Part shown: piece after piece, positions 1-22,985 of the stretch
Numbering within the stretch: position 1 is the stretch's first letter
Layout of the letters: every line of letters starts with the position of its first letter
DNA from: a virus
Virus record (IMG/VR): IMGVR_UViG_3300022690_001935
Location: 1-22,985 of that record
DNA length: 22,985 nucleotides
Reading direction: 5' to 3' (one strand)
Notes under the pieces: model-generated
Database searches by the model: none
What the model was told of the DNA's origin: nothing
The model's input: only the letters and a program-made list of their open reading frames with translations
Program-made: the position numbers and the translations under genes

Positions 1-381
1 GGCCACGTTCATCTACAGTATATAGATATTGGAATAAATCCTGAAACTAACTATCGAGGAACCATAGAACTAGGTTTTCTAACCAACGTGGATGCCACGG
101 ACGGTGATTTTAATGGTATAATTGAGTTTGACTTCGGGCAGAAGGCAGGCACGGTGATAGATCATTTTGACTTTGCAGATCATGGGTTTGATCTGGAGAC
201 CACTCACCACTTTGGACCCATCACTGCCGACAGCACCTTGTTTCAAACTGATGTTGACCTGTTGGGACCAGATGGAGATACTGACCACCCTTCTGGCAAC
301 GGGGATTTTGTTATGGTTATAGGCCGAACGGCTGGTACGACGGCCGTTACAATAACATTCGGATATGAGACGGCTGTTTAG
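1..381 (+). CDS. C-terminal part of a beta-rich protein, cut by window start
   Basis: The frame is open from base 1 to the TAG at 379-381, so this is the last 126 codons of a longer gene. A GTG at 88 could start a shorter product, but the upstream codons read as protein without a stop, so I treat it as internal. The protein is rich in Gly, Asp, Thr and alternating hydrophobic residues (for example the ending TAVTITFGYETAV), typical of beta-sheet proteins such as decoration, fibre or capsid-associated proteins. No motif gives a firm function. It lies upstream of the likely virion genes and 30 bases before the next start. Confidence 0.6.
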   Translation, partial: GHVHLQYIDIGINPETNYRGTIELGFLTNVDATDGDFNGIIEFDFGQKAGTVIDHFDFADHGFDLETTHHFGPITADSTLFQTDVDLLGPDGDTDHPSGNGDFVMVIGRTAGTTAVTITFGYETAV

Positions 382-411
382 TCAGACTTGGACGTAGGAC
401 GGGAGGAAGGA

Positions 412-597
412 ATGGAAATAGACGAAATATTAATGAGGATTAAGCCCTGGAAAAGTGTTCCTAAAGAGGGTTTAAAATTTGAGGATTGGTGTGTTGCCGA
501 ATTGGCAAAAGTTAGGAAGGCTATGGAATTAGAGAAGGACGAATTCCAATTATCAATGTTTAGAATTTATGAAGCTATCTTAGAGGCAGACGACTAA
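412..597 (+). CDS. Small hypothetical protein, 61 aa
   Basis: The frame opens at a TTG at 388, but the ATG at 412 follows a purine-rich ribosome site GGGAGGAAGG at 401-410, so I take the ATG. The product is charged and mostly helical (ELAKVRKAMELEKDEF in the middle), with no membrane segment or Cys motif. Its TAA overlaps the ATG of the next gene by one base (TAATG), implying translational coupling with the GNAT-like gene. I do not recognise the family. Confidence 0.6.
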   Translation: MEIDEILMRIKPWKSVPKEGLKFEDWCVAELAKVRKAMELEKDEFQLSMFRIYEAILEADD

Positions 598-1151
598 TGC
601 CCGAAGGACCGCCACTCTTAGAAGAAGCCATAGTGCCTGTTCAGCCTCTTAACGGCCATGATGTAGAGCCCATAGAGTCTTATCAGGCCGGGGAGTATTC
701 AGTAATCAGGTTAATGAATACGGATGGGTTGTGCCGAAGTCTATTCCCGAAGTTTGTAGAAAGGGCTATTGGATTCATAGATAGAATGGGTGTCACGACG
801 GATAAAGTCTGGTTAGGCCAAGTCCTTTATAATGCCTTTGCTACACGCTCTCCGCATGTGTTGATGCTTGTGGCGTTGGATAAAGAAGGGAAAATGGTGG
901 CGCATGTGATTGTGTTGCCTGAGATTCAGGGTATGGAAGGATGGATTGCTCAGGTCTTGCAGCTAGAAAAGGACAAGGACATACACGAGGATGAGATATT
1001 CAAGGTGGGTCACCGGGTTATGGAAGAATGGACCAAGGGACTCGGGATGACCAAGATGTTTAATCAGACTAACGCGGTTGCAAGGGCAAGATATTTTGAG
1101 CGATTCGGGTATGAAATCAAACGCTGGATTAGCGTGAAGGATTTGGGGTGA
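597..1151 (+). CDS. GNAT-fold acetyltransferase-like protein
   Basis: The 184-aa product has a central strand-helix pattern (VAHVIVLPEIQGMEGWI, then VGHRVMEEWTKGLGM) and ends with ARYFERFGYEIKRW, which resembles the last helix and strand of GNAT N-acetyltransferases. A clear acetyl-CoA loop (Q/RxxGxG/A) is not visible; the nearest is around EIFKVGHRVM. Phages often carry degenerate GNAT-like proteins near virion genes, and their role is usually unknown. It is coupled to the upstream gene by TAATG. Its last 23 bases overlap the 3' end of the opposite-strand HNH gene. The fold call is moderate and activity is uncertain. Confidence 0.55.
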   Translation: MPEGPPLLEEAIVPVQPLNGHDVEPIESYQAGEYSVIRLMNTDGLCRSLFPKFVERAIGFIDRMGVTTDKVWLGQVLYNAFATRSPHVLMLVALDKEGKMVAHVIVLPEIQGMEGWIAQVLQLEKDKDIHEDEIFKVGHRVMEEWTKGLGMTKMFNQTNAVARARYFERFGYEIKRWISVKDLG

Positions 1152-1578
1152 GGTGTGGACATGAACCGTAAAAGCCTTTTGCTTGATTGCAGTTATGACA
1201 GAGAACTTGGAAGCCTGGGGGGTAGTTATTTTTTTTCAACCAAGAATAAATATCCCTTGTCCCACTTCCGAGTAAAGATTTGCGATGCTCAGAACCTTTT
1301 CCGTCTATATGGTCTATTGATAGAAATTCCCAAATTGTTTCTCCGCAGCATTTACATATCGACCCATAGGCTTTTAAAACCGCACTCCTTAAAGCTATGT
1401 GTCGTTTCTTCCCAGCGGCTAATCGTGCTTCTCTGTGTCGCCAATAATCGCTTCTCTGATATTCGTTATATCTTGGGCGGTTTCTATTCCGCATTAATTG
1501 ATGAGGGTGTGTCTTGGATCGTTTCTGTGCGTAAATTCGCCAATATTCACGGGCTTTATCAGGATCTTTGTAGGGCAT
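1129..1578 (-). CDS. HNH endonuclease (homing-type), opposite strand
   Basis: The 149-aa protein has a basic N-terminal half (many Arg/Lys/Tyr, residues 1-70) and a C-terminal HNH zinc module: C75-x2-C78, then LSIDHIDG with D89/H90, then C127-H-N-C130 followed by NQAKG. This is the usual layout of phage HNH homing endonucleases: two CxxC pairs bind a structural zinc and the D-H/N/H residues form the nicking site. It is one of only two minus-strand genes here and sits between the GNAT-like gene and the 404-aa gene, as a free-standing inserted element would. The + frame at 1155-1628 is its antisense shadow. No good Shine-Dalgarno precedes the ATG; instead a promoter ends six bases before it, suggesting a leaderless transcript. 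Confidence 0.85.
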   Translation of the reverse strand: MPYKDPDKAREYWRIYAQKRSKTHPHQLMRNRNRPRYNEYQRSDYWRHREARLAAGKKRHIALRSAVLKAYGSICKCCGETIWEFLSIDHIDGKGSEHRKSLLGSGTRDIYSWLKKNNYPPGFQVLCHNCNQAKGFYGSCPHLTPNPSR

Positions 1579-1584
1579 GGAGGT

Positions 1585-1613
1585 CTTATATCATGGGTTG
1601 TAGTTTAGGTCAA
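1585..1613 (-). promoter_or_regulatory. Sigma-70-like promoter for the HNH gene
   Basis: On the minus strand TTGACC (1608-1613) and TATAAG (1585-1590) are separated by exactly 17 bases. Six bases then lead to the ATG at 1578, which is where transcription would be expected to start. The promoter lies in the gap before the 404-aa gene and points against the virion operon. Confidence 0.65.
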
Positions 1614-1627
1614 GGGGGTATTCTATA

Positions 1628-2842
1628 ATGGGAAGTGGATCTAGTGGAAGTAGTCAGAGTTCGACCCAGACCACAATTGCTCCTGAGCTTCAGCCGCTTT
1701 TTGCACAGACCGGCCAGCAGCTTCAGGCCCTTCAAGGCTTTTCCCCGTTTAATTTCCAGGGCCCCTTCCCCGGCTTCTTTCCACAAGCGGGCGGTCAGCC
1801 CGGTGGTCAGCCCCAAGTAGCTCAAATCCCTGGTCTTGGCACTCCGACCTTTGCTCCAGCGGGATTGGGCACTCAAACTGGATTTACCGAAGAGGGTTTA
1901 GATAAACTTAAATTAGCAGGATTCTTTGGTCAAGACGTACAATTTGGCGGTGGTCTTGGTCCTGGCACTGGCACCGGCGCTGGTCCTGGCGCAGCAGGTT
2001 TTGGGGGAGTCGGTACTGGAGGTTTTGGGGGAGGTGGAGCAACCGGTCTTCCCGGCACCCCCTTAGATGAGTTCCTGTTTCCACGACCACAGCAAATTCC
2101 TGGTTTTAATCCCGCCCAATTATCTGTCTTAGGCCGTCAGGGGGAACGGGCGTTTGGGTCATTTATTTCACCTCAGGAGCAACAAGCTCAGAATCTAGCC
2201 GGTGGATTTGGTCAACTACGATTTCCAGAAGCTTCTGCCTTAGGTCTTTCTCAGAACTTTGGTGGCTTGAGATTTCCAGAGTTAGCGGGGTTAGGGCAAG
2301 TTGGGCGATTCGCTGGCGGCGAAATAGGCCAATCTCCTGCTACCCTCGCCGCTATGGCAGCGGTTAGAGGCCCCGTTCTGAACCAATTAGCTCTAGCTGG
2401 TTTGGGCAATTCAGGGGCAGTAGGAACTGAATTAGCCGGGGCATTTGCACCTATTTTGGCTCAAGAGTTGCAAATTAGGGCCGGGGTAATACCACAACTC
2501 TTTGGTCTTGGGCAACAACTTCGCGGTGGAGATATTAGTGCAGGAGCTCTTCAAGCTCAGATTGGTGAAAGACAAAGAGCGGGCGATATAGCAGGGGCTA
2601 ACTTACTGGCCCAGCAAGGACAGGTATTGGACCTGAGAGAAAGCCGCCGATTGGCAGAGTTTGGAGCTACGGGAGAGCAGCAGAGGACGCTGCAGCAGCA
2701 ACAGCAAGAAGCTATTTTTAATGATTTCTTGAGAAGACAGGGGATAGGAAGTCAACTTTCGACGGGTCTTTTAGGGGGTTTCCCTGCAGGGCTCGGGCAG
2801 GGAGCAGTGACAACTACTGAGGGTGGCGGAGCGAGTAAATAA
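1628..2842 (+). CDS. Gly/Gln-rich putative virion or DNA-ejection protein, 404 aa
   Basis: The ATG follows AAGGGGGT at 1612-1619. The N-terminal third is Ser/Gln/Gly/Pro-rich and looks disordered (Gly runs around residues 100-145). The C-terminal half is helical and rich in Ala, Leu and Gln, with a Gln tract near residue 355 (LQQQQQEAIF). Such composition, next to similar proteins and upstream of an 800-aa protein, is common in podovirus internal or ejection proteins and tail-hub-associated proteins. I see no catalytic motif and cannot name a family. The TAA overlaps the next ATG (TAATG), so it is coupled to the 224-aa gene. Confidence 0.6.
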   Translation: MGSGSSGSSQSSTQTTIAPELQPLFAQTGQQLQALQGFSPFNFQGPFPGFFPQAGGQPGGQPQVAQIPGLGTPTFAPAGLGTQTGFTEEGLDKLKLAGFFGQDVQFGGGLGPGTGTGAGPGAAGFGGVGTGGFGGGGATGLPGTPLDEFLFPRPQQIPGFNPAQLSVLGRQGERAFGSFISPQEQQAQNLAGGFGQLRFPEASALGLSQNFGGLRFPELAGLGQVGRFAGGEIGQSPATLAAMAAVRGPVLNQLALAGLGNSGAVGTELAGAFAPILAQELQIRAGVIPQLFGLGQQLRGGDISAGALQAQIGERQRAGDIAGANLLAQQGQVLDLRESRRLAEFGATGEQQRTLQQQQQEAIFNDFLRRQGIGSQLSTGLLGGFPAGLGQGAVTTTEGGGASK

Positions 2843-3516
2843 TGGCTGATAGATTATTACCCATAGCAGGGACAGTGCTTGGTACTATAGCTGGTACTGC
2901 CGTGGGAATGCCACAACTTGGGGCTGTTGCTGGTGGTGCGCTTGGGGGTTTGGGGGGAGGAGCTATTAAGGGCAACCCCCTGCAGGGCCTAGCGAGCGGG
3001 GCTATTGGCGGCGCTGGGAGCGCATTCGGGTCTCAGTTCTTAGGGCCATTGCTCGGCAAGGGATTGGGGAATGTGTTACCGGAGTTGCCCGTGGCGGACG
3101 TTGTGGGGGCTTCGGGCCTAGAAGGGACCACTGGGGGGTTTCTAGCGTCCCCGTTGGACCCCGTGGCATCTTCTCAGGGGTTAGACCTTCTTGGCGGAGG
3201 GGTGACAGACCCTACGGGATTCCTATCTTCACCATTGGGGGGCGAAGCATTGCTTAACCCTGCTCAAAGCACTGGATTCTTTGGTCTTTCTAGTCAAAAC
3301 ATTGGTAACAGGGTCGGAGGTTTAATTGGCAGCGGCGTAGCTGGCACCGTAGCGAATCAATTAATTCAAGGTGGCGGTCCTCAGCCCCCAGGCCCTCCTA
3401 GACTACCGGCTAGTCTAGGTCCTCTCCCTGGGGCACCCCCTGATTTACGGAGTCTTGTGGTCAGAACAGGCGGCGGGCTTCCCCAAACCCTAGAAGAGCT
3501 TCTCAGGAGAAGATAA
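2842..3516 (+). CDS. Glycine-zipper putative virion or ejection protein, 224 aa
   Basis: Residues 5-75 form repeated small-residue stretches such as VLGTIAGTAVG, AVAGGALGGLGGG and GAIGGAGSAFGS. This glycine-zipper pattern (GxxxG/GxxxA) packs membrane helices and is found in P22-type ejection proteins and other proteins that insert into host membranes. The C-terminal third is Pro/Gly/Leu-rich. It is coupled to the upstream gene through TAATG and followed directly by a GTG-started gene. A role in delivering DNA across the cell envelope is inference from composition and position. Confidence 0.55.
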   Translation: MADRLLPIAGTVLGTIAGTAVGMPQLGAVAGGALGGLGGGAIKGNPLQGLASGAIGGAGSAFGSQFLGPLLGKGLGNVLPELPVADVVGASGLEGTTGGFLASPLDPVASSQGLDLLGGGVTDPTGFLSSPLGGEALLNPAQSTGFFGLSSQNIGNRVGGLIGSGVAGTVANQLIQGGGPQPPGPPRLPASLGPLPGAPPDLRSLVVRTGGGLPQTLEELLRRR

Positions 3517-4551
3517 GTGGATCAAATTGCACAGGCCTTTAACTCAACTGCTCAGGCTGCCCCGGGCGCTGCACAGCCTATAACGGGTCAAGAGCTGCTT
3601 TTGCAGGCCCTGGGGGCTATAGCTAACCCTCAGAGGGCCATTAGCGTCCCTGATACGACCCTAGGGCGGCTATCTGGTCTTTTGTCCAGGGGAGTAGGCG
3701 GGATAGCCGGCGCCAAGGCCGAGGACCTGCAGAGATTGAGGTTGGATCCGTTGACTAGGCGGCAGGGGTTGCAACAACAAGCCATTGAGGCGTTTAAGGC
3801 CATACCGACAACGCAGCAAGTTCCAATCCAAGCGGGTGGGGAGCTTCTAGCTCAGGCCACTCCGCGTGGTGTTAAAACCTTAGAGCAAGGATCTGTCACG
3901 GGGACTGTATCGAAGCCTATAAGAAGCGTTGCGGGTGCCTTGAGAAGGTCCGGTGATCCGAATGCTCTATTAGGTGGGGGGCTTCCTTTGCTCACAGCTC
4001 TTGTGGGTGATGCGCCGGAGCAGTTTACACTAGGAAAAGAAGGCCGGCGGTTCGAGATCGGCCCCGACGGTAGACCTGTGGTGATAGCAGAGGGGGCACC
4101 AGCGACGCCCAAAGATGCACCCTCTGTTGGTACAATACTTGAGGGCATTGCTCAAGCTACCCTTAATCCTAAAACTGGGAGACCTTTTAATCGATTTAGT
4201 GAAGTACCAGGGGCAATGAGACCCGGAATGAGACAACGAGCTAAGGACGAGGCGTTGGCCCTTAAAAGGGCAGTAGGGTTTGAGGCGGCAGAAGCTGCAC
4301 GAAGAGCTGGGTTAAAAGCAGAGGCAGTAACTACGGAGAAAGAAAAGGCTAAGGCGCGAGTTCTTGGCTCAGGTGCTAGGTTTGTTGACCCTAATACGTT
4401 TGAGGTTGCTAATCCTACATCGACAAAAGAACAAGCTATTCTACAAGGCAAAGTTGAAGTTACCCCAAAGCAATTAAAGAATTTAGCTGAGTTAGATGGC
4501 TTAAAGACTGCCTTTAGTGAGTTGAAAATAGCAGTCTCGTCTTCTTCGTAG
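3517..4551 (+). CDS. Putative virion protein, 344 aa, possibly frameshifted at its end
   Basis: I choose the GTG at 3517, immediately after the previous TAA and preceded by GGAGA seven bases upstream. The protein is Ala/Leu/Gln-rich and largely helical, with a basic Ala-rich helix near residues 240-285 (KDEALALKRAVG). It ends with AVSSSS at a TAG at 4549-4551. After the stop TAG at 4529-4531 the +1 frame is open and reads through the 139-aa gene, whose upstream codons (SRLLRSGTGVPG) look like normal protein. The gene may therefore be broken or continue into 4571-4990 by a frameshift. Function is unknown; context suggests a virion component. Confidence 0.6.
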   Translation: MDQIAQAFNSTAQAAPGAAQPITGQELLLQALGAIANPQRAISVPDTTLGRLSGLLSRGVGGIAGAKAEDLQRLRLDPLTRRQGLQQQAIEAFKAIPTTQQVPIQAGGELLAQATPRGVKTLEQGSVTGTVSKPIRSVAGALRRSGDPNALLGGGLPLLTALVGDAPEQFTLGKEGRRFEIGPDGRPVVIAEGAPATPKDAPSVGTILEGIAQATLNPKTGRPFNRFSEVPGAMRPGMRQRAKDEALALKRAVGFEAAEAARRAGLKAEAVTTEKEKAKARVLGSGARFVDPNTFEVANPTSTKEQAILQGKVEVTPKQLKNLAELDGLKTAFSELKIAVSSSS

Positions 4552-4570
4552 TGGAACAGGGGTTCCCGGC

Positions 4571-4990
4571 TTGCAACTTTTTTCTACAAGTACGGAATTA
4601 GGGGAGGCGTATGATTCTGCTGGGATTAAGTTTTCGTCATTTTACGATAAACAATTGGGAGGATTGAGGGGAGGTGCGAGCGTTCCATTGTTAAACATCA
4701 CCAAGGATAAGGTAATACCAAATAAATTCAAAGATACCGATAGGGTCATAGACTTTAAGATGAAGTCCCTTGATATCATAGTTGCTGCATTTGAAGATAG
4801 GGCAAGACGATCCATTACAGGGCGGCTTCGCAATCCTAATATTGACGCACAACTGTCCGAACTGGGAAGACAACTAGAGGCGTTCAGAATAGAAGGTCGT
4901 CAAGAAGGACCTCCTATACTTTCTGGTGAGAATTTGACAATTGAACAATTTAGAGAGTTGCGTCGGCAGCGGTTACAACAGGGGCGATAA
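4571..4990 (+). CDS. 139-aa protein, possible C-terminal half of the upstream gene
   Basis: As an independent gene it would start at a TTG with AGGGG at 4557-4561 upstream, a usable but weak start. The frame is open back to 4532, and those codons resemble coding sequence, so it may instead be the frameshifted end of the 344-aa protein; the fusion would be about 490 aa. The protein is helical, with a basic segment (RARRSITGRLRNP) and an end rich in Arg/Gln/Leu. I do not recognise a family. It ends two bases before the start of the 800-aa gene. Confidence 0.5.
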   Translation: MQLFSTSTELGEAYDSAGIKFSSFYDKQLGGLRGGASVPLLNITKDKVIPNKFKDTDRVIDFKMKSLDIIVAAFEDRARRSITGRLRNPNIDAQLSELGRQLEAFRIEGRQEGPPILSGENLTIEQFRELRRQRLQQGR

Positions 4991-4992
4991 TA

Positions 4993-7395
4993 ATGGCTGG
5001 TTTTACATTTGAAGACCTTGGGAGCCCCGAGTTTTCCAAACTCTCTGAAGGTGATCAGTTTCAGATCCGACGACAAGTATTTAGGGATTTAAAGAAAACC
5101 GATCCTTTGTTTAATAGCATTCCGTTTGCAGAACAAGTCAAGGTATTATTCCCCGATCCCGTTTCGACGGGGGTTGCCAGAGAAAGATTGACGATTGGTG
5201 GGGAATTTAGGGGAGGGGTTGAGGAATTTAAAGGGGCAACAAAAGAAAGGGGGTTTTTAGGGACTCCGGTTGCTAATCTTGCTTTACCTACATTAAGGAT
5301 GGCAGCGTCACCCCTTGCCCCATTGTTCAATTTAGCGACTGCCGCCGGTGAGAAAGTTTCTGAATTTGTGCGACCCCTAGATGTTATAAAATCTAGTCCT
5401 CCATTACTTGAACAATTTTCTGGTCCTGTTCCTCAGCAAACACCGCTCCCGATTCAACCTTCAGATATCTTAGGTGGATTTACAACAGCCGGTGCAGACG
5501 TAGGACTTCCTGGGTTAGTTGGGAAAGGGGCTAGAATCGCGGGAACGGGACTAAGAAAAGTGTTGCCGGTTCGTAGTGAAAAGGTGGCAGGTTTGGCTTC
5601 TGGTTTATCTGAAGATGCAGTAGTAGCACAACAAAGAGCCGTACAGCAAGCAAAGGATATTGGGTTAAGAGAAGCACAACAAGGAGGTGCGTTCGCAGTA
5701 GAAGAACAGGCGGCTCTTGCGGCAAGACAATCTGCAGGAAGCATAGCGCAACGTGAAGCCGTTGAAACTGGTCAGAGGGTTTCTCTCGAACAGGCCAGGC
5801 AAAGAAGTTTATTGGGAGAAAGAGGGCCGAGGACAATACAGGAAGGAATTGCGCCAGGTGCTCCCACAGCAAGAGAAGCTGGGACTAGGTTTCAACAAGA
5901 GATATTCCCAAAAAGAAGAGCAGAGGTTGCTGCGTCCTTTAACAAAAGATACACCGCATTAGAAAAAGAAGCACAGATTATTCCTGCTGAGACGGCAAAT
6001 TTTGAAGTAGCCCTGAATCAGATTATAGAGGAGCCGGGTATCTTAAAAGGCGTTCTTCCAACGAAAGCTGAGTCAATTGCTAACCGGGCATTAAGAGGTA
6101 TTGAAGAGGCTAGAGAAGAGATTACACCCATTAGTGGGTTTGGGGGTAGTAAGCTCGTTGAGTTACAAGATGATGTGTATCGAAGAATAAGGGATAAACT
6201 ATCAGGTGGCGCCCCCGGACAAGCAGAAACGGTTAGCATAGAAGCCTTTCGAGAAGCAGTAGCTCCAGTTAGGGAAATGGTGACTGGCAAGGATATGGTT
6301 GGTGGAGTTCTGAGACTCAGAACAGCGAAAAGAGCGGCTGGCGATGCTGGGAATAGAAATATGGAAAGACAGTTTCGTGTGCTAGAAAATGCTCTTTTAG
6401 AAGACGTTCAGATTGCTAGTCCTGCCATAAAAGCAAAGTTGGGCGTTATTTCAAATGATTATAGACGAGACTTTGTGGGGCTATTTAGTGCGAAGGCTTT
6501 CCCGCAAAAATTAGTAGAGCGTGTACGAGAAGATGCACAAGAAATAGTTGGTGCGATTATTCAACCCGCTAAATCTCCTCGTCGCGTAGAGGCCATCACG
6601 ACATCCTTTAAAGTTATTAAAGATCCCGCAGATAGACAGCTTTTAACGGGTGCTTGGTTCAGGGGTGGTATTGATGAGGCTGCGAAGACCGGAGAATTTC
6701 AACCAAAGGATTTTATCAAATGGTGGGAGTCATACCTTGATCCCAAGACAGATAATCTAGTATTAAGGACTGCTCTAGGAGAAAAATTCAAACCTACTAA
6801 TGATTTTGTGCGCGAGTTGCGAAGGGCGACACAAGGAAAATTCGATGAAGTGGCAGACGAAGGGATAAGTAATATTTTAAAGACTCGTGCTGCACAATCA
6901 AAAGGAGAGGAGGGCATTCTTAGAGCCGCACAGAAGGTAATTAGTGGGAAACGTGTTCAAGTATCTAAAGAATCAGAAGGTTTAATTGGTGAAGTGATTA
7001 AAACTCGGGATGCTTCATTGAAACAATTACGCGATGAGTTTGATAAAGCAGTAACAGCACTTGGCGGGTCTACAGAAATACCAGCTAGAGCTGGATGGTG
7101 GATGGGACCGTTAATGGTTTTAAGCGGTGTTGGGCGAGTTGTTACGGGGGCGGTTGGGCCGGGAATGATCGGAATCGGTGGCGGCGTAATTGAGGTTATG
7201 GGGCACGCGACAATGATCAAAATGCTAAATACGCTTAAGGGCGGCCAGTTGATGCGTCGGTTTGCCAGATCAGTACCAGGTTCAGTTGAGGCTTTGGCAT
7301 TAGCAAGAGAACTAGAGAATATTGCCCGCAATTTGCCAGAAGAAGGAGGGGGCGAAGGAGTGAACCCATTAGTTGGCCCCCCTTTACTTCCATAA
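4993..7395 (+). CDS. Large putative virion/ejection protein, 800 aa
   Basis: This is the second-largest gene of the window. The N-terminal 200 residues are mixed; residues about 200-300 are Ala/Gln/Glu/Arg-rich and probably coiled coil. The middle is charged and helical, and residues about 690-750 hold Gly-rich hydrophobic stretches (GWWMGPLMVLSGVG, GAVGPGMIGIGGGV) that could insert in a membrane. A long helical body with one amphipathic or membrane-active part fits internal virion proteins that leave the capsid with the DNA in podoviruses. No lytic transglycosylase or peptidase motif is visible. The start ATG has AGGGG about nine bases upstream. It is the last virion-type gene before the lysis cassette. 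Confidence 0.6.
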   Translation: MAGFTFEDLGSPEFSKLSEGDQFQIRRQVFRDLKKTDPLFNSIPFAEQVKVLFPDPVSTGVARERLTIGGEFRGGVEEFKGATKERGFLGTPVANLALPTLRMAASPLAPLFNLATAAGEKVSEFVRPLDVIKSSPPLLEQFSGPVPQQTPLPIQPSDILGGFTTAGADVGLPGLVGKGARIAGTGLRKVLPVRSEKVAGLASGLSEDAVVAQQRAVQQAKDIGLREAQQGGAFAVEEQAALAARQSAGSIAQREAVETGQRVSLEQARQRSLLGERGPRTIQEGIAPGAPTAREAGTRFQQEIFPKRRAEVAASFNKRYTALEKEAQIIPAETANFEVALNQIIEEPGILKGVLPTKAESIANRALRGIEEAREEITPISGFGGSKLVELQDDVYRRIRDKLSGGAPGQAETVSIEAFREAVAPVREMVTGKDMVGGVLRLRTAKRAAGDAGNRNMERQFRVLENALLEDVQIASPAIKAKLGVISNDYRRDFVGLFSAKAFPQKLVERVREDAQEIVGAIIQPAKSPRRVEAITTSFKVIKDPADRQLLTGAWFRGGIDEAAKTGEFQPKDFIKWWESYLDPKTDNLVLRTALGEKFKPTNDFVRELRRATQGKFDEVADEGISNILKTRAAQSKGEEGILRAAQKVISGKRVQVSKESEGLIGEVIKTRDASLKQLRDEFDKAVTALGGSTEIPARAGWWMGPLMVLSGVGRVVTGAVGPGMIGIGGGVIEVMGHATMIKMLNTLKGGQLMRRFARSVPGSVEALALARELENIARNLPEEGGGEGVNPLVGPPLLP

Positions 7396-7404
7396 TGAAC
7401 ATCA

Positions 7405-7560
7405 CTAAAACCCTGTATGAATGAGATAAAGAACACTCGCGCTAATTACTATGAAGACAAAAAGCCAGAATATACCCGCGAACATCAAAGCTATAATTCT
7501 TTGCCCAAGTTCAGTGGATAAGACTAGGATCGAAAGCAATATGACGATTAGCCATTCCAC
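7405..7560 (-). CDS. 51-aa two-helix membrane protein, opposite strand
   Basis: The GTG on the minus strand at 7560 opens 51 codons ending at TAG 7405-7407. The product begins MEWLIVILLSILVLS, has a short polar turn TELGQR, and continues with a second long hydrophobic segment rich in Phe, Ile and Val to LIHTGF, giving two membrane helices. The overlapping + frame (from an ATG near 7418) is short, hydrophilic and has no ribosome site. A promoter with TTGACA, 17 bases, TAAAAG ends six bases before the GTG, which supports this gene over its antisense. It is probably an expressed accessory protein such as an exclusion or membrane toxin factor, or an extra holin; function is unknown. The GTG start on a leaderless message is unusual. 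Confidence 0.55.
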   Translation of the reverse strand: MEWLIVILLSILVLSTELGQRIIALMFAGIFWLFVFIVISASVLYLIHTGF

Positions 7561-7566
7561 CGCGTT

Positions 7567-7595
7567 CTTTTAAGACTTCTATTTCTTGTTGTCAA
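7567..7595 (-). promoter_or_regulatory. Sigma-70-like promoter for the 51-aa membrane protein
   Basis: On the minus strand, a perfect -35 TTGACA (7590-7595), a 17-base spacer and TAAAAG (7567-7572) are followed by six bases and the GTG at 7560. The geometry matches the HNH promoter exactly. The site lies within 15 bases of the lysozyme start, so it would drive transcription away from the lysis genes. Confidence 0.6.
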
Positions 7596-7608
7596 GGGGA
7601 AGTACAAC

Positions 7609-8031
7609 ATGGCAATAAAAACTGTTGAGGAAATGCTGATTCGGGACGAGGGATTTCGGGCTAGGCCCTATCGCGATAGCCTTGGTCATTGGACTGTCGG
7701 GTATGGTTATTCACTTGAGACTGGCCCGCCTCTTAGCGAAGAGACAGCGAGAATTATTCTGAGAGAACACGTAGGAATGATTTTAGCCGACTTAACGAGC
7801 AGGATGCCTTGGACAAAACAACTCTCTCAACCCCGATTTGGCGTACTTGTCAACATGGCTTTTAACCTTGGTATTCGGGGCCTAATGAGTTTTAGAAGGA
7901 TGCTAAGAGCAGCAGAGGCCGGAGATCACGATAGGGTAGGGGACGAGATGCTTGATTCCCGTTGGGCTCAACAAGTAGGGGATAGGGCGGAGAGACTCGC
8001 TAAGCAATGGCGGACTGATAGGTGGGTATGA
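7609..8031 (+). CDS. T4-type lysozyme (GH24 endolysin)
   Basis: The 140-aa protein carries the GH24 signature: E14 in IRDEGFR, D23 in YRDSLG and T29 in HWTVGYGY. The spacing E-9-D-6-T is the same as in T4 lysozyme (E11, D20, T26). It cleaves the bond between N-acetylmuramic acid and N-acetylglucosamine in peptidoglycan. There is no signal peptide or SAR anchor, so release depends on a holin; a holin candidate lies two genes downstream. A weak ribosome site, AAGGGGAAG, precedes the ATG. Its TGA overlaps the next ATG (ATGA). This is the most secure functional call in the window. Confidence 0.93.
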   Translation: MAIKTVEEMLIRDEGFRARPYRDSLGHWTVGYGYSLETGPPLSEETARIILREHVGMILADLTSRMPWTKQLSQPRFGVLVNMAFNLGIRGLMSFRRMLRAAEAGDHDRVGDEMLDSRWAQQVGDRAERLAKQWRTDRWV

Positions 8032-8276
8032 ACGACGACGAGCGTGACACCTTAATGATCCGCATGGATGGCCGATTAGAACGAATCGAGAATAGTTGGG
8101 AGGAGCACAAGGTGCTTCACTTCGGCCCCAACGGTGTTGAGAAGCGGTTTCAGCGGATTGAGACTGCACTGGCTGTCGTTAAAGGGAACAAAGCACTCGT
8201 AATCACCGTAATCAGCTTGATCGCTGGTATGGCGGGATTCTTCATTCTCTTTTTTGGTACAGGAGTATTAAAATGA
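8028..8276 (+). CDS. XhlA-like membrane protein of the lysis cassette
   Basis: I take the ATG at 8028, which overlaps the lysozyme stop as ATGA; a GTG at 8022 is less likely. The 82-aa product has a charged helical N-terminal part (RMDGRLERIENSWEEH) and one C-terminal membrane segment (VITVISLIAGMAGFFILFF) ending GTGVLK. This matches the shape of the haemolysin XhlA family, membrane-associated proteins that work with holin and endolysin. It could also be a second holin component. It is coupled to the holin gene by ATGA. Confidence 0.6.
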   Translation: MNDDERDTLMIRMDGRLERIENSWEEHKVLHFGPNGVEKRFQRIETALAVVKGNKALVITVISLIAGMAGFFILFFGTGVLK

Positions 8277-8446
8277 ACATTGAGTTTATTCGCGGTGTAG
8301 TGAGACCCTTGGTGACCGTGATGTTTGTTGTTGGCTTCCTTTATATGTCCGTCACTGCGGTTGAGATACCTGAAGCTTATACGGTGATGACGGGGATGAT
8401 CCTGGCTTTTTATTTCAAGTCCCGTGACGACGTCAAGAAGCAATGA
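8273..8446 (+). CDS. Holin, 57 aa, two hydrophobic segments
   Basis: The product starts MNIEFIRGVVRPLVTVMF, has a first hydrophobic segment VMFVVGFLYMSVTAV, a short polar link with IPEAY, and a second segment VMTGMILAFYF ending in SRDDVKKQ. The RPL...IPE...F/Y-F-x-SR pattern is typical of small holins of the '3TM/GTA holin' type. A holin opens the inner membrane and lets the lysozyme reach the cell wall. The gene overlaps both neighbours by ATGA. Confidence 0.7.
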   Translation: MNIEFIRGVVRPLVTVMFVVGFLYMSVTAVEIPEAYTVMTGMILAFYFKSRDDVKKQ

Positions 8447-8706
8447 AGCAATACATTATCAATGTCCTCCTGGGAATCGACCAACTTGGGAATGCTATCC
8501 TTGGCGGGGACCCCGATGAGACGATTTCTTCACGTCTTGGCAAACTCAAGGTACGTCACAGTGGAACCATTCCCTGGTATAGGCCAGTCTCGGGCCTTGT
8601 GGATTATCTCTTAGATAAAATTGACCCTAATCACAGTATTGATGCGATTGAAGAGGATGAAGGTGCCCTAGCTATCTTCGATAAGGAAGGTAAGCGAAAG
8701 ACATGA
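8443..8706 (+). CDS. Conserved small phage protein of the lysis region, 87 aa
   Basis: The N-terminal part INVLLGIDQLGNAILGGDPD followed by ETISSRLGK is a pattern I recognise from small proteins next to endolysin and holin genes in many phages of Gram-negative bacteria; their function is not established. A Trp-Tyr-Arg-Pro stretch follows, and the acidic end contains DAIEEDEGA. It has no strong membrane helix. It is coupled by ATGA to the holin and overlaps the next gene by four bases. Confidence 0.65.
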   Translation: MKQYIINVLLGIDQLGNAILGGDPDETISSRLGKLKVRHSGTIPWYRPVSGLVDYLLDKIDPNHSIDAIEEDEGALAIFDKEGKRKT

Positions 8707-8894
8707 CCCAAGACAAAACTCAAATCCTTAAAACAGCCGAAGACGAGATGATGGCCTGGGCTGACACTTTGCCATCATGGAAGCAAGCTATCATGTATCG
8801 TTACCTAAATGGGCTAGGCATTACATTGGATCGCTGTGATAAAATCATAGAAAGTGGACTCAAGGCAGAAGCGAGCAAAGAGTTCTTCCCGTGA
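8703..8894 (+). CDS. Small hypothetical protein, 63 aa
   Basis: A helical protein with Trp-containing segments (DEMMAWADTLPSWKQ) and one Cys. No family recognised. The ATG overlaps the upstream TGA (ATGA), and its TGA overlaps the GTG of the lipoprotein gene (GTGA), so it belongs to the lysis operon by position. Confidence 0.6.
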   Translation: MTQDKTQILKTAEDEMMAWADTLPSWKQAIMYRYLNGLGITLDRCDKIIESGLKAEASKEFFP

Positions 8895-9280
8895 AAGCCT
8901 TTATTCTGATTCTTACCCTCCTGCTTTCTGCCTGTATCCCGCCAATTATAGACCGCACAACTCTTTCTGAGAATCTGGAACTGGTATTAGGATTAGAAGA
9001 TCAGGCAGAAGAAATCAGACAACAAGCTAATCTCCTGGCTTATTTTGGCTATCTATCCGAAGAGCTTGCTACTGAACTTAAACTCCACAATGATATTTAC
9101 TATCCATATTATATAAGTGCAAACTATTTTCTAGCCACCAATCAACTTGAGTTATATAAGGAAGCCGCTGCCTTAGCACAGGCTGAATTAACGGCCATAA
9201 GTATCCTTATTGCCAACTCTGCTCTTTATCCCATTCCTGACTACCCTTCCTTTCAACCCCTGCCCCTGAAAGTATTTTAA
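8891..9280 (+). CDS. Lipoprotein, 129 aa; candidate outer-membrane spanin
   Basis: Starting at the GTG that overlaps the previous stop, the protein begins MKAFILILTLLLSAC: a signal peptide with a lipobox LSAC, so C15 would be lipidated by signal peptidase II. The mature part is helical, with many Glu/Ala/Leu and Tyr residues, ending in a Pro-rich stretch (PIPDYPSFQPLPL). Position at the end of the lysis cassette and the lipobox suggest the outer spanin of a Gram-negative phage, but it is longer than most Rz1-type proteins and no inner-membrane partner is obvious. A superinfection or surface lipoprotein is the alternative. Confidence 0.6.
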   Translation: MKAFILILTLLLSACIPPIIDRTTLSENLELVLGLEDQAEEIRQQANLLAYFGYLSEELATELKLHNDIYYPYYISANYFLATNQLELYKEAAALAQAELTAISILIANSALYPIPDYPSFQPLPLKVF

Positions 9281-9298
9281 AAATAATTCACTTAGGGC

Positions 9299-9327
9299 TT
9301 GACAAGTGTCGCAAAGTGTCGTAGATT
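9299..9327 (+). promoter_or_regulatory. Sigma-70-like promoter with direct repeats in its spacer
   Basis: A perfect -35 TTGACA (9299-9304), a 17-base spacer and TAGATT (9322-9327). AAGTGTCG occurs twice, at 9304-9311 and 9314-9321, ten bases apart and so on the same face of the helix, as expected for an operator. Transcription would begin near 9334 and run through the 244-aa gene, the two tRNA-like RNAs and up to the terminator at 10437-10470. Confidence 0.7.
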
Positions 9328-9366
9328 GACCGGCATAATGAAAATCAAATTTAATAGGAGGTTATT

Positions 9367-10101
9367 ATGCCGAAATTAAATCAAGTCATAGCTATCGAGA
9401 AAGGAGTAAAAAGTCGGGCTTATGCCGAGTTAACTGAGACCTTTAAGGTCATTCAGAAGCCCGATCTTTTTCAGGGGTTTGCCAAAACTTATAGGCCCAA
9501 GGATGAAGCAGGAGAAACCTATCCGCCCGAGCACAAAAAGGTTCAATTTAACGTTGAGACTCTCCTCAAGAAAATCGCAGGGGGAATTGGGGAGGCTATG
9601 GATGTTACGGTGCAGAAGGATTCAGCGAATACAAATGCGTATGCGGATGTTGTTATAGAGGATGCCGACCTTACGCTCTCCGCGCTCCCGGTGACTTTCT
9701 TGTTGTCTCTGGAAAAGCAGTTTACGGACCTAAGAACCTTTATCGTCAAACTGCCTGTACTGGATGAAATAGAAGACTGGTCTATAGATCAAAACACTGA
9801 TCTTTATAAAACAAATGCCATCTCTACTCACCGCACCAAAAAGACACAGACTCCCATTGTTCTTTATAATGCTACCAAGGAACACCCCGCTCAGACTCAG
9901 ATCATCACAGAGGACGTTCTCGTGGGATACTGGGAGACCATTAAACACAGCGGTGCGATGCCTGCTCCAAGGAAAGAGATTATCTTGGGCCGCATGGATG
10001 CTTTCATCAAGGCAGTGAAGTTTGCAAGAGAGAAGGCAAACGAAGGGGATGCACCTAAGAAGTATGTTGGGGACCAAGTCTTCAATTATCTGTTTGCTTA
10101 A
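9367..10101 (+). CDS. Conserved phage protein of unknown function, 244 aa
   Basis: AGGAGG at 9356-9361 gives an ideal start. I recognise the overall pattern (KLNQVIAIEKGVKSR near the N-terminus; ALPVTFLLSLEKQFTDLR; THRTKK; HPAQTQIITEDVLVGYW; a C-terminal KAVKFAREKANE) as a widespread phage protein family without a known activity, which I believe is annotated only as a DUF. It has no membrane segment or nuclease motif I can name. It is the only protein in its transcription unit and sits 30 bases upstream of two tRNA-mimic RNAs, ahead of a terminator. A role in binding, processing or using those RNAs is an inference from this layout only. Confidence 0.75.
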   Translation: MPKLNQVIAIEKGVKSRAYAELTETFKVIQKPDLFQGFAKTYRPKDEAGETYPPEHKKVQFNVETLLKKIAGGIGEAMDVTVQKDSANTNAYADVVIEDADLTLSALPVTFLLSLEKQFTDLRTFIVKLPVLDEIEDWSIDQNTDLYKTNAISTHRTKKTQTPIVLYNATKEHPAQTQIITEDVLVGYWETIKHSGAMPAPRKEIILGRMDAFIKAVKFAREKANEGDAPKKYVGDQVFNYLFA

Positions 10102-10131
10102 TAGCTTGGGGATGTTGAATCTCATGAGTAA

Positions 10132-10248
10132 GCTGAATCAACGGACGTGTAGGTTCGAATCCTACCTCGGGCTTAAATATGCCCGAGTGGCGGAATTGGC
10201 AGACGCTTTAAGTCCGGTCAAATTTAGATTATTCCCAAGAGACTCAGC
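10132..10248 (+). ncRNA. tRNA-like RNA 1 in permuted order (YrlA-type Y RNA candidate)
   Basis: Order along the RNA: 5' stem strand GCTGAATC (10132-10139); CGGAC (10142-10146); a perfect T-arm GTAGG-TTCGAAT-CCTAC (10149-10165); acceptor strand CTCGGGC (10166-10172); loop TTAAATAT; acceptor strand GCCCGAG (10181-10187, 7/7 pairs); Leu-type D-arm with stem GCG/CGC (10190-10206) and the loop GG; GTCCG (10212-10216, pairs with CGGAC); 3' strand GACTCAGC (10241-10248, 7 of 8 pairs). The 3' half of a tRNA thus precedes the 5' half, the acceptor stem is closed by a loop, and the anticodon arm is replaced by the terminal stem. YrlA bacterial Y RNAs, partners of the ring protein Ro60/Rsr, have this permuted tRNA-like fold. 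No Ro60 gene is visible here and I do not see an unmistakable Ro-binding motif. Confidence 0.7.
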
Positions 10249-10272
10249 ATTGTTGTGGTTGTCGGATCGAAT

Positions 10273-10378
10273 TCCGCTGACAAAGCTTGCGGTAGGCGTG
10301 GGTTCGAATCCCACACGGGCCTCTATATGGCCTGGTAGCTTAGAGGTAGAGCGACTGCAATTAGATTTACGCAGCGGA
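10273..10378 (+). ncRNA. tRNA-like RNA 2 in permuted order (YrlA-type Y RNA candidate)
   Basis: Same plan as its neighbour: outer strand TCCGCTG (10273-10279); TTGCGGT (10287-10293); AGGC; T-arm GTGGG-TTCGAAT-CCCAC (10298-10314); acceptor ACGGGCC (10315-10321); loop TCTATAT; acceptor GGCCTGG (10329-10335; 6 of 7 pairs with one wobble); TA; D-arm GCTT-AGAGGTA-GAGC (10338-10352); ACTGCAA (10354-10360), pairing with TTGCGGT over 7 bp; outer strand CAGCGGA (10372-10378), pairing with TCCGCTG over 7 bp. The D-arm is of the class-I tRNA type, unlike RNA 1. No U33 or anticodon loop can be made from the flanks, so it cannot decode even if the ends were joined; a mimic is more likely than a split tRNA. 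A possible lower helix pairs GTCGGAT (10261-10267, one bulged G) with ATCGAC (10388-10393). Confidence 0.7.
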
Positions 10379-10436
10379 TTAAATGTCATCGACGACTTAA
10401 ATCGCAACAGTACCGTGGAAGACGGTACACCTTGTG
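10379..10436 (+). other. Hairpins between the tRNA-like RNAs and the terminator
   Basis: GTACCGT (10410-10416) and ACGGTAC (10422-10428) form a perfect 7-bp hairpin with loop GGAAG. Upstream, GATT...GTC (10377-10387) can pair with GAC...AATC (10394-10403) with one mismatch and a bulge. These may be a third structured part of the same transcript or processing signals. No open frame of note is present. Confidence 0.5.
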
Positions 10437-10470
10437 GGTAGGGGGGACGGATATTCCCCCCTACCTTTTT
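10437..10470 (+). terminator. Strong intrinsic terminator
   Basis: GGTAGGGGGG (10437-10446) pairs perfectly with CCCCCCTACC (10456-10465) across a 9-base loop, followed directly by TTTTT (10466-10470). It ends the unit that begins at the promoter at 9299. Confidence 0.9.
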
Positions 10471-10477
10471 ATAGATT

Positions 10478-10657
10478 ATGGAAAACATCACAAAACGATT
10501 GATTGAAGAATTTGGCGTTAAGAAGGAAATTATTGCTCTGCGACTCAAAGCAAGTATTCGGAGTGTAGAGAGATGGCATAACGATGGAGTACCTTTCCAT
10601 TTTTATCAGGTACAACTTGAACGGATGCTTGAAAAAGAAATGGGGAAGAGGGCATGA
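10478..10657 (+). CDS. Small helix-turn-helix regulator, 59 aa
   Basis: The ATG at 10478 lies eight bases after the terminator's T-run. The central sequence IALRLKASIRSVERWHNDG is a good helix-turn-helix: a first helix, a turn, and a recognition helix starting at SIRSVERW, followed by GVPFHF as in MerR/XRE-like small phage repressors. It is short, so it may bind DNA as a dimer. The promoter at 9299 with its paired direct repeats is one conceivable target, though nothing in the sequence proves it. Its TGA overlaps the next ATG. Confidence 0.6.
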   Translation: MENITKRLIEEFGVKKEIIALRLKASIRSVERWHNDGVPFHFYQVQLERMLEKEMGKRA

Positions 10658-10794
10658 CCCCCGTCCCTGACCCAGGCTGGTATTCCCTGAAATGTCGTTG
10701 TGAGTGTGGCTGCGATACAGAGACGGGGCCAACAATGAGACGCAGGGAGTACATTTGTGAGTATTGTGAGGAAGGGAAGTGTCAAAATGATTGA
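10654..10794 (+). CDS. Cys-rich zinc-binding microprotein, 46 aa
   Basis: Coupled by ATGA to the HTH gene. Cysteines occur as CRCECGC in the first half and CEYCEEGKC near the end, enough for one or two zinc sites. No known family. The stop is downstream of the start of the next tiny gene, which overlaps it by eight bases. Confidence 0.5.
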   Translation: MTPVPDPGWYSLKCRCECGCDTETGPTMRRREYICEYCEEGKCQND

Positions 10795-10867
10795 CTGGAT
10801 AGATGTATTATTTATTATCTGTCAGATCACAATGATGGTCATTTATCTGGAGGTTAAACCGTATTAA
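10787..10867 (+). CDS. 26-aa single-membrane-segment peptide
   Basis: ATG to TAA, product MIDWIDVLFIICQITMMVIY plus a short charged end (LEVKPY): one hydrophobic helix. Only overlap with the upstream gene and the hydrophobic content support it, so the call is weak. Confidence 0.35.
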   Translation: MIDWIDVLFIICQITMMVIYLEVKPY

Positions 10868-10872
10868 CAACT

Positions 10873-11053
10873 TGACTCGCTGCGGTGTGGAAGGACACAC
10901 ACTACGATAGTGTTGCTACCCCCTGAGACTCAATCGGGGCTATCGAGGAACATACACACGCCTTTATGTTGCCTAGGCAACGGCATGAAGTTGGTGGTAT
11001 TTGACGCCAGAGGAGAGAGTAGCCAGTCGGTATCGAATCCGACCAGCGGGTCA
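10873..11053 (+). ncRNA. Structured leader RNA with a tRNA-like T-arm
   Basis: TGACTCGCTG (10873-10882) pairs with CAGCGGGTCA (11044-11053) over 10 bp with one wobble and closes a domain of 181 bases. Inside are hairpins GTGTG/CACAC (10885-10900) and ACTA/TAGT (10901-10911). A stem GCTAC/GTAGC (10915-10919 with 11019-11023) encloses CCCC/GGGG and GTTGC-CTAG-GCAAC. Next to the closing stem lies a T-arm-like hairpin GTCGG-TATCGAAT-CCGAC (11026-11043). The order acceptor, hairpins, large insert, T-arm, acceptor recalls tRNA or tmRNA, but no CCA, tag frame or known tmRNA core is seen. It could be a free RNA or the leader of the gene at 11077. No protein gene is visible in this gap. Confidence 0.6.
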
Positions 11054-11076
11054 GGATAGCTGTCGAGAGGAATAGT

Positions 11077-11268
11077 ATGTCAGAAAAAGCTCCTGAAAAA
11101 GACGGACAATTTATACAGATTGCAGCAGCCGGTATAAAGGATGGATATACCTTGCTGTACGCTCTCGATAATAGAGGAATAGTCTGGCTCTACACAGAAG
11201 GAGATAAGGGTCGATATTGGGACCGTCTTGAAGATTCAAGGGAGCAGCCAGTGAGTAAGGATAATTAA
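11077..11268 (+). CDS. Small hypothetical protein, 63 aa
   Basis: GAGAGGAA precedes the ATG. The middle (FIQIAAAG, then LLYALDNRGIVWLYTEGD, then W-D-RLED) is a strand-rich pattern seen in small phage proteins that resemble one blade of a beta-propeller; function unknown. It is the first gene after the structured leader. Confidence 0.6.
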   Translation: MSEKAPEKDGQFIQIAAAGIKDGYTLLYALDNRGIVWLYTEGDKGRYWDRLEDSREQPVSKDN

Positions 11269-11280
11269 AAGGAGGTAGCT

Positions 11281-11751
11281 ATGTCTGATCCAACAGTAGG
11301 AATAGATGAGGGGCACCCAGCACCTGAATATCAACTCAACCAACTCTTCGCTCAGTACGCAGTCCTGTGTACCGACAAGGACCAGAAGGAAATGGAATTA
11401 GATGCTATCGACGCGGCTATGGCTCCTATCGAAGAACAGATTAAGGCTCTAATGATTGAACGTGAATACCACAGCATTGACCATGACGGCGAGAAATATA
11501 CGTTGGCCGTGATTGAGCGGCCATCTATCATTGCATTGACTAGGGGTGAGTTCATGGGCTGGCTCGAAGCAAACGGGGAGTATGGCATTGTCCAGACCGA
11601 TTATGTTAATTCCAATACCTTATGGGGTTGGCGGAATAATTTAGATGAAGTCAAGAAAGAAGAATTGTCGGCTTTGGGATACCTGAAAACCAATGAGCAG
11701 ATTCAGCTACGCAGATCGAAGGGATATAAGCGGAGTAGGAAGAAAAAATGA
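11281..11751 (+). CDS. Hypothetical protein with coiled-coil N-terminus, 156 aa
   Basis: AAGGAGGT at 11270-11277 gives a good start. Residues about 25-65 are a charged helix (KDQKEMELDAIDAAMAPIEE). The second half holds a strand/Trp-rich part (EFMGWLEANGEYG, NTLWGWRNNL) and ends with a basic tail RSKGYKRSRKKK that may bind nucleic acid. The helical part resembles accessory proteins that form coiled coils with DNA enzymes, but I cannot name a family. It is coupled by ATGA to the small membrane protein downstream. Confidence 0.6.
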   Translation: MSDPTVGIDEGHPAPEYQLNQLFAQYAVLCTDKDQKEMELDAIDAAMAPIEEQIKALMIEREYHSIDHDGEKYTLAVIERPSIIALTRGEFMGWLEANGEYGIVQTDYVNSNTLWGWRNNLDEVKKEELSALGYLKTNEQIQLRRSKGYKRSRKKK

Positions 11752-11876
11752 ATGATTTTTGGCGACCTATGTGCTTAGCCATGCTTCTTATGGGAGGAGT
11801 TATCTTGGTTGCTCATTTTAATGTTTTGCTTGGGACAATATGCTTGGGTTTTTATGTTGCGCTACAAAATAATTAA
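11748..11876 (+). CDS. 42-aa membrane microprotein
   Basis: Overlaps the previous stop (ATGA). The product MNDFWRPMCLAMLLMGGVIL continues hydrophobic to LQNN, forming one or two membrane helices. Function unknown. Its TAA is followed at once by the second structured leader. Confidence 0.45.
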   Translation: MNDFWRPMCLAMLLMGGVILVAHFNVLLGTICLGFYVALQNN

Positions 11877-11882
11877 CCAACT

Positions 11883-11949
11883 TGACTCGCCGCGCTGGTG
11901 CTGGTCTGAGGATTGAAAAGACTGGAAGAAGCCGCTGGCCGGCGGGTCA
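11883..11949 (+). ncRNA. Second structured leader sharing the 10-bp closing stem
   Basis: TGACTCGCCG (11883-11892) pairs with CGGCGGGTCA (11940-11949). Compared with the leader at 10873 the inner T-A pair has become C-G, a compensatory change, and the flanks are alike (TTAAC(C)AACT before; GGATA after). The inside is only 47 bases, with GTCT/AGAC (11904-11907 with 11919-11922). It ends 24 bases before the next ATG, so it is probably part of that gene's leader. Confidence 0.55.
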
Positions 11950-11973
11950 GGATAATAAGGGAGGGACTTGGGG

Positions 11974-12240
11974 ATGCCATATAAATTCCGACAATTCCAT
12001 ATACCGGACAGAATGATGCCGGGGATAAAGCGGTACTTAGAACAGGGTATTGAACCGGGCGATTTTCTGGTAGCGGTTATTTGCAATAATTTACATGGAG
12101 CTATTGGCCAAGCGGATGACGAGAATCTGGCAAACCTTCCCGCCTTCGTTGGATATTTTTACAATGAAACTCCTCGTGGCTGTTGGGGGTCACAGGAGAT
12201 AATGGAGAAATGGATAGCGAAATTTAAGGAGGCCTTATGA
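11974..12240 (+). CDS. Conserved small phage protein, 88 aa
   Basis: The ATG at 11974 follows GGGAGGG; a TTG six bases earlier is less likely. The sequence (YKFRQFHIPDRMMPGIKRYL, then PGDFLVAVICNN, then ENLANLPAFVGYFYNE and CWGS) matches a small protein family I know from phages and prophages with no known role. It is coupled by ATGA to the next gene. Confidence 0.65.
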   Translation: MPYKFRQFHIPDRMMPGIKRYLEQGIEPGDFLVAVICNNLHGAIGQADDENLANLPAFVGYFYNETPRGCWGSQEIMEKWIAKFKEAL

Positions 12241-12386
12241 GCGACTGCGGCTGCACATGCCATACGGATCAATATCCACGGTACCAAGCAAGGGCAGAAA
12301 TTCGCGTGTGCGATGACTGCAAATCAGAGCCGTGCGAGACGGTGTTGGAGGAACAGAGGATGGAAGTAGCGGACAAGGAGGACTAA
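12237..12386 (+). CDS. Cys-rich zinc-binding microprotein, 49 aa
   Basis: Overlaps the previous stop (ATGA). Cysteines fall as CGCTC near the N-terminus and CDDCKSEPC in the middle, a likely zinc knuckle; the C-terminal part is acidic. Unknown function. AAGGAGG inside its end serves as ribosome site for the next gene. Confidence 0.5.
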   Translation: MSDCGCTCHTDQYPRYQARAEIRVCDDCKSEPCETVLEEQRMEVADKED

Positions 12387-12388
12387 TC

Positions 12389-12616
12389 ATGGAAAGTATC
12401 CAATCTATGAACAGACAACAAAGGGAAAATCTTGAATCTATACAAAAACAGCAGATGAAAACTCAGGTATTACTATTCTTCGATGTCTATAATGCAGCAT
12501 TGAAGTTAGGTAATGAATTGCCCAGAGAACTATGGGAACCAATTAATGAAGTAGTGAGATATCGCCAGAGAGAAAATCTGGCAGATGAAGATGAGTTTTT
12601 AATCGAGGAGGACTAA
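12389..12616 (+). CDS. Small helical hypothetical protein, 75 aa
   Basis: I choose the ATG at 12389 because AAGGAGG lies seven bases upstream; the frame is open further back but reads through the Cys-rich gene. The product is Gln/Glu-rich and helical, with an acidic end (ADEDEFLIEED). No family recognised. Confidence 0.55.
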   Translation: MESIQSMNRQQRENLESIQKQQMKTQVLLFFDVYNAALKLGNELPRELWEPINEVVRYRQRENLADEDEFLIEED

Positions 12617-12618
12617 CC

Positions 12619-12807
12619 ATGGCTTGGTCTTGCTGGCATAAGTGGGCGAAATGGGAAAAGTATGAGATGAAGTATTTATTTGTGCCAGGAGTCCGTTACC
12701 CCGAAAAAGTTCAAGGTAAAGAGTTTAATTGTATAGATTTGAGACAGAGGCGACAGTGTGAAAAGTGCGGCAGATATGAAGACGAACTACTTAGAGGAGG
12801 AAACTAA
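12619..12807 (+). CDS. Zinc-ribbon-like small protein, 62 aa
   Basis: GAGGAGG precedes the ATG. The pattern CWHKWAKWEKYEM at the start and RRQCEKCGRYED near the end is one I know from many small phage proteins: Cys/His and Trp at the front, CxxC at the back, probably one zinc. Function unknown. It is followed directly by the SSB-like gene. Confidence 0.6.
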   Translation: MAWSCWHKWAKWEKYEMKYLFVPGVRYPEKVQGKEFNCIDLRQRRQCEKCGRYEDELLRGGN

Positions 12808-12809
12808 TC

Positions 12810-13718
12810 ATGGCAACCAAAGAAAAAGAGCTAGTTAAGCAGGAAGCCCCCCAACTCCCGGCGATACCGGACCTAAAAAAGCTAAAGGAGGTCTTTGAAT
12901 CGAATTTCGAGGGGATAACTCCATCTTTCGAGGTTATCAAAATACCAACCGGGGGAAACTTATTTTGGACGGTGCCTACAGAGGAAGGAGAAGATAGCCA
13001 AAAAGAGCTAGTCGGGGTTATTATAGATCACTATACAGTTAGGGCCTTTTGGCCAGGGGCATATTCTGGAGGGAATAGTCCGCCCACTTGCTCTAGTTTT
13101 GATGGAAGGCAAGGTAGTTTGCCTCGTAATCAGGACGGAGAGTTTGGAGAATGTGGGTCTCATCTTAAAGATTCGGACCCGCATAAATGTAAGTGGGCAA
13201 AGTTTGGAACTGCAACTAAGCCCGATGGAGGTCCAGGCCGAGGACAGGCTTGCAAGCTAAAGCATAGAGTGTATTTACTTCCTTTGGGTAAGTCTTATTT
13301 CCCTTATCTCATTCCATTATCTGTCATGTCGGCTACCAAGAAATATGAAGGGAGCATTTCTACTTATGTCGTTAAACTCGGAGGGCAATTAAAAAGACTT
13401 TGTGATGTAAAAACTCGGGTAAAGCTCATAGGAGACACTAATTCTGATGGCTTAGACTATAGCAAGGCTCAGTTTTTCGAAGTGTTAGGTGGTTTGACGA
13501 AAGAAGAAAAAGAGATGACTACGTTTTTGGGAGTTCAGCTTAAATCGGCCATGAGGTCTCGGCCTTTTGAGGCTGAAGAATTTGATACTGAGGTAGGACA
13601 GCCAGAAACTCGGGGCACCGAGCAACGAGAGGCGGATAGGGCTGAGGACGACTCGCCGGCAGATAGCAGAGGGCCGGACCCGTGGGAGAAAAAGGGGAAG
13701 GATGACATTCCATTCTAA
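12810..13718 (+). CDS. SSB-type single-stranded DNA-binding protein with DDIPF tail
   Basis: 302 aa with GAGGAGG upstream. Residues about 60-200 contain strands and a Cys cluster (CSSFDG, GECGSH, HKCKW, GQACKLKHRVYLLPLG) that suggests an OB-type core with a zinc site, as in several phage SSB-like proteins. The last 50 residues are acidic and disordered and end exactly in DDIPF (298-302), the C-terminal tail of bacterial SSB that docks partners such as primase, helicases and exonucleases. The tail makes the call strong although the core is not classic SSB. Neighbouring replication genes fit. It may recruit host SSB partners to phage DNA. Confidence 0.75.
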   Translation: MATKEKELVKQEAPQLPAIPDLKKLKEVFESNFEGITPSFEVIKIPTGGNLFWTVPTEEGEDSQKELVGVIIDHYTVRAFWPGAYSGGNSPPTCSSFDGRQGSLPRNQDGEFGECGSHLKDSDPHKCKWAKFGTATKPDGGPGRGQACKLKHRVYLLPLGKSYFPYLIPLSVMSATKKYEGSISTYVVKLGGQLKRLCDVKTRVKLIGDTNSDGLDYSKAQFFEVLGGLTKEEKEMTTFLGVQLKSAMRSRPFEAEEFDTEVGQPETRGTEQREADRAEDDSPADSRGPDPWEKKGKDDIPF

Positions 13719-13731
13719 GAAGGAGCCTATG

Positions 13732-13998
13732 ATGCAAAGGCGCTGCGATTGTAAAGAGGGTAAATTTACGAAGGATGGTCTTGAAATTGTCATTGGATTA
13801 AATGTCCACGATTGTCAATATATTGCTCAACGCAACGCATTAATCCATGAGGCGGCGGAGTTGGCTGATGGTAAATATAAAATTAGAGATTCGGCAATAG
13901 AGCCCTCGTGGTGGGATGGTAAGCCTGTAAAAGTCAATCTCTGGTCGCGGGAATTCCTGGCTCAGATGAATAAGCTGGTACGTGGTCTAGGGGAATAA
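13732..13998 (+). CDS. Hypothetical protein, 88 aa
   Basis: The frame opens at 13702 inside the SSB-like gene, but AGGAG at 13721-13725 lies six bases before the second ATG of an ATGATG pair, so I start at 13732. The product begins MQRRCDCKEG and has strand and helix parts with Trp-rich PSWWDGKP near the end. No family recognised. Confidence 0.5.
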   Translation: MQRRCDCKEGKFTKDGLEIVIGLNVHDCQYIAQRNALIHEAAELADGKYKIRDSAIEPSWWDGKPVKVNLWSREFLAQMNKLVRGLGE

Positions 13999-14001
13999 GT
14001 A

Positions 14002-14202
14002 ATGCCTAAGCCCTTAAACGAAATGACCAATGAAGAGTTGTTTGAAAAGTGGGAAAAAGATGCGAAGGAAAATACAGAGAAGATAAATGAAATCAATCGT
14101 CGTCTTTTAACCCGTACAAGGGAGACTGTTCTTCTTTTGAAAAGAATATGCCAACACTTAGGGCTTAGTCAAGATACTGCGGATATCAGGCAGGAACGAT
14201 GA
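14002..14202 (+). CDS. Small coiled-coil protein, 66 aa
   Basis: Almost entirely helical and charged (EELFEKWEKDAKENTEKINE), with heptad-like Leu/Ile spacing. It is coupled by ATGA to the next microprotein. No function can be assigned. Confidence 0.55.
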   Translation: MPKPLNEMTNEELFEKWEKDAKENTEKINEINRRLLTRTRETVLLLKRICQHLGLSQDTADIRQER

Positions 14203-14345
14203 ACTGCATTCAATGTCACCGACCGGCGCCACCGGGACGGGCGGCTTGTAATACTTGCTGGGCATTAGCTTTCCTTATGGCCGCGACCCCAGCGATTGCT
14301 GCCGTCATTTTTGTTGTCCTTTTCTTTATTGGAATATTGGATTAA
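14199..14345 (+). CDS. Zinc-ribbon plus membrane-helix microprotein, 48 aa
   Basis: Begins MNCIQCHRPAPPGRAACNTC: two CxxC pairs forming a zinc ribbon, followed by one long hydrophobic helix (MAATPAIAAVIFVVLFFIG) and ILD. It would sit in the inner membrane with a zinc-binding cytoplasmic head. Its TAA lies two bases before the helicase ATG. The longer reading of the helicase frame from 14255 overlaps it and is not needed. Confidence 0.5.
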   Translation: MNCIQCHRPAPPGRAACNTCWALAFLMAATPAIAAVIFVVLFFIGILD

Positions 14346-14347
14346 TA

Positions 14348-15796
14348 ATGCCCACTCCCTTTGAGCATCAAAAAGAGATGCTGGCCTTCCATCTCGCTCA
14401 TCCCTGTACCTTAGATAATTCTGATGTAGGTGTTGGGAAAACACCACCAATGATAACTTGGCTGCAAAAACTATCTAGGCAAGATGGTGTGATCAGGTCA
14501 CTTGTAATCTGCCCAAATACTATTACTGAGAACTGGGTAAATGAACTCGGCACATGGTCTAATCTATCCTCTATCATTCTCCGTGGTACGAGACAGAAGC
14601 GCCTCGATTTGTTAAAACAACCCGCCGATCTCTATCTAATTAACTACGAAGGTGTCCGAGTTATTCACCGTGAGTTAATGGCCAAGGGCTTTGACGCTGT
14701 TGTCTGTGACGAGATTCACCATATCAAGCAATATAAGGGTAGTTATTCTAAGCCTACCCAGTCTTTCTTAGTTAGGGAGTTGGGGCGCACTACAAATTAC
14801 AGAAAGGGAATGACAGGAACTTTAATTACTAACGGCCTGGAAGATGCTTGGGCTATCGGGAAGTTTATCGATCCGATGATTTTCCAGCAAAACGGGAAAC
14901 CCTTGAACTTCTGGGGCTACCGAAATAAATACCTTTACGATGCCAACGCCGGCAAAAGTTGGATGAAGTGGCCGGACATGATGCCGAGACCAGGGGCCGT
15001 TGAGGAAATTAAGAAGCTATTTGCACCTTATACAATCCGATTTGAAAAGAAGGATGTACTCAAATTCCTGCCCCCGGTCCTATTCCAGAAGAGAATGATA
15101 GGGCTAACTGATGAGCAAAAGAAGGCACTCCATGACCTCAAGCTACACTTTCTTACCGAACTGAACGATGGCCACATTCTAACTGCCGCTCATATCGGTC
15201 CACGAATTCAGAAAATGCTGGAAATTGAGAATGGGTTTGTATATCGGGAGGGGGAAGAGACTTATAAGTTTAATCCCAATCCGAAGTTAAAGGAATTGAA
15301 AATTTTGCTTGATGAAATAGGGAATCAGAGAGTAGTAATCTGGGTGACGTTTAAAGAAGAAGTAGAGATGATAGCCTTTGCCTTAAGCCATGAAGATTCT
15401 GGCCTTACTTTTCACGGTGCTTCTGTTTGGTGGGATAGCCAGAGTCGATTTGCAGCAATAACGGGAGATACCGATCCGGGAATCAGACAATCTATTGTCG
15501 ATGGATTTAATTCTAATAGGTTTCAATATCTCATCACCAATACTGCCGTTGGCGGTGAAGGCATCAGCTTGCTCTGTCCTTATGCCATTTGGTATTCCAG
15601 GGACTGGAAGCTTGTGCATCGTCTTCAGAGCCTTGGACGGCATGACCGACCGGGCGCAGAACAGTTTGACAATCTCACAATGATTGACATCGTAGCTCAG
15701 GGTGAATGGGATGAGCGGGTTGTGGCTTCATTGGAGAACAAAGAGGACTTGCTGAAGAGTGTCACGCCGGAAACTTTCAGACGGATGATTCAATGA
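14348..15796 (+). CDS. SF2/SNF2-type DNA helicase, 482 aa
   Basis: With the ATG at 14348 the protein starts MPTPFEHQ, the expected Q-motif region. Motif I is DVGVGKT (26-32), motif II DEIHH (121-125), motif III MTGTLI, motif V around TAVGGEGISL and motif VI RLQSLGRHDRPG. This is the SNF2-like superfamily 2 core of two RecA domains, common in phage replication modules, where it remodels DNA or protein-DNA complexes using ATP. It is shorter than full SNF2 remodelers and lacks extra domains. It lies after the SSB-like gene and before VRR-NUC and the primase, which fits a replication role. Confidence 0.88.
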   Translation: MPTPFEHQKEMLAFHLAHPCTLDNSDVGVGKTPPMITWLQKLSRQDGVIRSLVICPNTITENWVNELGTWSNLSSIILRGTRQKRLDLLKQPADLYLINYEGVRVIHRELMAKGFDAVVCDEIHHIKQYKGSYSKPTQSFLVRELGRTTNYRKGMTGTLITNGLEDAWAIGKFIDPMIFQQNGKPLNFWGYRNKYLYDANAGKSWMKWPDMMPRPGAVEEIKKLFAPYTIRFEKKDVLKFLPPVLFQKRMIGLTDEQKKALHDLKLHFLTELNDGHILTAAHIGPRIQKMLEIENGFVYREGEETYKFNPNPKLKELKILLDEIGNQRVVIWVTFKEEVEMIAFALSHEDSGLTFHGASVWWDSQSRFAAITGDTDPGIRQSIVDGFNSNRFQYLITNTAVGGEGISLLCPYAIWYSRDWKLVHRLQSLGRHDRPGAEQFDNLTMIDIVAQGEWDERVVASLENKEDLLKSVTPETFRRMIQ

Positions 15797-15933
15797 GAAT
15801 ATTGCTAGACCAGAAAATAATGGACAGATGGGTGTGTGAATGGAATAGATATCTACGTTGGTCGCTTAAATATAGACTCTATAGCTTATCAGTTGCTTCT
15901 GATACCTATTCGGTTGTCAGGTTAGACGGATGA
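15793..15933 (+). CDS. Small hypothetical protein, 46 aa
   Basis: Coupled by ATGA to the helicase. Trp/Tyr/Arg-rich (MDRWVCEWNRYLRWSLKYRL). No family recognised; support comes from the overlap and dense packing. Confidence 0.4.
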   Translation: MRILLDQKIMDRWVCEWNRYLRWSLKYRLYSLSVASDTYSVVRLDG

Positions 15934-15937
15934 TAGA

Positions 15938-16063
15938 ATGAAAAAAGAGTTAAACATCTGGGTTCAGATATTTATCGCACTTCTTGCACTTCCTTGGGTC
16001 TTATTAGGGGTTAGGTGGTATATGAATTGGGTGTGGGTTTTTGTTAAGGGAATTGGCGGATGA
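15938..16063 (+). CDS. 41-aa membrane microprotein
   Basis: Begins MKKELNIWVQIFIALLALPW followed by VLLGV: one clear membrane segment, then a Trp-rich amphipathic part ending KGIGG. Function unknown. It starts four bases after the previous stop. Confidence 0.45.
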   Translation: MKKELNIWVQIFIALLALPWVLLGVRWYMNWVWVFVKGIGG

Positions 16064-16067
16064 TTCA

Positions 16068-16220
16068 ATGAACACAATATTGATTTGGATAACCCTAATT
16101 ATCCTGATAGCAGGAAATATTTTTAATACCCTAGCCATAAAAGCCATTAGCGAGTTTCACGACAAGCAGCTTAAAATCAATGAAGACATTATAGAGATAT
16201 TGAAACGTGAACGAGGATAA
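16068..16220 (+). CDS. 50-aa membrane microprotein
   Basis: N-terminal membrane helix (ILIWITLIILIAGNIF) followed by a charged helical tail (KQLKINEDIIEILKRERG). It resembles small accessory or holin-like membrane peptides, but there is no specific evidence. Confidence 0.45.
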   Translation: MNTILIWITLIILIAGNIFNTLAIKAISEFHDKQLKINEDIIEILKRERG

Positions 16221-16227
16221 TGCCACG

Positions 16228-16359
16228 ATGAGCGGACTTGCATTAGATATCACAATTACCACTCTTGCTATCACCATATTGGTATTACTTTTTTATGGAG
16301 AACCGGATGTTTTTGATTTGTTGCACGCCCATCTTATTAGAATTTTAACATCACCGTGA
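16228..16359 (+). CDS. 43-aa membrane microprotein
   Basis: A hydrophobic helix (ITTLAITILVLLFY) lies in the first half, followed by GEPDVFDLLHAHLIRILTSP. The third single-helix peptide in a row. No function can be assigned. Confidence 0.4.
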   Translation: MSGLALDITITTLAITILVLLFYGEPDVFDLLHAHLIRILTSP

Positions 16360-16375
16360 TTGACCTGGCAACAGC

Positions 16376-16570
16376 ATGAATAGCAATACCCGTGAAGTAG
16401 ATTGGCGAGTCTGCCCGGCCTGTAAGAAAGAATATCCGTGGAGGGCGGATACGTGTAAGGGCTTCGTACTCTGTCGTTTCTGTGCCGTGATTGAGGTAAG
16501 GAAAACTACACTTGCCCTCGCCAACGCCGGTCATGGTACAGGGTTCGGGCATCAAGGGGGGAAGAGATGA
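16376..16570 (+). CDS. Zinc-ribbon protein, 64 aa
   Basis: WRVCPACKKEYP and FVLCRFCAVIEV give two CxxC pairs 19 residues apart, a rubredoxin-like zinc ribbon. The tail is Gly/His-rich. No strong ribosome site is visible before the ATG. It is coupled by ATGA to the next gene. Confidence 0.55.
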   Translation: MNSNTREVDWRVCPACKKEYPWRADTCKGFVLCRFCAVIEVRKTTLALANAGHGTGFGHQGGKR

Positions 16571-16758
16571 GTAAGGAAACAACGGATATAGATGTCGTAT
16601 GGAATAAAGGGGTTGTTATGATCCCAGCGCATCAATGGTCGGCTTTTTTGCTCAGTCTTCAGAAACAAGGGATAATAATAAATGTACAAGATAAACCGTC
16701 TGATAGTCCAGAAGGGATAACCGTATTAAAGGAGATGGGGTTGCAGGTAAAGAAATGA
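16567..16758 (+). CDS. Small hypothetical protein, 63 aa
   Basis: Strand-helix-strand character (VVWNKGVVMIPAHQWSAFLL) with no Cys or membrane segment. Overlaps both neighbours by four bases. Unknown. Confidence 0.55.
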   Translation: MSKETTDIDVVWNKGVVMIPAHQWSAFLLSLQKQGIIINVQDKPSDSPEGITVLKEMGLQVKK

Positions 16759-16967
16759 CCACAATAAGTGATCCCTCTGTGTTTGATCGGTATATCCTCA
16801 ATCGAGAACCTGCACCTTCCACCTGCTCCCGTTGCCTTGAGCCCAACCTGATAACCCACCGGGCCGTGTCCGATGAGATGAATATGCCCGTCTGCTTCAG
16901 TTGTGCCCTTGAGGCTTGGAAGTACATGGGGCCTTTAGGGCGGATTACATTGGAGGTGGTGGAATGA
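16755..16967 (+). CDS. Zinc-finger small protein, 70 aa
   Basis: STCSRCLEPNLITHRAVSDE followed by VCFSCALEAWKYMG: two CxxC pairs 20 residues apart, a treble-clef or ribbon type site. Overlaps the next ATG. Function unknown. Confidence 0.55.
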   Translation: MTTISDPSVFDRYILNREPAPSTCSRCLEPNLITHRAVSDEMNMPVCFSCALEAWKYMGPLGRITLEVVE

Positions 16968-17314
16968 CGCACGACGAGATAGACAAGATGGAAGCTGGCA
17001 GAAAGCTGGATGCACTTGTGGCTGAGAAGGTAATGGGACTATCTGGCCCATTCGATGTATGTGATTGTGGTTGGCCAGGCAACCATATTGGAAAAACCCT
17101 TATACCTCCATACTCCACCTCTATCTCTGCTGCTTGGGAAGTGGTGGAAAAGCTAAAGGCTGACGGCACGACTATTGACATTCAAAGTCGCACTCCCGGC
17201 TGGACTGTAATTGTGGATGAATTATATGATTCTGGTGTAGAAGTAAGAGCCCCTACCGCCCCCGTTGCTATCTGCTTCGCTGCTATCAAAGCGATAACGG
17301 GAGAACCAAAGTGA
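16964..17314 (+). CDS. Phage ABA-sandwich domain protein, 116 aa
   Basis: The ATG at 16964 overlaps the previous stop (ATGA); an upstream start at 16916 is less likely. The layout EIDKMEAGRKLDALVAEKVMG, then PPYSTSISAAWEVVEKL, a strand-rich middle, and TAPVAICFAAIKAI at the end is the pattern of the small phage 'ABA sandwich' family, which is common in phages and has no known function. A CDCGWPG stretch after residue 27 is an extra feature. Confidence is good for family, nil for role. Confidence 0.75.
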   Translation: MTHDEIDKMEAGRKLDALVAEKVMGLSGPFDVCDCGWPGNHIGKTLIPPYSTSISAAWEVVEKLKADGTTIDIQSRTPGWTVIVDELYDSGVEVRAPTAPVAICFAAIKAITGEPK

Positions 17315-17463
17315 TCGCCCTCCGCAAGTCAATGCGTGTTCCTGGCCGCTGGAGAAGATTCTGGCGCCGTATATGGCGACCGAAGCTTAGGGAGCTGACG
17401 CCTCTGCAGGCTTTTATACGGAACAGTATAATTACGTGGGAGGAGAGGAAAGATAGAAAATGA
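17311..17463 (+). CDS. Arg-rich small protein, 50 aa
   Basis: GTG start overlapping the previous stop (GTGA). Very basic: RVPGRWRRFWRRIWRPKLRE in the first half, probably a nucleic-acid- or membrane-binding amphipathic helix. Overlaps the next ATG by four bases (ATGA). Unknown. Confidence 0.45.
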   Translation: MIALRKSMRVPGRWRRFWRRIWRPKLRELTPLQAFIRNSIITWEERKDRK

Positions 17464-17753
17464 TTAAATATATTATTCTTGTCATCGTTGCTTTGAGTAT
17501 TTTTACATATAGCATATTAGCGTTACTTAGTCCTATTAGTCATGGAGAATATTATTGGCACTATAAATGGGGATGGTATCCTAAACAAGTTAAATTTGAA
17601 CAGGGAATGACTTTATATGGAGGCCAAAGTACAAGCATACCAATGATTTTTCAAATTCCAAAAGGTTCAACACTGTGTATAGAACCAAAACCTGAAGATA
17701 AAACTATGATAGTGTCACCAGAATTACTGTGTAAGGAGAATAGTTGGCAGTGA
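17460..17753 (+). CDS. Membrane-anchored or exported protein, 97 aa
   Basis: Starts MIKYIILVIVALSIFTYSIL, an uncleaved signal anchor or signal peptide, then Trp/Tyr-rich HGEYYWHYKWGWYP and a strand-rich remainder with two Cys. The bulk would lie in the periplasm. GGGAGGAGAGGAAAG upstream acts as ribosome site. Function unknown. Confidence 0.55.
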   Translation: MIKYIILVIVALSIFTYSILALLSPISHGEYYWHYKWGWYPKQVKFEQGMTLYGGQSTSIPMIFQIPKGSTLCIEPKPEDKTMIVSPELLCKENSWQ

Positions 17754-17938
17754 AGACTCCCCTCCCCGAATCCACCATCAAGCGCCAGAATAAACGGTGT
17801 CACTATTGTCAATCAATTCGATTCAAAAAACCACACGGGATAACACAATGTTCTAGTGAGATTGGATATTTGCTTGCTGAATTGAAAGTTAGAATTCGAC
17901 GACTAGAGAAAAAGGCTGGACCTAATTTATACAAATGA
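17750..17938 (+). CDS. Small zinc-binding protein with a VRR-NUC-like N-terminus, 62 aa
   Basis: I take the GTG at 17750, overlapping the previous stop (GTGA). Residues PESTIKRQNKR repeat the first residues of the next gene's nuclease (TESTIKRQIMR), and the DNA repeats too (22 of 24 bases, 17766-17789 and 17939-17962). After that it diverges: CHYC, a later single Cys, and a basic C-terminal helix. It may have arisen by duplication of the VRR-NUC start or by insertion. Confidence 0.5.
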   Translation: MKTPLPESTIKRQNKRCHYCQSIRFKKPHGITQCSSEIGYLLAELKVRIRRLEKKAGPNLYK

Positions 17939-17962
17939 CCGAATCCACTATCAAGCGGCAGA
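17766..17962 (+). repeat. Imperfect 24-bp direct repeat, copies at 17766-17789 and 17939-17962
   Basis: CCGAATCCAC(C/T)ATCAAGC then G(C/G)CAGA occurs at the beginning of two consecutive genes, 173 bases apart, differing at two of 24 positions. Confidence 0.75.
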
Positions 17963-18222
17963 TAATGCGCTTCCTGCGTAGCCTACCGGAATCGGACTGG
18001 GAGATATCGCCACCGGGGTCTGTGGCCGGCAAGCCGGATATAACGGGGTGTCTGAAGGGGCGGTATGTGGCGATTGAGGTAAAGAGGCGGGGGGGTAAGT
18101 TGACTAAGTTACAATGGTACAAGCTCAAAAAACTAAGGGATGCTCAGGGCGTAGTGGGAATTGCCCGTAGCGTAGAAGATGTTAAGGAAACCTTAGCATA
18201 TCGCGGTCTTTATCGGCGATAA
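17935..18222 (+). CDS. VRR-NUC domain nuclease, 95 aa
   Basis: The protein is a stand-alone VRR-NUC domain of the PD-(D/E)XK type. GKPDITG gives D35; VAIEVKRRGG gives E48 and K50; KLTKLQ gives Q60. These are the metal-binding and catalytic residues of the family; relatives act on branched or single-strand/double-strand junctions, and stand-alone phage versions often sit beside primase or helicase genes. Length is typical. It lies 40 bases before the primase-helicase. Confidence 0.88.
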   Translation: MTESTIKRQIMRFLRSLPESDWEISPPGSVAGKPDITGCLKGRYVAIEVKRRGGKLTKLQWYKLKKLRDAQGVVGIARSVEDVKETLAYRGLYRR

Positions 18223-18262
18223 ATAACGGGCCGGTTTCGGGGAGGCCCTGTGTAGCACACCT
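18223..18262 (+). promoter_or_regulatory. Short intergenic hairpin before the primase gene
   Basis: GGGCC (18229-18233) can pair with GGCCC around a Gly-type G/T-rich loop, just upstream of the ATG. No clear ribosome site other than GGGGAGG within the hairpin, so folding could limit translation. No T-run, so not a terminator. Confidence 0.35.
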
Positions 18263-20764
18263 ATGGATGAGAAGCGTGATTCGGCTCCATATACGGACAT
18301 CTACACTCATTTTATCGATATGATTGAGCTACTACCAGCCCACAGGCAACACCTAAAGACCAAGCGTGGCTTCAGCGATGAGACAATCGACCGTTGCCGC
18401 TTCCGCTCAACTGGCCCCCACCTTGAGCCAGCCCTATTAGCTATCCGAGACAAATTCGACCTTCAGCGCACCAAGGAGGCCGGCCTAGTTGACGACTTAG
18501 GGTCCACCGCAAAGCTTCTGAAAGAAAATATCCTCATTCCTTATTTCAATCCTACTGGTCAAGTTATTTACATTCGACCCCACAAAGATGCCCTGCATGG
18601 CCTCAGGATGCCCGTTTATTGCCCTGGGCCCCTTCAGTCTTTTACTATCCTCACAGAATCCGAGTTTAAAGCCACTGCCTGTTGGCAATGGGGCTTCAGT
18701 GCTGTGGGCGTTGCTGGCGTGTCGGCCGTGAGCGGCAAGAATTATTCATTACTGACCGATATTCTTAAGGCTAACGCCGTGACCTCGGTCTGCATAGTCT
18801 TTGATAACGAGGTCAAGGATAATCCAAAGCTCCCGCTTTATAAGCCCCAATTCTGGGATCGCTTTGATACTCAACTCTATTCTTACCTAATGGCCGTAAA
18901 GCTTGCTGAGGATGGTTATGAGACCAGCATCGGAGTATTGCCTGCAGCCTGGATGCACAACGGCAAGATAGACCTTGATGGTGCTCTTGCTATTGGTAAA
19001 TCTCGGCAGGATATAGCTATCGAGGTATTACGAGAGCGATACGAGCCTACCAATTATCTCAAGACCTTGCCACGAGACGCTGCGGGACTAATTCAACGAC
19101 GGTTGCTCAGGTCGCAAACAAGCACGACTATCAGTAAGTTCGGGTCTCGATATTGGATTGCCAAAACAGGGAAGGACGGAACAGTAGTCAATCAACCAAT
19201 TACAAATTTCACTTTCTCGATTGAGAACAACATAATCGACTTTAAGAAAATTTGTGTCCGGGAGGTTAATCTAGTTAATAACGTAGGGGACACGATTAAC
19301 CGGGCCATTTTTCGGGGCGAGGACATGAACCACCCTGTTAATTTCAAAAAACGGTGCTTTCAGCTTGGCGACTATCAATTCACGGGATCGGCGAAGGACC
19401 TGGAACAGCTTATTGCCTACGAGACAGCCCGGGAGATTGGCAAGAGAGTATATCAGCCGGATCATGTTGGCTTTATAAAAGACGCAGGATTATATCTTTT
19501 TGCCAATGGCGGCATAGACCTGATAGGAAATAGATTGGAGTGCGACTCAGAGGGAGTAGTCTGGAGGGGGTTAGCAGGTCATCAGGCTATTCAATTTCAT
19601 CAAGGGGACTCCGAGGGTAGTGGAGATATTCCAGTCCTGGCTAAGCATGATATGGATCCGGGTGAGCTAATCGACCTTATGGAGCAAAATTATTCGGGCA
19701 ATATGGCTATTCGATTGGCCTGTGCGTGGTTGATAGCAAGTTTTTTTTCTCATCGATTATCGCAGATTTTTGGTAGGGTATTTCCTTTGCTGTTTGTTAC
19801 CGGACAAACGCAGACAGGTAAAACTACTCTTTGTGAGTGGCTCTCCGCAATGGCCGGACTTAGTACACGAGGATACTCGTTTAGCGTAGGAACGGAAGTC
19901 GGCTTAGAGCGCGGGAGTTTCTATTACTCGTCCTTGCCGTTTTGGTTAGATGAGTACAGAAATTCCTACGATAATACCCAGAAGCGAAAGGAGAGTTTCT
20001 TTAGAAGTGCCTATGACCGACAAATGGGACTTAAGGGGGTACGAAACGAGTTTGGAGTGCGAGGTGGGGCTATCCGGGCGGGTATCCTCGTTAGCGGTCA
20101 AGACACTCCTGGAGACCTTGCCCTTCAACAAAGATTTATTACAATACGATTAAAACGGCATAGGAGCGGAGAGAATTACAATCAGCTACAGGCATTGATG
20201 CCCACAATGTCGGGAATACTTCCTAAGATTGTGGCTTCTTTTTATCGGAATAACGGAGAAATAATAGAGGCGGCGAAAAAAATGCGAGGGCATTTATTCG
20301 CACAGGGGGTGGATGATCGTACCAGCGTGACCTATGCAATCGTAATGGGGCCATATGACCAGATTGTTAGGCAAGATCACAAAGAGTTCTTCGATTTTAT
20401 CGTTGATCACGCTAGGACGAGTTTCGAAGAAAAAGAAAAAGAGAGACCTACTCTTCAGTTCTTATTAGGATTACAGGAGTTAAAGGATAAGATTTATAAT
20501 ACATGTGTGAGGGCGGTATCGGGCTGCCTAGCGATTTATTTTCAAGGAGCCTATGGTGCGTACCAGACAATGATGAGGCAGAGAGGGCAAGAAGTAAGCT
20601 GGAAAAAAAATACTATTCTGGATGAATTCCAGGATACGGACTATTTTGTGCAGAGGGAACGCAGCGTTAGGATGGCAGGTCAGAATGTTAAGTGCTTGAT
20701 GCTAGATCCGACTAAAAATGAGTTAGTGATGGATATTTACGATGCGGCGAAAGAGGAGGAGTGA
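18263..20764 (+). CDS. TOPRIM primase-helicase fusion, 833 aa
   Basis: The N-terminal third is a DnaG-like primase core: a small helical part (FSDETIDRCRF), LIPYFNPTGQVIYIRPHK, then a TOPRIM domain with ILTESEFKAT (E132, E134) and CIVFDNEVKDNP (D181, E183). The C-terminal half is an ATPase: Walker A GQTQTGKTT (514-522), Walker B FWLDEY (560-565) and a sensor-like stretch ILVSGQDTPGD. A zinc ribbon is not visible at the N-terminus. It should make primers and unwind DNA at the phage fork; the ATPase type resembles DUF927/SF3-like phage helicases more than DnaB, though I cannot place it exactly. The last residues AAKEEE recur at the end of the next small gene. Confidence 0.82.
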   Translation: MDEKRDSAPYTDIYTHFIDMIELLPAHRQHLKTKRGFSDETIDRCRFRSTGPHLEPALLAIRDKFDLQRTKEAGLVDDLGSTAKLLKENILIPYFNPTGQVIYIRPHKDALHGLRMPVYCPGPLQSFTILTESEFKATACWQWGFSAVGVAGVSAVSGKNYSLLTDILKANAVTSVCIVFDNEVKDNPKLPLYKPQFWDRFDTQLYSYLMAVKLAEDGYETSIGVLPAAWMHNGKIDLDGALAIGKSRQDIAIEVLRERYEPTNYLKTLPRDAAGLIQRRLLRSQTSTTISKFGSRYWIAKTGKDGTVVNQPITNFTFSIENNIIDFKKICVREVNLVNNVGDTINRAIFRGEDMNHPVNFKKRCFQLGDYQFTGSAKDLEQLIAYETAREIGKRVYQPDHVGFIKDAGLYLFANGGIDLIGNRLECDSEGVVWRGLAGHQAIQFHQGDSEGSGDIPVLAKHDMDPGELIDLMEQNYSGNMAIRLACAWLIASFFSHRLSQIFGRVFPLLFVTGQTQTGKTTLCEWLSAMAGLSTRGYSFSVGTEVGLERGSFYYSSLPFWLDEYRNSYDNTQKRKESFFRSAYDRQMGLKGVRNEFGVRGGAIRAGILVSGQDTPGDLALQQRFITIRLKRHRSGENYNQLQALMPTMSGILPKIVASFYRNNGEIIEAAKKMRGHLFAQGVDDRTSVTYAIVMGPYDQIVRQDHKEFFDFIVDHARTSFEEKEKERPTLQFLLGLQELKDKIYNTCVRAVSGCLAIYFQGAYGAYQTMMRQRGQEVSWKKNTILDEFQDTDYFVQRERSVRMAGQNVKCLMLDPTKNELVMDIYDAAKEEE

Positions 20765-20891
20765 GGTGAATATCCCGGATTTTTTGGTAGGTGTTATAGC
20801 AGGAACAATCATAGGTTTTCCTTTAGGGATGATGTTTTTAACTTATATACAGCGATGGGGTAAACGGACTGCGGCGAAGGAAGAGGAGTGA
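20743..20891 (+). repeat. Imperfect 22-bp direct repeat at two gene ends
   Basis: TGCGGCGAA(A/G)GA(G/A) then GAGGAGTGA occurs at 20743-20764 and 20870-20891 (20 of 22 bases). Both copies encode the last residues and stop codon of their genes. Confidence 0.7.
20766..20891 (+). CDS. 41-aa membrane microprotein with primase-like tail
   Basis: GTG start with the GAGGAG of the primase end as ribosome site. One membrane helix (FLVGVIAGTIIGFPLGMMFL) and a basic part, then AAKEEE. Its last 22 bases (20870-20891) match the last 22 bases of the primase gene (20743-20764) at 20 positions. Function unknown. Confidence 0.45.
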   Translation: MNIPDFLVGVIAGTIIGFPLGMMFLTYIQRWGKRTAAKEEE

Positions 20892-20911
20892 CGACAGGAT
20901 AGTGGTGTGTG

Positions 20912-21002
20912 AATGGAGGCGATGCCTATATAGCGATGGCCTTGCGGGTGCGCACTTTTCGAGGCGCGTAAGTCTATATGGTAGTTGACCATCGTCTCCA
21001 TT
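20912..21002 (+). ncRNA. Long hairpin RNA between the primase region and 21043
   Basis: AATGGAGGCGATG (20912-20924) pairs with CATCGTCTCCATT (20990-21002) over 13 bp with one wobble. Next, CC(T)ATATAG (20925-20933) pairs with CTATATGG (20974-20981) over 8 bp with one bulged T. The tip is GC-rich with short stems such as ACTT/AAGT. Right after it lies a tandem 9-base repeat CATTGACTC (20999-21007, 21008-21016). The 151-base gap has no protein gene. It may be a free small RNA or the leader of the gene at 21043. Confidence 0.6.
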
Positions 21003-21042
21003 GACTCCATTGACTCGGCCAGCGGGCAGATTAGGAGGGGAT

Positions 21043-21297
21043 ATGACGGCAGATAAAGCTAATGAACTTGTAGAGATTGTAAACGGTATCGCATCTCCCG
21101 AGGCAAGATTAGCCGCTTGGCTTTGGATAGAAGATGTCATCAACGAAGCCGTAGCCGAGGAGCGAGAGCGGTGTGCAAAGGTGGCTGATAATCTCTATGC
21201 CAAAGGTCCTAATGTAAAAACCCCTCAAGCTTATGTGCAAGCATGGGGATCGGGTGTATTGGATGCAGCCGCCGCCATCCGCGAGGTGAAGTCATGA
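21043..21297 (+). CDS. Small helical protein, 84 aa
   Basis: AGGAGGGG precedes the ATG at 21043. Ala/Glu-rich and helical (VINEAVAEERERCAKVADN). Proteins of this look (EERERCAKVAD...IR) are common in phages and plasmids, with no known role. Coupled by ATGA to the next gene. Confidence 0.55.
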   Translation: MTADKANELVEIVNGIASPEARLAAWLWIEDVINEAVAEERERCAKVADNLYAKGPNVKTPQAYVQAWGSGVLDAAAAIREVKS

Positions 21298-21503
21298 CCA
21301 TGAAAACAAAATTCAAGAAACGCTATGTGCTTGGTAAGGGTATCCCTTCGTTTTATTACGCTAATCAAATGGTGGGATTAGTCGAGTCCACAAATAGAAA
21401 TTTTCTAATTAATTACGATATGGCTCCTGAGTTCCGTGAAAGCAATTTGGATACATTAATCATCCCCAAATACCGTCTTGTGTTGGAGAGGGTGAAGCCA
21501 TGA
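21294..21503 (+). CDS. Small hypothetical protein, 69 aa
   Basis: The ATG at 21294 overlaps the previous stop. Basic start (MTMKTKFKKRYVLGKG), strand-rich remainder ending IIPKYRLVLERVKP. Unknown. Overlaps the following ATG by four bases. Confidence 0.55.
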   Translation: MTMKTKFKKRYVLGKGIPSFYYANQMVGLVESTNRNFLINYDMAPEFRESNLDTLIIPKYRLVLERVKP

Positions 21504-21796
21504 CCGACCTAAGAGAAATCGCTGAGAATCTTACTCAGGATTGTCCCGAACCGGCTCGCGGATACATCAAAACTCTCCTCGATGCCGTAGTGGAGGCAGA
21601 GGCTCGGTTTGATTTTCTCCAAAATGTTATTGCAGAAAAAGAGCCCGCAAATCCGAATAGATATTATACCGAAACTGGTGCTCCAACTGACCTTAGAGAA
21701 TGTTGGGAATTGTTGCTGGAGAAACATAAAAACGGGTACCGCAATAGAGCCTGTCACAGGCTAAACCTAGACGGAGTGTGGTCAGACGCAAGGTGA
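21500..21796 (+). CDS. Tandem paralogue A, 98 aa
   Basis: Begins MTDLREIAENL, contains LLDAVVEAEARF in the middle and ends LNLDGVWSDAR. The next gene has the same three elements in the same order, so the two are a duplicated pair. Helical, no Cys motif. Function unknown. Confidence 0.6.
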   Translation: MTDLREIAENLTQDCPEPARGYIKTLLDAVVEAEARFDFLQNVIAEKEPANPNRYYTETGAPTDLRECWELLLEKHKNGYRNRACHRLNLDGVWSDAR

Positions 21797-21800
21797 AGCC

Positions 21801-22136
21801 ATGACCGACCTGAGAAAAATTGCGGAGAGTTTGAAAGCAATTCAGAGACAACCTACGCAAGACGAAATGAATTGTAGTCGTGGGTTGATGTTTGCCACAG
21901 AAGAAAGACAATCTCTTGCTTTATCTGCTCCTGAAACTATAGTCGCCCTTCTCGATGCCGTGGTGGAGGAGAGGGCTAAGGTGATCCATGCCTATGAAGT
22001 TAATTCTGTTTTCCGTTCATGGAAAGTTATGCCAGATAAAGTTGGAGATGTAATCGGCCCAGCAAGAGAGAAGTACAGAAAGTTGGCCCTCCGCGAACTC
22101 AACCTAGAGGGCGTGTGGCCGGCTAAGGAGGGGTGA
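21801..22136 (+). CDS. Tandem paralogue B, 111 aa
   Basis: Begins MTDLRKIAESL, contains LLDAVVEERAKV and ends LNLEGVWPAKEG, matching its neighbour at both ends and in the middle; the intervening stretches have diverged and carry an insert (RGLMFATEERQSLAL). Its stop overlaps the next ATG (TGATG). Confidence 0.6.
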   Translation: MTDLRKIAESLKAIQRQPTQDEMNCSRGLMFATEERQSLALSAPETIVALLDAVVEERAKVIHAYEVNSVFRSWKVMPDKVGDVIGPAREKYRKLALRELNLEGVWPAKEG

Positions 22137-22351
22137 TGGACGAGTGGAAAGAAGAATATTTCAAGGTAAAGGTAGAATTGGAGCGGCTAAAGGCTGAGAT
22201 GAAAGTATATCAAGAAGCAGATAACCTAGAAATAAGTAGCTTCAAAGTTGAGAATGAGAAGCTCCGCAAGGTGTTGGAGGATGAACAAGATAGATGTCAA
22301 CTTGGTTTAAGCCTGATTAAAGAAGCCCTCAAGGAGGTTCAAAATGATTAA
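22136..22351 (+). CDS. Small coiled-coil protein, 71 aa
   Basis: The ATG at 22136 is preferred over the GTG at 22133 because it follows GGAGGGG at good spacing. The protein is one long charged helix (KVKVELERLKAEMKVYQEA and ENEKLRKVLEDEQDR), a probable coiled-coil dimer. AAGGAGG at its end is the ribosome site of the next gene. Confidence 0.55.
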   Translation: MDEWKEEYFKVKVELERLKAEMKVYQEADNLEISSFKVENEKLRKVLEDEQDRCQLGLSLIKEALKEVQND

Positions 22352-22520
22352 ATATCTATTCCTTTCTCTACTTATCCTTCTCTCTGCCTGTTCTACTGGC
22401 TGGTCGAATCGGCACACTAAAATCACTGCCTATGGAATGTATGCCGTTCATCCGATGTATGGCGTATTAGGGGTAGGATGGATTGATTACGAAAGAGAGC
22501 CGGGGGGGCGAAGAAGATGA
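22344..22520 (+). CDS. Small lipoprotein, 58 aa
   Basis: MIKYLFLSLLILLSAC is a lipoprotein signal with lipobox LSAC (C16), followed by STGW and a short Gly/Tyr/Met-rich mature part ending GGRRR. Expected in the periplasm or envelope. Early-expressed phage lipoproteins often block superinfection; here that is only a possibility. Confidence 0.6.
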   Translation: MIKYLFLSLLILLSACSTGWSNRHTKITAYGMYAVHPMYGVLGVGWIDYEREPGGRRR

Positions 22521-22747
22521 AACTGATTAAGGTTACGGACACTCAGGGCAGGGTATGGCACTTGAATACGGATTGGATTCTTCGAATTACGGAAGCGGAT
22601 TCAACGAAAACGAATATAGAATTTGCTATTGTTTTCAGAAATCATGGATCAGGCGTTGAATTCACTATGGGTATGGTAGTCAGAGAATCTGTAGAGGAAG
22701 TCCAAGAATTAATTGAAAAGGTATCAGGATACGAAGGGCCGACATAA
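22517..22747 (+). CDS. Small hypothetical protein, 76 aa
   Basis: Strand-rich (MKLIKVTDTQGRVWHLNTDW) with a C-terminal helix (VEEVQELIEKVSG). It resembles small phage proteins of a beta-beta-alpha type; unknown role. Overlaps the previous gene (ATGA) and the next (TAATG). Confidence 0.55.
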   Translation: MKLIKVTDTQGRVWHLNTDWILRITEADSTKTNIEFAIVFRNHGSGVEFTMGMVVRESVEEVQELIEKVSGYEGPT

Positions 22748-22985
22748 TGGACCTCTCTCTTCTCACCTATCCCAAAGACCTCATTCCCGATGGCATTAGC
22801 CCCTCTCTGTGGGTCCGCTACATCAAAGGCACGAGGGCCTGGGATGACCTCTATACTCTAGGGCAACGCTGCCCTGGCAATTTAGACGGTATCAGGTGTC
22901 AATGCCTAATACCAAAAGACAAAATTTGCCTAATATGGGGTAAGGTAGCAGAGATAGCCGAGCAGATTGGCGGATGGACAGCGGA
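22747..22985 (+). CDS. N-terminal part of a protein with paired cysteines, cut by window end
   Basis: Opens at the ATG overlapping the previous TAA and runs open to the last base (79 full codons). It contains LWVRYIKGTRAW, then three Cys in QRCPGNLDGIRCQC and a fourth in KDKICLIW. The Cys may form a zinc or disulphide site. Too little is visible to name it. Confidence 0.5.
   Translation, partial: MDLSLLTYPKDLIPDGISPSLWVRYIKGTRAWDDLYTLGQRCPGNLDGIRCQCLIPKDKICLIWGKVAEIAEQIGGWTA

What the first reader, a model, noticed from the sequence alone, without database searches (positions are those of the whole stretch)
10132..10378. Two tandem tRNA mimics in permuted order, best explained as phage-encoded YrlA-type Y RNAs
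Seen: in both units a perfect T-arm (TTCGAAT loop) comes before a D-arm, the two acceptor strands are joined by a short AT-rich loop (TTAAATAT, TCTATAT), and the strands flanking the module pair with each other. Unit 1 has CGGAC/GTCCG plus GCTGAATC/GACTCAGC; unit 2 has TTGCGGT/ACTGCAA plus TCCGCTG/CAGCGGA. The outer helices differ in sequence but both pair. Known: YrlA Y RNAs fold as tRNA mimics with the anticodon arm replaced by the Ro60-binding stem, and some phages carry them. Inference: these are such RNAs, present as a pair of different tRNA types. Standard tRNA finders would miss or misplace them.
Basis: partly seen in the sequence, partly recalled or inferred. Interest (0 to 1): 0.92.

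Follow-up and report, generated by a model that had tools for sequence, protein, structure and literature searches.

The report
Two-headed tRNA-mimic RNA with DUF7873 partner
The two back-to-front tRNA look-alikes are real, but they are not Y RNAs: they are the two heads of one ~370-base RNA that sits directly behind an unstudied gene (DUF7873) in hundreds of phages and bacteria, a conserved protein-RNA pair that appears never to have been described.

Summary
Both units are permuted tRNA-like modules (T-arm, acceptor, short loop, acceptor, D-arm) that ARAGORN misses. A relative (L002) keeps both with compensatory base changes. The YrlA Y RNA reading holds only for shape. Rfam scores unit 2 at 32.9 bits (cut-off 69) and unit 1 not at all, and neither contig has a Ro60/TROVE match.

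The two units belong to one RNA that starts just after a DUF7873 gene (9367-10101) and ends at a terminator near 10470. Of 90 phage-derived DUF7873 loci, 85 carry a permuted module within 900 nt downstream (upstream 7, shuffled 0.8). Of 80 bacterial loci (Streptomyces, Myxococcota, Planctomycetota, Acidobacteria and others), 76 do (upstream 1). Among 101 Streptomycetaceae genomes the RNA occurs in 61, all DUF7873-positive, one copy each, and in none of the 37 without DUF7873.

The RNA has a leader of up to four 6-nt repeats, a Leu-like head (usually A73), and a second head (usually U73) on an arm that covaries strongly. It is in no Rfam family, and DUF7873 is named in no paper of the library searched.

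Best guess at function: a stand-alone RNP that uses two tRNA mimics to bind tRNA-recognising enzymes, as YrlA does with one. The chemistry is untested.

The parts
9367..10101 (+). DUF7873 (PF25283) gene, 244 aa, presumed protein partner of the RNA
   Evidence: Pfam E 8.9e-93; 73 INPHARED phage records; 345 IMG/VR stretches; at least 535 bacterial stretches; model pLDDT 93 without a confident known fold
10114..10137 (+). leader of four 6-nt repeats GTTGAA-TCTCAT-GAGTAA-GCTGAA (three fit NYTNAN)
   Evidence: 59 of 140 relatives have exactly four tandem [CT]TNA hexamers, none has five; dinucleotide shuffles none with four
10142..10216 (+). tRNA-like domain 1 (Leu-like): inner stem CGGAC/GTCCG, T-arm 10149-10165, acceptor 10166-10172/10181-10187, D-arm 10190-10206
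   Evidence: nearest tRNAs are all Leu; R1 match 38.1 bits at 10118-10241
10173..10180 (+). acceptor-closing loop of unit 1 (TTAAATAT), no CCA
   Evidence: relatives usually have A73-C74 here, CCA in 24 of 49
10220..10249 (+). central conserved stretch AAATTTAGATTATTCCCAAGAGACTCAGCA, related to consensus RRYTYARRYTMT-YGCTC-YARRYTYAGCA
   Evidence: anchored alignment of 37 relatives
10250..10264 (+). 5' strands of two basal helices of unit 2 (TTGTTGTG, GTTGTCG); 3' strands at 10403-10410 and 10390-10396
   Evidence: pairing kept in L002, with G-U to G-C and A-U changes; folded together
10265..10385 (+). tRNA-like domain 2 on its arm, from GATCGA to TTAAATG
   Evidence: R1 92.6 bits, E 8.4e-21 (the window is one of the 25 sequences in the model); covariation in 21 of 23 pairs
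10273..10279 (+). outer helix of unit 2, 5' strand (pairs with 10372-10378, just before TTAAATG)
   Evidence: in relatives 53% have at least 7 bp here against 11% with mismatched partners
10298..10352 (+). T-arm 10298-10314, acceptor 10315-10321/10329-10335, loop TCTATAT 10322-10328, D-arm 10338-10352 of unit 2
10438..10469 (+). terminator hairpin GTAGGGGGGA...TTCCCCCCTAC followed by T run; proposed end of the RNA
   Evidence: sequence and fold

Best explanation
Shown by computation: the two modules are the two tRNA-like heads of a single ~370-nt RNA encoded directly downstream of DUF7873. DUF7873 and this RNA form a conserved, stand-alone two-gene cassette of bacteria and their phages. Inferred: the cassette makes an RNP. 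DUF7873 binds the RNA, probably at the tandem 6-nt repeats of the leader and at similar repeats in the centre. The RNA then displays two tRNA elbows, a Leu-like one and a U73 one, whose anticodon side is fused to the scaffold. These heads act as tRNA mimics that dock or occupy tRNA-recognising enzymes (elbow or acceptor binders such as maturation, modification or decay enzymes, or tRNA-attacking nucleases), much as the single tRNA-like domain of YrlA docks PNPase for Ro60. Phages would carry it to manage or shield tRNA function in the infected cell; several sit inside phage tRNA arrays.
For: Linkage: permuted modules downstream of DUF7873 in 85/90 phage-derived and 76/80 bacterial loci, against 7/90 and 1/80 upstream and about 1% in shuffles. 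Co-occurrence: in 101 Streptomycetaceae genomes the RNA (model R1, E up to 1e-10) is in 61, all among the 64 with DUF7873, one copy each, about 150-280 nt downstream on the same strand; 0 of 37 without DUF7873. In 7 of 7 diverse genomes the best R1 match lies at the DUF7873 locus. Structure: 21 of 23 pairs of the unit 2 domain have compensatory changes, covariation score 0.91 against 0.24 shuffled and at most 0.18 slid; the outer helix passes a mismatched-partner control. Repeats: exactly four hexamers in 59/140 leaders, none in shuffles. No neighbouring gene is conserved across groups, so the cassette stands alone. tRNA mimicry: T-loop GTTC and D-loop GG are invariant in the aligned set. The YrlA precedent (TLD modified by DusA and TruB, binding PNPase) is reviewed in PMC8394870; PMC7790460 suggests a YrlA TLD may inhibit an anticodon nuclease.
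Against: No transcript, binding or genetic data. DUF7873 gives no confident structural match, so RNA binding is inferred from linkage only. The scanner and the A3 set selected for acceptor pairing, and A3 also for an outer helix of at least 7 bp, so those pair counts are inflated; the mismatched-partner control covers the outer and inner helices only. Conserved N73 and C74 in relatives suggest matured ends rather than uncut loops, which fits the processed rival better.
Confidence: 0.5

Rival explanations
1. Processed, charged version: as in two-piece (permuted) tmRNA, RNase P and tRNase Z cut the acceptor loops, giving a multi-piece RNA with two real CCA ends. Head 1 is leucylated (LeuRS reads A73 and the tRNA body rather than the anticodon, from my own knowledge) and head 2 is possibly charged too. 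The RNP then delivers or senses aminoacyl groups.
For: N73 is A in 39/49 unit 1 and T in 69/92 unit 2; C74 in 39/49 and 81/92; full CCA in 24/49 and 24/92; pair 1-72 is G-C in 85/92 unit 2. Unit 1 is closest to tRNA-Leu. The two-piece tmRNA precedent is described in PMC3985003.
Against: Many loops are 4-9 nt without CCA. The window itself has TTAAATAT and TCTATAT, with T73 and no CCA in unit 1. U73 acceptors (Cys, Gly) normally also need the anticodon (own knowledge).
Confidence: 0.27
2. One reading: YrlA-type Y RNAs that bind a Ro60 protein of the phage or host.
For: YrlA match of 32.9 bits for unit 2, 31-38 bits for relatives; same permuted core.
Against: All far below the gathering score of 69; no TROVE or DUF2828 on the window or the 65-kb relative; RNA found beside DUF7873 in about 95% of loci examined from the protein side; one single RNA with two heads.
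Confidence: 0.06
3. Circularly permuted tRNA genes that are spliced into ordinary translational tRNAs.
For: Permuted order, CCA encoded in part of the relatives.
Against: Inner stems run into longer helices and internal loops, so no 7-nt anticodon loop with U33 could be read across the halves in those checked by eye; head type is fixed (Leu-like, then U73), unlike a tRNA set.
Confidence: 0.04
4. Decoy against tRNA-attacking defence or toxin nucleases: the RNA soaks up an anticodon or elbow nuclease, and DUF7873 stabilises it.
For: Phage copies in Mimi, Phendrix, NiceHouse and RHph_TM30 lie inside tRNA arrays; a competitive-inhibitor role was proposed for YrlA (PMC7790460).
Against: No anticodon loop to attract anticodon nucleases; chromosomal copies are common in bacteria.
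Confidence: 0.1

Closest known systems
YrlA Y RNA (RF02553) with Ro60/Rsr (TROVE)
   Same: Permuted tRNA-like core with D- and T-arms and a closed acceptor end; anticodon arm replaced by a protein-binding stem; ncRNA encoded next to its protein
   Different: Two heads on one RNA, no Ro60, DUF7873 partner, hexamer leader, AUCGA/UUAAACG internal loop, conserved N73; Rfam score under half the cut-off
Two-piece permuted tmRNA (RF04321, RF01849-RF01851)
   Same: 3' tRNA half encoded before 5' half, intervening segment between acceptor strands, tRNA-like domain fused to a larger RNA
   Different: No match of the window to these models at E up to 1; two tRNA-like domains; Leu-like rather than Ala; tag frame not searched for systematically
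Circularly permuted tRNA genes (Cyanidioschyzon, some archaea)
   Same: Gene order 3' half then 5' half
   Different: No anticodon could be reconstructed in those inspected; hosts are bacteria and phages; paired with a dedicated protein gene
Phage Ro60/Y RNA loci (mycobacteriophages; Listeria phage CKA15, PMC12282133)
   Same: Phage-borne RNP candidates with Y RNA-like RNAs
   Different: Different protein families and flanking motifs

Membership tests
YrlA (RF02553) | Scores above the Rfam gathering threshold (69 bits) | tested here: not met
   32.9 bits for unit 2, no match for unit 1; relatives 31-38
YrlA (RF02553) | Tied to a Ro60/Rsr (TROVE) gene | tested here: not met
   No TROVE match in the window contig or the 65-kb relative; both are fragments, so a gene elsewhere in the genome or host is not excluded
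YrlA (RF02553) | Permuted tRNA-like domain with closed acceptor end on a basal stem | tested here: met
YrlA (RF02553) | Binds Ro60 and PNPase | not testable with these tools
   needs biochemistry
Permuted tmRNA (RF04321) | Matches the covariance model | tested here: not met
   window scan at E up to 1 lists YrlA only; the model does score a permuted tmRNA in RcXuper at 108 bits
Permuted tmRNA (RF04321) | Tag reading frame in the coding piece | not tested
   no systematic search for a tag frame was made
Circularly permuted tRNA gene | Halves join to a tRNA with a usable anticodon loop | tested here: inconclusive
   inner stems continue into outer helices; a few members inspected by eye, not all
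DUF7873-linked two-headed RNA (this work) | Model R1 match downstream of DUF7873 | tested here: met
   92.6 bits at 10265-10385, 164 nt after the DUF7873 stop; the window is one of 25 sequences in the model

The most novel reading that the evidence does not exclude
A new kind of bacterial and phage ribonucleoprotein: one RNA with two permuted, end-matured and aminoacylatable tRNA heads (leucine and a U73 amino acid) held on a DUF7873 oligomer through 6-nt repeats, using charged tRNA mimics for a task outside ordinary translation.
Probability: 0.2. Interest if true: 0.95.

Novelty: categorically new. Interest (0 to 1): 0.85.

Why it matters
A structured RNA present in hundreds of phage and bacterial genomes, including about 60% of the Streptomycetaceae sampled, with its own protein, seems to have gone unnoticed because tRNA finders skip permuted order and the protein is a DUF. 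It gives a directly testable system for why cells build RNAs that imitate tRNA. With the Ro60, DUF2828 and phrog_33734 loci seen alongside, it suggests that the permuted tRNA module is a general effector that has been joined to several unrelated proteins. Its building block, the permuted tRNA-like domain, is known; the two-headed RNA with DUF7873 is not in Rfam 15 or in the paper library searched. bioRxiv and most subscription papers were not searchable.

Tried and rejected
Ordinary tandem tRNAs: rejected, because the acceptor strands on either side of the short loop pair with each other and covary, and ARAGORN calls none. Ro60 partner: searched in the window and relative, none. DUF2828 partner: none. 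Crossing pair CTTGGGGA 10105-10112 / TTCCCAAG 10232-10239: kept in L002 but without variation, left open. Fold of DUF7873: Foldseek found nothing at E up to 0.001 in PDB or BFVD; the best second-look match was 3kdq, Z 9.7 at 8.2 A rmsd, a protein of unknown function, so no inference was drawn. NCBIfam and PADLOC: nothing useful, no defence annotation. Genome neighbourhood: only Streptomyces-internal synteny. Unit 2 amino-acid identity from nearest tRNAs: mixed, unresolved. First genome-contig scan with the window protein alone found nothing; the alignment A2 worked. One whole-RNA alignment was too gappy for a full consensus fold, so the unit 2 domain was modelled alone. Literature: no paper for DUF7873, none found describing this RNA.

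Full report
OBSERVATION. Two modules each run T-arm, acceptor 3' strand, short AT-rich loop, acceptor 5' strand, D-arm. ARAGORN reports no tRNA in the window. The units fold better than shuffles (z -3.5, -2.7; the whole stretch -6.3). The only close relative found with the upstream gene as query (L002, in a 65-kb contig, 82% identical protein) keeps both modules. It carries two compensatory changes in acceptor 1, one in the outer helix of unit 2, and single-sided G-U to G-C or A-U changes elsewhere.

NOT A YrlA MEMBER. Rfam gives YrlA 32.9 bits for unit 2 (cut-off 69) and nothing for unit 1. The window contig and the relative's contig have no TROVE match and no DUF2828 match. Both are fragments, so absence from the whole genome is not proven.

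DETOUR THAT BECAME A CONTROL. A pattern scan of IMG/VR found about twenty other phage contigs with permuted modules. They fall into groups by flanking motif and by partner gene. Modules with TTACTTC are on contigs with Ro60 (TROVE); the related loci of Gordonia phage GMA2 and Microbacterium phage SM23 also have one. Modules with ACAGCAA are on contigs with DUF2828 in four of four cases. Modules with CATCCTTCT or TGCTTATTTCT lie next to a protein of family phrog_33734. So the permuted tRNA module is joined to several different proteins. The window belongs to none of these groups.

THE REAL PARTNER. Directly upstream of the window's units is a DUF7873 gene (9367-10101; Pfam E 8.9e-93). In every DUF7873 phage record first opened there was an unannotated gap downstream. 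In Arthrobacter phage Mimi, Gordonia phage Phendrix and Pseudanabaena phage Pam2 the gap holds the same two permuted modules (for Pam2 the scanner finds only the first, the second was read by eye, and R1 scores it at 55 bits). IMG/VR holds 345 stretches encoding relatives. Of 90 phage-derived loci with enough downstream sequence, 85 have at least one module within 900 nt downstream and 47 have two; upstream 7, shuffled 0.8. In GTDB genomes at least 535 stretches encode DUF7873; of the 80 fetched, 76 have a module and 56 have two, against 1 upstream and 0.6 shuffled. Of the four missed, two (L332, L275) are recovered by the covariance model, L275 on the other strand.

CO-OCCURRENCE. Model R1, built from 25 unit 2 domains, was used on 101 Streptomycetaceae genomes. 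The RNA was found in 61 and DUF7873 in 64 (one a fragment). All 61 are DUF7873-positive, with one RNA each, about 150-280 nt downstream on the same strand. None of the 37 genomes without DUF7873 has it. The genomes are related, so this is not 61 independent events. In seven genomes spread over several phyla the best match lies at the DUF7873 locus in all seven.

ANATOMY. From 5' to 3': a leader with hexamer repeats of the type NYTNAN (exactly four in 59 of 140 loci, never five; none with four in shuffles); head 1, closest to tRNA-Leu (33 of 49 classified); a central conserved stretch with similar repeats; head 2 on an arm with basal helices, an AUCGA/UUAAACG internal loop, an outer helix and an inner stem; then a terminator. 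For the head 2 domain 21 of 23 pairs show compensatory change, covariation score 0.91 against 0.24 shuffled. That set was selected for acceptor pairing and for an outer helix of at least 7 bp, so the unselected control matters: across 92 unit 2 sequences 53% have at least 7 bp in the outer helix against 11% with partners exchanged between loci, and inner stems of at least 6 bp occur in 59% against 13%. The position after the acceptor (N73) is A in 39/49 head 1 and T in 69/92 head 2, followed by C in 80-88%, with CCA in 24/49 and 24/92. The window is untypical here: its loops are TTAAATAT and TCTATAT.

PROTEIN. DUF7873 is predicted with high confidence (pLDDT 93) but has no confident structural relative and no PADLOC or NCBIfam name. 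It has no conserved neighbours across groups, so the protein and RNA look like a complete cassette.

INTERPRETATION. Shown: a conserved protein-RNA gene pair with two permuted tRNA-like domains. Inferred: DUF7873 binds the RNA, probably through the repeats; the heads act as tRNA mimics. YrlA offers the precedent: its tRNA-like domain is modified by DusA and TruB and binds PNPase (PMC8394870), and it has been suggested to inhibit an anticodon nuclease (PMC7790460). The conserved N73-C74 leaves open that acceptor ends are cut and even charged, as in two-piece tmRNA (PMC3985003). The window scan lists no permuted tmRNA match.

NOVELTY. The module is known from YrlA and two-piece tmRNA. The two-headed RNA with DUF7873 is in no Rfam 15 family, and DUF7873 appears in no paper of the searched library. 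Preprints and most subscription journals could not be searched, so an unseen description remains possible.

Noticed in passing
L033, L017, L079/L151, L120/L152, L140 (Gordonia phage GMA2), L141 (Microbacterium phage SM23): Permuted tRNA modules, in the IMG/VR contigs with a TTACTTC flanking motif, on records that also carry a Ro60 TROVE gene; in SM23 the TROVE gene starts about 0.2 kb after the unit. Best Rfam YrlA score 43 bits, below cut-off.
   Followed up: partly
L055 2300-3100 (-), L111 2090-3300, L081, L118: Arrays of elements with an outer stem and an ACAGCAA motif, some with permuted tRNA modules and intact anticodon hairpins (Arg UCU, Met-like); all four contigs carry DUF2828, and the L055 array lies directly upstream of it.
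   Followed up: partly
L032 8100-9060, L139 2440-3060 (Rhodobacter phage RcXuper), L074, L016: Permuted modules with CATCCTTCT or TGCTTATTTCT motifs next to a 570-750 aa phrog_33734 protein (TerD-like part in L032); a possible third Ro60-like partner family.
   Followed up: partly
L016 1788, L074 4112, L055 3023: In these units the anticodon hairpin (Lys UUU, Arg UCU) lies in the 3' half, and the halves would meet between positions 28 and 29 of the anticodon stem.
   Followed up: no
L275 2657-2929 (-): DUF7873 RNA on the strand opposite to the protein gene, upstream of it: the only such arrangement noticed.
   Followed up: no
L170 6770-6870 (Microcoleus phage My-WqHQDG), L171 and L178 (Rhizobium phages): Divergent DUF7873 loci: L170 has a normal-order tRNA-like sequence downstream, the Rhizobium phages one permuted module with G-CCA and AAACTCA repeats.
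   Followed up: no
L140 2780-2836; L033 8971-9618: Pistol ribozyme match in Gordonia phage GMA2 near its Y RNA-like unit, and a ROOL RNA between the tRNA genes of L033.
   Followed up: no

Follow-up and report, generated by a model that had tools for sequence, protein, structure and literature searches.

Two intergenic segments of the virus record IMGVR_UViG_3300022690_001935 were found to share a 12-bp closing stem, here called P1, which is also present at matching operon junctions of three other viral contigs. The record was analysed over a stretch of 22,985 bases, which we call the window, and the two elements within it are W1 (10871-11055) and W2 (11881-11951). Across the four genomes or contigs the structure recurs with a conserved P1 sequence and nearly constant placement, which points to a repeated gene-control RNA that has not previously been described; no Rfam family matched it. 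Our best reading, held tentatively, is that each element is a cis-acting leader in which P1 would serve as the docking site for a sequence-specific factor controlling translation of the next gene.

Two elements with a common closing stem

W1 opens with the 5' arm of P1, CTTGACTCGCTG (10871-10882), which starts 3 nt past the stop codon at 10865-10867, and closes with the 3' arm, CAGCGGGTCAGG (11044-11055). The 161 nt enclosed by these arms (10883-11043) were predicted by folding to be multi-branched, and the last hairpin of this inside (11027-11043, GTCGG..CCGAC) carries a T-arm-like 8-nt loop, TATCGAAT, and abuts P1. A linker (11056-11076) bearing the Shine-Dalgarno-like sequence GAGAGGAA then leads to the ATG at 11077. 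In W2 the arms CTTGACTCGCCG (11881-11892) and CGGCGGGTCAGG (11940-11951) enclose 47 nt (11893-11939) made up of two stacked helices, P2 and P3, which covary among orthologues, and the linker to the ATG at 11974 (11952-11973) contains the Shine-Dalgarno sequence AAGGGAGGG. All of these features lie on the + strand, and P1 is present in both predicted folds. The first-pass annotation had proposed a shared closing stem of 10 bp, and the shared stem stands but its length does not, since an outer C-G and a U-G pair also belong to the stem. Its coordinates, arm sequences, inside lengths and flanks were otherwise re-read as given, and so was the placement, with upstream stop codons ending at 10867 and 11876 (3 and 4 nt before the stem) and ATG codons 23 and 24 nt past the 3' ends of the 10-bp version.

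A single stem of the length of P1 is no proof of anything; the window contains 10 stems of 12 bp with such size and spacing, compared to 2.6 +/- 2.1 in dinucleotide shuffles. The part that is not due to chance is the sharing. On the 5' side W1 and W2 share 15 of 16 bases, and 15 of 18 are shared on their 3' side, with the order kept, and the conserved flanks of P1 are CAA before the stem and ATAA after it. A sliding local-folding scan placed W2 third of 763 in the window (z -3.85), and the inside of W1 by itself was no more stable than its shuffles (z -0.74).

Both elements lie in an operon at 10478-14202, in which, by our reading of the open frames, the genes overlap or are separated by no more than about 12 nt, except at the gaps 10868-11076 and 11877-11973. 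W1 and W2 fill these, the only two gaps of the operon over about 12 nt. On the 3' side of W1 is a gene for a 63-aa protein (11077-11268, + strand), a relative of which stands after the long-type element of contig G002 described below. Between W1 and W2 is a gene for a DUF7307 (Pam3 gp33-like) protein (11281-11751, + strand), then a 42-aa hydrophobic small ORF (11748-11876, + strand) that ends 4 nt before W2, and W2 is in turn followed by a gene at 11974-12240 (+ strand). The C-terminus of the DUF7307 protein is invariant and basic (YKR.RKKK), and a sequence search with this protein returned no known RNA-binding relative and no solved relative. A short cysteine-rich protein (e.g. WYSLKCRCECGCD..YICEYCEEGKCQ) is encoded at 10654-10794 of the window, shortly upstream of the long-type element, and its homologues in L049, L050 and L026 give it the same upstream place in all four contigs.

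Copies in related contigs and support for pairing

Relatives were brought in by searches with the DUF7307 protein and with arm patterns, and comprise G001 (65 kb; L049, L051, L067-L070), G002 (10.5 kb; L050, L052) and G003 (5.7 kb; L026). Eight copies were counted, two in the window, three in G001, two in G002 and one in G003, a number that rests on few independent lineages, G001 and G002 being named from the same metagenome. The insides range from 46 to 166 nt over all copies and fall into types by position: long types (100-166 nt) precede the DUF7307 gene or the small gene in front of it, and short types (46-48 nt) follow the DUF7307 gene. The third G001 copy has an 89-nt inside and is located behind an AP2/HNH endonuclease gene, itself behind a primase gene, and the G003 contig is without a short-type copy. 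Where G001 has this full third element, a by-eye alignment placed a collapsed remnant in the window, TTGACTCGGCCAGCGGGCAGATTAG (21010-21034, + strand), with no inside left. Because the same junctions are occupied in diverged phages, the copies are not freshly mobile.

A 15-base pattern of the 5' arm matched 47 stretches in viral contigs, and after screening for the 3' arm and context one true copy was retained, that of L026 (G003). A candidate in L031 has both arms, but the flanks are missing and it resembles coding sequence, and it was set aside. Single-gap arm patterns returned only the two known relatives. The DUF7307 protein, used as a query, was matched at three viral loci and nowhere in genome contigs or phage records. 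Neither the DUF7307 gene nor the stem was present in four other contigs with the peptide YVNSNTLW or in three genome contigs with the 3'-arm pattern, and BLAST comparison of phage records with the region, or with one element at a time, yielded short chance matches only. In G003, roughly 145 bases recur in inverted orientation at the two ends of L026 (from 1 to about 145 and from about 5557 to 5701), which is probably an artefact of assembly, and the element lies away from them.

Pairing was not lost in the relatives, as 95 of the 96 P1 cells over the eight copies are paired. The changes in P1 are mostly to or from G-U, and a single pair, running through U-A, U-G and C-G, is the only two-sided change in the closing stem. 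This is the T-A to C-G change on which the first-pass annotation had relied; it is real, and a U-G intermediate was found in an orthologue (among the short types, C-G in the window, U-G in G001 and U-A in G002). Six of the seven changes in P1 keep a pair, with p about 0.09 for random transitions, and the covariation of P1 alone is weak and only suggestive. On sequence comparison the inner helices of the short type offer stronger covariation evidence than P1: RNAalifold, applied to an unguided alignment of the three short-type orthologues, gave 26 pairs, 5 of them compensatory. In hand-aligned long types, one pair of the last hairpin is U-A, U-G and C-G across W1, G003 and G001, and one pair of the first hairpin changes from U-A to C-G between G001 and G003.

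A covariance search for further copies had been proposed with the original observation, and was run. A model built on the three short types alone recovered two long-type copies, those of G001 and G002, at E-values of 2.7e-4 and 4.6e-4; the third G001 copy came out at 1.4, and W1 and the G003 copy, with their much longer insides, were unreported by the model. The stem of a weak covariance-model match in L067 at 15521 (E 0.0034) contains mismatches, and this match was not counted as a copy.

Whole elements were more stable than their shuffles (z -1.7 to -6.1), whereas the insides alone were not clearly so (z -0.2 to -2.2). The sequence of P1 is kept while the insides differ between types and between phages, which suggests recognition by sequence besides pairing. 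Some of this conservation may come from common descent or gene conversion, the four contigs being related. Position 7 of P1 is uniform within each genome (T,T in the window; C,C,C in G001; C,C in G002; T in G003), as expected if one factor were shared by all copies of a genome, although gene conversion could also produce such agreement.

Placement at gene starts and candidate functions

In seven of the eight copies the stop codon of the upstream gene is 3-11 nt from P1, and in the G003 copy the longest upstream frame continues to a UGA within P1. The distance from P1 to the next start codon is likewise 18-23 nt in seven copies, with a Shine-Dalgarno sequence in between, the exception being the third G001 copy, in which the next ATG is 9 nt away and no clear Shine-Dalgarno sequence precedes it. 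In the reading that we favour, the element would be a cis-acting RNA within a polycistronic phage mRNA, extending from after one stop codon to before the next Shine-Dalgarno sequence. P1 and its flanks would dock a trans-acting factor that recognises their sequence, in the simplest case an RNA-binding protein of the phage. Located where the ribosome footprint begins on its 5' side, P1 would set the level of translation of the next gene, with the insides acting as a replaceable scaffold or as secondary modules. We infer both the existence of the factor and translation as the regulated step. The DUF7307 protein, encoded between elements and having an invariant basic tail, can be named as an autoregulator only speculatively.

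Phage translational operators, such as those bound by coat proteins or replication proteins, are compact hairpins that overlap the start region. A paired, sequence-conserved stem near the ribosome-binding site, the feature of a protein-bound operator of this kind, was found here, with the spacing exception of the third G001 copy, and several copies would likewise form a small regulon. The elements differ from these operators in that their 12-bp stem encloses 46-166 nt and stops short of the Shine-Dalgarno sequence. If one factor reads P1 at several gene starts, this uncultivated phage lineage would possess a small post-transcriptional regulon, and the fixed stem set against fast-changing insides would show directly which part functions. 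The first-pass annotation had spoken of a repeated regulatory RNA, perhaps an antiterminator, a protein-binding site or a processing stem. The repeated, structured intergenic RNA is borne out by eight copies, compensatory pairs and constant placement; an antiterminator is unlikely, and of the two other suggestions, both possible, we favour the protein-binding site.

A role in processing is conceivable, though on balance we doubt it. The stems would then be punctuation marks at which RNase III, or a different nuclease specific for double strands, cleaves the mRNA and so trims or stabilises its DUF7307 segment on both sides, much as RNase III sites in the early mRNA of phage T7 form stems between the cistrons of an operon. 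The position between cistrons, with copies flanking the DUF7307 gene on both sides, fits such a role, as does the short type, whose 26 pairs form a long and nearly continuous helix. In the long types, however, P1 gives just 12 bp ahead of a branching inside, without a long continuous helix, and the stem sequence is conserved here, unlike at the T7 sites, although RNase III requires no conserved sequence.

It is unlikely, in our estimation, that P1 acts as a translational bridge, joining the upstream stop codon to the downstream Shine-Dalgarno sequence so that reinitiation or translational coupling could operate over an insert of any length. Several features would suit a bridge: a stop codon that shortly precedes the stem (seven of eight copies), the Shine-Dalgarno sequence directly behind the stem, the free inside length, and genes that overlap or are closely spaced (within about 12 nt) at the other junctions of the operon. 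Against it, part of the 5' arm would be covered by the terminating ribosome, and neither the retention of inserts nor the conserved sequence of P1 would be explained. Processing and bridging thus both account for the placement of the elements and not for their sequence conservation, which the docking of a sequence-specific factor would accommodate.

tRNA-like insides and inverted-repeat sites

The T-arm-like loop of W1 is not the only tRNA-like feature of the insides. The third G001 copy and the G002 long type contain exact T-arm motifs (5 bp with a TTCRANY loop), expected 0.07 times per 65-kb strand, and the last hairpin of the inside meets P1 in the way that the T-arm of a tRNA meets the acceptor stem. 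Bacterial Y RNAs such as YrlA (RF02553) are similar in plan, a conserved terminal stem closing a variable body, with possible tRNA-like modules. A novel, modular class of phage leader RNAs that would use such a plan in cis to control genes, with a conserved terminal stem recognised by a single factor and exchangeable cargo (plain hairpins or tRNA-like modules) at several junctions within a genome, is imaginable but seems to us rather unlikely. Less credible again is that the insides themselves are functional small RNAs with tRNA-like domains, released or within the mRNA, for which P1 would be the common Y-RNA-like terminal stem. The exact motifs, the abutting hairpin and two YrlA-like RNAs located 500 nt upstream would agree with this, but the short type has no T-arm, that of W1 is imperfect, and the insides are neither conserved between phages nor clearly more stable than shuffles. 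ARAGORN found no tRNA and no complete tRNA or tmRNA cloverleaf over the elements. Rfam gave no match in the window at the gathering threshold and nothing over the elements at a permissive one (E up to 5), and a lone tmRNA match the size of a T-arm was obtained in the third G001 copy. The YrlA model did not match W1 or W2 even at a permissive threshold. The elements differ from YrlA in having no model match and in lying inside mRNA at gene junctions. No TROVE (Ro60) gene was found in the four contigs, which are possibly fragments, and a host protein could serve instead.

The two YrlA-like RNAs are arranged in tandem at 10125-10238 and 10273-10381 of the window and scored 32.9 and 19.9 bits (Rfam cut-off 69), with a model that also fires on neighbouring tRNA genes in control genomes. 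The whole RNA spans about 10110-10467 and has a counterpart in G001 at 54514-54772. The order of parts is permuted, with a T-arm and acceptor 3' strand, 7-8 nt, and then the acceptor 5' strand and D-arm, and in the first acceptor stem a comparison of the window with G001 shows two compensatory pairs. ARAGORN detected no tRNA at 10125-10381, and a strong terminator-like hairpin (10436-10466) follows these RNAs.

That the arms are DNA sites, either operator half-sites or the ends of a mobile element, is very improbable. They are near-perfect inverted repeats flanking variable inserts, the third G001 copy has an AP2/HNH endonuclease gene as its neighbour, and in cluster K mycobacteriophages the similar ESAS repeats have been interpreted as DNA sites. 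However, the spacing of the arms varies from 46 to 166 nt, the departures from symmetry are G-U pairs, which fit an RNA and not a DNA palindrome, and the inner helices covary. These features weigh against the protein-bound DNA sites that had been named at the outset as a possible refutation, and judged on the sequences the elements probably act as RNA, with a DNA palindrome disfavoured.

The ESAS are imperfect inverted repeats of 17 bp whose spacers are mostly 4-13 bp long; they adjoin a 13-bp SAS repeat, GGGATAGGAGCCC, located 3-7 bp before the start codon, and their authors found little support for RNA pairing (PMC3203893). Among the literature accessible for comparison they are the nearest described pattern, being multi-copy inverted repeats with a variable spacer, situated in larger intergenic gaps just upstream of the starts of non-structural phage genes. 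The elements described here have 12-bp arms, spacers of 46-166 nt and supported pairing, and reading of the linkers at 11056-11076 and 11952-11973 showed the SAS repeat to be absent from them. Since spacer length, sequence and pairing evidence all differ, the elements are not ESAS. If the elements do act as RNA, they are a warning that what has elsewhere been read as a DNA site, an inverted repeat close to a phage start codon, can be an RNA element.

Signals to RNA polymerase are highly unlikely: a structured nascent RNA within an early-type phage operon would suit antitermination of the put kind, but the copies are at internal gene junctions, have no two-stem-loop architecture and have no recognisable promoter beside them, promoter-like matches being at chance level. 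The put sites of phage HK022 are about 70 nt long and consist of two stem-loops downstream of the early promoters (PMC9378689). The elements resemble them as repeated, cis-acting structured phage RNAs, with two similar copies per genome in HK022; put acts on RNA polymerase and suppresses downstream pausing and termination, whereas the folds obtained here give one closing stem around a variable inside, with no two adjacent stem-loops, at internal junctions before a Shine-Dalgarno sequence. TTGAC in the 5' arm was considered as part of a promoter and dropped, as no -10 box follows.

Behind the primase gene a second kind of closed-stem element was observed, in the window at 20913-21001 (AATGGAGGCGATG..CATCGTCTCCATT, with an inside of 65 nt or so) and in G001 at about 3388-3451 of L067 (GGAGGCGA..TCGTCTCC), where the inside is different from that of the window. 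In G001 the free-standing AP2/HNH endonuclease gene (L067 3476-4015) lies between this element and the third P1 element, and it is absent from the corresponding place in the window. The elements of the second kind are each followed by TTGACTC or TTGACCC, a T/C difference that is the same as in the P1 of that genome.
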